A stretch of 64,000 bases of DNA, taken from the NCBI RefSeq assembly GCF_030694575.1, contig NZ_JAUYUS010000094.1, forward strand, positions 1-64,000, written 5' to 3'. The position numbers and the translations under genes are program-made. The notes below the pieces were generated by a model that was given only the letters and a program-made list of their open reading frames with translations, did not search any database and was not told the origin of the DNA. This DNA is from Parvibaculum sp. (GTDB lineage Bacteria; Pseudomonadota; Alphaproteobacteria; Parvibaculales; Parvibaculaceae). Shown here piece by piece: positions 1 to 64,000 of this stretch; the first letter of the stretch is position 1, and every line of letters begins with the position of its first letter.

Positions 1-1352
1 TCGCCGAGTTCGGTGCCGAGGCCGGACATGCGGGCGCCGCCGAAGGGGATGTTGGGGGCGAGGTCGGCGTGTTTGTTGATCCAGACGGTGCCGCTGTCGA
101 GCTTCTCGGCGAGCGCATAGGCGCGGGCGGGGTCGGACGACCAGATGGAGCCGCCGAGGCCATAGGGCGAGGCGTTGGCGCGGGCGACGGCGTCGTCGGC
201 GTCGGAATATTTGATGACGGGGAGGACGGGGCCGAACTGTTCCTCGTCGACGAGGCGGGCGCCATCCGTTATGTCGCGGACGATGGTGGGGCGGATGAAA
301 TAGCCCTTCTCTTCGGCCACGTCGCCGCCGGCGATCACCGTGCCGTGCTTTTTCGAATCCTCGATCAGCTCCTTCACCTTGTCGAACTGCATCTTGTTTT
401 GCAGCGGCCCGAGCTGCGTACCCTGCTTCAACCCGTCGCCGACGATGGTGTTGTTGGCGATGGCGGCGAGCTCGTCGCACATCTCGTCATAGATCGACTC
501 ATGCACATAGAGCCGCTTCATGGCGATGCAGACCTGGCCGGAATTCTGGAAGGCGCTCTGGAAGAGCTTCGGCGCGGCTTCCTTGGGGTTCACATCATCC
601 AGCACGATGCCGGCGTCGTTGCCGCCGAGTTCGAGGGTGATGCGCTTGAGAAGTCCGGCGGCGCCCGCCATGACCTTGGCGCCTGTCGCCGTCGAGCCGG
701 TGAAGGAAATCTTGCGGACGTCCGGGTGCGCGGTGAGGGCGGCGCCGAGGTCGTTCGCGTCGGCGATGATGTTCACCACGCCGGCGGGGACGATGTCCGC
801 GATGAGCTCGCCGAGCTTGAGCGAGGTGAGCGGCGTCGTCGGCGCGGGCTTCAGCACCACCGTGTTGCCGGCGAGAAGGGCCGGCGGCAGCTTGAAGGCC
901 ATGAGGATCAGCGGGAAGTTCCACGGCACGATGGCGCCGATGACGCCCAAGGGACGGCGATGCGCCTCGACGCGCTTGCCCTCGCTGTCCTCGATCACCT
1001 TCACCGGCAGGTCGAGCATGGTGAAATAGCGGAAGAAGGCGGCGGTGCCGTAGACCTCGCCCGTCGCGTCGCCGATCGGCTTGCCCTGTTCCTGCGTGAG
1101 GAGCCGCGCGAGATCGGGGGCGTTGGCCTCGATCGCGTCGGCAATCGCGTTCAGCACCTTCTTGCGGTCTGCGATGGGCGTTGCGCTCCAGGCGGGGAAG
1201 GCCGACTTGGCGGCGGCGACGGCTTCGTTCAACTGCGCCTCGGAAGCGCGCGAGCAGGAGGCCACCACTTCTTCCGTGGCCGGATTGATGACGTCCATCG
1301 ATTTCGCGCCGGCAACGAGCTTGCCGTTTATCAGGAGCCTGTAATCGCTCAT
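1..1352 (-). CDS. Aldehyde dehydrogenase, NAD(P)-dependent (partial, C-terminus beyond window)
   Basis: About 450 residues are visible; the gene starts at the ATG whose complement is 1350-1352 and runs off the left edge. It oxidises an aldehyde to the acid using NAD(P). The translated reverse strand shows the family hallmarks: the PWNFPL motif, a FTGS nucleotide-binding segment, the general base Glu in LELGGND, and the catalytic Cys275 in NSGQVCIA. The downstream FGPVLPV motif is also present. A MerR-type regulator lies just upstream on the same strand and a thiolase beyond it, so a role in fatty-acid, alkane or branched-chain catabolism is likely. The substrate cannot be told from sequence. 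Confidence 0.93.
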   Translation of the reverse strand, partial: MSDYRLLINGKLVAGAKSMDVINPATEEVVASCSRASEAQLNEAVAAAKSAFPAWSATPIADRKKVLNAIADAIEANAPDLARLLTQEQGKPIGDATGEVYGTAAFFRYFTMLDLPVKVIEDSEGKRVEAHRRPLGVIGAIVPWNFPLILMAFKLPPALLAGNTVVLKPAPTTPLTSLKLGELIADIVPAGVVNIIADANDLGAALTAHPDVRKISFTGSTATGAKVMAGAAGLLKRITLELGGNDAGIVLDDVNPKEAAPKLFQSAFQNSGQVCIAMKRLYVHESIYDEMCDELAAIANNTIVGDGLKQGTQLGPLQNKMQFDKVKELIEDSKKHGTVIAGGDVAEEKGYFIRPTIVRDITDGARLVDEEQFGPVLPVIKYSDADDAVARANASPYGLGGSIWSSDPARAYALAEKLDSGTVWINKHADLAPNIPFGGARMSGLGTELG

Positions 1353-1419
1353 TTGTGCTTCTCCCTGGATGCGCCTCTGTTCGGGCGTCATTGTTGTCGT
1401 TCGGTCCGTTGGGCGAGGG

Positions 1420-1833
1420 TCAGCGCGTGCCGGTGCGCAGCGGCGCTTCCTTGTGGCGCGGGCGCGAGGCCACGATCTTTTTTTCCTCGAGCCGCTCGCA
1501 GGCGCTTTCGAGTTCGGCGAGCTGGGCGTCGACCCGGTCGCGCATTTCGGTTGCCGCCGCGATGCGCTTTCTGAACAGCGAGACGGCGAGACGGTATTGC
1601 TCGTCGCGGCCTTCGCCGTTCCTGTAGAGATCGAGGATCTGGCGGATTTCATAAAGCGTCAGGCCGACGTCGCGGCCGCGCAGGATGAGTTGCAGGCGGG
1701 CGCGGTCGCGCTTCGAGTAGAGCCTCGCCTGGCCCTGGCGCTCGGGCTCGATGAGACCCTTTTCCTCATAGAAGCGGAGGGCGCGGTGGGTGATGCCGAA
1801 TTCGGCTGCGAGGTCGGTGATTGTCCAGGTCAT
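1420..1833 (-). CDS. MerR family transcriptional regulator (LiuR-like)
   Basis: 137 residues from the ATG at 1831-1833 (MTWTITDLAAEFGITHRALR), chosen because the MerR winged-helix domain begins there; a longer upstream frame adds only shadow sequence. Residues 1-70 form the DNA-binding domain, with FYEEKGLIEPER and the wing LYSKRDRARLQLILRG. The rest is a helical, probably coiled-coil dimerisation region ending in charged residues. No C-terminal ligand domain or metal-binding cysteines are visible, which argues against a metal sensor. The DNA-binding part resembles LiuR-type regulators of branched-chain or fatty-acid degradation. Its position between thiolase and aldehyde dehydrogenase genes fits that, but the assignment is inference. 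Confidence 0.85.
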   Translation of the reverse strand: MTWTITDLAAEFGITHRALRFYEEKGLIEPERQGQARLYSKRDRARLQLILRGRDVGLTLYEIRQILDLYRNGEGRDEQYRLAVSLFRKRIAAATEMRDRVDAQLAELESACERLEEKKIVASRPRHKEAPLRTGTR

Positions 1834-1858
1834 TTCGAATAAACCCTCCGACAGACAA

Positions 1859-1891
1859 GGCGGATGCTCCGGTGTTCCGGAAGCATCCGCC
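1859..1891 (-). terminator. Hairpin after thiolase gene
   Basis: A 10-bp perfect inverted repeat (GGCGGATGCT / AGCATCCGCC) with an internal CCGG/CCGG extension lies just past the thiolase stop codon on the minus strand. The T-run after it is poor, so termination may be incomplete and merR may be read through. Confidence 0.5.
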
Positions 1892-1904
1892 CGCTGAACC
1901 ACAA

Positions 1905-3149
1905 TTACTGCATGCGCTCGACGATGATGGCAGGCGCCATGCCGCCGGCGGCGCACATGGTGACGAGGCCGTAGCGCTTGTCCTGGCGTTCCAGCTCGTC
2001 GACGATGGTGCCGATGAGGATGGAGCCGGTGGCACCGATCGGATGACCGAGCGCGCAGGCGCCGCCATTCACGTTCACCTTGTCGCGGTCGAGCCGGAGG
2101 TCGCGGATGAATTTTTCGGCGACGACGGCGAAGGCTTCGTTGATCTCGAAGAGATCGATGTCCTCGACCTTGAGGCCGGCCTTTTCGAGCACCTTGCGCG
2201 CGGCGGGAACGGGCGCGTTGAGCATCAGCGTCGGGCAGTCGCCCATGTTGGCGGTGGCGACGATGCGGGCGCGCGGCTTCAAGCCGTTCTTCTTCGCGTA
2301 TCCGGGCGAGGCGAGAAGGATCGCCGCCGCGCCGTCGACGACGCCCGACGAGTTGCCGGCGTGGTGGACGTGGTTGAACTGCTTGAGGTGCGGATATTTC
2401 TGGCGGATGAGATCGCCATAGGTCGTGCCCTCGGCGTCGACCGGAATGCCGGCCCAGGCTTCGAAGGTCGCCTTCAGATTGCCCAGACCTTCGAGCGTCG
2501 TCTGCGGACGCGGGAATTCCTCACGGTCGAGCGCGACCGAGCCGTCGTCATTGTAAACCGTGACGAGCGACTTCGAGAAACGGCCTTCCTCGATCGCCTT
2601 GGCGGCGCGCTGCTGCGAGACATAGGCAAGCTCGTCCACGGCCTTGCGGTCGATGCCTTCGAGCGTCGCGACGGCATCGGCGCAGACGCCTTGCTGCGAC
2701 TGCGGATGCTGCTTGCGGAGATGCAGATTGCCCGCATCCATCATCGGCGGCGTCTTCGGGTCGGCGGTGGCGGAGGTGTAGCTCATCATCTCGGTGCCGC
2801 CGGCGACGACGAGATCTTCCATGCCGGACATGATCTGCGCGGCGGCGAGATTGACGGTGGTGATGCCCGAGCCGCAGAAGCGGTCGAGGGTGACGCCGGA
2901 AGCGCGGATGTCGTAGCCCGCATCGAGCGCGGCCATGCGGCCCATGTCGCCGCCCTGCGCGCCACGCTGGGAGGAGGTGCCCCAGATGATGTCGTCAACT
3001 TCGGCGGTGTTGATGTCGTTGCGGCTCGCGAGCGCGGCCAGAACCGTGCGGGCGAGGTGCTGCGGATGAAGATGGGCGAGCGCGCCCTTGCCTACCTTGC
3101 CGATGCCGCGCGGGGTGCGTACCGCGTCGATGATCCATGCTTCGCTCAT
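1905..3149 (-). CDS. Acetyl-CoA acetyltransferase (thiolase)
   Basis: 414 residues, the normal thiolase length. It makes or cleaves the carbon-carbon bond of acetoacetyl-CoA or a 3-ketoacyl-CoA in the cytoplasm. The nucleophile is Cys92 in LDRFCGSG. The NEAFAVV motif supplies the catalytic His region, and CALGHPIGATG near the C-terminus supplies the second Cys and His. The start ATG at 3147-3149 has a GGGAGA ribosome site. A TetR regulator is divergent, with a palindromic operator between them, and a MerR gene follows on the same strand. Similarity to FadI/FadA-type biosynthetic or degradative thiolases cannot be separated here, so no symbol is given. Confidence 0.93.
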   Translation of the reverse strand: MSEAWIIDAVRTPRGIGKVGKGALAHLHPQHLARTVLAALASRNDINTAEVDDIIWGTSSQRGAQGGDMGRMAALDAGYDIRASGVTLDRFCGSGITTVNLAAAQIMSGMEDLVVAGGTEMMSYTSATADPKTPPMMDAGNLHLRKQHPQSQQGVCADAVATLEGIDRKAVDELAYVSQQRAAKAIEEGRFSKSLVTVYNDDGSVALDREEFPRPQTTLEGLGNLKATFEAWAGIPVDAEGTTYGDLIRQKYPHLKQFNHVHHAGNSSGVVDGAAAILLASPGYAKKNGLKPRARIVATANMGDCPTLMLNAPVPAARKVLEKAGLKVEDIDLFEINEAFAVVAEKFIRDLRLDRDKVNVNGGACALGHPIGATGSILIGTIVDELERQDKRYGLVTMCAAGGMAPAIIVERMQ

Positions 3150-3205
3150 TTATCAGTCTCCCTGGGGCCCGGCGCCGCGGGGCGTTTTTAATGGCGCGTT
3201 TAAAT

Positions 3206-3225
3206 TTTTAAATGTAGATTTAAAA
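3206..3225. promoter_or_regulatory. Palindromic operator in thiolase/tetR divergent region
   Basis: TTTTAAATGTAGATTTAAAA is a perfect inverted repeat with 8-bp arms and a 4-bp spacer. It is AT-rich against GC-rich surroundings, and sits 29 bp before the tetR start and 56 bp before the thiolase start. The position and form suit a TetR-family dimer site controlling both genes. A further half-site, CGTTTAAAT, lies at 3197-3205. Confidence 0.7.
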
Positions 3226-3254
3226 CGAAAAGAGCGGGAACGCAAGGAGGCGTT

Positions 3255-3914
3255 GTGGACGCCCACGAAAAGAACAAGGCAAGGGCGGCCCCGGCCAGAC
3301 CCGCGGCGCGCGACCTGCTGCTGCAAGCGGCAAGCGAGGTCATGAGCGAGCGGGAGACGGTGGACGTTCCGCTGGCCGACATCGCGGCGCGGGCGGACCT
3401 GAACGTGGCGCTGGTGAGCTATTATTTCGGCGGCAAGGAGGGCCTGCTGCTGGCGCTGGCGAAGCGCGACGCGGCAACGGCGCTGGGCGAACTCGACCGG
3501 CTGATGGGCCTCGACCTGCCGCCGGCCGAAAAGCTGCGGCGGCATCTCGCCGGCGTCATCCGCACTTTCTTCCGCTATCCCTATCTCTACCGGCTGCTGG
3601 GCGCCCTGATGCGCGACGCGACGACCGACGCGGCGCGCGAGATCGCCGAATTCTTCGTCGTGCCGCTGACGCTGACGGCGAAGGAGCTGATGGAGGAAGG
3701 CGCGAAGGACGGCACGATCCGCCCGCTCGACCCGACGCTGTTCTATCTCGTCGCGCTCGGGGCCTGCGAACATATCTTCGCCAACCCGGCCATCCTCAAG
3801 CATGCGCATGGCATCGAGCATCTCGACGACGCGCTCAGGCGGCGCTACACGGATGTCGTGCTCGACACGCTGATGCATGGCTATCTCGTGCCGAAGGATC
3901 GCGCTTCTTCCTGA
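3255..3914 (+). CDS. TetR family transcriptional regulator
   Basis: 219 residues from a GTG at 3255 with a strong AAGGAGG site at 3244-3250. Residues about 15-65 form the TetR helix-turn-helix; LADIAARADLNVALVSYYFGGKEGLL is the signature region, quoted here in two parts: LADIAARADLNVALVSYYF then GGKEGLL. The C-terminal helical domain would bind the inducer. The N-terminal tail is rich in Lys, Arg and Ala. It is divergent from the thiolase gene with a perfect palindrome in between, so it probably represses that gene and itself. An acyl-CoA-like ligand is possible but unproven. Confidence 0.9.
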   Translation: MDAHEKNKARAAPARPAARDLLLQAASEVMSERETVDVPLADIAARADLNVALVSYYFGGKEGLLLALAKRDAATALGELDRLMGLDLPPAEKLRRHLAGVIRTFFRYPYLYRLLGALMRDATTDAAREIAEFFVVPLTLTAKELMEEGAKDGTIRPLDPTLFYLVALGACEHIFANPAILKHAHGIEHLDDALRRRYTDVVLDTLMHGYLVPKDRASS

Positions 3915-3970
3915 CACCTCCCCGCAAACGCGACGACCCGCCCCCGGTTTCCCGGAGACGGGCCGCGACG

Positions 3971-3991
3971 CGAGGCCGGACTATGGCCTCG
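3971..3991. terminator. Hairpin between convergent tetR and DUF1302 genes
   Basis: CGAGGCC and GGCCTCG form a 7-bp stem with a 7-nt loop in the 106-bp gap between two convergent genes. No clear T-run follows on either strand, so this is a weak bidirectional terminator candidate. Confidence 0.4.
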
Positions 3992-4020
3992 GGTTGAGAG
4001 TGGCCTCTCTCTAAATACTT

Positions 4021-6018
4021 CTAGAACGTGTAGGACGCCGTCATGCCGACGAAATCCTTGTCGTAGGAACCGTTCCGGTATTTGGCACCGAAGTTGTTGG
4101 TGTAGTCGACCGACAGCCGGTAGGTGTCGAGATAGCTGGCGGTGACGCCGAGGGTGACCGCCTTCTTGCCTTCGACGAAGCCGGGGCCGATGGGACCGGC
4201 CGAATAGCCGCTGACGTCATGGCTCCAGACCACCATCGGGCTGAGCGTGACGGGCGTGCCGAAGGCCGTGTGGTAGTCCATCATCGCCAGCATGCGGTAG
4301 CCCCAGGAGAAGCTGCTCGCATAAAGCGGCGCGATGCTGCAGGTGCCGGCCTTGTTGCAATTGTCGCCGAAGGTGGCGGCGCTGCCGAAGTTGGGATGCG
4401 TTTCGCCCGAACGCGGAATGGCGAAGCGATTGCCGCTCGCATTCGGCAGATACTGGAAGCCGACATTGCCGACGAGGATCAGCAGGTCGCCGCCCAGCCG
4501 GCTCACGATCGGGTCCGACGGCGTCAGCGTGCTCAGGGTGTAGAGCTGGCCGTGCAGGGCTTCCGTGTAGCGATAGCCCGGGATGACGCCGCCGAACGGC
4601 ACGGGCTCTCCATCGTAATAGGACGCCTCGCCCGGTCCCGGCGTGTAGCCGAAATTCTGGATGTCCGCGCCCTGGATTTCGTTCGAGTCGAGCTGGAACG
4701 GCATGTCCGGGAAATAGGCAAGTTCGCCGGAGAGCGCCGTCGCATCGCCGAGGACGGGGATGGTCGTATTGAAGCTCGTGCCGAACATGTCGATGTCTTC
4801 GGGGAACTGGATAATCAGGTTCTTGTTGGCGCCCGCGGCTTCCGCGAATATGCCCTGGCCGTAGGAGACGGGACGGCCATAGTCGTCCTGAAGAGCCGGC
4901 GCCGCATCGGTGCACCCCGAGCCCGAAAGCGAACCGGGAACGGCAGGATTACAGATCAGCTGCAACGCGGCCGTCGTCACGGTCGGCGTCGATGCCGTGG
5001 TCGTGCCGAAAGGCAGCTTGCTGTGGAAGTTGACATAGTAGGCGGACAGCTCCGTGCCGTGATTGAGCCATTCGGCATAGTAGCGCAGGGCAAAGCCGAA
5101 CTGGCCCTGATCGCGTGCTTCCTGATCGCGCCCACGGGGCACAAAGGCCGTGGGAGAATAGCTGGTGCCGTTGCCGAAATTGTAGACTTCGCCGCCGGAC
5201 ACCGCGTAGCGGCAACCGCCCGCCGCCGCATCGCTGGGCGAGAAGAAGCTGCCGCAAGCCGGAAGGATGGACCTTTCCCACTCGAAGACATATTGCGCTT
5301 CGAAGGTGAGGTTGGCGGGCAGTCCGATGCTGGCGAAAAGCGAATTCTGCGGCAGGAAGATTTCCTTCAGCTCAACGCCGGGACGCACCAGCGCCGACAC
5401 GTCGAGCGGGAGATAGGCCGAGACGCCGCCGGGGATGAAGAGACTTTCGCCCCAGTTCACCGCCTGCCGGCCGAGACGCACCGTGAGGGGCATGTCGGCG
5501 ACAAGGAAGTTGCCGTAAGCGAAAGCGTCGAGAAGATCGAACGAACGCGCCTGGAGGTCATGCGCGCTGTTGCCGCGAAATTCATCATCGAGTTCGCGGC
5601 GCTGGCCATAAGGCGCGGCGCCCGGTCCGTATTTGCCGTCGCCGCGGCCAAGCACCTTGTCGCCGACATAATCGTAGAAAGCCTTGGCGCGCACGAAGAA
5701 GCCGAACCGATCCCATTTGGCGTCGGCCTCGGAGATGATCTTGACGGGCGCCGAGATGAGGTCCCATTGCTCGACATTGACGTTGCCGTCGTCGGAATTC
5801 ACGTCGTAATCCGTGCCCCCCGGCGCCGTGCAGCCGCCGTTGTAAACGGAGATGAACTCGCAACCCTGTTTCGACACACGCATGCTGGCGGAAGCCGACA
5901 CGGTCGTCCCGATATCGATATCGACCGGGCCGGCTTTTATCTGCGCCGCATGGGCCGCAGCCGACATGGCGAAAAACAGTGCCAGCGAGACAAACGGCTG
6001 CACAATCCGGAACTTCAT
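4021..6018 (-). CDS. DUF1302 family outer-membrane protein
   Basis: 665 residues with a signal peptide (about 1-24, ending AAAHAA) and a C-terminal aromatic residue (ASYTF), as expected for an outer-membrane beta-barrel. The DUF1302 signature is clear: LGRQAVNWGES near residue 180, then VRPGVELKEIFLPQNSLF. Beta-barrel-like alternation continues to the end. Members often sit beside DUF1329 proteins in steroid, terpene or alkane catabolic regions, and an uptake role for hydrophobic substrates is suspected; no DUF1329 gene is present here. The ATG at 6016-6018 has a GGGAGGA ribosome site. It is the first of two same-strand envelope genes, followed upstream by a glycine-rich lipoprotein. Confidence 0.88.
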   Translation of the reverse strand: MKFRIVQPFVSLALFFAMSAAAHAAQIKAGPVDIDIGTTVSASASMRVSKQGCEFISVYNGGCTAPGGTDYDVNSDDGNVNVEQWDLISAPVKIISEADAKWDRFGFFVRAKAFYDYVGDKVLGRGDGKYGPGAAPYGQRRELDDEFRGNSAHDLQARSFDLLDAFAYGNFLVADMPLTVRLGRQAVNWGESLFIPGGVSAYLPLDVSALVRPGVELKEIFLPQNSLFASIGLPANLTFEAQYVFEWERSILPACGSFFSPSDAAAGGCRYAVSGGEVYNFGNGTSYSPTAFVPRGRDQEARDQGQFGFALRYYAEWLNHGTELSAYYVNFHSKLPFGTTTASTPTVTTAALQLICNPAVPGSLSGSGCTDAAPALQDDYGRPVSYGQGIFAEAAGANKNLIIQFPEDIDMFGTSFNTTIPVLGDATALSGELAYFPDMPFQLDSNEIQGADIQNFGYTPGPGEASYYDGEPVPFGGVIPGYRYTEALHGQLYTLSTLTPSDPIVSRLGGDLLILVGNVGFQYLPNASGNRFAIPRSGETHPNFGSAATFGDNCNKAGTCSIAPLYASSFSWGYRMLAMMDYHTAFGTPVTLSPMVVWSHDVSGYSAGPIGPGFVEGKKAVTLGVTASYLDTYRLSVDYTNNFGAKYRNGSYDKDFVGMTASYTF

Positions 6019-6072
6019 ACTTTCAATCCTCCCTCAAATCCTTTGCACCGCCCGCGCCCCTCAACGCGGTAA

Positions 6073-6936
6073 CTACGGCAGCACTCCGACAAGCGTGTCG
6101 CTGACCGTTTCCAGCGGAAGCGTGTTGCCGGCAATACCGGCGACCGGGCCGAACACCACCGGGAAGACGACGTCGTATGCCGTGGTGCCGTTCGGCAGCA
6201 GCGGCGTGGCGAGCAGCGGAACGGCGAGCTCCGTTACCGGCACGATGACCGGCTCAAGCTCTGCAAGCGGAAGCGACGGCAATTCGACCGGCACGGGACC
6301 TCCCCCTTCGCCGCCAACGCCGAGCAGGCCGAGAACCACCGGGCTCAGCACCGGCGAAAGATCGCCCAATTGATCCTCATTCGATGTCGCTTGCGCGCCG
6401 TCGATGAGGGTCGCGACGAGATCGCCGACGGGGGCAAGCGGCGCGCTGTCGGACGGCGCGATGTCGCCAAGCTGGCCTTCGCCGCCGCCGGTGAGAAGAT
6501 TGGGAACGAGACCGCCCTCGGTGCCGACGAGCAAGCCCGTGATGTCATGACCGAAGAGATCCTCGCCCAGGCCGCCGTCACCGGAGACACCGAGCGGGGG
6601 CACCTGCGATTCGATCTGTGCGAGACCATCCGTCAGCGGCGCGAGAGCGCCTTCCGGGACGATGCCGCCCTCGGGCGCGTTACCGGCAAGCATGCCGCCC
6701 GAACCGCCACCGAGCGTGGTGCCGACGAGGCCGCCGCCGCCGAGAAGCGGCGAGACGACGTCGACGCCCAGCAGCTCCTCCGACGCACCGTCCTCGCCGG
6801 AGACGCCCATCTGCATGCCGCCTAGCGCCATGGCAGTGGACGAGGAACGTGGGCTCGTGGCGATGGGCGAGTCGCCTCCCGAACCGCATCCGGCCAGAAA
6901 GCCCGCTGTGCAAAGCGCAATGATAGATGATCTCAT
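6073..6936 (-). CDS. Glycine-rich putative lipoprotein, paralogue 1
   Basis: 287 residues from the ATG at 6934-6936, which has a GGGAGGA site and opens a lipoprotein signal peptide with lipobox LAGC at residues 14-17. A longer frame upstream is non-coding. The mature protein is low complexity (Gly, Leu, Pro, Val) with no predicted catalytic motif. It contains at least two copies of a recurring segment: LGVSGEDG...LLG and LGVSGDGGLGEDLFGHDITG. The same segment occurs in the genes at 8159-9121 and 27635-28675. These resemble proteins loosely annotated as collagen-like, but there is no long Gly-X-Y tract. Function unknown; probably anchored to a membrane. Confidence 0.75.
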   Translation of the reverse strand: MRSSIIALCTAGFLAGCGSGGDSPIATSPRSSSTAMALGGMQMGVSGEDGASEELLGVDVVSPLLGGGGLVGTTLGGGSGGMLAGNAPEGGIVPEGALAPLTDGLAQIESQVPPLGVSGDGGLGEDLFGHDITGLLVGTEGGLVPNLLTGGGEGQLGDIAPSDSAPLAPVGDLVATLIDGAQATSNEDQLGDLSPVLSPVVLGLLGVGGEGGGPVPVELPSLPLAELEPVIVPVTELAVPLLATPLLPNGTTAYDVVFPVVFGPVAGIAGNTLPLETVSDTLVGVLP

Positions 6937-7392
6937 GGTGTCGTCCTCCCGTGTGAACCTGCGTAGCAAATTCGCCGGGCCTGACGATGTAGAGAAATGT
7001 GGCGATATGTTCGGAGCTGCGGACGGAGACGACTTTTGTCCGTATACGAATGTCCAGGAGGCGGGCAAGGCGCGGAAGCCGGCGCAGAGGCCTTGTGTGA
7101 GTGTAATTCTTTGTAATTCAATTGGACTTGCGGCGGACGCCGCCGCACCCTCACGGAAAATTGCACTTCCGCCGCAAGAACGCTGCGCCAGGACCGGTTT
7201 CCCAGCTGTCATTCCGATCAGGTTCTCCTCGATCCCGATGCAGCATCCCTCACCCCGGGAATCCGGCGACGGTTGTCCGCATCCTTGTGACGGAAGACGG
7301 CGCCCGCGCCCGGCAAGGACGCGGGCGCCACATTTTCGCCCCGCGCATCTCAGACAAATCCGCAAGCCGCCGCTCCGGCGGCGAACAATTTT
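6937..7392. other. Intergenic region with two strong hairpins
   Basis: 456 bp between divergent genes. No convincing ORF. Two perfect inverted repeats occur: 7129-7147 (TGCGGCGG / CCGCCGCA, 3-nt loop) and 7299-7329 (GGCGCCCGCG / CGCGGGCGCC, 11-nt loop). A local AT-rich stretch with the direct repeat TGTAATTC lies at about 7100-7120 and could hold promoters. The hairpins may belong to leaders or an untranslated RNA, but nothing decides this. Confidence 0.4.
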
Positions 7393-8064
7393 GTGCCATT
7401 CAAATGCAGGGGAACGACATCGTTGAAAGCAAAACCCCTCGTCTCTGCTTCACTGAGCGATATCAGGCGCGACGCCATCGTGCTGACGGGCTCGATGTCG
7501 CTGATCGCGACCGCGCTTTTCGGCGGTTCGGGCGCGCTGATGAAATTTCTGCAGTCAAGCATTCCGGCGACGGCGACGGCGGCCGACCACCGGTACAGGC
7601 AATGGGTGTTCGTGCTGAGCAAGGCGGAACCGATGCGGGTGGCGCAGCGGGTGGCGCAGGAGCATGCCGAGGCGGAAGAGGCGCCGCGGCCGCTCGTCTT
7701 TCCGCAGCGCATTCCTTCCTGGCGGGCGCATCTGCGAGGCGACCGTGCCTATCTGATGCCCCTGTCGCTGATCCCGCCGTTCCTTGCCGCACTCGCAACC
7801 GGCAACCGGCTGCACATGATCAAGGATCCGTCGCTGCGGTTCGATGCGCATATTCCGTGGGAAGCGTCTGTCGAGCGGGGGGAAGAGTTTCACGTCGTGT
7901 GGCGCGACGCCCACGGGCAGACCGCGCGGGCCGTTACGCTGCGCCGTGACGACGGCACATGGCGGATGACGCGCGACGAACGCCGCGAGTACGCGGCGGA
8001 GGCCCATGACGGGGGCAGCTCCGAGAGCTGGCTCGAACCGTTTCTGCCGGGCCGCAACAGCTAG
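7393..8064 (+). CDS. Hypothetical membrane-anchored protein
   Basis: 223 residues if started at the GTG at 7393; a start further in is possible because no strong ribosome site is seen. One hydrophobic segment near residues 33-60 (IVLTGSMSLIATALFGGSGA) suggests a single membrane anchor, followed by a soluble domain of about 150 residues rich in Arg, Trp and Pro. No known domain is recognised. Codon use matches neighbouring genes better than either opposite-strand frame. It lies between two paralogous glycine-rich lipoprotein genes that are on the other strand, so a related envelope role is possible. Confidence 0.6.
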   Translation: MPFKCRGTTSLKAKPLVSASLSDIRRDAIVLTGSMSLIATALFGGSGALMKFLQSSIPATATAADHRYRQWVFVLSKAEPMRVAQRVAQEHAEAEEAPRPLVFPQRIPSWRAHLRGDRAYLMPLSLIPPFLAALATGNRLHMIKDPSLRFDAHIPWEASVERGEEFHVVWRDAHGQTARAVTLRRDDGTWRMTRDERREYAAEAHDGGSSESWLEPFLPGRNS

Positions 8065-8091
8065 AGCGAACAATTTTCCCCTAACGCGAAA

Positions 8092-8115
8092 GAGGCGGGA
8101 CCGGGGTCCCGCCTC
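8092..8115. terminator. Bidirectional hairpin between convergent genes
   Basis: GAGGCGGGACC and GGTCCCGCCTC make a perfect 11-bp stem with a 2-nt loop, between the hypothetical gene and the leftward lipoprotein gene. T-runs are short on both sides. Confidence 0.6.
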
Positions 8116-8158
8116 CTTGCCGTGCCGGGAGCATACCGCTCCCGGGAATGCGCGTTTA

Positions 8159-9121
8159 TCAGGTGCCCGGGATGGCCGGCAGACCGCCGGGGAGCCCGCC
8201 AAGAAGATCGGTGATCGGGGCGAGCGGATCCGAACCGCCGCCGGAGGGGACGACATCTCCGAGCGCACCGTCATTGCCGCCGCCGAGCAGATCGGCAACC
8301 GGAGCGAGCGGGCCGAGCTGCGGACCGACGGGATCTTCACCGAGAATATCCGCGACGAGACCCTGGTCGCCGGTCAGGCCCAGTCCGCCGGCACCGCCGA
8401 GCAGATCGGTGACCGGGGCGAGCGGATCGCCGCCATCGCCGCCGCCCGGGAGACCCGGCAGGCCGCCGCCAAGGAGACCGGTGATCGGCGCAAGCGGATC
8501 GCCGCCGTCGCCGCCGCCGGGGAGACCCGGCAGGCCGCCGCCAAGGAGATCGGTAATCGGGGCGAGCGGATCGCCGCCGTCACCGCCGCCCGGCAGGCCC
8601 GGGATCGCACCTTCGGGAACGATGTCGCCGAGTGCGCCGTCATTGCCGCCGCCGACGAGCATGGGGACCGTGCCGTTGCTGCCGAGCAGCATGCCGACCG
8701 GGTCCTGGCCCGCGATGTCGTAGACGAGGCCGTCTTCTCCGGCCACGCCGAGGGCGGGGATCTGATCCGTGATCATGCCGAGCGGCAGGTTTTCGGCGAG
8801 GGTATCGACGACCGGCGCAAGGCCGTCCGTGAGCGGCGCAAGAGCATCCGTCAGTTCCGGCGGCAACTGGCCGCCCACCGCGCCGTCGCCACCGCCGCCG
8901 AGCACACCTTCGGTGCCGAGAAGCGGGTCCGTGAGCGCGGCGAGGCCGAGCTTCTCCGTCATGCCGCCTTCGCCCGTGACACCGAGGGAGGTGATGGAAC
9001 TCGTGCCTCCGCCACCGCCGCCGCCCGGGCCGCCACCGAATGCCGAACCATCTGAATTACATGCCGCGACGAGAAGCATCGCGCCTATCGCCACAGCCGC
9101 CTTTGCGGAGTTCACAAACAT
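8159..9121 (-). CDS. Glycine-rich putative lipoprotein, paralogue 2, with internal tandem repeats
   Basis: 320 residues. The signal peptide ends in the lipobox VAAC (Cys at about residue 21), and the start has an AGGAGGA site. The mature part is Gly/Leu/Pro/Asp-rich. Near residues 175-245 three nearly identical 24-residue units carry GLPGGGDGGDPLAPITDLLG. Elsewhere it has the segment shared with its paralogues, such as LGVAGEDGLVYDIAGQDPVG and LTGDQGLVADILGEDPVG. This pattern resembles regions of proteins annotated as bacterial collagen-like, though true Gly-X-Y collagen repeats are absent. It is probably a surface or periplasmic structural lipoprotein; the function is unknown. Confidence 0.75.
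   Translation of the reverse strand: MFVNSAKAAVAIGAMLLVAACNSDGSAFGGGPGGGGGGGTSSITSLGVTGEGGMTEKLGLAALTDPLLGTEGVLGGGGDGAVGGQLPPELTDALAPLTDGLAPVVDTLAENLPLGMITDQIPALGVAGEDGLVYDIAGQDPVGMLLGSNGTVPMLVGGGNDGALGDIVPEGAIPGLPGGGDGGDPLAPITDLLGGGLPGLPGGGDGGDPLAPITGLLGGGLPGLPGGGDGGDPLAPVTDLLGGAGGLGLTGDQGLVADILGEDPVGPQLGPLAPVADLLGGGNDGALGDVVPSGGGSDPLAPITDLLGGLPGGLPAIPGT
8399..8602. repeat. 72-bp in-frame tandem repeat (about 2.8 copies)
   Basis: Units at 8399-8470, 8471-8542 and 8543-8602 (partial) are near-identical and encode 24-residue repeats of the lipoprotein at 8159-9121. The length is a multiple of three, so copy-number change would keep the frame. Confidence 0.8.
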
Positions 9122-9165
9122 CAGCCCTATCCTCCTCGCGTCATTGAACTGCCGGGGAGCTTAGG

Positions 9166-10230
9166 TCACACCAGTGTTTTATGGTGTGGAGGCATGTGCA
9201 ATTGAGTGTGCGTTTGTTTCTCTGCAACCGGACGTTCGGTGGACGGAGGGCGTGTATCATTTCGGGCCTCGCGCCGCAGACGAAAATCCTGCGGCGCGCA
9301 ACCGTTCCATTTTTTGAAGGCGCGCCTGAAGTTCGCGACGTCGTCGAAGCCGAGAAGGGAAGCGACGTCGGCGACGCAGAGAGGCGTCTCACGCAGATAG
9401 CCGCGCGCGAGATGGCTGCGCACGTCGTCGACAATCCCGCGATAGGACATGTTTTCCTCGGCCAGGCGGCGGCGCAGCGTGCGCTCACTCATGTTCAGGC
9501 GGCGCGCGGCTTCGTCCATGCCCGGAAAACGGCCGCGCGCGCCGAGGATCATGCGGCGCACATCGCCGCTCAGGCCGTCCGCCGCATCCATCTCGCGCAG
9601 CAGGCGCTCACATTGCAGGCGATACATTTCGGCGACGGGAATGCTGGCGGCGGAGAGGGGCTGATCGATGCGGCCGCTGGGGCCAATGAAACGGTTTGCC
9701 GCGTGGCCGAAGGAGACGTCGACACCGAGGAAGCGGCGGTAGGTTTCTTCCGGCATTTCAGGGCCATAACCCAGCTCGAGACGACATTCGTCCGGCAGCG
9801 GACCGATGAGCTGCCGCAAGGCCGTGAGCACGCCGGCGAAAAAGAGTTCGACCAGAAAATTCGGCGCGCCTTCGACAGCGAAGGGCGGCTCGAAGGTCAG
9901 AATTGCGTGATCCGGCGTGAAGGCGAGATGGATGCGGCCCTGCGTGCCCTGAAGGGGACTGTACTGGATCAGCAAACCGGCGGCCTGCCGCAGACTGCGG
10001 CTGCTGAGGACCGCGTGTCCGAGCAGGCCGTGCGTTCCCAGATGCATGCTGGAACCGAGGCGAAGCGCGACGGCCCTGTCGCCGGACATCGCGACGAGGT
10101 TTTCCGACATGCGGCGGAACTCGTCTTCCGAGACAGGGCCGGTGCGGGGCAGCGGGAAGGCGGCGGGGTCGAGCCCCAGTTCCTTCAGGACCGTTGCGAC
10201 GATTTCGACATAGCCAGGTTCGATACGCAT
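9166..10230 (-). CDS. AraC family transcriptional regulator (arabinose-binding-type N-domain)
   Basis: 354 residues. Residues about 15-200 match the PF12625-type ligand domain found in OruR-like regulators, and about 230-325 form the AraC DNA-binding domain. The two helix-turn-helix motifs are seen as MDEAARRLNMSERTLRRRL and VADVASLLGFDDVANFRRAF, the second followed by KKWNGCAPQDFR. It is divergent from a metal-dependent hydrolase and P450 operon. A 12-bp direct repeat phased by 22 bp lies in the shared region, so it very likely activates that operon. The inducer could be an alkane, fatty acid or related lipid; this is inference. Confidence 0.92.
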   Translation of the reverse strand: MRIEPGYVEIVATVLKELGLDPAAFPLPRTGPVSEDEFRRMSENLVAMSGDRAVALRLGSSMHLGTHGLLGHAVLSSRSLRQAAGLLIQYSPLQGTQGRIHLAFTPDHAILTFEPPFAVEGAPNFLVELFFAGVLTALRQLIGPLPDECRLELGYGPEMPEETYRRFLGVDVSFGHAANRFIGPSGRIDQPLSAASIPVAEMYRLQCERLLREMDAADGLSGDVRRMILGARGRFPGMDEAARRLNMSERTLRRRLAEENMSYRGIVDDVRSHLARGYLRETPLCVADVASLLGFDDVANFRRAFKKWNGCAPQDFRLRREARNDTRPPSTERPVAEKQTHTQLHMPPHHKTLV

Positions 10231-10245
10231 GTCTCTTGTCCGTTA

Positions 10246-10279
10246 ATGACCCCCTGCTTGGCCGAACATGACCTCCTGC
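10246..10279. promoter_or_regulatory. Direct-repeat AraC operator candidate
   Basis: ATGACCCCCTGC at 10246-10257 and ATGACCTCCTGC at 10268-10279 differ at one base and are spaced 22 bp start to start, two helical turns. This is the usual form of an AraC-family site. A TATTTA sequence near 10293 could be the -10 box of the rightward operon. Confidence 0.6.
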
Positions 10280-10352
10280 GGTTCCCGGAAATCCCTATTT
10301 AAGAGCCAACAGCGCGCCAGACCGCGCAACCACTCAACGCAGCAGGTTCAAA

Positions 10353-11201
10353 ATGCACGGCTCCAGCCTTTCCCGCACGCCGGAAAATGTCGAAATTGTG
10401 CCGCGTAACCGGCAATTCAATATCGACGAGACGCTGGCCACCAACTGGCACAGCAACGATCCCTTCCGCACCGCTTTCTTCGATGCGATGTCGATCCTCT
10501 TTCCGCTCGGCGAGCAATTCTTCATCGACAGCGTGAAGGCCTTTCGCGACCGGATCGACGATCCGGAACTCCAGCGGCGGATCCGCGGCTTCACGGCGCA
10601 GGAATCCGTCCATCGCCGCGAGCACCAGCGCTACAACGAGGCACTGTGCCGGGCACGCGGCGTGTCGCTCGAGCTGATGGAGCGGACGGTGAACCGCCGC
10701 CAGGCATTCGCCCGGCGCGTGCTGACGCCGATGCAGCAACTGAGCGGCACGGTCGCCTTCGAACATCTGACGGCGATCCTCGCGGATGCGACGTTCCGCA
10801 ATCCCGAAGGGCTTGAAGGCGCGCATCCCGAGATGAAGGCGCTCTGGCACTGGCATGCGCTGGAGGAAACTGAACACAAGTCCGTTGCTTTCGATGTCTT
10901 CATCGCCGTCGGCGGCAAGACATGGCGGCGGCGGCTTTCGATGGCACTCGTCACCGTCGAATTCACCACGCATGTCATCCGCAACATGCGTCTGCTGCTC
11001 CGCGACTACGAAGGATCGCGCCTGAAGCTCTGGGGCGGCGGTTTGAAATTCCTGTTCGGCAAGCGCGGCGCGATGCGCGGGCTGATGCGCCCCTATCTCG
11101 ATTTCTACAAGAAGGACTTCCATCCCTGGGACCACGACAACCGCGAACTGGTGTCTTCGGTGATGAGCGAATTCGGCGGCGCGACGGTCAATCCGATCTG
11201 A
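10353..11201 (+). CDS. Predicted metal-dependent hydrolase (PF10118 type)
   Basis: 282 residues. The family is defined by conserved His and Glu residues in a helical fold. Here they appear in GFTAQESVHRREHQRYN near residue 80, in FEHLTA, and in HWHALEETEHKSVAFDVF near residue 170; these probably bind a di-metal centre. The enzyme's reaction is not established for the family. It is the first gene of a likely operon with the P450 30 bp downstream and is divergent from an AraC regulator. Genes of this family are often found beside lipid- or alkane-oxidising enzymes in Parvibaculum-like and mycobacterial genomes, which suggests a shared pathway. Confidence 0.85.
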   Translation: MHGSSLSRTPENVEIVPRNRQFNIDETLATNWHSNDPFRTAFFDAMSILFPLGEQFFIDSVKAFRDRIDDPELQRRIRGFTAQESVHRREHQRYNEALCRARGVSLELMERTVNRRQAFARRVLTPMQQLSGTVAFEHLTAILADATFRNPEGLEGAHPEMKALWHWHALEETEHKSVAFDVFIAVGGKTWRRRLSMALVTVEFTTHVIRNMRLLLRDYEGSRLKLWGGGLKFLFGKRGAMRGLMRPYLDFYKKDFHPWDHDNRELVSSVMSEFGGATVNPI

Positions 11202-11231
11202 CCGGCAGCAGCGAACAGGGAGGAATGGCGG

Positions 11232-12647
11232 ATGGCGATGCGTGCGGAGATCGAGACCAGCGACGAGCCGGAGGGCTTTATTCCGGCCCGTCCGATACCG
11301 CCGACGGAGCCGCCGGGCATCAGCGCGGCCCTCCTGAGGCCGCATCTCCTCGCCAACCTGATCGCCTCCTATCCCGATTTCTGGTACAGCGCGAAATCCT
11401 GCGATTTCCGCGTCGGCATCGCGCGCGGCGGACGCGGCACGATGGTGAACGATCCCGAAGCGATCCGCCGTATCCTCGTCAGCGACGTCGAGCATTTTCC
11501 CAAGGACGACAACCAGCTTGCGATCCTGAAACCGCTGCTGGGCAACGGTCTCTTGACGGCGGAAGGCACGACGTGGCGGCGCAACCGGAAGCTTGCAGCG
11601 CCGATCTTCCAGCATTCCAGCGTGCGGGACTTCGCGCCGCTCTTCGTGCGCGCGGCGGAACGCTCCGCACGCCGGGCGATGGCGCAGCAGGGCTTCTTTC
11701 CCATCGACCGCGAGATGACGACGCTGACGCTCGAGATCATCGGCGAGGCGGTGCTGAGCGCCAATCTCGATGAGGATGTCGACGGCATTTCCCATACGGT
11801 GACGTCGATACTGGACAAGTTTCCGGCGATGTTTCTCGCCTCCGCCTTCCTGCCGGGCGCGCTGCGCAACCGGGCAATCGAGGCCGTGGTACGGCGGGGC
11901 CGGCGCAAGCTCGACATATTCGCGGGGCGGATCATCGAGGAAGCGCGCAAGGACGGCGACGAGACCACGCTGCTGCGCCGGCTGATGACGGCATCGCAAA
12001 GCGAAGCCGGACACGAGATGACGCTCGACCAGGTGCGCGACGAGGTGGCGACTTTCCTTCTCGCCGGGCACGAGACGACCGCGACCACCATGGCGTGGGT
12101 CTGGTATCTGCTGACGGTGCATCCCGAATGGCAGGAGCGGCTTTACGAAGAAGTCCACGAGGTGACGGGCGGACGGCGGCTGACGATCGACGACGTACCG
12201 TCGCTCGTTCTGACGCGCGCCGTGATCGACGAGGCGCTGCGGCTTTATCCGCCGGTCGCAAACCTGATGCGCCGGGCGAACAAGACCATCGAACTCACGC
12301 CGGACATCACCGTCGAGCGCGGCCAGTCGATACTCATTTCGCCGTGGCTGCTGCACCGGCACCGCCGGCTGTGGCGCGAGCCCGACCGCTTCGACCCGAC
12401 GCGCTTTCTCGGCGAGGAAGCAGCGGGGCGTCAGCGCCACAGCTATATGCCGTTCGGCGCGGGCCCCCGCATCTGCATCGGGGCGAGTTTCGCGCTGCTC
12501 GAAGCGGTGCTCATTCTGGGCACGTTCGCGCAGCGCGCGCGCATCAAGGTCGTCAATGCCGACCAGGTGATGCCGCAGGCCCGCATCGTGCTGCGGCCGA
12601 ACGTACCGCTGCGAGCCGTGGTCACGCCGCGCAAAATCTATGGGTGA
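11232..12647 (+). CDS. Cytochrome P450
   Basis: 471 residues, full length. It is a haem-thiolate monooxygenase. The I-helix oxygen-activation motif is AGHETTAT, the K-helix is EALRLYPP, and the haem-binding loop FGAGPRICIG carries the axial Cys415. There is no N-terminal membrane anchor and no fused reductase, so external redox partners are needed and none is encoded in the window. The ATG at 11232 has an AGGGAGGA site. The sequence style (long B-C region, KKDD-like contacts absent, GHETTATT helix) is closer to CYP102/CYP4-like fatty-acid hydroxylases than to CYP153, but the substrate is unknown. Probably controlled by the AraC regulator at 9166-10230. Confidence 0.95.
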   Translation: MAMRAEIETSDEPEGFIPARPIPPTEPPGISAALLRPHLLANLIASYPDFWYSAKSCDFRVGIARGGRGTMVNDPEAIRRILVSDVEHFPKDDNQLAILKPLLGNGLLTAEGTTWRRNRKLAAPIFQHSSVRDFAPLFVRAAERSARRAMAQQGFFPIDREMTTLTLEIIGEAVLSANLDEDVDGISHTVTSILDKFPAMFLASAFLPGALRNRAIEAVVRRGRRKLDIFAGRIIEEARKDGDETTLLRRLMTASQSEAGHEMTLDQVRDEVATFLLAGHETTATTMAWVWYLLTVHPEWQERLYEEVHEVTGGRRLTIDDVPSLVLTRAVIDEALRLYPPVANLMRRANKTIELTPDITVERGQSILISPWLLHRHRRLWREPDRFDPTRFLGEEAAGRQRHSYMPFGAGPRICIGASFALLEAVLILGTFAQRARIKVVNADQVMPQARIVLRPNVPLRAVVTPRKIYG

Positions 12648-12776
12648 CGCTTTTCGTCCCGCACACTCATCGACAAAAGCCGACAACATAAGATCAAGTT
12701 GTTTGACTCAGCTTGCTAGATTTCTTCCCGGAAACGACGACGCCGGCCGCGCCGGCATAGCGACGGGAGAAGAGAA

Positions 12777-13184
12777 ATGAGCAAGGCCAAGCACCTTTTC
12801 GCCGCGACGGCTACGCTGACGGCGATCTTCATGGCGAGCCCCGCGGACGCGGCGCAACGCTATGCGCTGCAGACGGGCGCCGATCTCGCGGCGGTCTGCG
12901 CCAATCCGGCGGCGTCCGGCACCGTGACGGAAGAGGAAAGCGCACGGCTGAGCGTCTGCGGCGCCTACATCCAGGGATTTCTCGGTCATTACGCGGTGGC
13001 GCGGCGCGGCATCGACAAGCCTACCTTTTGCCTGCCGGCGGAAGGCGTGAGCGCGGAGAATGTGCGCCAGCTCTTTCTGGCGCTTCTCGAGCAGCGGCCG
13101 CAAATAAGGGACCTGCCCGCCAATCTCGATCTCACCACAAGCCTGGCTTGGGGATATTCCTGCGACAAGAAAGCCGCGAAGTGA
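12777..13184 (+). CDS. Small secreted protein, Rap1a/Tai-like
   Basis: 135 residues with a signal peptide ending near residue 25 (ASPADA-A). Cys residues occur in pairs: one in LAAVCANP, one in LSVCGAYIQGFL, one in KPTFCLPAEGVS and one in WGYSCDKK. This spacing and the FC-P motif match the Rap1a/Tai family, whose founding members protect against type VI secretion amidases. Most family members in alphaproteobacteria have no T6SS nearby, and none is seen here. A disulfide-bonded periplasmic protein is likely; an immunity role is only a possibility. Confidence 0.7.
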   Translation: MSKAKHLFAATATLTAIFMASPADAAQRYALQTGADLAAVCANPAASGTVTEEESARLSVCGAYIQGFLGHYAVARRGIDKPTFCLPAEGVSAENVRQLFLALLEQRPQIRDLPANLDLTTSLAWGYSCDKKAAK

Positions 13185-13192
13185 ACGAGGGA

Positions 13193-13221
13193 CCGCGCGG
13201 CAAATCGCAAATGCCGCGCGG
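13193..13221. terminator. Bidirectional hairpin terminator candidate
   Basis: CCGCGCGGCA and TGCCGCGCGG form a perfect 10-bp stem with a 9-nt loop between convergent genes. Confidence 0.6.
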
Positions 13222-13228
13222 GAGCCGG

Positions 13229-13402
13229 TCAGTTCGGGAAAGCCTCGCCCACGTCGCAGCGCTTGCGCCACTCCGAGAGAAGGGCAACCAGCAGATCCCG
13301 AAGTTCGTCGTCGCTCAAGCTTTCGACGGCACCAGCCAGGTCCGTCGTCCGATCGTCGATCGGGCTCTGGCTGCCGTCCTTGAGTTCGCATTCCTGGTTC
13401 AT
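13229..13402 (-). CDS. Small acidic hypothetical protein
   Basis: 57 residues from the ATG at 13400-13402, which has a GAGGA site nine bases upstream; an earlier in-frame start would add ten residues without a ribosome site. The protein is acidic, with a C-terminal helix SLSDDELRDLLVALLSEW and one Cys. It has no signal peptide or membrane segment. No family recognised. It lies alone between a terminator and the long leader region of the response regulator at 13806. Confidence 0.55.
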   Translation of the reverse strand: MNQECELKDGSQSPIDDRTTDLAGAVESLSDDELRDLLVALLSEWRKRCDVGEAFPN

Positions 13403-13805
13403 GGGCCTGGTCCTCGATATGACACTTCTCAAGCCGTCGGTCGCTTAACATGTGTTCGACCTTGCAGGGAAAAACAGCCCGCAAGGTGTAGAAAACTGTA
13501 TGGATTGGTAAAGGATGGGCTCGGCAAAAATGCGCGCCCGCAAGAAATCGCGGCGAGCGTGTGCGTAAATATGAAAAATGGAACCTTCGGCAATCCAGAC
13601 CGATGCCGCACAGTCGCCGCATTTTCTATAGGATTCGGAAACTGCGACGGTCTAGACTTGGCAATATACAACAATGGTGTGCCGGGACGTTCCGTCCCTG
13701 AATTCGCCAGAGACAATGCCAGGGAAGTTCGAGATCGTCGAATTAGTTGCGTTCGAGTTTGTTGAGTTGAGTTCGTTGAATTGTTAGTCCGGCGGGAGGG
13801 AGACA
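13403..13805. other. Intergenic region upstream of response regulator
   Basis: About 400 bp of lower GC content than its surroundings, with no convincing ORF. A near-match to an EcfG promoter occurs at 13580-13604 (GGAAC-N16-CGAT), 200 bp before the next gene. The last 60 bp before the gene are rich in GTTGA/GTTCG-like repeats. The ribosome site GGGAGGGAG directly precedes the start at 13806. Confidence 0.4.
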
Positions 13806-14579
13806 ATGGCAATGACGGCGGAGCAGAACGGATCTGCGGGCGCATCGGGCACACATGCGGCCTCGCTATTATTGGTGGACGACGACCCGGACATGCGCGA
13901 GGAGATGAGATCCTATCTCAGCGCGAACGGGATGATCGTCATGGAGGCGGGCGACGCGGCATCCGCGCTCCAGGTTTTTTCCGAGAACAAGTTCGATCTC
14001 GTCATACTCGACCTGCTTCTGGGCGCCGATAACGGCTTCGACGTGCTGCGGGCGATCCGCCAGACGCACGGCACTCCCTGCATCATGGTGACGGGACAAG
14101 GCGAGGCAACCGACAAGGTTGTAGGTCTCGAGCTTGGCGCCGACGATTACGTGGTGAAGCCGGTCAACCTGCGCGAGTTGCTTGCGCGCATCCGGGCGCT
14201 GCTGCGCCGGTCGGGCGGCTCCGGCGGTTCGGGCGCGCGCACGGGCGTTTCCGCGAGGGAGGGTGAGGAAGCGGGCGCGCAGTGGAAGTTCGATCCGCAT
14301 CGCCGCCGGCTTTCCGCGCCGGACGGCGCGCTGGTGCCGCTGACGACAGCGGAATGCGATCTGCTGATCGAACTCGTGGCGCATGAAGGCAATCCGCAAA
14401 CGCGCGAGGAACTTTGCCGCCGCGTGTTCAACCGGCAATGGCAGCCCTATGACCGCAGCCTCGACAGCATCGTGGTGAAGCTGCGGCGGAAGCTCGAACC
14501 CAATCCCGATCATCCGATGGTGATAAAGACCATTCGCGGCAAGGGCTACCTGTTCACGGGCTTTCCGAGCGGCGACTGA
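13806..14579 (+). CDS. OmpR family response regulator
   Basis: 257 residues. The receiver domain (about 20-138) has the acidic pocket DDD at 25-27, phospho-acceptor Asp69 in ILDLLLG, Thr97 in MVTG and Lys119 in VVKP, all intact. A Gly/Ser-rich linker of about 20 residues follows, then the winged-helix DNA-binding domain (about 155-252) ending in TIRGKGYLF. The gene is convergent with a histidine kinase gene that ends only 9 bp away; the two are probably partners despite the unusual orientation. The adjacent Tad operon is a plausible target but this is not shown by sequence. Confidence 0.95.
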   Translation: MAMTAEQNGSAGASGTHAASLLLVDDDPDMREEMRSYLSANGMIVMEAGDAASALQVFSENKFDLVILDLLLGADNGFDVLRAIRQTHGTPCIMVTGQGEATDKVVGLELGADDYVVKPVNLRELLARIRALLRRSGGSGGSGARTGVSAREGEEAGAQWKFDPHRRRLSAPDGALVPLTTAECDLLIELVAHEGNPQTREELCRRVFNRQWQPYDRSLDSIVVKLRRKLEPNPDHPMVIKTIRGKGYLFTGFPSGD

Positions 14580-14588
14580 CCCGAGACG

Positions 14589-16721
14589 TCAAGCGGCATC
14601 GCGCGGCAGCACGACCGCGACATAGCCGCCGCGCTCGTGGTTGCCGACTTCGATGCGGCCGCCGCTCTCGCGCACGATCGCATCGCAGATGGCGAGACCA
14701 AGGCCGGTGCCATGCTCCGGCGATTTGGTGGTGAAGAAGGGCTCCAGCACGCGCGCGGCGATTTCGGGACGGAAGCCCGGCCCGCTATCCTCGACGCGGA
14801 GCACGACCATTCCCTTCTCGTCGGGCGACGGCGCGGCGGCGATCCGTATCAGCCCTTCGGCGCGCTCATGTCTGGCGCCGATGCCCGAGATGGCATCGAC
14901 CGCGTTCTGCAGCAGATTGCCGATGACCTGCTCAAGCTGCAGTTGATCCGCATAGACCGTCATCTCCGGCGGCACGTCGAGTTCCAGACGGGTACCAGCG
15001 CGCAGCAGAACGTGGTGCATGATGGCCTCCACATTTTCCACGACATTGCGCAGGACAAGGGAGGCATTCTCGCCGACGCTCTTGCGGCCGAAGCGGCGCA
15101 TGCGGTCGATGACATCGCTGGCGCGTTCGACCTGGGCGAGAACGCGCTTTGTCTTTTGAGCGGCCGCTTCGCCGTCGAATTCCGGCGCCTCGAGAAGATA
15201 TTCGAGGTTCTGCACGGCGAGGGAAATCGTGTTGAGGGGCTGGCGAAGCTCATGCGCGATGCTTGCCGACATCTGCCCGAGCGCCGCCATCTTGGCCGTC
15301 TGGGCGAGTTGCGATTGCTCCTCGCGCAGAAGCAATGCCTGACGGAGCAGCAAGGTGAACCTGTCCGCGAAATCGAGATCGGCGGCGGCGAAGCCTTCGA
15401 TGCGGCGCGTGGTGCAGAGAAGGAAAGCGGCATCGCCGCGCAGCGGAAGAGAGAGAACGGCGATCTGGCGTCCGTCCAGGCCGAAGGCATTCGCGATGCC
15501 GCGGCCTTCCGTTGCGTCCGTGTCGTAGACGCTCACGGTACCGCCCGGCGCATTGCCCGCGATGAGATCAAGCGCGGCGCCGGCGCCGGGGCCGAGGGTC
15601 CGCTGCTGCGGCACGAGGATACGCGCCTTGCCATCGAGCCCGCGTTCGACGACGCAGGCATCGCTGCCGCCGATGCAGTCGCCGATGAGGCCGACGAGGC
15701 GCGACATCTTCTCGCGCGACGAATCCTGACCAAGCAGGAGACGCAATCCCTGAAGCATGGCCTCCGCCTCGCGCCGGTGCTGTTCCTCGCGCAGGCGCGC
15801 GCCGCGCATCTGCACGAGCATGGCGGCCGTCTCACGCGTGTGGTGCGAGGGGGCATCGCGCCCAATCACCGTGAAGGTGCCTATGTAGGGCGCTTCGTCG
15901 TCGCCCGCGCGCGCCATGCCCGACACGTAGAGCGTTTCGCCGGAGGGAAGACGGCTGAGCGCATCTCCCGGCAGATGCGCCCGCATGTGGCGGACGCTGC
16001 CTTGCTGTTCCAGAAAATCGAACAGGCTCTGGCCGCCGCCGCCGATACGCAGGGATTTCAGGTCCATGCCATCGACGATGCGGCCGATGTCGCCGCGGCG
16101 ATTGAGGATGCGGCGGCAGCGGAGAATGCCTTCGGCGGAGGCTTCCCAGACGATGTCGGCACCGAGTTCGAGCCAGGCGCGCGTGGCCTCGTACATGGTG
16201 TCGAAACGGCGCCTCTCCATCGCGGCGACCTTTTGTTTACGAATGCGGATGACGGCGGTTGCCGCGATATCCGCGAGGCCATAGGCATGTGCCGCCATGG
16301 CTTCGTTCATCCGGTCGAGCTTCAGCGCGATGGCGACCCGGATGCCCGTTTCGTCGCCCAGGCCGTCGGCGGAGAGGAGGCCGTGCCAGACGCCGCCGCG
16401 CGCGGGCGTCAGTTCGCCGCCGGAGCGGGCGGCGCGGCTGTACCAGTCGGAAAATATATTGTCCTCATCGAGCGAAAGACCGCCGCGCGAAGACTGCCAG
16501 AGAACGAGCGCGCGGCCATTCGGCGACAGGCCGAGCTCGCAGATCGAGACGAGGCCGGAGGAGAGCGCCGCCAGACGATGCGCCGCCCCATCGAGCGCAG
16601 CATGGAGCTCATCATCCGTCGCGGCGCGGGAAAGCGAGAGCGCGGCTTCCGCGAAGGTGGAGAGCAAATCCGCGACGGGGAATTCCCCATCGTCGTTGGC
16701 GGGCTTTCCCTCGATCGTCAT
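14589..16721 (-). CDS. Soluble sensor histidine kinase
   Basis: 710 residues with no transmembrane segment, so it senses a cytoplasmic signal. Two GAF-like regions (about 20-165 and 335-465) flank a PAS-like middle part. The dimerisation and phospho-acceptor domain has His490 in SIAHELRQPLNTI. The ATPase domain carries an N-box near QLEQVIGNLLQNAVDAI and G-boxes in DSGPGFRPEI and GTGLGLAI. All catalytic motifs look intact. It follows tadE by 8 bp on the same strand, so it may be co-transcribed with the Tad operon, and it converges on the OmpR-type regulator at 13806-14579, its likely partner. Confidence 0.93.
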   Translation of the reverse strand: MTIEGKPANDDGEFPVADLLSTFAEAALSLSRAATDDELHAALDGAAHRLAALSSGLVSICELGLSPNGRALVLWQSSRGGLSLDEDNIFSDWYSRAARSGGELTPARGGVWHGLLSADGLGDETGIRVAIALKLDRMNEAMAAHAYGLADIAATAVIRIRKQKVAAMERRRFDTMYEATRAWLELGADIVWEASAEGILRCRRILNRRGDIGRIVDGMDLKSLRIGGGGQSLFDFLEQQGSVRHMRAHLPGDALSRLPSGETLYVSGMARAGDDEAPYIGTFTVIGRDAPSHHTRETAAMLVQMRGARLREEQHRREAEAMLQGLRLLLGQDSSREKMSRLVGLIGDCIGGSDACVVERGLDGKARILVPQQRTLGPGAGAALDLIAGNAPGGTVSVYDTDATEGRGIANAFGLDGRQIAVLSLPLRGDAAFLLCTTRRIEGFAAADLDFADRFTLLLRQALLLREEQSQLAQTAKMAALGQMSASIAHELRQPLNTISLAVQNLEYLLEAPEFDGEAAAQKTKRVLAQVERASDVIDRMRRFGRKSVGENASLVLRNVVENVEAIMHHVLLRAGTRLELDVPPEMTVYADQLQLEQVIGNLLQNAVDAISGIGARHERAEGLIRIAAAPSPDEKGMVVLRVEDSGPGFRPEIAARVLEPFFTTKSPEHGTGLGLAICDAIVRESGGRIEVGNHERGGYVAVVLPRDAA

Positions 16722-16729
16722 GCCGCGTC

Positions 16730-17221
16730 CTAACCCGATGGATCGGAGACGACATAGGTCGTCCTGACCCGCACCGTTTCATCCGGCGTCGGAATGAACG
16801 GCAGAAGGGAAAAACGCGTGTCCGTGTAGACGAGGTTGATTTCGACCGCCCTGCCGACGCTGGTATCCTGCCAGACGAAGCTCGGCGGCGCCGCGCTGGC
16901 CACGTCGATCAGCGGCGAATAGGCGTTGAGGACTTCGTAGATTGCATCCGTGGCGCGCTGCTCGCGTTCGCCGTCGTCGAGACCCGCCACGGCGGCGCGG
17001 CCGCCTTCCGCAACCGCATAGGAAAGCGCGATGCGGGTCGCGAACTGGAAGCCGTAGGAAATAATCCCGAACAGGATGGCGAGGAAGAGAGCGGCGATGA
17101 AGGCGAATTCGATCGCCACCGAGCCGCGCTCGTCACGGACAAGGCGCGGCGAGGCGGGCGCCCCCCCGCGAGAGGGAGCGCCACGCGAAACGCGAAACCT
17201 GTCACGCAAATACGGGTACAT
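16730..17221 (-). CDS. tadE: TadE-like pilus assembly protein
   Basis: 163 residues. The pseudopilin-like N-terminus RDERGSVAIEFAFIAALFL begins about residue 29: a processing site before a hydrophobic helix, as in TadE/TadF/TadG minor pilins. The remainder is a small periplasmic domain. It is the last pilus gene of the leftward Tad operon, 18 bp after flp. Whether it acts as TadE or TadF cannot be decided, since only one such gene is present here and the large tadG lies apart at 28914. The start at 17219-17221 lacks a strong ribosome site. Confidence 0.85.
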   Translation of the reverse strand: MYPYLRDRFRVSRGAPSRGGAPASPRLVRDERGSVAIEFAFIAALFLAILFGIISYGFQFATRIALSYAVAEGGRAAVAGLDDGEREQRATDAIYEVLNAYSPLIDVASAAPPSFVWQDTSVGRAVEINLVYTDTRFSLLPFIPTPDETVRVRTTYVVSDPSG

Positions 17222-17239
17222 CAGATAATTGCGCAGCGG

Positions 17240-17455
17240 CTAACCGCCGCCGCCACCGCCGCCACCACTCGCAGCGCTGGAGAGATCGGAGTCGATCTGC
17301 CCGAATATCGTCCCCAAATTGGTTCTGATATCGCCCATGAACGCCCACAATCCGACCGCGATGCCCGCGGCGAGCAAGCCGTATTCGACAGCGGAGATGC
17401 CGCTCTCGTCTTCCACGAAGCGGCGCAGAAACGCCGTCTTTTTACCTTCAGACAT
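17240..17455 (-). CDS. flp: Flp/Fap-type IVb pilin
   Basis: 71 residues from the ATG at 17453-17455, which has a strong AAGGAGGG site; a longer frame is spurious. The hallmark pilin segment ESGISAVEYGLLAAGIAVG lies near residues 14-32, with the Glu and Tyr of mature Flp pilins inside a hydrophobic helix. The tail is a run of eight or more Gly residues, unusual and perhaps flexible or surface-exposed. It is the major subunit of the Tad pilus. Unlike many tad loci, the pilin gene is near the end of the cluster and has a 237-bp upstream gap, so it may have its own promoter. Confidence 0.93.
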   Translation of the reverse strand: MSEGKKTAFLRRFVEDESGISAVEYGLLAAGIAVGLWAFMGDIRTNLGTIFGQIDSDLSSAASGGGGGGGG

Positions 17456-17494
17456 TGAACCCTCCTTGATGTTGCCGTTTCCGGCACCGACTTC

Positions 17495-17514
17495 TCCGGG
17501 GCCCCCGCCCCGGA
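17495..17514 (-). promoter_or_regulatory. Stem-loop in flp leader
   Basis: TCCGGGGC and GCCCCGGA form an 8-bp stem with a CCCC loop about 40 nt upstream of the flp start. It could stabilise the pilin mRNA or act as a processing site. Inference from structure only. Confidence 0.4.
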
Positions 17515-17692
17515 CTCCCACTCTGCCAGTTACATTCCGATCCATCACAGTCATTCAACCCGAGCCCGGTTAATGCTGCTTCCAGTTTCCTTAATGGTTC
17601 CTGAATTCTGCAATACTCGACTTGCCTTTACTTCATTCCCCTTAAGAAAACAGATATTTTACTTTCTATTCACACAGAACCGCTTCCGTAAC

Positions 17693-17938
17693 TCACGGGC
17701 GGGCATTTGGTTCCATATTAATCGGCTTTCCAATACTCTCCAGATATTCTTCGTAAATCCGATTTGCCTCGCTCGCCCGCATGGGCTTCGCCTTTCCCTG
17801 CGCCGCATATTGGGCGTCGAGAACGGCCTCCGCCCGCGAGGCCCCTTGGGGCGGCGTGCGCGGCTCAGCACAGGCGGCCAGCGAGAGGACGAGAAGCCCT
17901 CCCAAGGCCATCCAGGGCGACCTGAAAAGCATCTTCAT
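17693..17938 (-). CDS. Small lipoprotein in Tad operon
   Basis: 81 residues with a lipoprotein signal peptide and lipobox LAAC (Cys at residue 23). The mature part is about 58 residues, polar, with a helix-prone region RASEANRIYEEYLESIG. Its start overlaps the tadD stop by one base (TGATG), so the two are translationally coupled. No known family is recognised. Location suggests an outer-membrane accessory factor of the pilus, perhaps a pilotin-like lipoprotein; that is inference. Confidence 0.75.
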   Translation of the reverse strand: MKMLFRSPWMALGGLLVLSLAACAEPRTPPQGASRAEAVLDAQYAAQGKAKPMRASEANRIYEEYLESIGKPINMEPNARP

Positions 17939-18648
17939 CACATATCCTCCTTGGCCGGACCGGCGGGTTGGCGTTCTCTCACCCAGGCGGCGGCAAAATC
18001 CTGAACTTCCGCCCGTTCGCGCGAGGCCGGAATGCCGGCCAGCAGACGCCGGGCCTCCTCGTTCTTGCCCGTCATCATGAAGGCGATCAGGAGATTGTTG
18101 CGGATCGAGCCAGACGAAGGATCGAGCTCCTGCGCCTGACGCAGATTGAACTCCGCCGCCTTGAGCCGGTCGCCGCCGATGGTGAGCTGCGCATAACCCA
18201 GATTGTTCAGGAATTCGGCGCTCGAAGGCCGCGCGGCAACGGCCTTGCGGAATTCTTCCTCCGCGCCGACCCAATCGCCTTGCGCCGCCCTTGCCCGGCC
18301 GAGACCGCTGAAGCCATCGGCCGCGAGTTCGGTATTTCCGAGCTTCGCAAAAGCCGCGGCAGCCTCCTCATATTGTTCGGTGCCGAGCAGCGCCTCGCCG
18401 TAGAGCTGGTGGAAATAGGGCGTCTTCTTTTCCTTGACCGCATATTGATCGAGATAGGCCAGCGCGGCGCGATACCGGCCCTGGCTGAGAAGGCCGTTCA
18501 CGACGCTCAGGTAGAGTTTCGACGTGGAAGCGCCGTCGAGCGATTGCACCTCGCTCGCGCGGGGCGAGACGACGGAAACCGGATCGAAGCCATAATCGGC
18601 GCAGGCGCCGAGCGAAAGGCAAATGGATAGCGCGAAGAAACGTTTCAT
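17938..18648 (-). CDS. tadD: TadD-like TPR lipoprotein
   Basis: 236 residues. The signal peptide ends in the lipobox LGAC (Cys about residue 18). The mature part contains tetratricopeptide repeats (for example GRYRAALAYLDQYAV, EQYEEAAAAFAKLG, SAEFLNNLGYAQLTIGG). TadD proteins are lipoproteins needed for secretin assembly in Tad systems. It overlaps tadC by four bases (ATGA) and the next lipoprotein gene by one base. This tight coupling supports a single transcript. Confidence 0.9.
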   Translation of the reverse strand: MKRFFALSICLSLGACADYGFDPVSVVSPRASEVQSLDGASTSKLYLSVVNGLLSQGRYRAALAYLDQYAVKEKKTPYFHQLYGEALLGTEQYEEAAAAFAKLGNTELAADGFSGLGRARAAQGDWVGAEEEFRKAVAARPSSAEFLNNLGYAQLTIGGDRLKAAEFNLRQAQELDPSSGSIRNNLLIAFMMTGKNEEARRLLAGIPASRERAEVQDFAAAWVRERQPAGPAKEDM

Positions 18649-19586
18649 GGCGCCGTACCTCTCTTCGTCATCTGCTCGCCGGCGGATTTCAGTGCGCCTG
18701 TGAGCGTAACCACGGCCGGACCGGCCAACACGATCAGCAGCACCGGCATGAAGAACACGATCATCACAAGCGTGAGCTGCGGCGCCTTGCGGCCGACCTG
18801 CTCGCGCGCCGTCGCCATGCGCTTGTCCGACAGATCGGCGGAGAAGCGGCGCAAGGTCGTGCCGAGTTCGCCGCCCTGGAAGAGGGCCTGCTTGATGGTG
18901 GCGGCGAGGTCCTGACCTTCGTCGAGGCCGAGCCGCTGGCCGAGACGGTCGAGCGCCGCATCGTAGGGCATGCCGGCATCTATGTCGGCGATGTGCCGGC
19001 GCAGCACCTCGCCCGTGACCGGCGCCGTGCCCGGAACCACACTCGCGACATAGCGCATGCATTGATCGATGCTGACGCCCGCATCCAGCGCCATCAGCAT
19101 GATGTCGAGCACAGGCGGAAGCTCGCGGCGAATGGTGGCGGCGCGGCGGTCGGCATAGACGCCGAGGGCGATCACGACATAGCGATAGAAGAGATAGCCG
19201 AAGAAGAGGCCGAGAAGAAAATCGACGGCGGAGGGCCCCGCCATGCCGGCGCGAGCGACGAGGATGCCGAGCCCGACGGCGAGCGCGATGCAGTACCGCA
19301 GGGCAACGAAGATGTAGACGGCCGAGGGCTGGAAGAAGCCCGCGCGGAGGACGAGCGCGCGAAGTTCCCTGTTTACCCGCGCACCCTCGATGCGGCGGCC
19401 GAGGCGCTCGAGAAAGGCAAGCGTCATTTCAACCAGCGTGCCGTGCTCTCGGTCGGGCATGAAGAGAAGCGAGAGGCGCGTGGCGACCTCGTGACGGCGG
19501 AGAAGCAGCGAGAAGGAGGCGACAAAGACCAGCGTGCCCGCCATCAATGCGAGCGCCGCTACCATCCATGTCAGTCCGTCCAGCAC
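18645..19586 (-). CDS. tadC: TadC inner-membrane pilus assembly protein
   Basis: 313 residues from a GTG at 19584-19586 with an AAGGA site. The T2SF (GspF-like) domain occupies about residues 150-290, with LPPVLDIMLMALDAGVSID and LFQGGELGTTLRRFSADLSD. Hydrophobic helices lie at the N-terminus, near 95-150, and at the C-terminus. With TadB it forms the inner-membrane platform on which TadA acts. The gene order tadB-tadC-tadD is the canonical one. Confidence 0.93.
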   Translation of the reverse strand: MLDGLTWMVAALALMAGTLVFVASFSLLLRRHEVATRLSLLFMPDREHGTLVEMTLAFLERLGRRIEGARVNRELRALVLRAGFFQPSAVYIFVALRYCIALAVGLGILVARAGMAGPSAVDFLLGLFFGYLFYRYVVIALGVYADRRAATIRRELPPVLDIMLMALDAGVSIDQCMRYVASVVPGTAPVTGEVLRRHIADIDAGMPYDAALDRLGQRLGLDEGQDLAATIKQALFQGGELGTTLRRFSADLSDKRMATAREQVGRKAPQLTLVMIVFFMPVLLIVLAGPAVVTLTGALKSAGEQMTKRGTAP

Positions 19587-19602
19587 CGTTCCCGTTTCCT
19601 TT

Positions 19603-20526
19603 CTAGAAGCTTGTGCGCACGACGCTGCGCATCATGAAGGCACCGAGTATCTGAGACAGCGCGCAATAGACGAGAAGCTGGCGGCCCACAGGCTCGTCGA
19701 TGAACCATCGGACATAGTCCGGGCTCTGCACCATGACTACGGAGGCGACGACCATGGGGAGCAGACCGAGCACCCAGGCGCTCGCACGAATCTGCGAGGT
19801 GCTGACGCGGACCTCGCGCAGCACGGCGGCGCGGCGGCGGATATTGTCGATCAGGTTCGACAGGATCGCGGTCAACGAGCCGCCGAAGCGGAGGTTGGTT
19901 TCGATGGCGGTGCCGAAGAGGCGCAACTCATAGAGATCGAGATCTTCCGCGAGCTGGTTCACGCTTTCGGCGACGCCGGCGCCGTTCGCAATCCGGCGAA
20001 TGGTGGGTGAGAAGAATTCGACGACGATGGGCGGCGACGACTGGGTGGCGCGGGCGAGCGCGACGGAGAGGCTGTTGCCTACGACCAGCAATTGCCTGAC
20101 GCGGTCGAAGAAACCCAGCATCGCTTCCGAAAGCGCGTTCATTCGCTGGCGCGCGCGATAGTCCACAATGGCGACGACGATGAGGAGCGCGCTGAGAAGC
20201 ACGACGCTCGCCACGAGCAAGCCGAGAAGGATCATCAGCGAGAGCCAGACGCAAAGCGCGAAGATGAGGATCGCCGTCAGCCGCTCGGGCGGCAGCTGGA
20301 TGCCTGCCTGATAGAGACGGTTGCGCGCAAGCGCGGGCAGGAGCGCGGTCGGGTCCGGCCAGCCGCCGAAGAGAAGCTCGGACTTCGCCCTTCCCTGCAT
20401 TCCGACAATCTCGCCGAGGCGCAGATTGATTTCCATGTCCCGGCGCGCGCGCCACAGCAAAAGAAAAGCGAAGGCGCCGCCGCCGAGGCAGAGCAAGGCA
20501 AGAAGAACGGTCGATGCCTGCATCAT
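19603..20526 (-). CDS. tadB: TadB inner-membrane pilus assembly protein
   Basis: 307 residues from the paired ATGs at 20521-20526; an upstream in-frame start inside tadA would add seven residues. N-terminal hydrophobic helix, then two helices near 95-130, then a T2SF domain (about 145-270, with VVGNSLSVALARATQ and FGGSLTAILSNLIDNIRRR) and C-terminal helices. It pairs with TadC to form the platform of the Tad machine. The gene begins 14 bp after the tadA stop codon. Confidence 0.93.
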   Translation of the reverse strand: MMQASTVLLALLCLGGGAFAFLLLWRARRDMEINLRLGEIVGMQGRAKSELLFGGWPDPTALLPALARNRLYQAGIQLPPERLTAILIFALCVWLSLMILLGLLVASVVLLSALLIVVAIVDYRARQRMNALSEAMLGFFDRVRQLLVVGNSLSVALARATQSSPPIVVEFFSPTIRRIANGAGVAESVNQLAEDLDLYELRLFGTAIETNLRFGGSLTAILSNLIDNIRRRAAVLREVRVSTSQIRASAWVLGLLPMVVASVVMVQSPDYVRWFIDEPVGRQLLVYCALSQILGAFMMRSVVRTSF

Positions 20527-20539
20527 CGAAGCCACCTGT

Positions 20540-21766
20540 CTACACAACCCGCTTCTTCTCGGATTCCTCTTCCGAGAAAATCTGGCGCAGCGAATAGGTC
20601 GGGCCTTCCATGCCCGTCACCTCGCACACCGAGACCACTTTTCGTTTTCCGTCCGACTGCCGCGCCGTATGCACGACCGAATGAATGGCGCCCGCGATGA
20701 AGCGGCGCACCGCCTGAAGATCGGCGGAGAAACCATGGAGGCCGATCAGCATTTCCAGTCGCTCCAGCGCATCGCGCGGCCCGTTCGCGTGAAGCGTCGC
20801 CATCGAGCCGTCATGGCCGGTGCCCATCGCCTGCAGCATTTCAATTGCCTCGCTCGACCGGACCTCGCCGAGAATGATGCGGTCGGGGCGCATGCGGAGG
20901 ACGTTGCGCAGCAGATCGCGCGCCGTGACCTCGGTTGCACCGTCGGGCGAGGAGGGCCTCGTTTCGAGGCGCACCACATGCGACTGCTGGAGTTGCAACT
21001 CGGCCGCATCCTCGATCGTGACGAGGCGTTCCTTCGCGCCGATATAGGAGCTCAGCACGTTGAGCAGCGTCGTCTTGCCGGAGCCGGTGCCGCCGCAAAT
21101 GAGAATGTTCCGCTTGCCGCGCACGGCACCGGAAAGGTATTTCAGCATCTCCGGCGTCATCGTGTCGTTGCGCACCAGATCATCGCCCGTCATCGGGATG
21201 TGCTTGAACTTGCGGATCGAAAGGATCGGTCCGTCGAGCGCCACGGGCGGAATGATGACGTTGACGCGCGAGCCATCCGGAAGGCGTCCGTCGACATAGG
21301 GCGTGCCCTCGTCCACGCGGCGGCCTATGGGGCTGACGATCCGCTGGATGACGTTCATCAGATGCGTCGTATCGCGGAAGCGGGTCTGCACGAGTTCAAG
21401 CTCGCCGCGCCTTTCGACATATATATTCGCGGGGCCGTTGACGATGATGTCGTCGACGGTCGGGTCGCGGAGCAGGGGTTCCAGCGGACCGAAGCCGACG
21501 ATCTCGTTCTGCACGTCCTCGATGAGCTGCGCCCGCTCGCGCATGTTGAGCGCTATGCCGCGCGACATCAGGACAACGGCAATGGCACGGGCGATCTCAT
21601 CCTGCAGCGCGGCGAGCGGAATCGTTTCCCCTTCCACGCCCTGCTGGTCGAGATATTCAAGCGTCAGGTCGAAGACGCGGAACTTGATCTCCTGGTAGCG
21701 ATCCGAAATGCCGATATCGCTGACGGGATTGCCGGTTTCGAGCGTGTAGGGCTGCATCGACTTCAT
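20540..21766 (-). CDS. tadA: TadA/CpaF secretion ATPase
   Basis: 408 residues from the ATG at 21764-21766, which overlaps the cpaE stop (ATGA); 61 extra residues of the longer frame are not homologous. It is the hexameric ATPase that powers Flp pilus assembly. The Walker A motif is GGTGSGKTT, the Walker B region is [16 protein letters not shown], and the Asp and His boxes typical of GspE-like ATPases are present ([13 protein letters not shown]). The N-terminal domain (about 1-120) matches the CpaF type, which has no zinc motif. Confidence 0.95.
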
Positions 21767-22959
21767 GGCAAGACTCCGAGAAGCTTGCGCGCCCACATCT
21801 TGATCGGCTGCATGCGCTCGCCCTCCGCCGCGAGGCGAGGCACAAGGCCGAGGTCTTCGAGATGGCGCGACAGCTGCTGCGCATAAGGCGTGGATGCGTC
21901 GAGCGAGAGCGGTTCGCCCCTGTTGACGCTTTCCGCGAGCTGATGCCAACGCACCGGAAGCTCGATCGCGTGGGCCGCACCGACGGCGCTTTTGATACCG
22001 GCCGCATCCGGCGCCATGCCCGGCGCGAATTCATGGACCACAAGCACGGGCTCGCCTTCGCCGGACCGAACCTGCCGCACGAAGCGCAGCATTTCCGCCG
22101 CCCCCTTGATGGAGGTGAAGCGCTGGTTGCAGGGCAGGAAGAAGAGGGCGCCTTCGCCCGGCAGCCCGAGGAGTTCTTCCTGTTGCGAAAAGGGCCCGCA
22201 GGAGACGATCACCACGTCGTAGAGCGACTGACATATTTCGAGCAGCGCGCGGAGATCGTGAACATTGACCGCCCAGGTATCCGCTTCGCCGTGGATGGCC
22301 AGCGGCAGGACATAGAGGCCGGACCGCGGGCAACGGGCGAGCGCGGAATCGAGCAGCGCGCGGTCGAGCCGGGACATTTCCTTCACCGCTTCCCTGACGC
22401 GGAAGGAAAGATCGAGATTGAGCGAGATCGCGGCATTGCTGGCGGGCAGCCCGAGATCGACGAGCAGCACACCGTCCCGCGGCCGGGCGGCGGCAATGGC
22501 GGCGCCGAGATTGACCGCGAAGTCGCCATCCTCCTCGGAGGCACCCGCGCTCAGCACCGTCACGATATGGGAGGCGGCGGCGCTGCGCGGGCGGCCGCTG
22601 GCGATGTGGCGCGCGACGACGTTGCGCATGTCGTCTTCGGCCGCATCGCGGTCGAGGAAGTCCTGTGCGCCCGCACGCATGGCGGTGAGGATAAGCTGCG
22701 CGCCAGCTTCGTTGCCGATCACGATCATCGGCAGATCGGGAAACCAGGCGCGGATGGAGGACAAGCGCTCGAAAGCCGTGCGGGCGCCCATGCGGACATC
22801 GCTGTCGACCAGTACGCCTTGCGGCTGGAACTGGCTCGCAACATCCTCGACATTGTCGACCGCGGGGTCGGCCGACATGACGGTCGACGTCGCTTCAAGC
22901 GCCTGCTTGACCTGAGCGATCAGTTGTCTGTCTCCGGAGACGAGGAGAACGCGTTGCAT
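21763..22959 (-). CDS. cpaE: CpaE/TadZ-like pilus localisation protein with degenerate Walker A
   Basis: 398 residues. The N-terminus (about 1-125) resembles a receiver domain but lacks a proper acidic pocket. The rest is a ParA/MinD-like ATPase fold. The region that should be the deviant Walker A (KGGxGKT) reads TVLSAGASEEDGDFAVNLG, with no lysines, so ATP hydrolysis is doubtful. The downstream VLLVDLGLPASN and DVVIVSCGP segments keep the fold. TadZ proteins place the Tad machine at the pole, and degenerate nucleotide sites are known in the family. Position between cpaC and tadA is canonical. Confidence 0.87.
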   Translation of the reverse strand: MQRVLLVSGDRQLIAQVKQALEATSTVMSADPAVDNVEDVASQFQPQGVLVDSDVRMGARTAFERLSSIRAWFPDLPMIVIGNEAGAQLILTAMRAGAQDFLDRDAAEDDMRNVVARHIASGRPRSAAASHIVTVLSAGASEEDGDFAVNLGAAIAAARPRDGVLLVDLGLPASNAAISLNLDLSFRVREAVKEMSRLDRALLDSALARCPRSGLYVLPLAIHGEADTWAVNVHDLRALLEICQSLYDVVIVSCGPFSQQEELLGLPGEGALFFLPCNQRFTSIKGAAEMLRFVRQVRSGEGEPVLVVHEFAPGMAPDAAGIKSAVGAAHAIELPVRWHQLAESVNRGEPLSLDASTPYAQQLSRHLEDLGLVPRLAAEGERMQPIKMWARKLLGVLP

Positions 22960-22965
22960 CTGGCG

Positions 22966-24366
22966 CTACCTCATCAGACCGTGTTTGACGACATGTTTGT
23001 CGAGCGTGTTCACGTTGAGCAGGTTCTCTCCCACCGTCGGATCGTAAATCTGTCCCTCGCCGGGCAGCGGCGGAACCTCGCCTGCCTCCATCGGCGAAAC
23101 GAGGCGCGGCGTCGCCACGATGATCAACTCCTGACGCTCGCGGGCGTTCTGCGTGCGCTTGAAGAAAGTTCCGATAATCGGCAACTCGCCGATGCCGGGC
23201 AGCCGATCTTCGACGTTGCCGGAGGTGCTGTACATGAGCCCCGCCAGGACGAAGCTCTGGCCGTCGCCGAGCTCGATGGTCGTGCGGGTCGAGCGGGTGC
23301 GGAGCGCGGGAATGCGAAAGCCCTGCACGACGAGCGCGTTCGTGTAATCGAGCTCGCTCACCTCCGGGCTGACCTTGAGGACGATCCTGTCATTATCGAG
23401 TACGGTCGCCTCGACGTCGAGCTGGACGCCGAATTTCTTGTATTCGATGGTCACGGTGCCGTTGCCGGCGCCGGATTGCGGAACGGGGATCGGGATCTCG
23501 CCGCCCGCCAGGAACGCCGCATCCTCGCCGCTGCGCACGAGCAATGTCGGTTCGGCGAGCAATTGCGCGAGATTGGCGCTGCTCAATGCGCTGATGACAC
23601 CGAGGACGTTGCTGCCCGGCCATGCCATCAGAAGATTGAAAGCCTGACCGATCGGCAGGTCGGTGTTGGGGTCGAAGCCGACGCCCGGCGTGTAGTCGAA
23701 GCCGGTGCCGGAGCTCGGGCCGAGAGCGGCGAACTGGAAGTTGTTGTCGAGGCTCTGGAAATTGAAGCCGAGCGCCTTCAGCGTGCTTGTCGAAACGGCG
23801 GCGAAGCGGACCTCGACGGCCACCATGCGGCGGTCGGCGACGGTCGTCATGTCGTTCACTTCCTTGCCGAGATAGGATTGCGCAATCGTCCGGGCGCGCT
23901 GCTGTGCGTCGAGGCTGTAGACCTGCCCTTTCAGGACCACGCCCTTGCCCGTTTCAACGGCCTTCACGTCGGAGAGCGTGGGATCGCGGCCGAGTTCGGA
24001 CTGAAGGCCGGCAAGATCGGCGCCGACCACCACGTGGTAGGACTGCGAGGCACCGCCGGTGAACCAGATGGTGAGGCCGGTGGTGCCTTCCTTCTGACCG
24101 AGCACACGCAACTCGCGCGACGAAATCACCTTCACGTCGATGGTGGCGGGGTCGGCGATCGCGATGCGGTCCACCGTCTGCCCGAGCTTCAGGATGCGCT
24201 GTCCGCCGGTCGCGATGCTGAGGGTCGCATCCGCCGCGAGAGCGCCCGCATGGGAAAACAGAAGAACTGCGAGGAAAGTAAAGAGCGCAAACGAGATTGC
24301 GGCTCCGGATCGGTCGAACGTCTGCCTCACTCTCCCCCGCCCTTTCTTCATCATCTCCCCGGACAT
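22966..24366 (-). CDS. cpaC: CpaC/RcpA outer-membrane secretin
   Basis: 466 residues from the ATG at 24364-24366; alternative ATGs lie 4 codons in and no start has an ideal ribosome site. Signal peptide to about residue 40 (HAGALAA). A pilus-secretin N-domain (about 45-110), a BON-like segment, then the secretin domain with VEVRFAAVS, LLAEPTLLVRSGEDAAFLAGGEIPI and the C-terminal DRLPGIGELPIIGTFFK motif. It forms the outer-membrane channel of the Tad pilus. It starts 7 bp after the cpaB stop. Confidence 0.93.
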   Translation of the reverse strand: MSGEMMKKGRGRVRQTFDRSGAAISFALFTFLAVLLFSHAGALAADATLSIATGGQRILKLGQTVDRIAIADPATIDVKVISSRELRVLGQKEGTTGLTIWFTGGASQSYHVVVGADLAGLQSELGRDPTLSDVKAVETGKGVVLKGQVYSLDAQQRARTIAQSYLGKEVNDMTTVADRRMVAVEVRFAAVSTSTLKALGFNFQSLDNNFQFAALGPSSGTGFDYTPGVGFDPNTDLPIGQAFNLLMAWPGSNVLGVISALSSANLAQLLAEPTLLVRSGEDAAFLAGGEIPIPVPQSGAGNGTVTIEYKKFGVQLDVEATVLDNDRIVLKVSPEVSELDYTNALVVQGFRIPALRTRSTRTTIELGDGQSFVLAGLMYSTSGNVEDRLPGIGELPIIGTFFKRTQNARERQELIIVATPRLVSPMEAGEVPPLPGEGQIYDPTVGENLLNVNTLDKHVVKHGLMR

Positions 24367-24373
24367 CCTTCTC

Positions 24374-25276
24374 TCAACGTGGTGTCGTAACGGTGCTTTG
24401 ATTTGCGCCGGAGTAAATCGTGATGCGGTGCCCGCCGGAGCGGCCCGCTTCATTTTCCGTTGCCGTTTCGACGGGCGCCACGGCCGCGCCGGCGGGCCCG
24501 AGATCGTCGAGCGCGACAAGCTCGGCGGGCGCGACGTCCCGGTCGGCCGGATTGCGGATGGCAAGCGTGACATGGCCGAGCCGGCCGGCGAGCGCGAGGC
24601 GCGCAAGCGCGCCGGGCGGTGCGGCGACCGTTACGGTCCGCGCGCCGGCATTCGCCTGGCCGCCCTGATGCGACAAGGCGGGACCGACGGCGAGAACCTC
24701 CATATCCTGAAGCAGAAGCGTGCTCTTGCTCCGGTCGCCTTCGCGCTGACCGATGCCGCCCTGCTGCCCATAGACCGCACCGGGAAATGTGGCAAAGACA
24801 TCGACACGATCGCCCGCCTGCAGGAAACCGCCGACGATATCTTCCTCGACGACGCGAATCGCGAAGGCGCGCTGGCCTTCCGGCACCAAAGCAGCGATGC
24901 CCGCCGCGGCGGGCTCGGTGCTCAGGCTGTGCTGAAAGACAATCTGCGAGGCACGAATGTCGTCGGTGGCGACGCGGCCGACGGCAGGCGCGGCGTCGGC
25001 GAAGCTCCCTGCCGGTGCAGGCCCCGCCATGCGCCGTAGCATGACATCGCCGCTTGAAATCGTCTGACCGCGCGGCACGTCACGCGTCGCGACAAGGACA
25101 CTCACGGCGGTTTCGGCATCGAGGCCATCGCCCGCGGGACGTTCGGCCGTCCGATGGGAGGGTGTATCTCTCGCGGAAATGTTGAGCCAGATGAGCGCGA
25201 CGGCAGCGACGATGAGCGCAATGCCCAGCCCGAGAAGAAGCACGGGGTTTCGCTGAATCCGCTGCACGAAATTCAT
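24374..25276 (-). CDS. cpaB: CpaB/RcpC pilus assembly protein
   Basis: 300 residues from the ATG at 25274-25276, which has a very strong GAGGGAGGAAAG site. N-terminal hydrophobic helix (about 12-33), then an SAF domain (about 60-125, with RDVPRGQTISSGDVMLRRM) followed by the RcpC domain. The protein is periplasmic and may bind peptidoglycan or gate the secretin. It is the first gene of the leftward Tad operon, so the promoter should lie within 25277-25450. The C-terminus after residue 230 is less conserved. Confidence 0.92.
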   Translation of the reverse strand: MNFVQRIQRNPVLLLGLGIALIVAAVALIWLNISARDTPSHRTAERPAGDGLDAETAVSVLVATRDVPRGQTISSGDVMLRRMAGPAPAGSFADAAPAVGRVATDDIRASQIVFQHSLSTEPAAAGIAALVPEGQRAFAIRVVEEDIVGGFLQAGDRVDVFATFPGAVYGQQGGIGQREGDRSKSTLLLQDMEVLAVGPALSHQGGQANAGARTVTVAAPPGALARLALAGRLGHVTLAIRNPADRDVAPAELVALDDLGPAGAAVAPVETATENEAGRSGGHRITIYSGANQSTVTTPR

Positions 25277-25861
25277 ATGGCTTTCCTCCCTCTCGTCCAA
25301 CCGGCGCCCCCCAGCGCCACATCTCGATGATCCGGATGCCCGGATGTCGTCTTCGCGTACCCTTCCAGTGTAAGAATCAGGTTCGCCAATAAAGTCCTAA
25401 TACTACACTTTTCATTTGGCGTATTTTGCCGAAAAGCCGCAACATTATTCTGCGCGCAATGCGGAGCTCTGCATCGGATTGTCCATGCCGTCAGTATGGA
25501 AATATCGCTGACCTAAAGCATTCATCGGCGGACGGTCTTTCGCCGAACATCATCTTTCTCTCGCATAGAATCGCGGGGCTTCGCTTCCAAACAAGCTCAC
25601 ACAAGCTTGGTGCGCATTGTGGCGATATTTTGCCCAAGCGATGTGACTACGAGAAAGAGATAGTTGGAAGTGTGAGGGAGATATCGCACTGAATCGTGGA
25701 GATTTTAATTGAACACAAGTCGAACAACTCGCACGTAGCTCGACAAACCGCACACGGATAGTTTCCGTGTTACTCAAATTAAAGACAGTACTCGTCTTTA
25801 TTGTTTTTCCTTGCGCTGTACCATTTGCCCTCAGGGACCTCGAAACGAGGCGGAGGGATCA
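25277..25861. other. Low-GC intergenic region between Tad operon and TpsB gene
   Basis: 585 bp, distinctly AT-richer than both neighbours. It must hold the divergent promoters for the Tad operon and the TpsB gene. An 88-codon frame at 25426-25692 has no ribosome site and atypical composition and was not accepted. Two adjacent hairpins occur near the right end (see 25752-25808). CGCCAA near 25383 and TTGGCG near 25414 form a loose inverted repeat of unknown meaning. Confidence 0.45.
25752..25808 (+). terminator. Tandem hairpins with T-run in TpsB leader
   Basis: ACACGGA/TCCGTGT (25752-25770) is followed by TAAAGAC/GTCTTTA (25780-25800) and then TTGTTTTT. The second is a good intrinsic-terminator shape on the plus strand, although it lies about 60 bp before the gene start. 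It could end an upstream short RNA or act as an attenuator for the TpsB gene. Confidence 0.5.
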
Positions 25862-27538
25862 GTGTTCCGTAGAACAAAGACGTTTCTCATCACCGCATCG
25901 GCCATGACGATGCTCTGCCATCCCGCGCTCGCGCAGAGCGCGCCGCCTTTGACGGCGCCGTCGCCCGGTACCGTTCTGTCGCCGCCGCCGCCCGCACCCG
26001 ACCTGCAAAGGCGCGAAGTGCCGGAGCTGCAGGAAGATCTCGGATTGCCGGACGGCTCCGAACAGGTTCTCAACTTCCGCGTCTCGAGCGTCCGCGTGGT
26101 CGGCGCCACGGTCATCGACAAGCGCGCGCTCGCAGCACAGTTCGACGGTCTTCTCAACCGTCAGATCACAGCTGCGGATTTGCGCGCCGCGCTGGATGGA
26201 GCGAACGCGCTCTATACCGACGCTGGCTATGCGCTCGGCCGCGCCTATGTTCCCGTGCAGGTGCTGCAAGGCGGCGCCCTCATCGTTCGCGTCGTCGAAG
26301 GCTTCGTCGGCGAAATCCAGATCAACGCCGCCGATCCGGCCGTGCGCCGCATGGTGGAGGATTTCAGCCGCCGGATCGTCGCGGAAAAGCCGCTGCGCAC
26401 GGCAACGCTCGAGCGCTACTTGCTCCTCATCAGCGACATTCCCGGCGTGACGCTGGGCGGCCAGCTGCAGTCGATGGATGTCTATTCCGGCGCGGCAACG
26501 CTCGCGCTCACGGTCGAGAGCAAGACGTTGACCGTGTCGACGGCACTGGACAACAGGGCCAATCTCGACGATGCGCCATTTCAGGCTTATCTCACGGGCG
26601 CGCTCAACAATATATTCGGGTTTGGCGACGAGTTGTCGATCACAGGGCTCGCGACACCGGAAATCGAAGCGCAGCAATATTTTCGCGGCGCCTTTTCCAC
26701 CTTCATCGGCACGGACGGACTGCGGGCATCGATCGGCGCGGCCTATGCGAAGTCCGAAGCGGCGGATATGCCCCCCGGCATCGAACTCGTCAGCACGAGC
26801 ACGCAGGTCGACTTTCTGCTGAGCTATCCGCTGATCCGCGCGACCACCGAGACGCTCACAACATTCTTCGGTGCCTATTTCACGGATGGCAAAAACGAAG
26901 TCAACGGCTTCACCTACAGCAAGGACGCGATCAGAGCCGCGCATATCGGCGGCAGCTACGTCGCGAAGCTCGACGAACGCCTCTCGCTCGGATCGCATCT
27001 GCGCGTGACGCAGGGCTTTTCGCTCTGGGACGCGGGGCCGGAGAACACGCTCCATTCCCGCCTCGGCGCCACGGCGAACTTCATCAAGGTGCAGAGCGGC
27101 GCGAGCCTGGGCTATGCGGCGACCGAGCGGCTGCTTCTCGGTTTTCGCATGGAAGGCCAGTACAGCCCGGACTCGCTTTTCAGCTCCGAGGAAATCAGCT
27201 TCGGTGGCGCGCGCTTCGGACGCGGCTACAACAATTCCGAAATCAGCGGCGACAGCGGCTTCGGTGCGTCGATACAGGCGAGCTACCGCTTCGATGTCGA
27301 GATGTTCGGCGGCTGGTCGGTGACGCCTTATACTTTCCTCGATCATTCGCAGGTGTGGAATACCGAGGTCGACCAGCAAGGCAATGCGCGGCTGCTTTCG
27401 ACGGGTATCGGCGTGACGGTCTCCAACCGGCGCTGGCTCTCGGTCGGCCTCGAACTCGACAAGCCGATCAACCGCACACCGATCGCGCAGGACGACAAGG
27501 ACCCCCGGCTGTTCGTTTCGTTTGAAGTCCGGTTCTGA
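25862..27538 (+). CDS. TpsB-type (ShlB/FhaC/HecB) outer-membrane transporter
   Basis: 558 residues from the GTG at 25862, with a GGAGGG site just upstream; the longer frame is non-coding. Signal peptide (about 1-25, ending ALAQ), a Pro-rich linker, a POTRA domain (about 60-135: FRVSSVRVVGATVIDKRAL), a second POTRA-like part, then a 16-strand barrel ending in FVSFEVRF with the FGGARFGRGY motif. Such proteins export a large TpsA partner, but no TpsA gene is adjacent or seen in the window. It sits between the Tad operon and a glycine-rich lipoprotein gene, so its cargo is unclear. Confidence 0.9.
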   Translation: MFRRTKTFLITASAMTMLCHPALAQSAPPLTAPSPGTVLSPPPPAPDLQRREVPELQEDLGLPDGSEQVLNFRVSSVRVVGATVIDKRALAAQFDGLLNRQITAADLRAALDGANALYTDAGYALGRAYVPVQVLQGGALIVRVVEGFVGEIQINAADPAVRRMVEDFSRRIVAEKPLRTATLERYLLLISDIPGVTLGGQLQSMDVYSGAATLALTVESKTLTVSTALDNRANLDDAPFQAYLTGALNNIFGFGDELSITGLATPEIEAQQYFRGAFSTFIGTDGLRASIGAAYAKSEAADMPPGIELVSTSTQVDFLLSYPLIRATTETLTTFFGAYFTDGKNEVNGFTYSKDAIRAAHIGGSYVAKLDERLSLGSHLRVTQGFSLWDAGPENTLHSRLGATANFIKVQSGASLGYAATERLLLGFRMEGQYSPDSLFSSEEISFGGARFGRGYNNSEISGDSGFGASIQASYRFDVEMFGGWSVTPYTFLDHSQVWNTEVDQQGNARLLSTGIGVTVSNRRWLSVGLELDKPINRTPIAQDDKDPRLFVSFEVRF

Positions 27539-27560
27539 TACGCGCCCTGCCTGAACTGAA

Positions 27561-27587
27561 AAGGCCCGGCGAAAATCGCCGGGCCTT
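27561..27587. terminator. Strong bidirectional terminator
   Basis: AAGGCCCGGCGA and TCGCCGGGCCTT form a perfect 12-bp stem with an AAA loop, between the convergent TpsB and lipoprotein genes. Confidence 0.85.
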
Positions 27588-27634
27588 CCGTTTGAGGAAC
27601 CCGATAAGGACTCCCCGGGGGGTTCACATGGGGA

Positions 27635-28675
27635 TCAATTCCCGCCCAGAAGACCACCGACGACGGGCAGGCCGCCGACGATGCCGGAGACCGGACCTGT
27701 GACCGGTGCGGTCGATCCGGTGCCCGACTGCGTGCCGCCCAGGGCGCCGCCGACGACAGGCAGGCCGCCGAGAGAGCCGGTGACGGGAGCGGCAGCACCG
27801 CCGACAATGCCCGCGCCCGTGCCCAGGATATTTTCGAGGACGGGGATGGCCGGCGCGAGGACGCTCTGGCTCGGGCTCGGCTCATTGCCCGCGATCACAT
27901 TGAGGATGCCGGTCGTCGACTGGCCGATATATCCAAGCGCAGGCTCGCCCGCGGGCAGGAGATTGCCGAGAAGGCCGCCATCGCCACCGCCGGCGGGCGT
28001 GTTCTGGCCGAGCAGATTGCCCGCGAGGTCGGTGCCGGTGAGATCTGCGACGAGACCGCCGCTGCCCGTGACGCCGAGAGCGGGGAGGCCCGCGAGTGCG
28101 TCCGTCAGCGCCGAGACAGGCAGGGCCGAGGCCAGCGGCCCGGCGACCGGCGCGAGCGGCGGGTTCGCCGCCTGGTCGTTCAGGAGCGCACCGAGAAGCC
28201 CGTCATTGCCGCCGGCGATGCTGGCGCCGACGACGCCGCCCGTGTCGAGGAGGCCGCCAAGCATGTCCGCGCCGGCGAGATCGGCGATGACGCCGCCCTC
28301 GCCCATGATGCCGAGGCCGACGACTTCGGCATCGGGATCGCCCGCAAGCGCCGCCGCGGCCGAGGGGAGCAGCCCGCCGGAGCCCGAGCCCAGAATGGAA
28401 CTGACCGGATTGCCGGGGCCGAACATATCGTCGAGATAGCCGCCGAGCGGGTCGGTGCCTACAACATTGTCCAGAATGCCGCCACCGCCCGTTACGCCGA
28501 GGCCGGAGCCGCCCCCTGAAGCCGCACCGCCGCTGCCGCCCGAATTATTCGCGCCGGCGGCAACGACACGGCTGCCGCTTCCGCCGCCGACTTCCGACGA
28601 CATGGCGATCTTGTCGGTTCCGCAAGCGGCAAGACCCAGACAGACCACGGAGGCGACCAGAGCTTTTCCCGACAC
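27635..28675 (-). CDS. Glycine-rich putative lipoprotein, paralogue 3
   Basis: 346 residues from a GTG at 28673-28675 with a GGGAGGAG site. The signal peptide ends in lipobox LAAC (Cys at residue 18). The mature protein is Gly/Ala/Leu-rich and has at least three copies of the segment shared with the lipoproteins at 6073 and 8159: LGVTGGGGILDNVVGTDPLG, LGIMGEGGVIADLAGADMLG and LGVTGSGGLVADLTGTDLAG. The C-terminus carries a repeated pair GGLPVVGGALGG / GGLPVVGGLLGG. It lies between the TpsB and tadG-like genes. Function unknown; a structural or adhesin-like surface lipoprotein is possible. Confidence 0.75.
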   Translation of the reverse strand: MSGKALVASVVCLGLAACGTDKIAMSSEVGGGSGSRVVAAGANNSGGSGGAASGGGSGLGVTGGGGILDNVVGTDPLGGYLDDMFGPGNPVSSILGSGSGGLLPSAAAALAGDPDAEVVGLGIMGEGGVIADLAGADMLGGLLDTGGVVGASIAGGNDGLLGALLNDQAANPPLAPVAGPLASALPVSALTDALAGLPALGVTGSGGLVADLTGTDLAGNLLGQNTPAGGGDGGLLGNLLPAGEPALGYIGQSTTGILNVIAGNEPSPSQSVLAPAIPVLENILGTGAGIVGGAAAPVTGSLGGLPVVGGALGGTQSGTGSTAPVTGPVSGIVGGLPVVGGLLGGN

Positions 28676-28913
28676 GTTTGCTCCTCCCGTTCCGGTCCCG
28701 CGCCAGCCCCGAAAGGCGGCCGCAGGCGCTTCTCTTCCCTGCCTTTTTTTGTAGAACGGCGCTTTATGAAAGGGTGTGGGGTTATGTCTATTTGTGTGCC
28801 CCTGCTTAACTGACCTTGCTCCTGGTGCGCATACGGAGGATTCTTCGTTTATCGTTAGGTAACTTCCCGGCGTTCTAGTGGAGCCGACAGAAGCCGGGAT
28901 GCGGAGGAAACGA

Positions 28914-30560
28914 ATGCCGCTCTCATCGATGGAACTCTTGCGCCGCTACCGGCGCGACGAGCGGGGCGTCGTCTCGGTGATGGCCGTCGGCGCGCTGGTG
29001 CTCTCGCTCGCGGTCGCGATGATCGTCATCGATGCGGGGGCGATGCTTTATGCGCGGCGGGACCTGCAGGCGGCAACCGACGCCGCAGCGCTCGGCGCCG
29101 TAAGACAACTTCAGAGCGCGGAAGCAGCGCAGGCCGCGGCGGCATCCATTTTCGATATGAACGACTATTCGACCGCCGGCATCACAACAGTGCGCGGCAT
29201 CTACGTTGCCGACCCCTCGCTTGCCCCGGAGGATCGCTTTACGGAGGCGGACGGCACCACGGAGCCGCCGCAAATCAACGCTATCCGCGTATTGAAAAGC
29301 TCGCAGGCGCCGACCTATTTCGCACGCGTGTTCGGCTTCGGCAATCTGACCGAAATCAGCACCGTGTCGACGGCGGCATACATGAAGACCGTTTCGTTTT
29401 CGGCGGGGACGCGCGTTGCCGAACTCAATGAAGGCCTGGCCAACCAGGTGCTCGGCGGACTTCTGGGGACCACGCTGAACCTGTCGCTGATCGACTATAA
29501 CGGGCTCGCGAATGCGAACATCAATGCGCTTTCATTTCTCGATGCGCTGGCGACCGAGGTCGGACTGGAGGCGGGGTCCGATACCTATGGCGACCTGCTG
29601 AGCGCGAATGTCACGCTCGGCGATCTCGTCGCCGCAGCCGTGGAAGTGTTGAACAGCGACACTTATGAAGGCGACCGGGCCAATGCGCTGCAAGCCCTCG
29701 CACAATTGCCGGCTGCCGGCGTGTCGGTACCGCTCGACCGGATCGTCGATGCCGCTCCCTTTGCCGGGCGGACAATCGGGTCCATCGGGTCGGGGCTGGG
29801 CGACGGATTGACGTTCAATCTGTTCGATCTGGTCTCGGGCGCGGCCACCGCGATGGGCGAAGGACAAGCGGTCGGGATCGCCTTCACACTACCACCGCTT
29901 GCCTCGGTGACGGGAAACGTAGTCGTCGGCGAACCGATGGCGCGGATGGCGGTCGGCAAGATTGGCGACAGTGTCCACACATCGCAGGTGACCATCGATC
30001 TTCAAATCGCAATCAATACAGGCATTTCAGGTCTGCTCAGTTCGAATATTCTGATTCCAATCCGTATCGCCGCAGGACAGGGACAAGCGACAGTCGCCGA
30101 TATTCCTTGCGAGCCGGCCGGCACGCGGACCGTCCTTACAGCAACAACGCAAGCGGGTATCGCACATTATGGCGCAACACCCGGCTCGACATTTCCGCTT
30201 GCCACGATCGATGTTCCCCTTCTTCCGGATATTCAATTGAGTGCCCGAGGTTCATATCCTATTGCATCCGGTGGACCCACGGACTTCAGTTTCACGCAGA
30301 GCGATATAGACAGCGTTCCACCGCAAGTTAAGGAAATGTCGTCGGATGTCTCCGTGATCTCGGGGCTTGCGAACGCACTTGAAGTCCAGCCTGATATCTT
30401 GAACGGGGTACTGGACTCGCTCCTCACGGTCGTCAGCGAGGTTTTGGGCGCCCTCGACCCTGTTCTCAATTCTCTACTGCGAACACTCGGCGTCAAGCTC
30501 GGAGGCTTGGACATGATCGTTCACGGCGTCCGCTGCAATGCGCCGGTGCTTGTTCTCTAG
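28914..30560 (+). CDS. tadG: TadG-like protein with N-terminal Tad motif
   Basis: 548 residues from the ATG at 28914, which follows a GGAGGAAACGA site; an earlier GTG lacks one. The N-terminus RRDERGVVSVMAVGALVLSL is the Tad-type prepilin helix, followed by the conserved IDAGAMLYARRDLQAATDAA segment. The rest matches the TadG_C (DUF2134) style: a long periplasmic domain with VSTAAYM and paired Cys near the end. It is probably a minor pilus or anchoring component working with the Tad operon, though it is transcribed separately and 3.6 kb away. Base composition drops in GC over the last 550 bp. Confidence 0.85.
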   Translation: MPLSSMELLRRYRRDERGVVSVMAVGALVLSLAVAMIVIDAGAMLYARRDLQAATDAAALGAVRQLQSAEAAQAAAASIFDMNDYSTAGITTVRGIYVADPSLAPEDRFTEADGTTEPPQINAIRVLKSSQAPTYFARVFGFGNLTEISTVSTAAYMKTVSFSAGTRVAELNEGLANQVLGGLLGTTLNLSLIDYNGLANANINALSFLDALATEVGLEAGSDTYGDLLSANVTLGDLVAAAVEVLNSDTYEGDRANALQALAQLPAAGVSVPLDRIVDAAPFAGRTIGSIGSGLGDGLTFNLFDLVSGAATAMGEGQAVGIAFTLPPLASVTGNVVVGEPMARMAVGKIGDSVHTSQVTIDLQIAINTGISGLLSSNILIPIRIAAGQGQATVADIPCEPAGTRTVLTATTQAGIAHYGATPGSTFPLATIDVPLLPDIQLSARGSYPIASGGPTDFSFTQSDIDSVPPQVKEMSSDVSVISGLANALEVQPDILNGVLDSLLTVVSEVLGALDPVLNSLLRTLGVKLGGLDMIVHGVRCNAPVLVL

Positions 30561-30652
30561 GCGACACTTCTCTGCAATTCGGCTCACACAGTTACGGCGG
30601 GGCAGTCTAGAAATCGGGTGACCGGCCCGGAACGAACGGATGGAAGAGCGTC

Positions 30653-31030
30653 ATGCGCGCACTCATCTATGACGACGATGAAGACCTCGCGCAGGAATGC
30701 GCGGAGGCGCTGGCGCGGCGCGGCTTCGAGACGACAGCGACGCGGAAGGGACGGACGGATTTTTCCGCGCTGGTGGCCGCATTCGAACCCGACCTCATCC
30801 TGCTCGATGTGCACATGCCGGAGTTCAACGGTTTCGAGGCGCTGCAGGTTCTCGCGCAGAGCCCCCGCAAGGCCGCGACCTCGGTCATCATGATGTCCGG
30901 GGCGCGAGACAATCTCCTCAGTGCCGGAAGCGCGCTCTGCGAGGCGCATGGCATACGCCTGCTCGGCACGCTGTCGAAACCATTCGGCCTTTCCGAACTC
31001 GACGGGCTTCTCTCCGGAAGCCGTTCGTAA
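30653..31030 (+). CDS. Single-domain response regulator 1
   Basis: 125 residues, receiver domain only. The acidic pocket is DDDED at 7-11, the phospho-acceptor is Asp52 in LLDVHMP, the switch Ser is in MMSGA, and the Lys is in LSKPFG; all are intact. With no output domain it probably acts by protein-protein contact or as a phosphate sink. It follows tadG by 92 bp and precedes a second receiver gene, so the pair may modulate pilus-related signalling. The ATG at 30653 lacks a strong ribosome site. Confidence 0.9.
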   Translation: MRALIYDDDEDLAQECAEALARRGFETTATRKGRTDFSALVAAFEPDLILLDVHMPEFNGFEALQVLAQSPRKAATSVIMMSGARDNLLSAGSALCEAHGIRLLGTLSKPFGLSELDGLLSGSRS

Positions 31031-31178
31031 TTCCGGCACCCCCGGCACTCCGCCCTTTTACAAAAGTCGACACAAGCGCGCCGCCTTGGGACAGGTGAAT
31101 TTACCGGGGGTTAAGTCCGCTGCCCTTTCATAGGGCAACGGCGGATTGCCCGCCATCGCCGCTGTCCTGGAGCCTGAG

Positions 31179-31553
31179 ATGCGTGCTTGCGTGCTTGTCG
31201 CCGACGACGACCCTGTGCAGTTGCAGGAAATGGCCGAGTTCCTGCGCGGGAACAATCTCGACGTCATTACGGCGAACGATGGTCACGAAGCCATCGAACG
31301 GATCGCCAGCGAGCGGCCGCGCATTCTGATGCTCGATGTGAACATGCCCGGCTGGGACGGCGTCCGCGTGGCCGAGGCGGCGCGGAACCTCAATCACAAG
31401 GTCATCGTCATGCTGATGACCGGGGAGAGCGAAACCTACCATTATGCGAGTCTCGCCGATTGCGGCGCGGTCGCGGTTTTCCGTAAACCCGTGCAGCTCG
31501 CCAAGATTACGGATTTCCTGCGTTCCGCTTTGGGACAAGCGGACGCCGCCTGA
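31179..31553 (+). CDS. Single-domain response regulator 2
   Basis: 124 residues from the ATG at 31179 (GGAG site at 31170); a TTG start 33 bp upstream is less likely. Receiver domain with acidic pocket ADDDP, phospho-acceptor Asp53 in MLDVNMP, Thr in LMTGES and Lys in FRKPVQ. No output domain. It is only distantly similar to receiver 1, so a recent tandem duplication is unlikely. The partner kinase is unknown; the nearest kinase genes are at 14.6 and 38.1 kb. Confidence 0.9.
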   Translation: MRACVLVADDDPVQLQEMAEFLRGNNLDVITANDGHEAIERIASERPRILMLDVNMPGWDGVRVAEAARNLNHKVIVMLMTGESETYHYASLADCGAVAVFRKPVQLAKITDFLRSALGQADAA

Positions 31554-31640
31554 GGCATTAACCACTACTCACCAAGTTCGACGCTCTTAACCTATTGAAA
31601 ACTGATAGGTTCTGCCTAACCTCATTCGCAGAGGACAGGC

Positions 31641-32093
31641 ATGATCAAGTTCGCGATCAAATCCCTGATGGTACTGGTTCTGGTTGGACATGCCATCAAA
31701 CTTGCGGAGCCCGCCGATCCGGTCGCGGCCGAACCCCGCTTCATGCCCGCGACTTATTCGGATGGACCCGAAGCCCGCGCGGCGGAGCCTGAAATCGCCG
31801 ACCGGCTTTCCACCTTCACCAATGCACAGATCGTCGTTTCGCATGCGGCGCGCGACGCGTCAGGCTTTTGCGAGCGTCAGCCGCTTGCCTGCCAGTCGGG
31901 CCGCGAACTGCTGGTTCGCGCGGCGATGGGCATCCGCGATATTGCGACGGGTATCGTAAACTGGGCGGATGAGGAAGACGGCGCCCGAACGGCGGAAATC
32001 GATCCGGACGCGGAGTATCGGCCGCTTGAGGGCTATCGCGGCGCCTACCCCCTCCTGCCGGCGGCGCCTCCTGCCCGGCAGAGCGCCTTCTGA
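31641..32093 (+). CDS. Small secreted or membrane-anchored protein (DUF5330-like)
   Basis: 150 residues with a hydrophobic N-terminus (about 4-20) and a GAGGACAG site before the ATG. The conserved core GFCERQPLACQSGRELL, two Cys in a C-x-R-x-P-x-x-C arrangement, resembles DUF5330 proteins found in Rhizobiales. The tail is Pro/Ala-rich. Such proteins are uncharacterised; a periplasmic disulfide-bonded role is likely. No operon partner is clear. Confidence 0.65.
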   Translation: MIKFAIKSLMVLVLVGHAIKLAEPADPVAAEPRFMPATYSDGPEARAAEPEIADRLSTFTNAQIVVSHAARDASGFCERQPLACQSGRELLVRAAMGIRDIATGIVNWADEEDGARTAEIDPDAEYRPLEGYRGAYPLLPAAPPARQSAF

Positions 32094-32108
32094 TCGGCTT
32101 CGACCGTA

Positions 32109-32609
32109 TCAGCTCTGGCCGGCGGGGCCTGCAAGCGCCCGGAGTTGATCCTCAAGCCTCTGCGCCATCTCCGGCATGTCGCGCTTCAAGGCTTCCACAC
32201 GCTGCAACATGCTCTTCGCCGTCAGATAGGCGACGTTGAAGCGTCTGCTCACTTGCGACGCGGTGAGGTTTTGCTTTCTGATTTCGGTCGCGTAGAAAAG
32301 TTTCACCCAGGCGGAAACGGGCAACCGGGAACGGTGCAGTTGTGTACCCGAGGTGACGCTGTATTGGCAGCGGCGGCAGGCCTTGCAGGTCCACAGCCCC
32401 GGGCGCGTCGTCAGGCGGCTTGCGGCACCATGAGCGCCGCAGTTCATGCAGACGGGGCCGCCGGGCCAGCGGGCCTTCTCGAGAATCTCACGGCAGATTT
32501 CTTCGGAGTCGAGCGTTTCCGCAATCGAGCGGGGACGTGCTACGCGCGTATCCGGTTCGCTGTGCCGGGAGTGGTAGGCACGCACTGCGTATTGTGGCTC
32601 ATGCGACAT
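32109..32609 (-). CDS. Transposase-type zinc-ribbon protein without catalytic domain
   Basis: 166 residues. A zinc ribbon is visible: CMNCGAHG and then CKACRRC about 25 residues later. It is followed by SVTSGTQLHRSRLPVSAWVKL and a helix-turn-helix-like LTASQVSRRFNVAYLTAKSM. This is the arrangement of the N-terminal part of IS1595-family transposases, but the DDE catalytic domain is absent and the protein ends shortly after. No terminal inverted repeats were seen around it. It may be a domesticated DNA-binding protein or a decayed remnant; the intact frame and good codon use favour the former. Confidence 0.75.
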   Translation of the reverse strand: MSHEPQYAVRAYHSRHSEPDTRVARPRSIAETLDSEEICREILEKARWPGGPVCMNCGAHGAASRLTTRPGLWTCKACRRCQYSVTSGTQLHRSRLPVSAWVKLFYATEIRKQNLTASQVSRRFNVAYLTAKSMLQRVEALKRDMPEMAQRLEDQLRALAGPAGQS

Positions 32610-33025
32610 TCTTCACTCGCTTGCGTTCGTTCGCCTGTTATTTTCCGCGAGCATGAACGGAAGTTCCCGAGGCCGCGCCGCGTGGGGGGTTCGCGGTATG
32701 CGCGACGCCAGCCTCGGGCGGGCACCGGTGAGACGGCGACGGGGAGAGCAACCGGCATTCCTGTAATCCTGGCGACCTTGTGTGCAGAGTGGGGGGCTCG
32801 TGAGGCCGGCGAATTCGCAGGGTTCCTGCCTTACTCTTCCATGTCACCGGGGATGGGCCGGCGCCCTTTTCGACAACTTCCATTCAGCTCGTTTTCAATT
32901 GTCGCAACCGACCCTGCCAAGTCATGGGGAATTAGGTCGAATTATGTAATCGCGTCCGCCTTGTGCACGCCCCCGGCCATCCGCTATTCCATGGAAGCGA
33001 GCGGCATGCGAAGCAGGGGGCGACG
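32610..33025. other. Intergenic region, no gene seen
   Basis: 416 bp between divergent genes. ORFs here lack ribosome sites or coding character. It probably contains the promoters of the zinc-ribbon and MOSC genes. No strong repeat or hairpin was noticed. The part near 32880-32950 is AT-richer. Confidence 0.4.
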
Positions 33026-33565
33026 ATGAACGGACTGGTAACGGCGGTCGCAAGAAGCGCCAGCCACGAGTTCAGCAAAACCCCGGTCCCCCGCATTCGC
33101 CTGCTCGCGGGGCAAGGCGTCGAGGACGATGCGCATCGCGGGGCGACGGTGCAGCATCTTTCGCGCATCGCACGCGATCCCACGCAACCCAATCTCCGGC
33201 AGGTTCACCTCATCCATGCCGAACTGCACGACGAACTCGCCGCGCGCGGTTTCGACGTCGGGCCAAGCGACATGGGAGAGAACATAACCACGCGCGGGAT
33301 CGATCTGCTTGCACTCCCCACAGGCACCCGGCTCTCCATTGGCGATGCCGTTATCGAAATCACCGGCTTGCGCAATCCCTGCATCCAGCTCGACCGCTTC
33401 AGGCCGGGCCTCATGGCGGCCGTTCTCGATCGCGACACGGAGGGCAACCTGGTCCGCAAGGCGGGAGTGATGGCGATCGTGATCGAGAGCGGCCCGGTAT
33501 CACCCGGCGACATCATTCACGTTGCACTGCCAACGGGACCGCACCGCGCTTTGATGCCGGTGTGA
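33026..33565 (+). CDS. MOSC domain protein
   Basis: 179 residues from the ATG at 33026 with an AGGGGG site; a longer frame upstream is spurious. The MOSC fold is recognised by GDAVIEITGLRNPCIQLDRF, with the conserved Cys, and by GENITTRGIDL. MOSC domains carry or transfer sulfur from a Cys persulfide in molybdenum cofactor-linked and related chemistry. The protein stands alone, without the N-terminal beta-barrel domain of YcbX types. The actual acceptor is unknown. Confidence 0.88.
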   Translation: MNGLVTAVARSASHEFSKTPVPRIRLLAGQGVEDDAHRGATVQHLSRIARDPTQPNLRQVHLIHAELHDELAARGFDVGPSDMGENITTRGIDLLALPTGTRLSIGDAVIEITGLRNPCIQLDRFRPGLMAAVLDRDTEGNLVRKAGVMAIVIESGPVSPGDIIHVALPTGPHRALMPV

Positions 33566-33582
33566 CGCGCGGCCGGTTGGCG

Positions 33583-33735
33583 TCAGACCCGGCCTGTAAG
33601 CAGCAAGACAATCAGCACGATCAGCAACACGCCCAGCAGACCGCTCGGGCCGTAGCCCCAGCCGCGGCTGTAGGGCCACGACGGAACCGCACCGATAATC
33701 AGCAGAATGAGAATAACGAGAAGAATTGTGCTCAT
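33583..33735 (-). CDS. DUF3309 small membrane protein
   Basis: 50 residues from the ATG at 33733-33735 with a GGGAG site. Two hydrophobic segments flank WPYSRGWGYGPSG, the highly characteristic DUF3309 core. It is a short inner-membrane protein of unknown function, common in alpha- and betaproteobacteria, where it is often stress-induced. An exact EcfG-type promoter motif lies 36 bp upstream (33771-33795), so it is very likely part of the GSR regulon. Confidence 0.85.
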   Translation of the reverse strand: MSTILLVILILLIIGAVPSWPYSRGWGYGPSGLLGVLLIVLIVLLLTGRV

Positions 33736-33770
33736 CGATTTGGCTCCCGGCCGGATTGCGATGATATGGA

Positions 33771-33795
33771 AACGTTGCCGTGTCCAGCGGGTTCC
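33771..33795 (-). promoter_or_regulatory. EcfG-type GSR promoter (exact match) for DUF3309 gene
   Basis: Reading leftward: GGAAC, 16 bases, CGTT, an exact match to the alphaproteobacterial EcfG consensus. Confidence 0.85.
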
Positions 33796-33902
33796 CTCAC
33801 CACTCTCTTCAATGTTTTCCATTAGTGCCTAAAACAGCGGCAATCCTTACGGCGCCGACAACTTGCGCCGAATCCGCTGTGCTCTTTTTTCCCGAAACAC
33901 AT

Positions 33903-33927
33903 GAAACCGATTCGGCGCCGCCGCGTT
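33903..33927 (+). promoter_or_regulatory. EcfG-like promoter, one mismatch
   Basis: GAAAC, 16 bases, CGTT; one mismatch in the -35 box. It lies 53 bp before the small membrane protein gene at 33980. Confidence 0.5.
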
Positions 33928-33979
33928 TTCGCCACAGGTCTTTCACTTTTTCACCGCATCGGTAACGGGAGACACGGGC

Positions 33980-34255
33980 ATGAGCTTCATTTCGGAGGTC
34001 ACGCAACGCAAATGGGAGCGGCGTCTGCGTTCTTTCTGGGTCGGCGGCGGTTTGCTTTTCATTGGCGGCATTCTTGTTGCCCGTCCGCTGACGGAATCGT
34101 TCGACATGATGCGTTGGGCATTTCCTCTGGCTATCATGGCCTTGTTCTCGGCGCTTACCTTGAGCGGCGTGGCCTGGCTGATGTTGCAGTTGGCGCTCGC
34201 CCAGCGCGCCGAGCGGGACTTGCACATCCGCCCGCGGCCGATGAATTTCCGCTAG
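33980..34255 (+). CDS. Small two-helix membrane protein
   Basis: 91 residues with two hydrophobic helices (about 20-37 and 45-72) and charged ends, so an inner-membrane hairpin. No known family is recognised. The ATG follows ACGGGAGA. An EcfG-like promoter with one mismatch lies upstream, and the surrounding genes are typical stress genes, suggesting GSR control. It is followed by mgtC-like 48 bp later and could share its transcript. Confidence 0.7.
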   Translation: MSFISEVTQRKWERRLRSFWVGGGLLFIGGILVARPLTESFDMMRWAFPLAIMALFSALTLSGVAWLMLQLALAQRAERDLHIRPRPMNFR

Positions 34256-34303
34256 GGCGACGGAAGCCGCCTCCCGATCCGTGACGGGTGGCGGCGTTGC
34301 TGC

Positions 34304-34804
34304 ATGGATATTGAATCGCTGTTCGAAACCTATGGTGTGCTCGACTATGCGTTGCGGCTCGGCGCCGCGGCGGCAATGGGCGGCGTTATCGGCATCGACC
34401 GCGAAGCGCGCGATCGCCCGGCGGGATTACGCACCCATATGATGACGGCGATGGCCGCCGCGATCTTCACGATCCTCACGCTGGAGCTTCACGAGGAATT
34501 CGTCGAGCGCGGCGCGCACGGCAATGCCGATCCCATCCGCGTCATCGAGGCGGTAACGGCGGGTGTCGCCTTTCTCGCCGCAGGGGCAATCATCCACATG
34601 CGGGGGCAAGTGCAAGGTCTAACCACGGGCGCCGGAATGTGGCTCGCCGGAGCACTCGGCGTCGCTTGCGGCACCGAGAATTATGCGCTCGGTCTCGTTG
34701 CCGTTGTATTGGGAGCAATTATTCTCGTCGCGCTACGGCCACTCGAGGCAAGGCTGATCCGCACGCGCAAGGAAAAAGACCCGGACGGCATGGACGAGAG
34801 TTAG
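34304..34804 (+). CDS. MgtC/SapB family membrane protein
   Basis: 166 residues. Four or so hydrophobic helices, with the MgtC signature GGVIGIDREARDRPAGLRTH near residue 30 and the TAGVAFLAAGAII segment near residue 85. MgtC proteins in pathogens interact with the F-type ATP synthase and aid survival at low magnesium or in macrophages; in environmental bacteria the role is unclear. It lacks the longer C-terminal ACT-like domain of classical MgtC. Sits within the GSR-associated gene cluster. Confidence 0.88.
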   Translation: MDIESLFETYGVLDYALRLGAAAAMGGVIGIDREARDRPAGLRTHMMTAMAAAIFTILTLELHEEFVERGAHGNADPIRVIEAVTAGVAFLAAGAIIHMRGQVQGLTTGAGMWLAGALGVACGTENYALGLVAVVLGAIILVALRPLEARLIRTRKEKDPDGMDES

Positions 34805-34835
34805 GCATCCAGGCCGTGCCGCCGCCGGCCGCGAT

Positions 34836-34860
34836 GGAACTTTCCATTTCCCTCTCCGTT
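34836..34860 (+). promoter_or_regulatory. EcfG-type GSR promoter (exact match) for entericidin gene
   Basis: GGAAC, 16 bases, CGTT, about 50 bp before the entericidin start. Probably also drives the DUF1328 gene downstream. Confidence 0.88.
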
Positions 34861-34910
34861 ATCTCGTACATCCGGGCCGCATTCCGGCTTGCAACAGAGG
34901 GTTCCCCGTC

Positions 34911-35048
34911 ATGAACAAGATTTTTGCCGTGCTTGCTCTTCTCGTGGCCGGGATCGGCCTTTCTGCCTGCAATACTGTCGAAGGTGCCGGGCAGGACATC
35001 CAGCGCGGCGGCGCTGCGATCGAGGATACCGCGAACGACGCCAAGTAG
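34911..35048 (+). CDS. Entericidin A/B family lipoprotein
   Basis: 45 residues: a lipoprotein signal peptide with lipobox LSAC (Cys at 20), then [20 protein letters not shown], the entericidin core. Entericidins are tiny membrane lipoproteins linked to stationary-phase survival or programmed lysis; in alphaproteobacteria they are frequently under EcfG. The exact EcfG promoter motif upstream fits. Short length explains why automatic gene calling may miss it. Confidence 0.88.
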
Positions 35049-35107
35049 CCGCGTCGCGCGAGAACGGAAATCAGGCGGAATCAAAACGAACAATCGAGGT
35101 GATCGAA

Positions 35108-35275
35108 ATGCTCTATTGGGCAGCAGTCTTCTTCATTGTGGCCATTATCGCGGCAGTGCTCGGCTTCGGCGGCATCGCGTCCGCATCGGCAAGCATCGCG
35201 CAGATTCTCTTCTTCATTTTCCTGGTGCTCTTTGTCGTCAGTTTGATTTTCGGCGTGGTGCGACGTCCACGCTAA
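35108..35275 (+). CDS. DUF1328 small membrane protein
   Basis: 55 residues from the ATG at 35108, preceded by GAGGTGATC. Nearly all hydrophobic: [20 protein letters not shown] followed by [16 protein letters not shown], the DUF1328 pattern. It is an inner-membrane protein of unknown role, common among stress-induced genes. It lies 59 bp after the entericidin gene without its own clear promoter, so co-transcription is likely. Confidence 0.88.
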
Positions 35276-35372
35276 CTTCCCTTCGCAGGATGCGAGCGGT
35301 GCGGGAGGATCTCTTCACGAGCTCCTCCCTGCATTCGGACCGCGCCCGGAGGCGTCCATAACCCCATCGGGC

Positions 35373-35398
35373 GGAACCTTTTCCAAGCGCCGTCCGTT
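35373..35398 (+). promoter_or_regulatory. EcfG-type GSR promoter for csbD-like gene
   Basis: GGAAC, 17 bases, CGTT; both boxes exact, spacer one base longer than most. It lies 65 bp before the CsbD-like gene. Confidence 0.8.
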
Positions 35399-35462
35399 TG
35401 TCTGTCGAACGCCGCGGCGCGAAGCCCGGCAAGCCTCATAAACCAACGTGGGAGATCGGCAA

Positions 35463-35660
35463 ATGAATTGGGATCAAGTCGAAGGCAACTGGACGCAGAT
35501 GAAAGGCCGGGTCAAGGAGGCCTGGGGCGACATCACGGATTCGGATCTGCAGAAGATCGAAGGAAAGCGCGACCGGTTGGCCGGGCTCCTTCAGGAGCGC
35601 TACGGCAAGCAGAAGGAAGCTGCCGAGAAGGAAATCGACGAGTGGCTGTCGCGGCACTGA
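35463..35660 (+). CDS. CsbD-like stress protein
   Basis: 65 residues from the ATG at 35463 with a GGGAG site. The family pattern is complete: MNWDQVEGNWTQMKGRVKEA, then WGDITDSDLQKIEGKRDRL. CsbD proteins are small, highly charged, soluble helical proteins induced by general stress (SigB in Bacillus, EcfG in alphaproteobacteria); the molecular function is unknown. An EcfG-type promoter lies upstream. Confidence 0.92.
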   Translation: MNWDQVEGNWTQMKGRVKEAWGDITDSDLQKIEGKRDRLAGLLQERYGKQKEAAEKEIDEWLSRH

Positions 35661-35970
35661 TCCTCGCGATGCCCTTCATTTCGTCCGCCGCCAGGTTCCT
35701 GCGTTGAACCGGCGGCGGATTTGCGTTTGCTGGCGAGCCCGTCCCACGCCATCCGTCTACGGAATTTTGCCAATCCGCGAAAGCGCCGGCACCCGATGTC
35801 TCACGACACAACTGCACAAAAGCCCTGTTTGACCGTCCGCGGAGCATGCTATGTCGTTGACATTGCGGAAAATATCTGAACCTTTCGACCTCTTGGGCGT
35901 TGATATGAGAGCAGTATCACCCAAAGTTGCGAATTCGATATTCGCACCGGAAGAACAGACCAGTTCGAGA
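35661..35970. other. Intergenic and leader region before nepR1
   Basis: 310 bp. An in-frame extension of nepR1 back to 35851 is open but has no NepR similarity, and an EcfG-like promoter (35877-35901) lies inside it. This favours a short nepR1 starting at 35971. No other gene is seen. Confidence 0.5.
35877..35901 (+). promoter_or_regulatory. EcfG-like promoter for nepR1-ecfG
   Basis: TGAAC, 16 bases, CGTT; one mismatch in the -35 box. Autoregulation of nepR-ecfG by EcfG is the rule in this system. Confidence 0.6.
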
Positions 35971-36156
35971 ATGATGAATGACAGGCTGAACGAGTGGAGC
36001 AGGAATTTCGTGGGGCAAGGAAGGCGCGATGCCCCCGTCCGCACCGCCGTGCTCGGCCGTCGGCTGCGCGAAATGTATCGCGATGTGGCGGATGAACCCA
36101 TACCAGCGGAGTTTACCAGGCTGCTGGAGAAGCTCGATGCCGGGAAAAAGAACTGA
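35971..36156 (+). CDS. nepR: NepR anti-sigma factor, copy 1
   Basis: 61 residues from the ATG pair at 35971-35976; the frame is open further upstream but that part is not conserved and contains a promoter-like motif. The NepR core LGRRLREMYRDVADEPIPAE followed by FTRLLEKLD is complete. NepR binds and inhibits EcfG until phosphorylated PhyR titrates it away. It lies 4 bp before ecfG, giving tight stoichiometry. A second NepR-like protein is encoded at 37829-38038. Confidence 0.9.
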   Translation: MMNDRLNEWSRNFVGQGRRDAPVRTAVLGRRLREMYRDVADEPIPAEFTRLLEKLDAGKKN

Positions 36157-36160
36157 CGCC

Positions 36161-36763
36161 ATGAAGCAAGAGAATGAGCAGACGTCAGAAGCACTGAGCG
36201 ATGCCGAGTTCAAAAAGGAACTGGAACAGCTCATTCCTCATCTACGCGCCTTTGCGCGCAATCTGTGCGGCAAGCCCGATATGGCGGACGACCTGGCGCA
36301 GGATGCGCTTCTGAAAGCCTGGGCGGCGCGCAAACGTTACAAGGCGGGCACCAATATGCGCGCCTGGGCTTTCGTGATCCTGCGCAACCAGTTCCTGTCG
36401 CAGATGCGCCGCTCCCGTTTCTCCGGAGAGTGGGACGACAGCGTTGCAGAGCGGAAGCTCGCAACGCCGGCCCATCAGGACCACCAGATGCAATTGTCCG
36501 ATTTGCAGCGTGCCCTGATGCGCCTGCCGGCGGCGCAACGCGAGGCGCTCATTCTCGTTGGCGCAGGCGGTTTTTCCTATGAGGAGGCGGCGGAGATTTG
36601 CGACTGTGCGGTCGGTACCGTGAAAAGCCGCGTGGCGCGTGCGCGCGTCGCACTCGACGAGATGATCGATACCGGCGTCTTGCCGGCACGTTCGGAAAGC
36701 ATGTTGTCGGCGGGAGACACCACCGACGCCATCATGAGCGCAATGGACAAACTCACCCGCTGA
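36161..36763 (+). CDS. ecfG: ECF sigma factor EcfG (general stress response)
   Basis: 200 residues from the ATG at 36161, four bases after the nepR1 stop; probably translated by coupling. Region 2 (about 20-85) carries NLCGKPDMADDLAQDALLKA and AWAFVILRNQFLSQMRR; region 4 (about 110-170) carries LPAAQREALILVGAGGFSYE and CAVGTVKSRVARAR. This is the ECF15/EcfG type, which recognises GGAAC-N16/17-CGTT promoters. Several such motifs surround the gene. A bidirectional terminator separates it from phyR. Confidence 0.94.
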   Translation: MKQENEQTSEALSDAEFKKELEQLIPHLRAFARNLCGKPDMADDLAQDALLKAWAARKRYKAGTNMRAWAFVILRNQFLSQMRRSRFSGEWDDSVAERKLATPAHQDHQMQLSDLQRALMRLPAAQREALILVGAGGFSYEEAAEICDCAVGTVKSRVARARVALDEMIDTGVLPARSESMLSAGDTTDAIMSAMDKLTR

Positions 36764-36783
36764 GTTGCCGCTCCACAAGACAA

Positions 36784-36809
36784 AAAAGGCCGCCCAGAGG
36801 CGGCCTTTT
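36784..36809. terminator. Bidirectional terminator between ecfG and phyR
   Basis: AAAAGGCCGCC and GGCGGCCTTTT form a perfect 11-bp stem with a 4-nt loop and A/T runs on both sides, an ideal terminator for both convergent genes. Confidence 0.9.
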
Positions 36810-36827
36810 GTTCGGCGGCGATGCCCG

Positions 36828-37622
36828 TCAGGCCGCTTTCGCTTCTTCGTCGTTGAAGAAAAGCGCCTGACCGATCGCCGCCTTGACGGTGCTCGGCAGG
36901 AAAGGCTTGGTGATGAGAAAGGTCGGCTCCGGACGTTCGCCCGTGAGCAGCCGTTCCGGATAGGCGGTGATGAAAATCACAGGCACCTGGAAGCGCGCGA
37001 AGATGTCCTTCACGGCATCGATGCCGGAGCTCCCGTCGGCGAGCTGGATGTCGGCAAGCACGAGACCGGGCTTGCTCTTGTTGACGGCGCTCAACGCCTC
37101 CTCTCTCGTCACGACGATCGCCATCACATCGTGGCCGAGATCGCGCACGATTTGCTCCAGATCCATGGAGATGATGGGTTCGTCTTCGATAATGAGGACC
37201 GTCGTCGCAATCTGACTGTCGATTTCCCTCAAGGCGGCATCGATGAGAGAGGCCACTTCATCCGCGTTCACATCAAGGATCAGACCCGTCTCGTGATTGC
37301 TGAAACCCTCCATTGCCGTCAGAAGCAGTGCCTGACGATTGATGGGAGTTATCTGGGACAGCCGGTCCGCGGCGATCTTTTCCATTCCCGTCGCTTCATC
37401 CGGCTGCGCCGCATCCGGATTTGTGGTGGCCCAAATGGCATGGAATGCGCGATAAAGGCCTACACGCGGGTCCATTGCGTGATTAACGATGCTGTCATCC
37501 GCGATTATTCCTTCAAGAAGGGAACGTACATAGGCATCGCCGCGTTTCTGATTCCCGGTGAGGGCGCGTGCATAACGGCGCAAATGCGGAAGAAGGGGGG
37601 CGATTTTGTCTGCGAGTGACAT
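36828..37622 (-). CDS. phyR: PhyR anti-anti-sigma response regulator
   Basis: 264 residues from the ATG at 37620-37622 (MSLADKIAPLLPHLRRYARA), the usual PhyR N-terminus; ten upstream residues in the frame are not. Residues 1-130 are the sigma-like domain that mimics EcfG and binds NepR; it keeps ITPINRQALLLTAMEGFSN. Residues 140-260 are the receiver, with phospho-acceptor Asp191 in VLADIQLADG and Lys in ITKPF. On stress it is phosphorylated and releases EcfG from NepR. It is convergent with ecfG and divergent from a second nepR and a kinase-like gene. Confidence 0.95.
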   Translation of the reverse strand: MSLADKIAPLLPHLRRYARALTGNQKRGDAYVRSLLEGIIADDSIVNHAMDPRVGLYRAFHAIWATTNPDAAQPDEATGMEKIAADRLSQITPINRQALLLTAMEGFSNHETGLILDVNADEVASLIDAALREIDSQIATTVLIIEDEPIISMDLEQIVRDLGHDVMAIVVTREEALSAVNKSKPGLVLADIQLADGSSGIDAVKDIFARFQVPVIFITAYPERLLTGERPEPTFLITKPFLPSTVKAAIGQALFFNDEEAKAA

Positions 37623-37679
37623 TACTTTTAGAACTCCGTATATGGTCGGCAATCCTAACCGAGTTGCGACGCGAGTGCC

Positions 37680-37697
37680 TGCGAATTATCATTCGCA
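37680..37697. promoter_or_regulatory. Palindrome in phyR/nepR2 divergent region
   Basis: TGCGAATTATCATTCGCA: perfect 7-bp arms with a 4-bp spacer, 58 bp upstream of phyR. Regulator unknown; it has some likeness to Fur-type sites. Confidence 0.4.
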
Positions 37698-37715
37698 AAA
37701 AAGTGGTAGTCCTAA

Positions 37716-37740
37716 GGAACCCTTGGAAAACAAAAGAGTT
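37716..37740 (+). promoter_or_regulatory. EcfG-like promoter for nepR2-kinase operon
   Basis: GGAAC, 16 bases, AGTT; exact -35 box and one mismatch in the -10. It is about 90 bp before nepR2. Confidence 0.5.
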
Positions 37741-37828
37741 TCATTTCTCGAAGAAAATTTTTCCTCGCCTTCTGCGTTTGCCGCAACCGCGAACGTCCTG
37801 AAGTCGACGCCGATTGTGCGGTGAAAGC

Positions 37829-38038
37829 GTGACGGATGAGACAGAAAAGCAGGTAAAGCCATCGGATGGCAAATCTGCGGATACGCGCGACAAAGTGGAA
37901 CAGAGCGCCCGGCGAGAGGCGCTCGGCACGGGGCTGAGGCGTGCCTATCAAAAGGTCCTGAGCGAGCCGATCCCCGATGAATTCTCCCGGCTCCTCGAGC
38001 AATTGTCGAAATCGAAGCCTGAAGGCAGCCCGGATTAG
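37829..38038 (+). CDS. NepR-like anti-sigma factor, copy 2
   Basis: 69 residues if started at the GTG at 37829; a TTG 15 bases earlier is possible, and neither has a strong ribosome site. The NepR pattern is clear in ALGTGLRRAYQKVLSEPIPD followed by EFSRLLEQLSKSK. The acidic and Lys-rich N-terminal half differs from copy 1. A few alphaproteobacteria carry two NepR paralogues, which may differ in affinity for PhyR or sigma. It is 21 bp before the sensor kinase gene, so the two are likely co-transcribed. Confidence 0.8.
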   Translation: MTDETEKQVKPSDGKSADTRDKVEQSARREALGTGLRRAYQKVLSEPIPDEFSRLLEQLSKSKPEGSPD

Positions 38039-38059
38039 CAAAGTACGGCCAGCCGGGGT

Positions 38060-39832
38060 TTGTGCGGGCCAGAACTGGGGCTGAGTTTGCTGTCATTGAC
38101 CGTATTGAGAAACTGGCTGGGGCGCCTGGAGGGTCGACGCCACGCCCGGCCGACGCTCCGGACACGGATAGCGATCCGGCTGGCGATCGTGCTCCTGCCG
38201 CTTTGTCTCGGGGCGGAGATTGCCCAGTATGCCATTGCACTCCATCACCAATCCCTGCGGGACAAGGCTCTGGTCGCGCGCGGCGAAGCCGTGCTGGCCA
38301 GTCAGGGAAGTGCATTGCAGGAAATGAGCATCCTGCTCGAGACAGTTTCCGCTCTGCCTGCCAGCCGCCCGTCGGACCGGGAATCCTGCAACGACACCTT
38401 TCGCCGGATCGCTGCCCAGCACAAGGATATCTCTTCCCTCCGCCTTATTGCGCTCGACGGAACCACGACGTGCCGCGGACCAGCACCTCCCCCGGAAGGG
38501 GCCGCGACAGAGCCCGCATGGGTCGACGACGCGGTGAAGGTGCAGACCTTCTCGGTCTGGTCGGCGAGCGAGCCCGCAGGGGACGACGGCGCGAGCGACA
38601 CGGCGCTGATCGCAGCTCTGCCCAGCTACGATATGGACCAGAACCCCACTGGCGTGCTCGCCGTTGCCCTGTCGTTCCGGGCGCTGGCATTGACCACGCA
38701 AGGGGTGGATTTGCCGGAGACCTCCGCGCTCGCCCTTCTGGATGCCAAGCGCACCGTGCTCACGCAGCGCACCAGGGGGACGCCCGTGGGCTCGTGGCTG
38801 CCCGGTTCGCTTTCGGACACCAAGACCAATCTCATGTCCGGCACTTTCATTCAGCAAGGCCTGGACGGGACTACCCGCACCTACGTCATCACAGCTCTTC
38901 CCGGCAATATCTTCGGCGTCTATGCGGAGGAGCCTGACGAACCTTCGGTGATAGCGCGAGCGCTCCTTTACTTCGTGATCGCCTTTCCCCTGCTCATCTG
39001 GATTGCGGCGAGCCTCCTCGCCGGACGGGCGGCAGAGCGCAGCGTCATCGATCCGCTGAACCGGGTTCGGCATGCCATTCGCCGCTACATCGCGGGGGAC
39101 GAGACTGCGCGCGTCGAAGACGACCCTGACGCGCCTGAAGAGGTCCAGGCGCTGGCAACCAAGTTCAACACGATGGCCGGTGCCATCCAGGCGCGAGACG
39201 AAGCGCTGCGCGCTGCGTTGGAGCACCAGAAGGCGCTTGTGCGGGAGGTCAATCACCGCGTGCGGAACAACCTTCAGGTGATGAACAGTCTCCTCAACCT
39301 GCAGAGCCGGCGCGCCAAGACGCCTGAGCAGATGGCGATCTTTCTCGATATCCAGAGACGGCTGAACGCCCTCGGCACCGTTCACAGCGCACTCTACAAA
39401 GGCGACGACTTCCGGGCGGTGGACCTGGGGGTCCTCCTGAAGGACCTGTGCCAGTCGATAGAGCGGCACCTCTCGACGGAATGGGGCCGGCCAGTGCTGA
39501 CGATGCGGAGCCCGACCACCATTTTCGCCCTGCCGGACGCCGCTCTCACGCTTGCTTTCCTCGTGACCGAGTTGATTGCGGCCGCCACGTCGAGCCTCTC
39601 GCCGGAAGGGCATCCCGCCACCCAGGTCGATTTCGACCTGTCGGAACGGCCGGGCGGTGGCGCGACCTTGACCATGAAAGTGGATCAACCCGTGCTCGGC
39701 AGTCTGATGCAAAATCGCCCGGACGAAGGCCATATCAATCTTTTCCGGGGCCTCATCCGGCAGCTGCGGGCGCATATGGAGCTGGGAGAGGACAACTGCG
39801 TCGTGACCGTCACCCTGCCCGTGCTGGTCTAG
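38060..39832 (+). CDS. HisKA_2-type sensor kinase with degraded ATP-binding domain
   Basis: 590 residues if started at the TTG at 38060; the start is uncertain. Two transmembrane helices (about 38-60 and 300-320) enclose a periplasmic sensor domain of about 240 residues, followed by a HAMP segment. The HisKA_2 motif is intact: REVNHRVRNNLQVMNSLLNL with His399. The ATPase domain is not: at the N-box position (LVTELIAAATSS) Asn is replaced by Ala508, and no DxGxG or GLGL boxes are seen. It may work mainly as a PhyR phosphatase or phospho-transfer partner, like PhyP of Sphingomonas. Location beside phyR ties it to the GSR. Confidence 0.85.
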   Translation: MCGPELGLSLLSLTVLRNWLGRLEGRRHARPTLRTRIAIRLAIVLLPLCLGAEIAQYAIALHHQSLRDKALVARGEAVLASQGSALQEMSILLETVSALPASRPSDRESCNDTFRRIAAQHKDISSLRLIALDGTTTCRGPAPPPEGAATEPAWVDDAVKVQTFSVWSASEPAGDDGASDTALIAALPSYDMDQNPTGVLAVALSFRALALTTQGVDLPETSALALLDAKRTVLTQRTRGTPVGSWLPGSLSDTKTNLMSGTFIQQGLDGTTRTYVITALPGNIFGVYAEEPDEPSVIARALLYFVIAFPLLIWIAASLLAGRAAERSVIDPLNRVRHAIRRYIAGDETARVEDDPDAPEEVQALATKFNTMAGAIQARDEALRAALEHQKALVREVNHRVRNNLQVMNSLLNLQSRRAKTPEQMAIFLDIQRRLNALGTVHSALYKGDDFRAVDLGVLLKDLCQSIERHLSTEWGRPVLTMRSPTTIFALPDAALTLAFLVTELIAAATSSLSPEGHPATQVDFDLSERPGGGATLTMKVDQPVLGSLMQNRPDEGHINLFRGLIRQLRAHMELGEDNCVVTVTLPVLV

Positions 39833-39864
39833 TTTCCCGGAAGAATTCTTTTTTCATGTCGCGT

Positions 39865-39889
39865 GGAACGGTTCCTGCCGGAGGGCGTT
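39865..39889 (+). promoter_or_regulatory. EcfG-type GSR promoter (exact match) with no downstream gene
   Basis: GGAAC, 16 bases, CGTT, exact. The next plus-strand CDS is more than 1.3 kb away, while a structured C-rich segment and a terminator follow within 230 bp. Confidence 0.85.
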
Positions 39890-39896
39890 CTTCCAT

Positions 39897-40120
39897 TGCA
39901 ATTATGATGAAGGCGTCTCTCGAGACCCCGTAATCGTTGCAGCCCCCGGTCCAGATTTCCCCGCCCCCCAAGCCCCACTGGACCGGGGGTCCCTTTCCCC
40001 GAAATTCCCCAGATCGCGATATGGCGCCCATCCGCGCCGCTCGACGTGTGCCCGGCCGCGCTGCACGTCGTTAGGTCGATCCGGACGCAAGAAGGCCCGG
40101 CCGTTTCACCGGCCGGGCCT
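39897..40120 (+). ncRNA. Candidate GsrN-like general stress sRNA
   Basis: Predicted to start about 7-8 bases after the exact EcfG -10 box at 39886-39889. The central feature is a perfect 12-bp stem, CCCCCGGTCCAG (39943-39954) with CTGGACCGGGGG (39978-39989), closing a 23-nt loop that is mostly C. More C-rich single-stranded sequence follows, then a 7-bp stem CGACGTG/CACGTCG (40042-40070), and finally the terminator hairpin at 40093-40120. GsrN of Caulobacter is an EcfG-family-controlled sRNA that pairs with mRNAs through a C-rich loop. The 3-prime end is uncertain, as processing could occur near 40070. No protein-coding frame of note is present. Confidence 0.7.
40093..40120. terminator. Bidirectional terminator hairpin
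   Basis: AGGCCCGGCCG and CGGCCGGGCCT form a perfect 11-bp stem with a 6-nt loop, serving the PRC-barrel gene from the right and the candidate sRNA from the left. Confidence 0.8.
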
Positions 40121-40143
40121 CCCCGTTCACTATCGACGATCGT

Positions 40144-40983
40144 TTACATGTCGCCGGCGTTGGCGACGTCCTCGGCATCGTAATGGAACCTCGGTGCCTG
40201 ACGGAGCTGGTCTTCCGTCATGGCGAGCTTGAGGGGTTCATCAGCCGGAGCGGGCGTCAGCTCGTCAATCTCCACCGCGACCCGGGTATCGCCCATTTCG
40301 AGCAGGCCGCCGAAGTCGACAACCGCATACTGCGCGGTACCTTCGCTGTCCAGAATGAGGTCGCTGACCGAGCCAGCGTTGTCGTCTGCCGAAGCAAGCT
40401 GGACCTCACGGTCGAGATAAGAGCTGCCGAGCTTGTTGCCGGCATCTTCATAAGGCGCCTTGTCGAATTCAGCGACACCTTCGAGTGCCTCGCTCGTCAT
40501 GCCGATACGCACGACGCGTTCGTCATTTTCATCGCGGGTAATCGAGGCGCCTTCGAAGTCGATTGCGACTTCCTTGCCGCCGTAACCGAGAATGCCGCCA
40601 TCCGTTACGACGACCTGCTCGACCGCATTATCGCCATTGAGCACCAGATCGTTGACCGAACCGACACTTTCTCCGTCCGGGCCGATCACTGTTGCGCCGA
40701 TCAGATCGCGTGTTGAAATTGCCGTCTCCGACATCACCGCAGCGTCGCCGTTGATGTTGAGCGCATCGCTTGTCTGGTTCGTGGCGCTCTGCGCATCGAT
40801 CGCCGTGCCGGTGGCGGAATGGCCCTGCATACCCCTATCCTGGGTATTCATGTCGCCCTGCATCTCGGTGGCAGACGGCGTCATCTCCCGCGGCGCGTTC
40901 TTCGCGTCGTCTGAGGCCGCATAGGCAGCCGAAGCAAGGGCCATCGACGCAGCCAGCGCGGTTGTCGTGAAAAGCCGCTTCAT
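40144..40983 (-). CDS. PRC-barrel domain protein, secreted
   Basis: 279 residues from the ATG at 40981-40983 with an AGGAG site. Signal peptide to about residue 23 (AAYAA), a Met/Gln/Thr-rich linker, then two PRC-barrel domains: STRDLIGATVIGPDGESVG (about 90-150) and SYLDREVQLASADDNAGSVS (about 185-250). PRC-barrels are small beta-domains involved in protein or RNA contacts; secreted tandem forms are common stress proteins in Rhizobiales. An exact EcfG promoter lies 63 bp upstream. Confidence 0.88.
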   Translation of the reverse strand: MKRLFTTTALAASMALASAAYAASDDAKNAPREMTPSATEMQGDMNTQDRGMQGHSATGTAIDAQSATNQTSDALNINGDAAVMSETAISTRDLIGATVIGPDGESVGSVNDLVLNGDNAVEQVVVTDGGILGYGGKEVAIDFEGASITRDENDERVVRIGMTSEALEGVAEFDKAPYEDAGNKLGSSYLDREVQLASADDNAGSVSDLILDSEGTAQYAVVDFGGLLEMGDTRVAVEIDELTPAPADEPLKLAMTEDQLRQAPRFHYDAEDVANAGDM

Positions 40984-41045
40984 GATGTTTCTCCTGTTTC
41001 CGTTTGGGCGGCGCCGGTGGGCACCGGCGCGGCTCATGGTTAGTC

Positions 41046-41070
41046 AACGGGTACGTACAGGAGGGGTTCC
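41046..41070 (-). promoter_or_regulatory. EcfG-type GSR promoter (exact match) for PRC-barrel gene
   Basis: Reading leftward: GGAAC, 16 bases, CGTT, exact, 63 bp before the start codon. Confidence 0.88.
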
Positions 41071-41212
41071 GAATCTTATTTTCGCTCCATTCCTCACAAT
41101 TGGCCGCGTTTTTGTCCCATTTTCCGGGTTCCCTCCGGCTGTTCTGCATGGTCGGATAAAGAAGACAGGCAACGCGCTTTTGTGCGCCAGGTTGAAAGAA
41201 AGCTCACATCGA

Positions 41213-42439
41213 ATGGCCATTCGTTCGACCAAGGTTGTTTTCGACGGCGCGCAGGGCGATGTGCTTGCGGCACTGCTGGATCTGCCGCCGGGACCACCGA
41301 AGGCCTATGCGGTCTTCGCCCATTGCTTCACCTGCTCGAAGGATATTTTTGCGGCGCAACGCATTGCGGCTGCGCTCGCGGAGCGCGGTATCGGCGTGCT
41401 GCGCTTCGACTTCACAGGGCTCGGCATGAGCGGCGGCGAGTTCGCCAATACGAATTTCTCGTCGAATGTCGCCGATCTTCTGCAGGCGGTGGATTTTCTG
41501 CGGCGCCAATACGAGGCGCCGTCCATCCTCATCGGCCACAGCCTCGGCGGGGCGGCCGTACTTGCGGCCGCTGGCGACGTGCCGGAAGCGAAAGCGGTCG
41601 CCACCATCGGCGCGCCGGCGGATGCCGAGCATGTCATCCATAACTTCCACGCCGACCTTTCCAGGATCGAGGAAACCGGAGAAGCGGAAGTTACGCTTGC
41701 AGGCCGCAAATTCTCGATCCGCAAGCAGTTCCTCGACGATGTACGCGGACAGAACATCGCCGCCCGCGTCGCTTCGCTCAGAAAAGCATTGCTGATCTTC
41801 CACGCACCGCTCGATCAGACGGTCGGCATCGAGAATGCCGCCCGGATTTTCGACGCGGCAAAGCATCCGAAGAGTTTCGTCTCGCTCGATACGGCAAGCC
41901 ACCTCCTCGCAAAGCGAAACGATGCCCTTTATGTCGCGGAGGTGCTGGGCGCGTGGGCCTCACGTTACATCGGCGCGGGCGAGGAGGAGAGAGACGAGCC
42001 GGGCAGAGAAGGCGTCACCGTTTCGGAAACCGGCGTGGGCAAGTTCCAGCAGCGCGTGTCGAGCGGCGCTCACCGTCTGCTGGCCGACGAACCCGAAAGC
42101 CATGGCGGCCTCGACAGCGGCCCGAACCCCTACGATTTCCTGTCGATCGCGCTCGGGGCCTGCACTTCCATGACGTTGCGCATGTATGCCGATCTCAAGG
42201 GCCTCGATCTCGGCCGCGTCTCCGTCACGGTGGACCACAAGAAAGTTCATGCAAAGGACTGCGAGGAGTGCGCCGGGGGAAGAGAGGGTTATATCGACCG
42301 CTTCGAGCGGGTCATCCGCATCGAGGGCGGCTTCGATCCCGCGATAGGCGAGAAAATCAAGGAAATAGCCGGCAAATGCCCGGTCCATCGAACGCTTGAG
42401 CGAAGCTCCGTGGTCGTCACCAAGATCGCCTCCAGCTGA
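41213..42439 (+). CDS. Alpha/beta hydrolase-OsmC fusion protein
   Basis: 408 residues from the ATG at 41213; upstream frame extension is unlikely to be coding. Residues 1-250 are an alpha/beta hydrolase with the nucleophile elbow GHSLGG near residue 108 and a catalytic His in DTASHLL. Residues about 270-405 are an OsmC/Ohr domain with the two redox Cys in LGACTSMTLRMYA and GKCPVHRTL. OsmC proteins reduce organic hydroperoxides. The fusion is a known but uncharacterised architecture; the hydrolase may release the peroxide or fatty acid from an ester. It neighbours the GSR genes, which fits an oxidative-stress role. Confidence 0.92.
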   Translation: MAIRSTKVVFDGAQGDVLAALLDLPPGPPKAYAVFAHCFTCSKDIFAAQRIAAALAERGIGVLRFDFTGLGMSGGEFANTNFSSNVADLLQAVDFLRRQYEAPSILIGHSLGGAAVLAAAGDVPEAKAVATIGAPADAEHVIHNFHADLSRIEETGEAEVTLAGRKFSIRKQFLDDVRGQNIAARVASLRKALLIFHAPLDQTVGIENAARIFDAAKHPKSFVSLDTASHLLAKRNDALYVAEVLGAWASRYIGAGEEERDEPGREGVTVSETGVGKFQQRVSSGAHRLLADEPESHGGLDSGPNPYDFLSIALGACTSMTLRMYADLKGLDLGRVSVTVDHKKVHAKDCEECAGGREGYIDRFERVIRIEGGFDPAIGEKIKEIAGKCPVHRTLERSSVVVTKIASS

Positions 42440-42501
42440 GCCTCCCGAAGCCACTCGTCGAAAATCTCGATTTCCCGGTTTGGGCAGATTTGCGAAAAAA
42501 A

Positions 42502-42518
42502 ATGCGAGTCAGTCGCAT
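42502..42518. promoter_or_regulatory. Fur-like palindrome upstream of TonB-dependent receptor
   Basis: ATGCGAGTCAGTCGCAT: perfect 6-bp arms around GTCAG, in an AT-rich stretch 65 bp before the receptor start. It resembles Fur-type sites such as AATGCGAATCATTCGCATT, so iron repression is plausible. Confidence 0.55.
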
Positions 42519-42582
42519 GTACAAAGAATTGTAAAAGATATATGAACCTCCCGTTGGAACAGCAGAACGCCCGGGGGATCTC

Positions 42583-44853
42583 ATGAAATCGTTGAAGCAC
42601 ACATCCACCTTGCTGCGCGGCCGGGGAGCTTTCGCTCTGACCGCCGCCCTGATCGCAGGCCCCGCTCTCGCGCAGGAGGAAGCGTCAGCGCTCAAGGAGG
42701 AGACCGTCCATATCCTCAAGGGCCTCGTCGTCACCAGCACGGCCGAGGAGACTTCCGAGGTCGGCGGCTCGGTCACCTTCATCGACAAGGAAGAGCTCGA
42801 GACGTTCTCTTATACCGACATCAATCGGACCTTGCGCCTCGTCCCCGGCGTCCAGATTCAGGAAGAGGACGGCTACGGCCTTCGCCCAAATATCGGTATT
42901 CGCGGCTCCGGCAACGATCGCAACAGCAAGATCGTCGTTATGGAAGACGGCGTGCTGATGGCGCCGGCGCCCTATGCGGCTCCCGCCGCTTATTACTTCC
43001 CTTTCACGGGCCGGATGGAAGCGATCGAGATCACCAAGGGTCCGGCCGCAATCAAATACGGTCCCTCAACCGTCGGCGGCGCGATCAATCTATTCTCGAC
43101 CTCGATCCCGGACAATGAAGACGGCAGCCTGTCGGGCTCGCTGAAAGTATTGGGCGGCGAGGACAACACACTTCGCGTTCACGGCTATGCCGGCGGCTGG
43201 GTGCCGATGAACCAAGCGTGGGACGTCGGCATCCTGTTCGAGACGCTGCAGGACCGCACCGACGGCTTCAAGACGGTCGATGGCGGCGGAGATACCGGCT
43301 ACTACATTCAGGATTATGTCGGCAAGCTCGCCTTCCGCAGCAAGGCCGGCTCCGGTCTGCGCCAGGCATTCGAATTCAAGGTGCAGGTTTCGGACGAAAA
43401 TTCCGATGAGACCTATCTTGGCCTCACCCCCGCCGATTTCGCTACCAATCCCTACCGGCGCTACGCGGCGAGCCGTCTCGACGAGATGAATGTCGATCAC
43501 AAGATATTTCAAGGCACGCACCGCGTCGACTTCGACAACGACACCAATCTGACGACGACGGCCTATTACACCGAAACGGCGCGCGCCTGGTACAAGATCA
43601 ACGATGTGCGGCAGACCGGTGCGCCCGCATGGACCAGCATTTCCAGCGCGATCAGCGACCCTGCCAACGGCACCGAGCGCGACATCCTGCGCGGCATCGC
43701 CGACGGCGAAATCCGTGTGCGCAACAATAACCGCGAATACTATACCGCCGGCATCCAGTCGGTCCTCGGTACAACATTCCTGACTGGCGACATCGCGCAT
43801 TTCGTCGAGGCTTCGGCACGCTACCATCAGGACGAAGAAGACCGCTTCCAGAACCAGGACGTATATGCGATGACCGGCGGCCAACTGACGCTGATCACGG
43901 CGGGCGCGCCGGGCAGCCAGGAAAACCGCGTCGGCGACGCCAAGGCATGGGCTTTCTTCGTGCGCGACACGATCGACTGGGGAAATCTCACCCTCGTTCC
44001 CGGCCTGCGCTACGAGACGATCAAGCTGCGCCGCACCGACTATGCGCTCAACAACCCTGCCCGCACTGCGCCGATTGCCGTTCTCGAGAACTCGATCGAT
44101 GTATTCATTCCGGGTGTCGGCGCGACCTATTACCTGACCGATGAGTGGCAAATCGTCGGCGGCGTGCATCGCGGGTTCGCCGCGCCAGGGCCGGGCTCCA
44201 CGTCCAGCGAGGAAACATCCGTCAACTACGAGGGCGGCTTCCGCTACGGTGCCGGCGAATTCACCTTCGAGGCGATCGGCTTTTTCAACGACTATTCGAA
44301 CCTGCTTGGCACCTGCACGGCCTCGACAGGCGGCGGCTGCACGATCGGCGCGCAGTTCGACGGTGGCGAGGTGGATGTAAAGGGGCTTGAGGTGACGGCC
44401 GGCTACGATGCGGGCCGCCTGCTCGGGATCGGCCTCAACGTGCCGCTCGGCGTGGTCTATACCTACACAACGTCAGAGTTCAAGACGAGCTTCTCCAGCG
44501 GCTTCGGCCCGTGGGGCACGGTGACGGCGGGCGACGAGTTGCCCTATCTGCCGAAGCACCAGCTGACACTGACGGCGGGCCTCGAAGGCGAAAACTGGCG
44601 GACCCATCTGCTCGCCTCCTATGTCGACGAGACCCGTTCGGTCGCCGGTACGGGCGCGATCCCGTACAACCAGCTGATCGACGAGCGCATCATCTTCGAC
44701 CTGTCGGCGGAATACGACATCGTGCCGGGCGTGACGCTGCTCGGGATCGTCGAGAACCTGACGGACGAGGTCTACAATGTCTCGTTCGATCCGGCCGGTG
44801 CCCGGCCGGGCAAGCCCCGCACCATTCTGGGCGGCGTTCGCTTCACATTCTGA
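42583..44853 (+). CDS. TonB-dependent outer-membrane receptor
   Basis: 756 residues. Signal peptide to about residue 30 (PALAQ), plug domain (about 45-160, with RLVPGVQIQEEDGYGLRPNI and KGPAAIKYGPSTVGGAINL), then a 22-strand barrel ending in GGVRFTF. The overall style, with GIRGSGNDRNSKI in the plug, is that of FecA-like ferric-citrate or siderophore receptors. No FecR/FecI pair is adjacent and the N-terminal signalling extension is absent. A Fur-like palindrome precedes it. Substrate is inferred to be an iron chelate. Confidence 0.92.
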   Translation: MKSLKHTSTLLRGRGAFALTAALIAGPALAQEEASALKEETVHILKGLVVTSTAEETSEVGGSVTFIDKEELETFSYTDINRTLRLVPGVQIQEEDGYGLRPNIGIRGSGNDRNSKIVVMEDGVLMAPAPYAAPAAYYFPFTGRMEAIEITKGPAAIKYGPSTVGGAINLFSTSIPDNEDGSLSGSLKVLGGEDNTLRVHGYAGGWVPMNQAWDVGILFETLQDRTDGFKTVDGGGDTGYYIQDYVGKLAFRSKAGSGLRQAFEFKVQVSDENSDETYLGLTPADFATNPYRRYAASRLDEMNVDHKIFQGTHRVDFDNDTNLTTTAYYTETARAWYKINDVRQTGAPAWTSISSAISDPANGTERDILRGIADGEIRVRNNNREYYTAGIQSVLGTTFLTGDIAHFVEASARYHQDEEDRFQNQDVYAMTGGQLTLITAGAPGSQENRVGDAKAWAFFVRDTIDWGNLTLVPGLRYETIKLRRTDYALNNPARTAPIAVLENSIDVFIPGVGATYYLTDEWQIVGGVHRGFAAPGPGSTSSEETSVNYEGGFRYGAGEFTFEAIGFFNDYSNLLGTCTASTGGGCTIGAQFDGGEVDVKGLEVTAGYDAGRLLGIGLNVPLGVVYTYTTSEFKTSFSSGFGPWGTVTAGDELPYLPKHQLTLTAGLEGENWRTHLLASYVDETRSVAGTGAIPYNQLIDERIIFDLSAEYDIVPGVTLLGIVENLTDEVYNVSFDPAGARPGKPRTILGGVRFTF

Positions 44854-44877
44854 GGGGCCGGCCTTCATCCAAAGTTG

Positions 44878-44917
44878 AGGCGCGACCGAGGGCGAAAGTC
44901 ATAGGTCGCGCCTTTTT
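44878..44917 (+). terminator. Intrinsic terminator of receptor gene
   Basis: AGGCGCGACC and GGTCGCGCCT form a perfect 10-bp stem (16-nt loop) followed by TTTTC. Confidence 0.85.
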
Positions 44918-45080
44918 CGTGGGGGCGCAGCGCTTTAGGGCCGAGGCGTGGCAACAAAGACGCAGGCCCCACCCTTCGCCTCCTAACTCATTGATCCAAA
45001 ACGATAGTGTCCGACAATAGCCGGTGCCTGCGGGGTCTTCCCCGGTGGGGCATCCGGAGGTGTGCGGCCATCGGTCGGGA

Positions 45081-45120
45081 CCGTCACCCCACTGTCACAA
45101 AAGTGGAACCTAACCGTCAT
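45081..45120 (+). promoter_or_regulatory. Pho boxes upstream of porin gene
   Basis: Heptamers CCGTCAC (45081), CTGTCAC (45092), a weak GTGGAAC (45103) and CCGTCAT (45114) are spaced exactly 11 bp apart, the PhoB box arrangement. They lie about 100-140 bp before the porin start, supporting phosphate-starvation induction. Confidence 0.75.
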
Positions 45121-45221
45121 ATCGCTCTGTTACGAGCGTCGACATGGGGGGTGTTCGCGGCGTCCGTCGCGGCTGCCAATCCTGCAACAGAAGCTCATCC
45201 TTTGAACACGGAGAACGTCAA

Positions 45222-46601
45222 ATGACGTTGAGAAACATTCTGCTGGCCGGCACCGCATTGGGCGCCGCCGTCTTCATGACGGCTCCCGCTTTCGCCGCCA
45301 GCAATACCCAGGCCGAGCTCGATGCCCTGAAAGCGCAGATCGAAGCGCTCCAGCGGAAGATCGACGACGTCGAAATCCATCACGGCAACGCGATCAAGAC
45401 GCTCGAAGAGCGCAAGAGCGATGTCGAAGTCACTCTGAAGAATGGCCGTCCGGAGTTCAAGTCGGCTTCGGGCGCATACTCCCTCGCGATCACGGGCCGT
45501 GCCCACCTCGATTGGGGCGGCTACGACCAGGACGACGCCAGCAGCGCGAATTTCGGCGGTCTCCGTAACAACATCAACTTCCGCCGTGCCATCCTCGGCG
45601 TGACGGGTACGCTCGCGAAGGATTTCGCCTACGACCTGCACTTCAACTTCGGCGACTCCGGCAACGAAAAGTCCGGTGAACTCTACGAAGCCGCGCTGCA
45701 CTACAAGGGTATCGACGGCGTGACGCTCAGCATCGGCGCGATCCAGCCGAAGCTCACGCTCGACGATTCGACCTCGTCGAACGACATCACATTCATGGAA
45801 CGCGCCACGGCCGCGAACCTGATGACCTCGATCGGCGGCGGCGACGGCCGCATGGCGGTCGGCGGTACGTTCAACAACGACAACATCTTCGCCGCCGCTT
45901 ATTACACGATGGGTTCGGTCACCGGCACGGCCGACGACGACACGTCGAGCGCCCTCGGGCGTGTTGCTTATGCGACCTCGCCAGCGGAAGGTCTGAACGT
46001 CCACATCGGCGTTTCCGGCACTCAGGCATTCAATCTGCCCAACGATACGTTCCGCTTCCGCGACCGTCCGGAACTGCGCGTCGACGCGACCCGCATGATC
46101 GACACCGGCGACTTCACGGCTGTGGATTCGATTACGGCTTACGGTCCGGAAATCGCCTTCAACTACGGCCCCTTCCGCGCTCAGGGCGAATATTACCGCT
46201 ATGAAATCGACCAGCGCGGCACCGCCGTCGACCCGGACTTCAGCGCCTGGTATCTGCAGGCCTCCTGGATCATCTCGGGCGAATCCTACAAGTACGACAT
46301 CAAGAAGGGCGCCTATTCCGGCGTGAAGCCCGCCAATCCGTTCACCTCGGTCACGGGCGGCTTCGGTGCATGGGAAGTCGCCGTGCGTTACAGCCAGGCG
46401 GACCTCACCGACACCGTCACCGCAAACAACCGTCGCGGCGGCGAGCAGGACATCATCACGGTGGGCCTGAACTGGTACGCCAACAGCAACGTTCGCTTCA
46501 TGCTCAACTACCTCGACGTTGACGTGGAAGACCGGGCTAACGTGGCCAACCCGAACTTCGGTCATCAGGCCCTCGCGCTGCGTACCCAGTTCGCGTTCTG
46601 A
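45222..46601 (+). CDS. Phosphate-selective porin (OprO/OprP family)
   Basis: 459 residues from the ATG at 45222 with a GGAG site; the longer frame has no support. Signal peptide to about residue 25 (APAFAA), a coiled-coil stretch TQAELDALKAQIEALQRKID (trimerisation helix), then a beta-barrel with the family motif FRRAILGVTGTLAKDFAYDL and a terminal Phe (RTQFAF). OprP-like porins take up phosphate or polyphosphate. Pho boxes upstream match that role, and a PstS-like gene lies downstream on the other strand. Confidence 0.9.
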   Translation: MTLRNILLAGTALGAAVFMTAPAFAASNTQAELDALKAQIEALQRKIDDVEIHHGNAIKTLEERKSDVEVTLKNGRPEFKSASGAYSLAITGRAHLDWGGYDQDDASSANFGGLRNNINFRRAILGVTGTLAKDFAYDLHFNFGDSGNEKSGELYEAALHYKGIDGVTLSIGAIQPKLTLDDSTSSNDITFMERATAANLMTSIGGGDGRMAVGGTFNNDNIFAAAYYTMGSVTGTADDDTSSALGRVAYATSPAEGLNVHIGVSGTQAFNLPNDTFRFRDRPELRVDATRMIDTGDFTAVDSITAYGPEIAFNYGPFRAQGEYYRYEIDQRGTAVDPDFSAWYLQASWIISGESYKYDIKKGAYSGVKPANPFTSVTGGFGAWEVAVRYSQADLTDTVTANNRRGGEQDIITVGLNWYANSNVRFMLNYLDVDVEDRANVANPNFGHQALALRTQFAF

Positions 46602-46640
46602 GAATACGTCCGAACCGGTCCTCGCAGATCGTCAGACGGG

Positions 46641-46668
46641 ATCCCCCGGCGAGCAATCGCCGGGGGAT
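46641..46668 (+). terminator. Strong intrinsic terminator of porin gene
   Basis: ATCCCCCGGCGA and TCGCCGGGGGAT form a perfect 12-bp stem with a 4-nt loop, followed by TTTTC. It isolates the next Pho boxes from porin transcription. Confidence 0.9.
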
Positions 46669-46689
46669 TTTCTTTGGAAAAAGCGCCGG

Positions 46690-46718
46690 CTGTCATCGAA
46701 CTGTCACCGATCTGTCAT
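46690..46718 (+). promoter_or_regulatory. Triple Pho box in a convergent intergenic region
   Basis: CTGTCAT (46690), CTGTCAC (46701) and CTGTCAT (46712) are spaced exactly 11 bp, a near-perfect PhoB operator. It lies after the porin terminator and points rightward, but the only gene to the right (PstS-like) is on the opposite strand and ends at 46870. Confidence 0.85.
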
Positions 46719-46736
46719 CGAGTGCCGGGAGGGCGC

Positions 46737-46859
46737 GACTTGTCCCCCGGTGTGGCGGCGCGGCGAGGGCCGGTGCAAGACGGCAACGGCACAGCGGCAA
46801 CAGCCAAAACGGCAAAAGCACACCCCCGCGATGCGGATGGGTGACAGCGGGGACAAGTC
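46737..46859 (+). ncRNA. Candidate PhoB-controlled structured RNA
   Basis: GACTTGTCCCC (46737-46747) and GGGGACAAGTC (46849-46859) are a perfect 11-bp inverted repeat 123 bp end to end, starting about 18 bp after the triple Pho box, which is where a PhoB-activated transcript would begin. Inside are a hairpin CACCCCCGC/GCGG-GGGTG (46821-46843) and three or four unpaired CGGCAA/CGGCAC repeats. There is no reading frame with a ribosome site. The -10 region is GC-rich and not recognisable. The RNA would end near, and might run antisense into, the PstS-like gene. Confidence 0.5.
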
Positions 46860-46869
46860 CGCGCGGCCT

Positions 46870-47691
46870 TCAATCGAGGTGGAGCTTCTTCCTCTCCTCG
46901 GCGGCGAAGACGTAAGGCAGCGGATAGTGCCCCGCGATGGTCACGTCGTGCTGACCCTGGCTCGAAAGGACGTAATCGAAGAAGGCGCGAGCGGGCTCGC
47001 CCTCCGAACCTTCGACATGGACGATGCGCGCGAGCGGATAGGTTGCGCGCTGCGCGCTTGAAACGGAGGGCGCGGCGCAGTCGCCGCCGTCGGAGAGTTT
47101 CAGCGGGCGGACGTTTTCGCCGCGATAGCCGGCAGGCGCGTAGCCGATGCCGGTGGGGGTGGCCTGAAGCCTGCGGAGCAGGGCCGTCGCGCGCGCGATC
47201 GTTTCGGCGTTTCCGGGAAAGCCCGCGCCAGCCAGCACCTTCGCGGCGAAGAAGTCATTGTCGCTCGCCCCCGGTTCGCGGATGAAGCGCGTCACCGGCT
47301 TCGCGGCCCATTCGCCGGTCGCGCCGGCATCGCCCCATACCGGGTTCTCGCTCGTATAGATCGCCTTCAGCTTCGACAGAGGCAGGCAGTCGAGCGGGTT
47401 GTCCTTGTGGACCAGGATGGCGAGCGTCTCCACGGCGGCGCGGATTTTCACTTTTCCCATGCCCGGGCCCATGCCCGGCGGCACCTCCACAACCGCCACG
47501 TCCGGCTGGAGCATGCGGAAGCTCTCGGTCCAGAGCAACATCAGGCTGCGCGGCGCCGGCGCGGCCGCGATCTCCATCGTGCCGGAAAGTTCCGTATGCG
47601 GTTCATAAGGCGCGTAGCGCTCGTCCAGCGCATGCGCGGGAGAGAGAGCGGAGAAGGAGAGAAGGACGAGGAATATTCTGGAGGTTTTCAT
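46870..47691 (-). CDS. PstS-like periplasmic phosphate-binding protein
   Basis: 273 residues from the ATG at 47689-47691; the longer frame adds twelve unsupported residues. Signal peptide to about residue 21 (SPAHA-L). The PBP fold of PstS-type proteins is seen: SGTMEIAAAPAP, ILVHKDNPLDCLPLSKLKAI, FIREPGASDNDFFAAKVLAG and TGIGYAPAGY. It lacks the canonical phosphate-loop triplet (SGT followed by TGRS), so it may bind another oxyanion or act as a sensor. No PstCAB genes are adjacent. It is downstream of an alcohol dehydrogenase gene on the same strand. Confidence 0.8.
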   Translation of the reverse strand: MKTSRIFLVLLSFSALSPAHALDERYAPYEPHTELSGTMEIAAAPAPRSLMLLWTESFRMLQPDVAVVEVPPGMGPGMGKVKIRAAVETLAILVHKDNPLDCLPLSKLKAIYTSENPVWGDAGATGEWAAKPVTRFIREPGASDNDFFAAKVLAGAGFPGNAETIARATALLRRLQATPTGIGYAPAGYRGENVRPLKLSDGGDCAAPSVSSAQRATYPLARIVHVEGSEGEPARAFFDYVLSSQGQHDVTIAGHYPLPYVFAAEERKKLHLD

Positions 47692-47752
47692 GTATCCGTC
47701 CGGAAGCGACAAACGATCCCCAGCCATGCCGGAAAATTGCGACGGTGTCGTG

Positions 47753-48763
47753 TCAGTCCATCACCAGCACGGCGGCGCCGGTGAGCCGGCCATCGCGGAG
47801 TCGCGCCAGCGCTTCGTTCGCCTCTTCGAGTGGCAGCGTCTCCACCGTCGTCACGACGGGCACTTTGGGCGCGAGCGCCAGAAATTCCTCGCCATCGGCG
47901 CGGGTGAGGTTGGCGACGGAATGGACCGAGCGCTCGCGCCAGAGAATATCGTAGGGAAAGGAAGGGATGTCCGACATGTGAATGCCGGCGCAGACGACGC
48001 GGCCGCCCGGCGCGACGGCCCGGAGCGCGGCGGGGACGAGGGGCCCCGCAGGCGCATAGATGATGGCGGCGTCGAGAAGTTCCGGCGGCGCTTCATCCGA
48101 GCCGCCTGCCCATTCCGCGCCGAGCGAGAGGGCGAAGGATTTCGCGGCCTCGTCGCCCGGCTTCACGAAAGCGAAGAGGCGCCAGCCTTCGTGGCGCGCC
48201 ACCTGGGCGACGATATGCGCGGCGGCGCCGAAGCCGTAAATGCCGAGCAGCCTGCCCTCGCCCGCCATGCGGAGCGAGCGATAGCCGATGAGGCCGGCGC
48301 AGAGAAGAGGTGCCGCTTCCGCCGCGCCGTAGCTTTCGGCGACGGGGAAGCAGAAGCGCGCATCGGCCAGCGTATATTCGGCATAGCCGCCGTCGCGCGT
48401 GTAGCCGGTGAAGAGCGCGTTTTCGCAGAGGTTCTCCTTGCCCGCCTTGCAGTAGCGGCACTCGCCACAAGTCCATCCGAGCCAGGGAATGCCGACGCGC
48501 GCGCCGAGGGCGAGGGCGGCGACGCCTTCGCCCAGCGCGGCGACGCGGCCGACGATCTCGTGGCCCGGCACGAGGGGGAGTTTCGGTTCGGGGAGTTCGC
48601 CGTCTACGACGTGAAGGTCGGTGCGGCAGACGCCGCAAGCCTCGACCTTGACCACGACCTCGCCGGGACCGGGATGCGGCACGGGAAGCTCCGCGAGACG
48701 CAGCGGCTTTCCCGGCGCATCGAGCAGCATGGCGCGCATGGTTTGCGGGAGGGACGAGGACAT
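47753..48763 (-). CDS. Zinc-dependent alcohol dehydrogenase
   Basis: 336 residues. MDR family: catalytic zinc ligands in ACGVCRTDLHVVDGE (Cys and following GHEIVG His-Glu), and four structural-zinc Cys in CGECRYCKAGKENLC. The Rossmann nucleotide motif is GIYGFGAAAH. This resembles AdhA-like enzymes of the zinc-binding dehydrogenase family with broad alcohol or aldehyde substrates. It has an AAAGGAG ribosome site and a palindrome-containing gap upstream. The PstS-like gene follows after 61 bp. Confidence 0.93.
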   Translation of the reverse strand: MSSSLPQTMRAMLLDAPGKPLRLAELPVPHPGPGEVVVKVEACGVCRTDLHVVDGELPEPKLPLVPGHEIVGRVAALGEGVAALALGARVGIPWLGWTCGECRYCKAGKENLCENALFTGYTRDGGYAEYTLADARFCFPVAESYGAAEAAPLLCAGLIGYRSLRMAGEGRLLGIYGFGAAAHIVAQVARHEGWRLFAFVKPGDEAAKSFALSLGAEWAGGSDEAPPELLDAAIIYAPAGPLVPAALRAVAPGGRVVCAGIHMSDIPSFPYDILWRERSVHSVANLTRADGEEFLALAPKVPVVTTVETLPLEEANEALARLRDGRLTGAAVLVMD

Positions 48764-49092
48764 GGGCGGGCTCCTTTGCGGCTCATGTTTTCACAAAGGG
48801 AGCGGGTGTTCGAGGGCGATGACGGTGTCGCGGTCAGGCAGGTTTTTCACGCGGAGGGCGGAGGTGAAGTCCTTTAGTTCTCCCTCCTTTTCCTCGCTTA
48901 CCCCTCCCCGAACGAGCTTGCTCTCTGACAAGCCCTTCGCATGGCTCAGGGCGTTCGATGCTCGAAAAAGTCCGCCGGACTTTTTCGTTCGCTGACGCGA
49001 ACCGCCTCTCACCCCACAGGGGGAGGGTGGAAAGTCAAAGCCGTGCGGTCCCGGCGGCGGGTGGAGATCAGCCGCCGGGAGATCGGCGCGGG
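48764..49092. other. Intergenic region with palindrome and repeat-like sequence
   Basis: 329 bp between two leftward genes. A 73-codon frame here lacks ribosome site and conservation features and was not accepted. The region has pyrimidine-rich tracts (TCTCCCTCC, CCCCTCCCC), a 25-bp palindrome and CCCCACAGGGGG, a mixture typical of interspersed intergenic repeats in such genomes. Confidence 0.45.
48963..48987. terminator. 25-bp palindrome, terminator or repeat
   Basis: CGAAAAAGTCCG-C-CGGACTTTTTCG: perfect 12-bp arms around one base. With A/T runs inside the arms it can terminate transcription from both sides, here the MFS gene. Confidence 0.6.
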
Positions 49093-50427
49093 CTATTTCA
49101 GGCCGTGCATGCGGGCGCGTTCGATGTCTTCTTTCAACGTCTTCGCGCCGAGCAGGAAATGCACCGCCGCCCAGGGCCAGACCACCATGACGGTGAGGAG
49201 CGCGTAGCGGAGCGATTCACCGCCGAAGGACGGTGCGTAGAGATCGCTCACGAGCCCCACGGCCTGCGGGCCGAGGCCCATGCCGATCAGGTTGAGGATG
49301 AGAAAGAGGACGGCGGAAGCGACCGCGCGCATGCGCAGCACCACGAGCCCCTGCGTCATGGCGAGGCTCGGCCCGATATAGGCGGCGCCCGCGAAAGCGG
49401 GGACCAGGAAGAAGAACAGCGCCCAGTACTTGTCGAAGGACAGATACATGGCAACGGCAAAGGGGAAGCAGACCGCCATGACGATCGCCACCACCCACAT
49501 GTTCCAGCGCACATCGCGCTTGCCGTAACGGTCGGCGAGCCAGCTTGTGAGATAGGTGCCCGCACCGCCGACGAAGCCGATGATGAGGGCGAGCCAGGTG
49601 CCGATTTCGCCGGGCGACATCTGGAAGGAGCGGATGAGGAAGGCCGGTATCCAGGTGACGCCCGCATAGCCGCCGAAGGCCGCAAGCGCACAGCCGAACG
49701 AGATATGACGGAAGGAACGCTGCGACCAGAGAAGGCGGAAGACCTCCATCACTTTCGGTGCGTCGCCCGCGGCCTGCGCGGTGGTACCGTCCGCATGGCC
49801 GCGCTGCGGCTCCTTCAAGGTAAAGCGGACGAGGAGCGCGATGAGGAGGCCGGGCGCGCCGACGATGAAGAAAGCCGCGCGCCAGCCATACCACTGGCTG
49901 ACCCAGCCGCCGACGAGGAAGCCGATCAGGATGCCGATATTGATGCCGAGCGAATAGATGCCCATGGCGGAGGCGCGCTTCTCCGGCGGGAACATGTCGG
50001 AGATCATGGAATGGGAGGGCGGGCTCGACCCGGCCTCGCCGATGCCGACGCCGATGCGCGCAAGCGCGAGCTGCGCGAAGTTGGTGACGAAGCCGCAGAC
50101 GACCGTCATGCTGGAAAAGATGGTGAGCGCCAAGGCGACGATGTTGCGCCGGTTGGACCGATCCGCCCACATGGCGATCGGCACGCCGAGCGTCGCGTAG
50201 AAAATCGCGAAGGTGATGCCGGAGAGAAAGCCGAGTTGCGTGTCGTTGAGCCCGAGATCGTGCTTTATCGGCTCGAGCAGGATCGCGAGGATCTGCCGGT
50301 CCACGTAGTTCGCCGTATAGGCGACCATCAGTACAAAGAGAGCATAATTGCGGTAGGCGGGCGTGAAGCCCGTGGACGGCGCGAGGCCGGTGGCGGCACC
50401 GCTGACGGCGCCCGCACGGTCGGTCAT
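49093..50427 (-). CDS. MFS transporter (spinster-like)
   Basis: 444 residues, twelve predicted transmembrane helices. The N-terminal half has the signature YTANYVDRQILAILLEPIKH and the loop 2-3 motif GVPIAMWADRSNRRNI; the motif GIGEAGSSPPSHSMI is typical of spinster-type MFS proteins in proteobacteria that degrade aromatic or lipid compounds. The substrate is unknown. Start ATG at 50425-50427 has a strong GGGGAGGAAAG site. Confidence 0.9.
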   Translation of the reverse strand: MTDRAGAVSGAATGLAPSTGFTPAYRNYALFVLMVAYTANYVDRQILAILLEPIKHDLGLNDTQLGFLSGITFAIFYATLGVPIAMWADRSNRRNIVALALTIFSSMTVVCGFVTNFAQLALARIGVGIGEAGSSPPSHSMISDMFPPEKRASAMGIYSLGINIGILIGFLVGGWVSQWYGWRAAFFIVGAPGLLIALLVRFTLKEPQRGHADGTTAQAAGDAPKVMEVFRLLWSQRSFRHISFGCALAAFGGYAGVTWIPAFLIRSFQMSPGEIGTWLALIIGFVGGAGTYLTSWLADRYGKRDVRWNMWVVAIVMAVCFPFAVAMYLSFDKYWALFFFLVPAFAGAAYIGPSLAMTQGLVVLRMRAVASAVLFLILNLIGMGLGPQAVGLVSDLYAPSFGGESLRYALLTVMVVWPWAAVHFLLGAKTLKEDIERARMHGLK

Positions 50428-50674
50428 ACTTTCCTCCCCTCCCGGCCGGACGCATCCCGCCGGATAATTCCCGATAAATGTTTCTTGTTTCCCGTTGCGG
50501 CGAAGCCTAGCAGCGGCGGCGGGGAACTCAAACCGCGCAAACGGGTAAGCCGATCATAATCATGTGAGGGAGAACGCCATTCGTGACGGCTGCGTCACCG
50601 TTGGGATTCGGCGCGAAAGGGTCATGTCCGATTTTGGCGAGCGAAGATGTTCCCGCCGTCCTAGACTGCCTCTC

Positions 50675-52150
50675 ATGAAACACGCACTCGACATGGACCC
50701 CGTCCCCTATCCGCTCGACCAGGACGCCTGCTACCGCGCCATCATGGCGAAGGATGCACGCTTCGACGGGCGGTTTTTCGTCTGCGTCTCGACGACGGGC
50801 ATCTATTGCCGTCCGGTCTGTCCGGCGCGCGTGCCGAAGCGGCAGCACTGCACCTTCGTGCCGAGCGCCGCCGCCGCAGAAGCGGCGGGCTTTCGCTCGT
50901 GCCTGCGCTGCCGCCCGGAAACGGCACCGGGCACGCCCGCCTGGAGCGGCACGGCGGCAACCGTTTCGCGCGCGCTGCGGCTGATCGAGGAAGGCGCGCT
51001 GGACGAAGGACGGCTCGAAGACCTTGCCGCGCGGCTCGGCCTCGGCGAGCGCCAGCTTCGCCGGCTCTTTCTCGCGCATGTCGGCGCGGGGCCGCAGGCT
51101 GTCGCCGCGAACCGCCGCCTGCTGACCGCAAAACAGCTCATCAGCGACACGGCGATGCCGCTCGCGGAAGTCGCCTTCGCGGCCGGCTACCAGAGCCTGC
51201 GACGGTTCAACGACGCGATCCTGAACGCCTATGGCGTGGCGCCGGGCGAAATCCGCCGCGCCTCCGAGAAGCAGGCCGGCGGCTCCATCCGCATTCGGCT
51301 CGGCTATCGCCCGCCTTTCGATTTCGACAGCGTGCTCGGCTATCTCTCGTCGCGCGCGCTGCCCGGCGTCGAGAGCGTGACGGCGGGGCGCTATGCGCGC
51401 AGTTTCAACCTCGGCGGCGTCAAGGGCCTCATCACCGTGGCGCCCGCCGCCACGGGCCGCGCGCTCGACGCGCGCATCGTGACGCTCGACACGAAGGCGG
51501 GGCGCGTTCCCGTTCGCGCCATCGCGGCGCGGCTGCGGCGCCTGTTCGACCTCGACGCGGAACCCGGCGCCATCGCCGCCGCCTTCGCGGACGACCCGCT
51601 GATCGGCCCCCGCCTCGCGCGGGCACCCGGACTGCGCGTGCCCGGCGCCTTCGACGGCTTCGAACTCGCGGTGCGCGCCGTGCTCGGCCAGCAGATTTCG
51701 GTGAAGGGCGCGACCACCATCGCGGGGCGCATCGTCAACCGGCTCGGCGAGAAGGTGTCGACGGAGGAGCCCGGCATCACGCATTTCTTTCCCGCGCCGC
51801 GCGCCCTCGCCCGCGCCGATCTTTCCGGTCTCGGCCTGACGGGGGGACGCATCGCGACACTGAAGTCGCTCGCGCAGGCGGTCGCTTCCGGCGCACTCGA
51901 CTTCACGCCGCGCGAAAGCCTCGAGGCGAAGCTTGCCGAACTGACGGCGCTGCCCGGCATCGGCGAATGGACGGCGCATTACGTGGCGTTGCGCGCGCTG
52001 GGGGAACCGGATGCCTTTCCGGCGTCCGACCTCGGGCTGCGCAAGGCGGCGGGCAAGGGCGAGCCGGTTTCGACACGGGAGCTGGAACGGATGGCCGAAA
52101 GCTGGCGCCCCTGGCGCGGCTATGCGGCGCTGGCGCTCTGGACGATTTGA
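50675..52150 (+). CDS. Ada-like regulator/AlkA DNA glycosylase fusion
   Basis: 491 residues if started at the ATG at 50675; ATGs at 50624 (with AAAGGG) and 50693 are alternatives. Three parts: an Ada methyl-phosphotriester zinc domain (GIYCRPVCPAR and CLRCRP, the four Cys), an AraC helix-turn-helix (LEDLAARLGLGERQLRRLF, about 105-190), and an AlkA N-domain plus HhH-GPD glycosylase (VLGQQISVKGA, LPGIGEWTAHYVALRA and ASDLGL with the catalytic Asp). It senses methylated phosphates, regulates transcription and removes 3-methyladenine. The O6-methyltransferase domain of Ada is not in this protein but is encoded next as ogt. Confidence 0.92.
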   Translation: MKHALDMDPVPYPLDQDACYRAIMAKDARFDGRFFVCVSTTGIYCRPVCPARVPKRQHCTFVPSAAAAEAAGFRSCLRCRPETAPGTPAWSGTAATVSRALRLIEEGALDEGRLEDLAARLGLGERQLRRLFLAHVGAGPQAVAANRRLLTAKQLISDTAMPLAEVAFAAGYQSLRRFNDAILNAYGVAPGEIRRASEKQAGGSIRIRLGYRPPFDFDSVLGYLSSRALPGVESVTAGRYARSFNLGGVKGLITVAPAATGRALDARIVTLDTKAGRVPVRAIAARLRRLFDLDAEPGAIAAAFADDPLIGPRLARAPGLRVPGAFDGFELAVRAVLGQQISVKGATTIAGRIVNRLGEKVSTEEPGITHFFPAPRALARADLSGLGLTGGRIATLKSLAQAVASGALDFTPRESLEAKLAELTALPGIGEWTAHYVALRALGEPDAFPASDLGLRKAAGKGEPVSTRELERMAESWRPWRGYAALALWTI

Positions 52151-52162
52151 AGGAGAGAACCC

Positions 52163-52678
52163 ATGAAACTGCCCGACGACATTTCACTCGCCACCGCGAC
52201 GCTCGACACACCGATCGGCCGGCTGCGCCTCGCCGCCACCGATGGGGGGCTGGCGATGGTGGTTTTTCCGAACCAGAAGGACATGGCCTTTCCGAAGCGC
52301 GAGGGAAGCGCCGCCGCGCGCAAGCATCTCGCGGCGGGGATCAAGGCACTCGATCGCTATTTCGAGGGCAAGCAGAAGACGTTCGACGAGGTCGTGCTCG
52401 CGCCCGCCGGCACGCCCTTCCAGATGAGCGTGTGGAAGGCGCTTGCGCGCATCCCCTTCGGCGAAACGCGCAGCTATGCCGATGTCGCGCGGGAGATCGG
52501 CAATCCGAAAGGCATGCGCGCGGTGGGCCTCGCCAATGGCCGCAATCCGATTCCCGTCATCGTGCCGTGCCACCGCGTGATCGGCGCCAACGGTTCGCTC
52601 ACCGGTTTCGGCGGCGGGCTGCCGACCAAGAAATGGCTGCTCGAATTCGAGGGCATCGGCACGCCACGTCTTGTCTGA
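52163..52678 (+). CDS. ogt: Methylated-DNA-protein-cysteine methyltransferase
   Basis: 171 residues. The acceptor is Cys136 in VPCHRVI, followed by the GSLTGFGGGL loop; the helix-turn-helix SYADVARE is upstream. It removes O6-methyl groups from guanine by suicide transfer. The ATG at 52163 has an AAGGAGAG site and lies 12 bp after the Ada/AlkA gene. The two form an adaptive-response operon. Confidence 0.95.
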   Translation: MKLPDDISLATATLDTPIGRLRLAATDGGLAMVVFPNQKDMAFPKREGSAAARKHLAAGIKALDRYFEGKQKTFDEVVLAPAGTPFQMSVWKALARIPFGETRSYADVAREIGNPKGMRAVGLANGRNPIPVIVPCHRVIGANGSLTGFGGGLPTKKWLLEFEGIGTPRLV

Positions 52679-52804
52679 TGCCGAAGCCCGCGCATGACCC
52701 TGAATGACACAGCCTGAAAATGCCGTGCGCGGAGAACTTACCTCCGGCTGCAAATCGCGCTAGGCTTGCCCGATGCGGGGGCATGCTTGACGTGGAGGAA
52801 TTGA

Positions 52805-52984
52805 ATGTTCGGCAATGGCTATGGCGGCATACTCGGCATCCTGATCCTGGTCGCGGATATTTATGCGATCGTGCGCATTGCACAGAGCGGCGCGGAACCC
52901 ATGTGGAAGGCGATCTGGATCGTCATCGTCATCCTCCTGCCGGTACTCGGCCTGATCCTCTGGTTCTTTTTCGGTCCCAAATAA
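52805..52984 (+). CDS. Small PLDc_N-like membrane protein
   Basis: 59 residues, ATG at 52805 with a GGAGGAATTG site. Two hydrophobic helices with VADIYAIVRIAQSG and KAIWIVIVILLPVLGLILW, ending FFFGPK. This is the pattern of phospholipase D-nuclease N-terminal (PLDc_N) mini-proteins, which are two-helix membrane proteins. Function unknown. It is followed by a DUF4282 gene. Confidence 0.8.
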   Translation: MFGNGYGGILGILILVADIYAIVRIAQSGAEPMWKAIWIVIVILLPVLGLILWFFFGPK

Positions 52985-53059
52985 CGCAAGCGCCGGTTTC
53001 GTCCGTCCGCCCACGGCATAAAGCCGCGGCCGGGCGGTCATTTCATATGAGAGGACAAC

Positions 53060-53350
53060 ATGCGGTTTCAGGATTTTCTAAGCTTCGAGAAGATGATCGC
53101 CGGCGACATCGTCCGGTTTCTCTACTGGCTCGGGATCGTCATCATCCTGCTGTTCGGCTTTGGCACCATCGCCGGCTCGATCAACACGATGAGCTACAAT
53201 GCCGGGCTCGGGCTGCTGCAGCTCTTCGTGGGGCTGGTGGGGATCGCCTTCGGCGTTATCCTCTGGCGCGTGGTGTGCGAGATCTATCTCATTTTCGTCG
53301 CGATGAACGACAAGCTCGGACAGATCAGGGACAAGCTGCCCGGCGCCTGA
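53060..53350 (+). CDS. DUF4282 membrane protein
   Basis: 96 residues with two hydrophobic helices (about 18-45 and 50-80). The opening MRFQDFLSFEKMIAGDIVRF and the C-terminal RVVCEIYLIFVAMNDKLGQI are the DUF4282 signature. The ATG has a GAGGAC site. It is an inner-membrane protein of unknown role, possibly co-transcribed with the PLDc_N-like gene 75 bp upstream. Confidence 0.88.
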   Translation: MRFQDFLSFEKMIAGDIVRFLYWLGIVIILLFGFGTIAGSINTMSYNAGLGLLQLFVGLVGIAFGVILWRVVCEIYLIFVAMNDKLGQIRDKLPGA

Positions 53351-53366
53351 GCCAGAGCACTTACCC

Positions 53367-54014
53367 TCAAAGCAGGGCAGCGAGCGGCACGGCGCCTCCG
53401 CGCGGCAAGGCACGCACGGGAACGCCGGCCGCAAAACGCGCGATCGTTTCCGCCGTTTCCTCGAGCGGCACGGGGCCCGCGGTGCTTTCGCTGACCACGA
53501 TGACGCGCGGCAGGAGCTTTTCCGCGCGCATCACGGCGAGCGTTGTCAGCGTGTGACTGATCGTGCCGAGATAGGCGCCGACGACGAGGACGGGGGCGAT
53601 GCCGGTTTTCGCGTCGAGCGCCTTCATCCAGTCGAGGACGGTGTGCGCCGCGTCGAGCGGCACCATGAGGCCGCCCACCCCTTCGATGACGAGGGGGCCG
53701 GGCTTCGCGGCGGCGGCCACGCATTCTTCCACGAGTTCATCGAAATCGATTTCGCGGCCCTCGCGCTTCGCCGCCATGTCGGGCGACAGCGGTTCGCGAA
53801 AGCGCCAGCGCGAGACGAGGCCGGCGTTTTCATAAGTCACCTTCTCGCCCATGGCGGCGAGGAGATGCGCGGGATCGCTGTCCGGGAAGGTCTTCTCGTC
53901 GAGGCCGCTCACCAGCGGTTTCAGCGCGCGGGCCTTCAACTCGCGCGTCAACATGGCGGAGACATAGGTCTTGCCGATTTCGGTGCCGGAAGAGGTGACG
54001 AAGACAGGGAGCAT
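53367..54014 (-). CDS. bioD: Dethiobiotin synthetase
   Basis: 215 residues. It makes dethiobiotin from diaminopelargonate, carbon dioxide and ATP. The P-loop is GTEIGKT at 10-16, the SG motif is LKPLVSGLDE, and the third conserved loop is VIEGVGGLMVPL. It directly abuts bioF (stop at 54015-54017 next to the ATG at 54012-54014), so the two are translationally coupled. Confidence 0.93.
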   Translation of the reverse strand: MLPVFVTSSGTEIGKTYVSAMLTRELKARALKPLVSGLDEKTFPDSDPAHLLAAMGEKVTYENAGLVSRWRFREPLSPDMAAKREGREIDFDELVEECVAAAAKPGPLVIEGVGGLMVPLDAAHTVLDWMKALDAKTGIAPVLVVGAYLGTISHTLTTLAVMRAEKLLPRVIVVSESTAGPVPLEETAETIARFAAGVPVRALPRGGAVPLAALL

Positions 54015-55202
54015 CTATTCGGCGGCCCGGCGCTGGAGTATCCGTTCACGGACGATTGCCGCGAGGCGCGCAATGTCCGCGTCGTCATGTTCCGCCGTGA
54101 AGGTGAAACGGAGGCGGGCGGTGCCTTCGGGCACGGTGGGCGGGCGGATGCCGGTGACGAGGTAGCCTTCGGCCTGCAGCAGGGCGGAGGCCGCGAGCGT
54201 CGCTTCCGCGTCGCCGAGGATCAGCGGCACGATGGGGCTCACCGGATCGGCCAAGCCGAGCGCGCGGGCGAAGCTTCGCGCCTTCTCGACGGGGCGCCTG
54301 CAGTAGTCGGGGTTCGCGCGGATGAATTCGAGCGCAGCGAGCGCGGCGGCGACCGTTCCGGGCGGCAGGCCGGTCGAATAGATGAGCGTGCGGGCGCGGG
54401 TGCGGATGAGGTCGACCACCGGCTTCGACGCGCAGAGATAGCCGCCATAGGCGCCGATCGCTTTCGACAGGGTGCCCATCTGCAGCGGCACCGCCGCCTT
54501 GGCGTCGCCCATGAAGCTGGAGCCGCGATTGTCGCGGCCGACGACGCCGATGCCATGCGCGTCGTCCGTCATAAGCCAGGCGTCGTGGCGCGCGGCGAGG
54601 AGGCCGAGCTCCCTGACCGGCGCGGCGTCGCCGTCCATGCTGAAAATGCCGTCGGTGAGGATGAGGCAATGTTTCGCCGCGCCGCGATGCGTGGCGAGGA
54701 GCTCTTCCAGATGCGCGAGGTCGTTGTGACGGAAGATCGCAACGCGGGCGCCGGAGAGTTTCGAGCCCGAGAGCAGGCAGGCATGGGAGAGTTCGTCGGC
54801 GAGGATGAGATCGCCCTCGCGGACGAGCGCGGGAACGATGCCCATGTTCGCCATGTAGCCGGAGCCGAAGACGACGCAGTCTTCAGTCTGCTTGAAATCG
54901 GCGAGGCTCGCCTCCAGTTCGGCGAAGAGCGGGTGGTTACCGCTGACGAGGCGCGACGCGCCGGAGCCGGCGCCGTAAAGCTCGGTCGCGGCGATGGCGG
55001 CGCGCTTCACGTCCGGGTGCTGCGAGAGATTGAGGTAGTCGTTGCAGCAGAATGAAATGAGGCGGCGGCCATCCCGCCAGGCGACGGCGCCTTCGCGGCG
55101 GTCCGTCTCGACCAGATGACGGCGAAGCGCCTGCGCCTCCAGCGCGTCGAGCTTTTCGCGCGCGAAGCTGTCGAGCGTTTCCACCGGCGATTTCGGGGCC
55201 AT
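54015..55202 (-). CDS. bioF: 8-amino-7-oxononanoate synthase
   Basis: 395 residues from the ATG at 55200-55202 with a GAGGAG site; 18 extra residues of the open frame are not conserved. It is a PLP enzyme that condenses pimeloyl-ACP and alanine. The PLP Lys247 lies in GTLSKAIGAYGGY, and DDAHGIGVVG and SGYMANMG are diagnostic. bioD follows immediately, while bioB and bioA are nearby on the other strand. No bioC or bioH is visible, so pimeloyl synthesis must be encoded elsewhere. Confidence 0.95.
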   Translation of the reverse strand: MAPKSPVETLDSFAREKLDALEAQALRRHLVETDRREGAVAWRDGRRLISFCCNDYLNLSQHPDVKRAAIAATELYGAGSGASRLVSGNHPLFAELEASLADFKQTEDCVVFGSGYMANMGIVPALVREGDLILADELSHACLLSGSKLSGARVAIFRHNDLAHLEELLATHRGAAKHCLILTDGIFSMDGDAAPVRELGLLAARHDAWLMTDDAHGIGVVGRDNRGSSFMGDAKAAVPLQMGTLSKAIGAYGGYLCASKPVVDLIRTRARTLIYSTGLPPGTVAAALAALEFIRANPDYCRRPVEKARSFARALGLADPVSPIVPLILGDAEATLAASALLQAEGYLVTGIRPPTVPEGTARLRFTFTAEHDDADIARLAAIVRERILQRRAAE

Positions 55203-55273
55203 TGCCTCACTCCTCGTTCGAGAGGAGGTATGGGCCGCGCGGGAGGCACCGCGCAAGCCCTTTCTGGATGCGG

Positions 55274-56152
55274 CTAAAAGCTGCTTGTTTTCAAGAGGAT
55301 GCGGGAGCTGGCCGCGAACAGGGCGCCGGGCTCCACGCCGGGCGAGGCGGGCTTTTCGACGCTCCGGTAGGCATTGGCGAAGAGCTCTTCGGCGGCCGCG
55401 ATTTCCGCCGCCATGTCCTCGTGCTTGGAGCCGAGCTTCGGCAGGAGCTCCTTGGCACGGCGCTCGGCGACCTTCCAGAAGCCGTAGCCGTCGATCCAGG
55501 CTTCGTCGGTGCCGGCCGGCGAGACGGCGGCGTCATACTGCTTCGCCGCGCGGTCGAACATGTCAGCCATCAGCGCCGCATCGATGGAGAGGGGATCGAA
55601 CTTGCCCTTGGGGGCCTTTTTCGCCGCCGCGTCGAGAGCGGCATAAACCTTCTCCACCGCCGCCATCACTTCTTCCTTCGGCGCGTCGCCAAGGGCCAGA
55701 TCGACGGCGTTCGTCATGTCGTCCATGAAGGGCCTGACGCGCTGCTTTTCAAAGACGGGTTCGAGGTCGACATACACTTCCGAAATCGGGTGGGCGAACA
55801 TTTCGCCCGCGGCGGAGCGGCCGCCTTCGACATCGAGCATGGCGGCGCCCGCGAGGTAATGGGCGCGGATGATGTCGAGCGCGGAAATAAAGAGCGCCGG
55901 GTTCTTCGCCGCCGCGGCCGGGTCGATGCCGCCCTCGCCGCCTTCTCCGCCTTCGCCACCCTCGCCGCCTTCACCGCCCTCTCCCTCGCCGGCCTGGGCC
56001 ATCAGGAAGGTGCCAGGGGCATCCTTGCCGAGCTTGGCGCCTTCGGCGCCGTCATGCGATGCTGTGGCGCTCGCCATTCCGCTCACGGCGCTCGATGCCG
56101 CGATCAGGGCGGCGGCGCTGATACTGGTCCAGAGTTTTGTGCGGTATTTCAT
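55274..56152 (-). CDS. Acidic periplasmic protein with GEGGEGG tract
   Basis: 292 residues with a signal peptide (about 1-31). A short region after it has at least five GEGG repeats. The helical remainder contains ALDIIRAHYLAGAAMLDVEG then MFAHPISEVYVDLEPV, with conserved HP and Glu residues that could bind metal, and DGYGFWKVAERRAKELLPKL. Proteins of this general layout occur in alphaproteobacteria and cyanobacteria without known function. It is divergent from a PKHD dioxygenase gene across a 97-bp gap holding a palindrome, which hints at shared metal-responsive control. Confidence 0.75.
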   Translation of the reverse strand: MKYRTKLWTSISAAALIAASSAVSGMASATASHDGAEGAKLGKDAPGTFLMAQAGEGEGGEGGEGGEGGEGGEGGIDPAAAAKNPALFISALDIIRAHYLAGAAMLDVEGGRSAAGEMFAHPISEVYVDLEPVFEKQRVRPFMDDMTNAVDLALGDAPKEEVMAAVEKVYAALDAAAKKAPKGKFDPLSIDAALMADMFDRAAKQYDAAVSPAGTDEAWIDGYGFWKVAERRAKELLPKLGSKHEDMAAEIAAAEELFANAYRSVEKPASPGVEPGALFAASSRILLKTSSF

Positions 56153-56216
56153 CGGCGTCCCTCGTCAAGCGTGCGGCCTTTTGCGGTATCGACGTTTAGC
56201 GCGGCTGCCTTTATTT

Positions 56217-56231
56217 TGCAAACGCTTTGCA
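56217..56231. promoter_or_regulatory. Palindrome between divergent periplasmic and dioxygenase genes
   Basis: TGCAAACGCTTTGCA: 6-bp perfect arms with CGC between, in a short divergent region. The form resembles Fur/Mur-type sites of alphaproteobacteria; iron control of a PiuC-like gene would be expected. Confidence 0.45.
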
Positions 56232-56249
56232 TTTGCATGGAAACCTGAA

Positions 56250-56909
56250 TTGTTTATCCAGATCGCAGACGTGCTGACGGCGGCCGATCTCCGGCTCGCC
56301 AATACGGTCTTCGCCCAGAAGGACGCTTTCGAGAGCGGCGCACGGACGGCGGGCCGGATTGCCAAGACCGTCAAGAACAACGAGCAGGCAAAACCCACGG
56401 GCCTTGCCGCCGACCTGACCACGCTGATCGAAAAGCGGCTGATGAAAAACGACGTCTTCCGGACCGCCGCGCGGCCGAAGGCGTTCATCCGCCTGCTCCT
56501 GTCGCGCTATACGGCGGGCATGCAGTACGGCCTCCATTCCGACGATGCCTTCATGGACGGCCAGCGGGTCGACCTTTCTTTCACGCTTTTCCTCGCTCCG
56601 CCCGGGACTTACGAGGGGGGCGAGTTGATCGTGGAGGAGCCGTCCGGCGAGCGGCTGGTGAAGCTCGAAGCGGGCTCGCTGGTGCTCTACCCCTCGGCGA
56701 CGCTGCACCGGGTGGCGGAAGTGACGAAGGGCGAGCGGCGGGCCGCCGTGGGCTGGATCCGGAGCCTTGTCAGGAGCGCGGAGGACCGCGAAACGCTCTT
56801 CGACGTGGCGCTGGCGCTGCGTCAGGCGGAGGCGGCGGGCGACCGAGCGCTGACCGACCGGCTGCTCAAGATACAGGGCTCGCTGCTGAGGCGGTGGGGG
56901 GAAGATTAG
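56250..56909 (+). CDS. PKHD-type Fe(II)/2-oxoglutarate dioxygenase (PiuC-like)
   Basis: 219 residues if started at the TTG at 56250, where similarity begins (LFIQIADVLTAADL); no better start is in frame. The metal triad is His96, Asp98 (YGLHSDDAFMDG) and His153 (YPSATLHRV), and the 2-oxoglutarate Arg is probably in VGWIRS. PiuC/YbiX-family enzymes are induced by iron starvation and usually sit next to siderophore receptors. Here none is adjacent, but the divergent acidic periplasmic protein and palindrome may serve a related purpose. Confidence 0.9.
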   Translation: MFIQIADVLTAADLRLANTVFAQKDAFESGARTAGRIAKTVKNNEQAKPTGLAADLTTLIEKRLMKNDVFRTAARPKAFIRLLLSRYTAGMQYGLHSDDAFMDGQRVDLSFTLFLAPPGTYEGGELIVEEPSGERLVKLEAGSLVLYPSATLHRVAEVTKGERRAAVGWIRSLVRSAEDRETLFDVALALRQAEAAGDRALTDRLLKIQGSLLRRWGED

Positions 56910-56996
56910 AGGGTATAGCGCCCCAATCTTGCATTGCGGGGCGAGCCGCCTATGCTGCCCCGAACGTTCCGACCGGCCACAGAGTGATGCTTGCCC

Positions 56997-58031
56997 ATGA
57001 CCATCCAGACCCGCATCGAAGAGACGAAAACCCGGGACATCGTGACCGCGCGCACCGACCCCGGCGCGCTGCGGCATGACTGGACGCGGGAAGAGCTGCA
57101 GGCGCTTTTCGACCTGCCCTTCAACGATCTTCTCTTCGAGGCGCAGCTCGTTCATCGCCGCTGGTTCAAGGCCGACGAAGTGCAGATGTCGACGCTGCTC
57201 TCGATCAAGACGGGCGGCTGCCCGGAAGATTGCGGCTATTGCGCGCAAAGCTCGAAATTCGACACCGGCCTCAAGGCGTCGAAGCTGATGGAAGTCGAGA
57301 AGGTGCTGGCGGAAGCGCGCAAGGCGAAGGAAGCGGGCGCCACGCGCTACTGCATGGGCGCCGCCTGGCGCGAGCCCAAGGACCGCGACATGGACATGGT
57401 CTGCGCCATGGTCGAGGGCATCAAGGACATGGGCATGGAAACCTGCATGACGCTCGGCATGCTTTCCGGCCAGCAGGTGCACCGCCTCGCGCAATCGGGC
57501 CTCGACTACTACAACCACAATATCGACACGTCGGAAGAATATTATCCGAAAGTCATCAGTACACGGACCTATCAGGACCGGCTCGAAACGCTGGAGCGCG
57601 TGCGCAATGCAGGCATCAATGTCTGCTCGGGCGGGATCGTGGGCATGGGCGAGAGCCCGTCGGACCGGATCGGCATGCTGATGACGCTCGCCAATCTGGA
57701 AGAGCATCCGCAGAGCGTACCGATCAACATGCTGATGCCGGTCGAAGGCACGGCGCTCGGCGCCAGCGAGAAGATCGACCCGATCGACTTCGTGCGCCTG
57801 ATCGCCGTCGCGCGCATCGCCATGCCGCAATCGGTCGTGCGCCTCTCGGCAGGGCGCGAGCACATGTCGGAAGAGACGCAGGCGCTCTGCTTCCTTGCCG
57901 GTGCTAACTCGATCTTCATCGGCGAGAAGCTTCTCACCACGAAGAACCCGGAAGCCGACAAGGACCAGCGGCTGTTCGCGAAACTCGGCATCAAGTCGAT
58001 GCCGGCGCATAGCTGCCCGTCGGAGAAATAA
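56997..58031 (+). CDS. bioB: Biotin synthase
   Basis: 344 residues from the ATG at 56997; a TTG two codons earlier is possible. Radical SAM enzyme that inserts sulfur into dethiobiotin. The radical [4Fe-4S] cluster Cys are C75, C79 and C82 in GCPEDCGYC; further conserved parts are [12 protein letters not shown] and [12 protein letters not shown]. It is divergent in orientation from bioFD and about 1.2 kb before bioA, with two unrelated small genes between. Confidence 0.96.
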
Positions 58032-58038
58032 TCCCCCG

Positions 58039-58383
58039 TCAGGTACGGATCGCTTCTGCGTTCCACTCCGCCTGCCAGTGCTGCAAGCGCTCCTTGAGGA
58101 GCGATTGCAGCATGTATGGCGTCATGTCGTCGCCGCCGACCTCCTCCACCACCTCATAGACGAAACTTTCCTCGCCATGCGCATTCCATGCCGCCTGAAG
58201 GCTTTTGCAGGGATGCGTGCCGAGCCGCAGTGCGAACCAGATGCCGTTCCGCATGTTGTCGAGACTGCGCCCGATGCCGAGCCAGACCTCGCCGCTTGCC
58301 GGGCAACGCACGGCGAAAATGCCGCGCGCCACCTTGCGCTCCTTGTAGTCATTGACGAGTTGCCGCCTGCGTTCGCGTTTCAT
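58039..58383 (-). CDS. GIY-YIG nuclease family protein
   Basis: 114 residues from the ATG at 58381-58383, with GGAG eight bases upstream and only one base after the preceding stop; a GTG nine bases earlier is less likely. It has a GIY-YIG-like N-terminus (GIFAVRCPASGEVWLGIGRS) in which the classic GIY is GIF and YIG is WLG, followed by a conserved Arg and Asn. Such short stand-alone proteins are common and uncharacterised. It is coupled to the hypothetical gene upstream. Confidence 0.8.
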   Translation of the reverse strand: MKRERRRQLVNDYKERKVARGIFAVRCPASGEVWLGIGRSLDNMRNGIWFALRLGTHPCKSLQAAWNAHGEESFVYEVVEEVGGDDMTPYMLQSLLKERLQHWQAEWNAEAIRT

Positions 58384-58384
58384 C

Positions 58385-58993
58385 TCATTCACTCCGTTTG
58401 AGGCCGCGCCGCGCGGGCAGCGGCGGCACGATGCGCACGAGCTTCTGGTTCAGGCGATAATGCGCCCCTGCGTCATGCGGCTTCGCCCAATCCCGGCCGA
58501 TTGCTTCCCAGTCGGGGTCCTTCACGTCGATGCCAAGACTGACAAGCAAGCCGCCTTCGCAAACGACGAACTGCCGGCGGTAGGGAAAGAGGAAGCGGTC
58601 CTTGCGCGTGCCGAGCGCATCGCGCGCCTCCGCGTAAGTCGTAAACCACGCATTCAGATAGAAGCTCGTGCTCGGAGGGAAGAGACGCGTCGTGTCGAAG
58701 GCCGGCAGTTCGACATGCGCTTCTTCCGTCAAGTGCCGCCAGTCGCGAAAGCCCATCTCGTGTGCGATGACGGCGAGCGCATGCTTGCGCCGGACGCGCG
58801 CCTTGTCGGCGAGGAGCGCATTTGCGTCCAGATCCGGCCATAGCGTGGCAAGGCGATGCGCGGCATGGAAAGCACGGCGCTTGTCGTCGCTCGCGAAGTC
58901 TTTCAGAAGCTTGCTCGCACGAATCTTGTATTCGGCGAGAGCATCTATCGGGCCGGATGGGGGCGTGGGTGACGAAGACGGGTCCGATCGCAC
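58385..58993 (-). CDS. Hypothetical protein with ankyrin-like helix motif
   Basis: 202 residues from a GTG at 58991-58993 with an AGGAGG site. Near residue 65 it has KARVRRKHALAVIAHEMGF-type sequence, a helix pair often seen in ankyrin-adjacent proteins. The second half, with FYLNAWFTTYAEARDAL and RRQFVVCEGGLLVSLGI, is not recognised. It is soluble and has no signal peptide. Translationally coupled to the GIY-YIG gene, so the two may act together, perhaps in DNA or RNA handling. Confidence 0.7.
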   Translation of the reverse strand: MRSDPSSSPTPPSGPIDALAEYKIRASKLLKDFASDDKRRAFHAAHRLATLWPDLDANALLADKARVRRKHALAVIAHEMGFRDWRHLTEEAHVELPAFDTTRLFPPSTSFYLNAWFTTYAEARDALGTRKDRFLFPYRRQFVVCEGGLLVSLGIDVKDPDWEAIGRDWAKPHDAGAHYRLNQKLVRIVPPLPARRGLKRSE

Positions 58994-59248
58994 GGAATCC
59001 TCCTGTTGTTTGACTGTCGTCGGTCCGAAGCGACGGCAAACAATGAAGGCTATGCGAACGCGAGGCGTCGTCTCAGCACGTCAGGCGAAGGTGAGTTCCT
59101 CTTTCTCGGACGGCGGCGCCCTTCGCGGCACCGGCGGCATCCTATGCCGGGGTGATTTCGCTTGCAATCGCGTCTTTTGGCTCTTGCCATCGCCTCGCGA
59201 AACGCGACTATCTGCCAGCGAAAAGAAGCCGAAGCGAGGCCATCACCC

Positions 59249-60550
59249 ATGTCCATTCCTCCCGCCAATCCGCTGACACCCCATCCGCCGCAATGGCTTG
59301 CGGAGGGCGCGCCGCATTTGTGGCTGCCCTATACGCAGATGCAGACCACGCCGATGGCGCTGCCGGTCGTGAAGACGGATGGCGTGCGGCTTACGCTGGC
59401 GGATGGACGCGAACTCGTGGACGGCATTTCGTCGTGGTGGACGGCGGCGCATGGCTATAACCATCCGCATATCCGCGCGGCAGTGACGGCGCAGCTTGAG
59501 AAGATGCCTCATGTGATGCTGGGCGGGCTCGCGCATGAACCCGCCTGCCGCCTCGCGACGCGGCTTTCGGAAAAGCTGCCGGGCGATCTCGGCCATGCGT
59601 TCTTTTCGGAGTCGGGTTCGGTCTCGGTCGAGATCGCGATGAAGATTGCCGTGCAATACGGGATCAACAACGGCAAAAGGGGACGCACGCGCTTCGTCAG
59701 CTTCAAGGGCGGCTATCACGGCGACACGCTCGCCACCATGTCGGTCTGCGATCCCGACGAGGGGATGCACACGCTCTTCAAGGGCGCCATCGCCGAACAG
59801 TTCATCTGCGAGCTGCCGACGGATGCGGAAAAGGAAGCCGCGCTCGACGCTTTCCTCGCGGCCCATGCGCATGAAGTGGCCGCCGTCGTCACCGAGCCCC
59901 TGGTGCAGGGCGCGGGCGGCATGCGCTTTCATTCACCCGAGACGCTGAAAAGCCTCCGTGCGCTGTGCGACAAGCACGACATGCTGCTGATCCTCGACGA
60001 AATCTTCACAGGCTTCGGCCGCACCGGCTCGATGTTCGCCTGCGAGCAGGCGGGCATCGTGCCCGATATCGTCACGCTGTCGAAGGCGCTGACCGGCGGC
60101 ACCATGGCGCTCGCGGCCACCATCGCGCGCGCGCCCGTCTTCGAAGCGTTCCTCGGCGACGATCCGGGCCGTGCGCTGATGCACGGGCCGACCTATACCG
60201 GCAATCCGCTTGCCTGCGCGGCGGCCAATGCCTCGCTCGATCTCTTCGAGCGGGAACCGCGACTGGAACAGGCGGCGGCGATTTCCGCCCAGCTTGCGCG
60301 TGAACTCGAACCCGCCCGCGATCTTCCCGGCGTGAAGGATGTCCGCGTCAAAGGCGCGATCGGCGTCATCGAACTGAAGCGCATGGGCGACCTCAACCTG
60401 ATGAAACGCCGCTTCGTGGAGGAAGGCGTCTGGATCCGCCCGTTCGGCAATATCGTCTATACGACGCCGCCGCTCGTGACCGGCGAGGAGGATCTCGCGC
60501 GGCTGACCTCCGCGATGCTGAAAATAACGGCAGAAACGACCGCCGCCTGA
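59249..60550 (+). CDS. bioA: Adenosylmethionine-8-amino-7-oxononanoate aminotransferase
   Basis: 433 residues from the ATG at 59249; a frame extension of 29 residues is unsupported. PLP enzyme that makes diaminopelargonate using SAM as amino donor. PLP Lys279 is in TLSKALTGG; LWLPYTQMQT at the N-terminus, the DGISSWWTAAHGYNHP motif and LILDEIFTGFGRTG are BioA hallmarks. It completes the biotin genes bioF-bioD, bioB and bioA in the window. Confidence 0.95.
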   Translation: MSIPPANPLTPHPPQWLAEGAPHLWLPYTQMQTTPMALPVVKTDGVRLTLADGRELVDGISSWWTAAHGYNHPHIRAAVTAQLEKMPHVMLGGLAHEPACRLATRLSEKLPGDLGHAFFSESGSVSVEIAMKIAVQYGINNGKRGRTRFVSFKGGYHGDTLATMSVCDPDEGMHTLFKGAIAEQFICELPTDAEKEAALDAFLAAHAHEVAAVVTEPLVQGAGGMRFHSPETLKSLRALCDKHDMLLILDEIFTGFGRTGSMFACEQAGIVPDIVTLSKALTGGTMALAATIARAPVFEAFLGDDPGRALMHGPTYTGNPLACAAANASLDLFEREPRLEQAAAISAQLARELEPARDLPGVKDVRVKGAIGVIELKRMGDLNLMKRRFVEEGVWIRPFGNIVYTTPPLVTGEEDLARLTSAMLKITAETTAA

Positions 60551-60576
60551 TCCCTTCGGCATCTATTCAGTGACAC

Positions 60577-60628
60577 GCTCAACACATTTTGTAGGGTTGG
60601 ACGCATTTTTTGCTCCCACATGTTGAGC
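60577..60628. repeat. Inverted repeat upstream of parA-like gene
   Basis: GCTCAACA (60577-60584) and TGTTGAGC (60621-60628) are perfect 8-bp inverted arms 36 bp apart, in the 263-bp gap between bioA and the ParA-like gene. This may be an operator pair. Too widely spaced for a terminator. Confidence 0.35.
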
Positions 60629-60813
60629 CAAATTGGGTCACACATTACTCTCGGCTCGGGGGCTGATTCGGCCTTTTCGATATTCGATCACGCACATGCC
60701 GGCGGATCGCGGGAGCGCGAAAGCTCTTTCCCGGATTGAGGACGGCGCGTCATTTTATGCGGAACCCGGCAAAGGATTTGTGCCGGTGGCCGGACATCAG
60801 GAATACGAAAGCC

Positions 60814-61518
60814 ATGCACGTCATTGCGTTTGCGTCCCAGAAGGGTGGCTCCGGCAAGACCACGCTTGCAGGCCATATCGCCGTCGAAGCCGAGCGCCGC
60901 GGCGCAGGTCCGGTGGCGCTGATCGATACCGACCCGCAGGGGTCTCTCTCCCAGTGGTGGAACGCCCGCGAGGCCGAGCGGCCGTTCTTCGCGCGCGCGT
61001 CGAACGAGGGCCTGGAAGCCGACCTCGCCAAGCTTCGCGCCGGCGGCGTGCGCCTCGTCATCATCGATACGCCGCCCGCCATCACCTCCACGATCGGCCA
61101 TGTCGTGAGCCTCTCCGACCTCGTCGTCATTCCGACAAGGCCGAGCCCGCACGATCTGCGCGCCGCGGGCGCGACCGTTCGCATCTGCGAAGAAATCGGC
61201 AAGCCGCTGGTCTTCGCGGTCAACGGCGCGAGCCCCAGGGCCCGCATCACCACGGAAGCGGTGATCGCGCTTTCCCATCACGGCCCTGTGGCCCCCTCGA
61301 TCCTTCACCAGCGGATCGACTTCGCCTCCAGCATGATCGACGGCCGCACCGTCATGGAAATCGCTTCCCATACGAAGTCGCCGGAAGAGGTTGCCGAGCT
61401 CTGGAGTTTCCTTGAAGACCGCCTGACGGGCCGGGAAACCGCGCCTCTCACCTCCGGTTCGTTCCTTCCCGGCAGCGGCGCCGGTAAACCCGACAGTGCC
61501 CTGCGCGGAGCCGCCTGA
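60814..61518 (+). CDS. ParA-like ATPase
   Basis: 234 residues from the ATG at 60814 with an AGGAATA site; the upstream frame is not conserved. The deviant Walker A is KGGSGKTT, the Walker B region is LVIIDTPP, and QGSLSQWWNARE follows, as in the small ParA/MinD-like proteins. No ParB gene or parS site is seen. Its stop overlaps the ATG of a SPOR-domain gene, so the pair forms a module that may act in cell envelope or pole organisation. Confidence 0.9.
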   Translation: MHVIAFASQKGGSGKTTLAGHIAVEAERRGAGPVALIDTDPQGSLSQWWNAREAERPFFARASNEGLEADLAKLRAGGVRLVIIDTPPAITSTIGHVVSLSDLVVIPTRPSPHDLRAAGATVRICEEIGKPLVFAVNGASPRARITTEAVIALSHHGPVAPSILHQRIDFASSMIDGRTVMEIASHTKSPEEVAELWSFLEDRLTGRETAPLTSGSFLPGSGAGKPDSALRGAA

Positions 61519-62492
61519 TGTCCAAGAAGCCTGCCTCATTGACGAGTGACCTGCTTGCGCGCAAGGGTGATGCCGGGCCTTCCTCGGTCGACCCGATTTC
61601 GCGCGTGACGCTTTCACCCGGGCGGCAGCCGCATTTGAGCGGAATCGGTGTAAATTCAGGCCCTTCCCTGGGACTCTATGCGAGCCCCGCCACGGAGAGG
61701 CCGGATATGCATGAAATCGATGAGGAGGAGCGGCCCCGCGCGCCCGAACCCGAGATCATCTACACGCCCGAGGAAGAAGATGGCGGCGGCCGGGCCCGGC
61801 TGATCGCCGGTGCCTTTGTCGGCATTGCGCTTCTGGGCGGCGTGCTGGTCGCGCTGTCGCTGAACGAAGGCGACAAGGGCGTGGCTCCCGTCTCGCCCAC
61901 CATCACGGCGGCGCCCGAACAGACGGCACCTGCCGCGCCGCAGACAGCGCAGGCCCCTGCGCCTTCCGAGGCGCGCGTACCGGGCACCCCGGAAACGGCC
62001 GTCCCCGACGCCGCCGCCGATCTCCGCCCCGCCACGCCGGAAGCGGCGGCGCCCGCGAGCGGCGGCATCGACGTGCGCGAGGCGCCGGTGGCGTCGGCGC
62101 CGCAATCCATCGTGCCGCCGGCAGCTGCGCCCCAAGCGGCACCCAAAGCCAATGTTCCTCAATCGCGCGCGGAAGCGCCGGCCGCCGCGCCGGAACCCGC
62201 GCCCGTGCAGGCGGCGGCTCCTGCTGCCGCTCCCGCAAGCGGCGGCGCATGGCTGGTGCAGATCATGGCGCTTCGCGACGAGGCGGGCGCGAAAAGCGCA
62301 TGGGCCGCACTGCAGAAAAAGCATCCCTCGCTTCTCGGCAATCACGCACTCGACGTGGAGCGGGCGGACCTCGGCGACAAGGGCGTCTATTACCGCGTCC
62401 GCGCCGCCGGTTTCGAGACGAAGAGCGCCGCGCAATCGACCTGTGCGGGCCTCAAGGCCGCCGGTCAGGACTGCCTCGTCAAATCGCGCTGA
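61518..62492 (+). CDS. SPOR domain membrane protein
   Basis: 324 residues. A short cytoplasmic N-terminus, one transmembrane helix near residues 93-112 (IAGAFVGIALLGGVLVALSL), a long Ala/Pro-rich periplasmic linker, then a C-terminal SPOR domain (about 245-322, with WLVQIMALRDEAGAKSAWAA and YYRVRAAGFETKSAAQSTC). SPOR domains bind denuded septal peptidoglycan, so the protein should localise to the division site. Its start overlaps the parA-like stop (TGATG). Confidence 0.92.
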   Translation: MSKKPASLTSDLLARKGDAGPSSVDPISRVTLSPGRQPHLSGIGVNSGPSLGLYASPATERPDMHEIDEEERPRAPEPEIIYTPEEEDGGGRARLIAGAFVGIALLGGVLVALSLNEGDKGVAPVSPTITAAPEQTAPAAPQTAQAPAPSEARVPGTPETAVPDAAADLRPATPEAAAPASGGIDVREAPVASAPQSIVPPAAAPQAAPKANVPQSRAEAPAAAPEPAPVQAAAPAAAPASGGAWLVQIMALRDEAGAKSAWAALQKKHPSLLGNHALDVERADLGDKGVYYRVRAAGFETKSAAQSTCAGLKAAGQDCLVKSR

Positions 62493-62518
62493 ACCCCATG
62501 CCTGCCCGCGCCTGGCCT

Positions 62519-62537
62519 GCCCGCGCTTGGCGCGGGC
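62519..62537. terminator. GC-rich hairpin after SPOR gene
   Basis: GCCCGCGC and GCGCGGGC form an 8-bp stem with a TTG loop; no T-run follows. A direct repeat CCTGCCCGCGC lies just before it. Confidence 0.4.
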
Positions 62538-62589
62538 GGGCGTGAGCGTGTAGGTTCCCGCCAAACGACATTCACAAGGCGAGGACTTC

Positions 62590-63231
62590 ATGGTCGAGGC
62601 GGTCATCTGGGATTTCGGCGGCGTGCTCACATCGAGCCCGTTCGAGGCGTTCAACCGCTACGAGGCGGAACGCGGGCTGCCGAAGGATTTCATCCGCGGC
62701 ATCAACGCGGTCAATCCCGACACCAATGCCTGGGCGCTGTTTGAGCGCAGCGAATGCACGCTGGACGATTTCGACCGGTTGTTTGCGGAGGAATCCGAAG
62801 CCAAAGGCACGCGCATTCCGGGCCGCCACATCATCGAGCTTCTGTCGGGCGACATCCGCCCCGAAATGGTGACGGCGCTGAAGCGCTGCAAGGAACGCGC
62901 GAAGGTCGGCTGCATCACCAACAACGTGTCGGCGGGGCATGGCGCCGGCATGGCGCGCTCCGGCGACAAGGCGGCCGCCGTTGCCGAGGTCATGTCGCTG
63001 TTCGACCATGTGATCGAAAGTTCGAAAGTCGGCATCCGCAAGCCCGATCCGCGCATCTACGAGATGGCCTGCGAGGCGCTTGGCGTTTCCCCTGCGTCAT
63101 CGGTTTATCTCGACGATCTCGGCATCAACCTGAAACCGGCGAAAATGCTCGGCATGACGACGATCAAGGTGGTGACGCCGGAACAGGCGCTGAAGGAACT
63201 GGAAGAAGCCGTCGGCTTTCCGCTTTCCTGA
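62590..63231 (+). CDS. HAD-like hydrolase
   Basis: 213 residues, ATG at 62590 with a GCGAGGACTTC site. HAD motif I is WDFGGVL, with the nucleophile Asp at residue 8; the second Asp of the usual DxD is Gly, as in epoxide-hydrolase-N-terminal-like members. Motif II is GCITNN, motif III Lys is in GIRKPDPRIY and motif IV is VYLDDLGINL. The substrate is unknown. It resembles acyl-CoA dehydrogenase-associated HAD proteins. A P450 gene follows. Confidence 0.88.
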   Translation: MVEAVIWDFGGVLTSSPFEAFNRYEAERGLPKDFIRGINAVNPDTNAWALFERSECTLDDFDRLFAEESEAKGTRIPGRHIIELLSGDIRPEMVTALKRCKERAKVGCITNNVSAGHGAGMARSGDKAAAVAEVMSLFDHVIESSKVGIRKPDPRIYEMACEALGVSPASSVYLDDLGINLKPAKMLGMTTIKVVTPEQALKELEEAVGFPLS

Positions 63232-63300
63232 CAGGCCGCTTGAGATAGGCGGCGCAAGAGGCCTAAGCTTTCCTCAAAAGAACATATGAGGAGGGACCCA

Positions 63301-64000
63301 TGCTCAGGCCGCAGGCGAAGGCGATCGATCTCAACGGCAAGCCCGATCTGAAAGACCCGGACCTCTATCTGCACGAGCAGCACCACGAGGTGTTCCGCCG
63401 CTTGCGCGCGGAGGAGCCGGTCTACTGGAACCCGGAAGCGGACGGCGCGGGCTTCTGGGCGGTGACGCGCTATGACGACATCGAGGCGATCTCCAAGAAC
63501 CCGAAGCTCTTCTCGTCGGCCAAACACAATGGCGGGCATCGCATCTTCAACGAGAACGACATCGACGGAAACGATACCGACGCCAGCATGATCTCGATGG
63601 ATCCGCCGGAGCATGCAGGCTACCGGCGCATGGTGACGCCGGGCTTCGTGCCTAAGCGCATTTCCAACATGGAGGACCGCATCCGTGCGCGCGTGACGCG
63701 GCTGCTCGATGCGATGCCGAAGACGGGCGAGGCCGAATTCATTTCCGCCGTCGCCGCCGCGCTCCCGATCGAAGTGCTGGCCGAACTTTTCGGCGTGCCG
63801 GAGAGCGACGGGCCGAAGCTTTTCGAATGGTCGAACGCGACCGTGGGCGAGGACGATCCGGAGCTGCGCGTCTCCGACGAATACATGCGCCAGTGCATTC
63901 TCGAAATGGCGGGCTATGCAGCGGGGCTCTGGCAGCAGCGGCTGGAGAAGCCGGGCGACGATCTCATTTCCATGCTCGCGCATTCGAAGATCGGCGGCGA
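63301..64000 (+). CDS. Cytochrome P450 (partial, C-terminus beyond window)
   Basis: 233 residues visible of an expected 400 or so. The ATG at 63301 has a GAGGAGGGAC site. The N-terminal half matches bacterial P450s: FWAVTRYDDIEAISKNPKLF, then SMISMDPPEHAGYRRMVTPGF and the C/D-helix region. The I-helix and haem-binding parts are beyond the edge. This is a classical soluble bacterial type, unlike the P450 at 11232, and is similar in style to CYP125/CYP142- or CYP153-like lipid hydroxylases, though the substrate cannot be told. Confidence 0.92.

Follow-up and report, generated by a model that had tools for sequence, protein, structure and literature searches.

The stretch of Parvibaculum DNA analysed here (64 kb, hereafter the window) contains a complete general stress response (GSR) locus, in which Pfam identifies nepR, ecfG, phyR and a kinase gene. 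Between the HWE/HisKA_2 kinase gene, whose product is likely a PhyR kinase, and a gene for a PRC-barrel protein lies a small RNA (sRNA) element. The features of the locus are as follows, with the evidence for each in brackets.

35851..36156, + strand: NepR anti-sigma factor (Pfam PF18557)
36152..36763, + strand: EcfG sigma factor (Pfam sigma-70 r2/r4)
36831..37652, - strand: PhyR, sigma-like domain and receiver (Pfam PF22029/PF22233/PF00072)
38060..39832, + strand: HWE/HisKA_2 sensor histidine kinase with a weak Cache match (Pfam; orthologues adjoin the sRNA)
39865..39889, + strand: EcfG promoter, GGAAC-N16-CGTT (sequence; equivalents in relatives)
~39896..40003, + strand: predicted small RNA gene, ~105 nt (DNA search, covariance model, alignment, block conservation)
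39898..39942, + strand: 5' hairpin, moderately conserved at 64% identity (MFE fold, RNAalifold consensus)
39943..39954, + strand: 5' arm of the C-loop stem, CCCCCGGTCCAG (sequence; pairing across nine sequences)
39955..39977, + strand: C-rich loop, ATTTCCCCGCCCCCCAAGCCCCA, the presumed seed region (94% mean pairwise identity; C6 kept in type B)
39978..39989, + strand: 3' arm of the C-loop stem, CTGGACCGGGGG (sequence; pairing across nine sequences)
39990..40003, + strand: pyrimidine-rich tract after the stem, TCCCTTTCCCC (alignments; conservation stops here)
40093..40120, - strand: terminator hairpin assigned to the convergent PRC-barrel gene, not to the sRNA (T-tract strand in relatives)
40144..40983, - strand: PRC-barrel domain protein, convergent to the sRNA (Pfam PF05239)

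The promoter consists of GGAAC (39865-39869), a 16-nt spacer and CGTT (39886-39889), and it starts 33 nt past the kinase stop codon; the predicted transcription start is at about 39896. The element lies 2.2 kb from phyR and beside the kinase gene, and is thus near nepR-ecfG-phyR. An initial annotation, made from the sequence alone, had placed an exact EcfG promoter after a kinase-like gene inside a GSR island, and both the motif and the location are borne out. The PRC-barrel gene carries an EcfG promoter motif of its own, at 41070(-), and it is probably co-regulated with the sRNA that it converges on. The other exact EcfG promoters in the window are at 34836(+), which precedes a gene for a small DUF1328-like membrane protein, at 35373(+), which precedes nepR-ecfG, and at two additional minus-strand positions, 33795(-) and 25868(-).

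The predicted sRNA is laid out as a 5' hairpin, the C-rich-loop hairpin and the pyrimidine-rich tract. The stem that closes the C-rich loop has 12 perfect Watson-Crick pairs, as the initial annotation had it, and to these we add one G-U closing pair. The loop is 23 nt long and holds 14 C's, so that its earlier description as almost all C is an overstatement for a loop that is 61% C. The 226-nt segment from 39897 to 40122 folds better than its shuffled versions (z = -3.5, 200 shuffles). When both strands were scanned for stems of at least 11 bp closing loops of 15-35 nt with at least 55% C, this hairpin was the only one of its kind in the window. Under a Markov model, 0.67 such hairpins are expected per 64 kb (raw counts, multiple counting included), and the hairpin by itself is therefore only moderately unusual. 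Its significance comes from its adjacency to the promoter and from its conservation.

When 61 genomes were searched at the DNA level, six other Parvibaculum genomes proved to have the segment, always at the same place. Five of these copies are complete and one (in G008) is interrupted by a contig end inside the loop; the publicly named carriers comprise one "Rhodobiaceae" MAG and three from Parvibaculum. We refer to the form in the window and these relatives as type A. GGAAC-N16/17-CGTT is equivalently placed after the kinase gene in all six relatives, and the longest DNA match runs from near the predicted transcription start to ~40000. Over the window and the five complete relatives, mean pairwise identity is 35% upstream of the promoter, 51% in the promoter with its spacer, 64% in the 5' hairpin, 88% in the C-hairpin and 94% in its loop, and then falls to 33% and 23% downstream. 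Conservation is thus limited to the transcript, is highest in the loop and ends after the stem. The loop core CCCCGCCCCCCAAGCCCC is invariant, one relative has two additional C's, and CCCCCC is found in the exposed loop of each complete member. Within the loop, members differ in length by 2 nt, which speaks against a conserved reading frame or protein, and a short reading frame within the 5' hairpin (MMKASLETP) shows no conservation among the relatives. A covariance model recovers the type-A members at E-values of 1e-19 to 1e-25, values to be read with the fact that the model was built from six of the sequences it then recovered; G008 scores only 1e-6 because its copy is truncated.

The 3' end of the sRNA most likely lies in the pyrimidine-rich tract directly after the C-hairpin, and read-through with trimming at this end is possible. 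There is no standard terminator 3' of the C-loop hairpin, in that no hairpin with a T-tract on the + strand follows it. The initial annotation had extended the transcript through a second stem to a terminator hairpin. The hairpin at 40093-40120 is real, but it is not the sRNA's own terminator: a + strand T-tract is absent in six of six genomes (the window and five relatives), while the minus strand carries TTTTTT in G013 and TTTTT in G024, G025 and G005, with a weaker tract in the window and G016. Since in the relatives the T-tract lies only on the minus strand, this hairpin most likely serves the PRC-barrel gene. The stretch from the C-hairpin to this terminator is unconserved, and the second stem (40012-40070) falls outside the conserved element, in sequence with 23-33% mean identity among the relatives. 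The element therefore proves shorter than described earlier, covering ~39865-40003 with its promoter.

Three further Parvibaculum genomes (G015, G020 and G006) carry a diverged form, type B, in which an EcfG promoter (GGAAC-N16/17-CGTT as a sequence motif in all three) is followed by a hairpin with the loop CATTTATCGTCCCCCCGTGCCCCCCCGTGCC. The neighbouring kinase is merely 34-42% identical to that of the window. Type B shares with type A the promoter and the position next to the GSR kinase gene; its stem is maintained through compensatory changes, and its loop has runs of C6 and C7. The first covariance model, built without type B, matches these three genomes at E-values of 0.002-0.016 in a search of 148 kb. 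We aligned six type-A and the three type-B sequences in register and tested the pairing of the stem, and all 108 pair cells are standard, 12 of them with two-sided changes. This number exceeds that in every one of 500 shuffles, and sliding the partner strand abolishes the pairing, a control in which the tested structure is favoured by having been derived from one of the nine sequences. Compensatory changes are, however, seen directly at four pairs. The promoter sequence, the predicted structure with these changes, the conservation and the location of the element are what the analysis shows, and promoter, stem and C-rich loop are conserved across ten Parvibaculum genomes.

Within the genus, PhyR is found in 11 of 27 Parvibaculum genomes, and one further genome (G005) has the kinase gene and the RNA on a contig that ends before phyR. 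The RNA is present in 10 of these 12 genomes. It is absent after the kinase gene in G021 and G002, which have the locus with other sequence at that place. The PhyR system is patchy across the genus, and several of the genomes without PhyR are complete. A combined model found no homologues besides the window in 386 genomes of the class, a strictly filtered sample with only two genomes from the genus, and no member in 54 GSR loci of other genera. Weak model matches in G026, G022 and G012 were rejected, because they resemble ordinary terminators and no EcfG promoter precedes them. From its sequence features, the element is very probably a real, conserved sRNA gene of the EcfG type. The earlier proposal of an unannotated, EcfG-driven sRNA with a C-rich loop is strongly supported by the promoter, structure, loop and position found in the ten genomes.

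The closest functional comparison is GsrN (ccna_R0081) of Caulobacter crescentus, a sigma-T-dependent RNA of ~106 nt that uses six tandem C's to pair with the G-rich beginning of the katG mRNA, as compensatory mutations showed (Tien, Fiebig and Crosson 2018, PMC5869019). Homologues of GsrN were found by BLAST only in Caulobacteraceae and are located near the GSR locus, and the family was extended to other groups through location, promoter and an exposed C-rich region (PMC5869019). The Parvibaculum RNA resembles GsrN in its EcfG-type promoter (here a motif), its length of ~105 nt, its exposed run of six C's in a loop, its position near GSR genes in most genomes and its proposed untranslated nature. 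The two differ in architecture: the C tract of GsrN belongs to the 5' half, a portion that suffices for function, and a separate classical terminator comes after it, whereas in Parvibaculum the C tract is in the second (3') hairpin with no such terminator downstream. GsrN is further marked by a transcript that depends on stress, by stabilisation through Hfq and by cleavage that leaves a stable 5' isoform. Neither sequence nor covariance similarity links them, and the site in the katG leader was not found here.

The Rfam family RF01529 (CC3552, 106 nt) gives matches above threshold in Caulobacter vibrioides, G275 and G096. In the last two genomes the match is close to phyR and follows an EcfG promoter, which is exact and immediately upstream in G275 and near-consensus in G096. 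From the length, the promoter and the adjacency to phyR, we infer that RF01529 is GsrN. RF01529 has no match at the Parvibaculum locus (E-values up to 5) or in the whole genome (E-values up to 10), the models of the Parvibaculum RNA have no match at the RF01529/GsrN loci, and an Rfam scan of the window gave nothing at the gathering score (BjrC174, at an E-value of 0.78, is far under threshold and was discarded). Nor does the Parvibaculum RNA have the RF01529 layout, in which the 5' hairpin holds the C tract and an intrinsic terminator stands apart from it. With promoter, place and C6 present and RF01529 unmatched, the functional kind fits and the homology test fails. The initial annotation had left open whether this was a homologue or an analogue of GsrN and had suggested a search with the GsrN model; that search found nothing at the locus up to an E-value of 10, homology is unsupported in either direction, and GsrN analogue is the best reading. 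By sequence the Parvibaculum RNA is a new family within a known functional kind.

Other groups offer further cases of this kind. GsrN-like RNAs have been proposed in Rhizobiaceae and Brucella (R. etli, S. meliloti and B. abortus) from location and EcfG promoter (PMC5869019, figure 9). Like the Parvibaculum RNA, these have an EcfG promoter, a similar location, an exposed C-rich region and no BLAST homology to GsrN; they have transcriptome support, and the likeness to the Parvibaculum RNA is one of description. Among the 54 phyR loci of other genera, besides the two RF01529 cases, we found candidate RNAs with EcfG-type promoters and unpaired C-tracts in G047, G164/G313 (L053/L055), G324 (L054) and G135. 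In G047 (L042), from another family, the EcfG promoter directly follows a HisKA_2 kinase gene and a 16-bp stem closes a loop with C11; the order PhyR, HisKA_2 kinase, RNA is that of Parvibaculum. Model R2 has no match to the candidates in G047, G164/G313 and G324, and those in G324 and G313 carry ordinary terminators, unlike the Parvibaculum RNA. A different conserved RNA of ~80 nt is found near phyR in three genomes of one family (G170, G049 and G318, at L066, L067 and L077), with a GGAAC..TGTT promoter, TGACAGGTAGTGACATCCCTCATCCTGTTA..GGTCCTGA and then a strong terminator.

In a small sample (L096-L103), katG is present in seven of seven type-A genomes and in none of three type-B genomes. 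The katG leaders of the type-A genomes have no conserved G-rich or complementary site downstream of an AT-rich promoter-like region, in the probable transcript, and katG as a target is not supported by these sequences. A pattern search with the complement of the loop found two leaders common to several species, those of a PAS histidine kinase (G000, G013, G008 and G024; GGGCCCTTGGGGGGC, ~49 nt upstream of the start) and of a TipF-like EAL protein (G013, G024 and G008, weaker in G000, and varying between species). Pairing of the loop with these two leaders, both G-rich, was calculated at -32 to -38 kcal/mol, better than for nearly all shuffled loops. The PAS kinase leader is equally conserved in G001 and G022, both without PhyR and the RNA, so that its G-richness is a relic or arises from something else. 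With this leader conserved in genomes that lack the RNA, and the EAL leader variable, we claim neither as a target. The strongly G-rich PAS kinase leader, GGGGCCCTTGGGGGGCGG, ~50 nt before the start, occurs at L187-L190, L192 and L194 and is conserved in several Parvibaculum genomes, whether a GSR is present or not. The predicted fold of this leader has its G-rich side paired to the region of the start codon, and if the start codon is masked in this way, pairing with the sRNA could, speculatively, activate translation, as with katG.

We consider it reasonably probable (about 0.7) that the element encodes an EcfG-driven, trans-acting GSR sRNA that pairs with mRNAs through its C-rich loop. The RNA might instead be real and EcfG-driven, with the loop binding a protein such as Rho, which prefers unstructured C-rich RNA, so that it works as a decoy or sponge. 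This loop is indeed single-stranded, rich in pyrimidines and conserved beyond the need of a single seed, and the leader searches yielded no convincing target set; a stem that rigidly displays a fixed loop sequence, however, is typical of pairing RNAs, and the closest working analogue, GsrN, pairs through its six C's (PMC5869019). We regard the protein-binding role as unlikely.

Still less probable is that the hairpin belongs to the 3' UTR of the kinase mRNA, or terminates it, with the EcfG motif incidental. The motif does start 33 nt past the stop codon of the kinase gene, and the element is always 3' of a kinase gene, but the motif and its spacing are kept in all relatives despite diverged surroundings (35% identity upstream), conservation begins near the predicted transcription start, and the three relatives with a quite different kinase still have both promoter and RNA. 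There is very little to recommend a feature acting at the DNA level (a cruciform or a minus-strand G-quadruplex, GGGGCTTGGGGGGCGGGG) or an element antisense to the 3' end of the PRC-barrel mRNA. In its favour, several G-runs occur in the loop's complement, and the convergent PRC-barrel gene has an EcfG promoter as well; against this, a strong terminator stops the PRC-barrel mRNA ~100 nt short of the C-loop hairpin, the promoter and 5' hairpin indicate a + strand RNA, and type B keeps the C6 and C7 runs but not the arrangement of the runs.

For the trans-acting sRNA we infer transcription, EcfG dependence, the pairing mode, the direction of regulation and targets in the following scheme. Stress would lead to phosphorylation of PhyR, upon which NepR would let go of EcfG, and EcfG would transcribe the ~105-nt RNA from 39896. 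The rigid GC-rich stem after the 5' hairpin would display the 23-nt loop, which would pair with G-rich stretches of mRNAs, probably close to translation starts, and thereby alter their translation or stability. A bolder extension, which we hold to be improbable as a whole, is that unrelated EcfG-driven RNAs arose time and again in Alphaproteobacteria at the GSR locus and converged on an exposed tract of six or more C's, that the display hairpin of the Parvibaculum RNA is also its 3' end, and that the RNA opens the start-codon-masking leader of the PAS kinase and so connects the GSR with a second signalling pathway.

Since such RNAs are unrecognisable by sequence between families, searches that combine promoter, place and an exposed C-tract would find what homology misses. 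The Parvibaculum RNA, a family absent from Rfam, enlarges the small group of core regulators in the alphaproteobacterial stress response, and suggests that the GSR in general includes a post-transcriptional arm with a C-rich seed.
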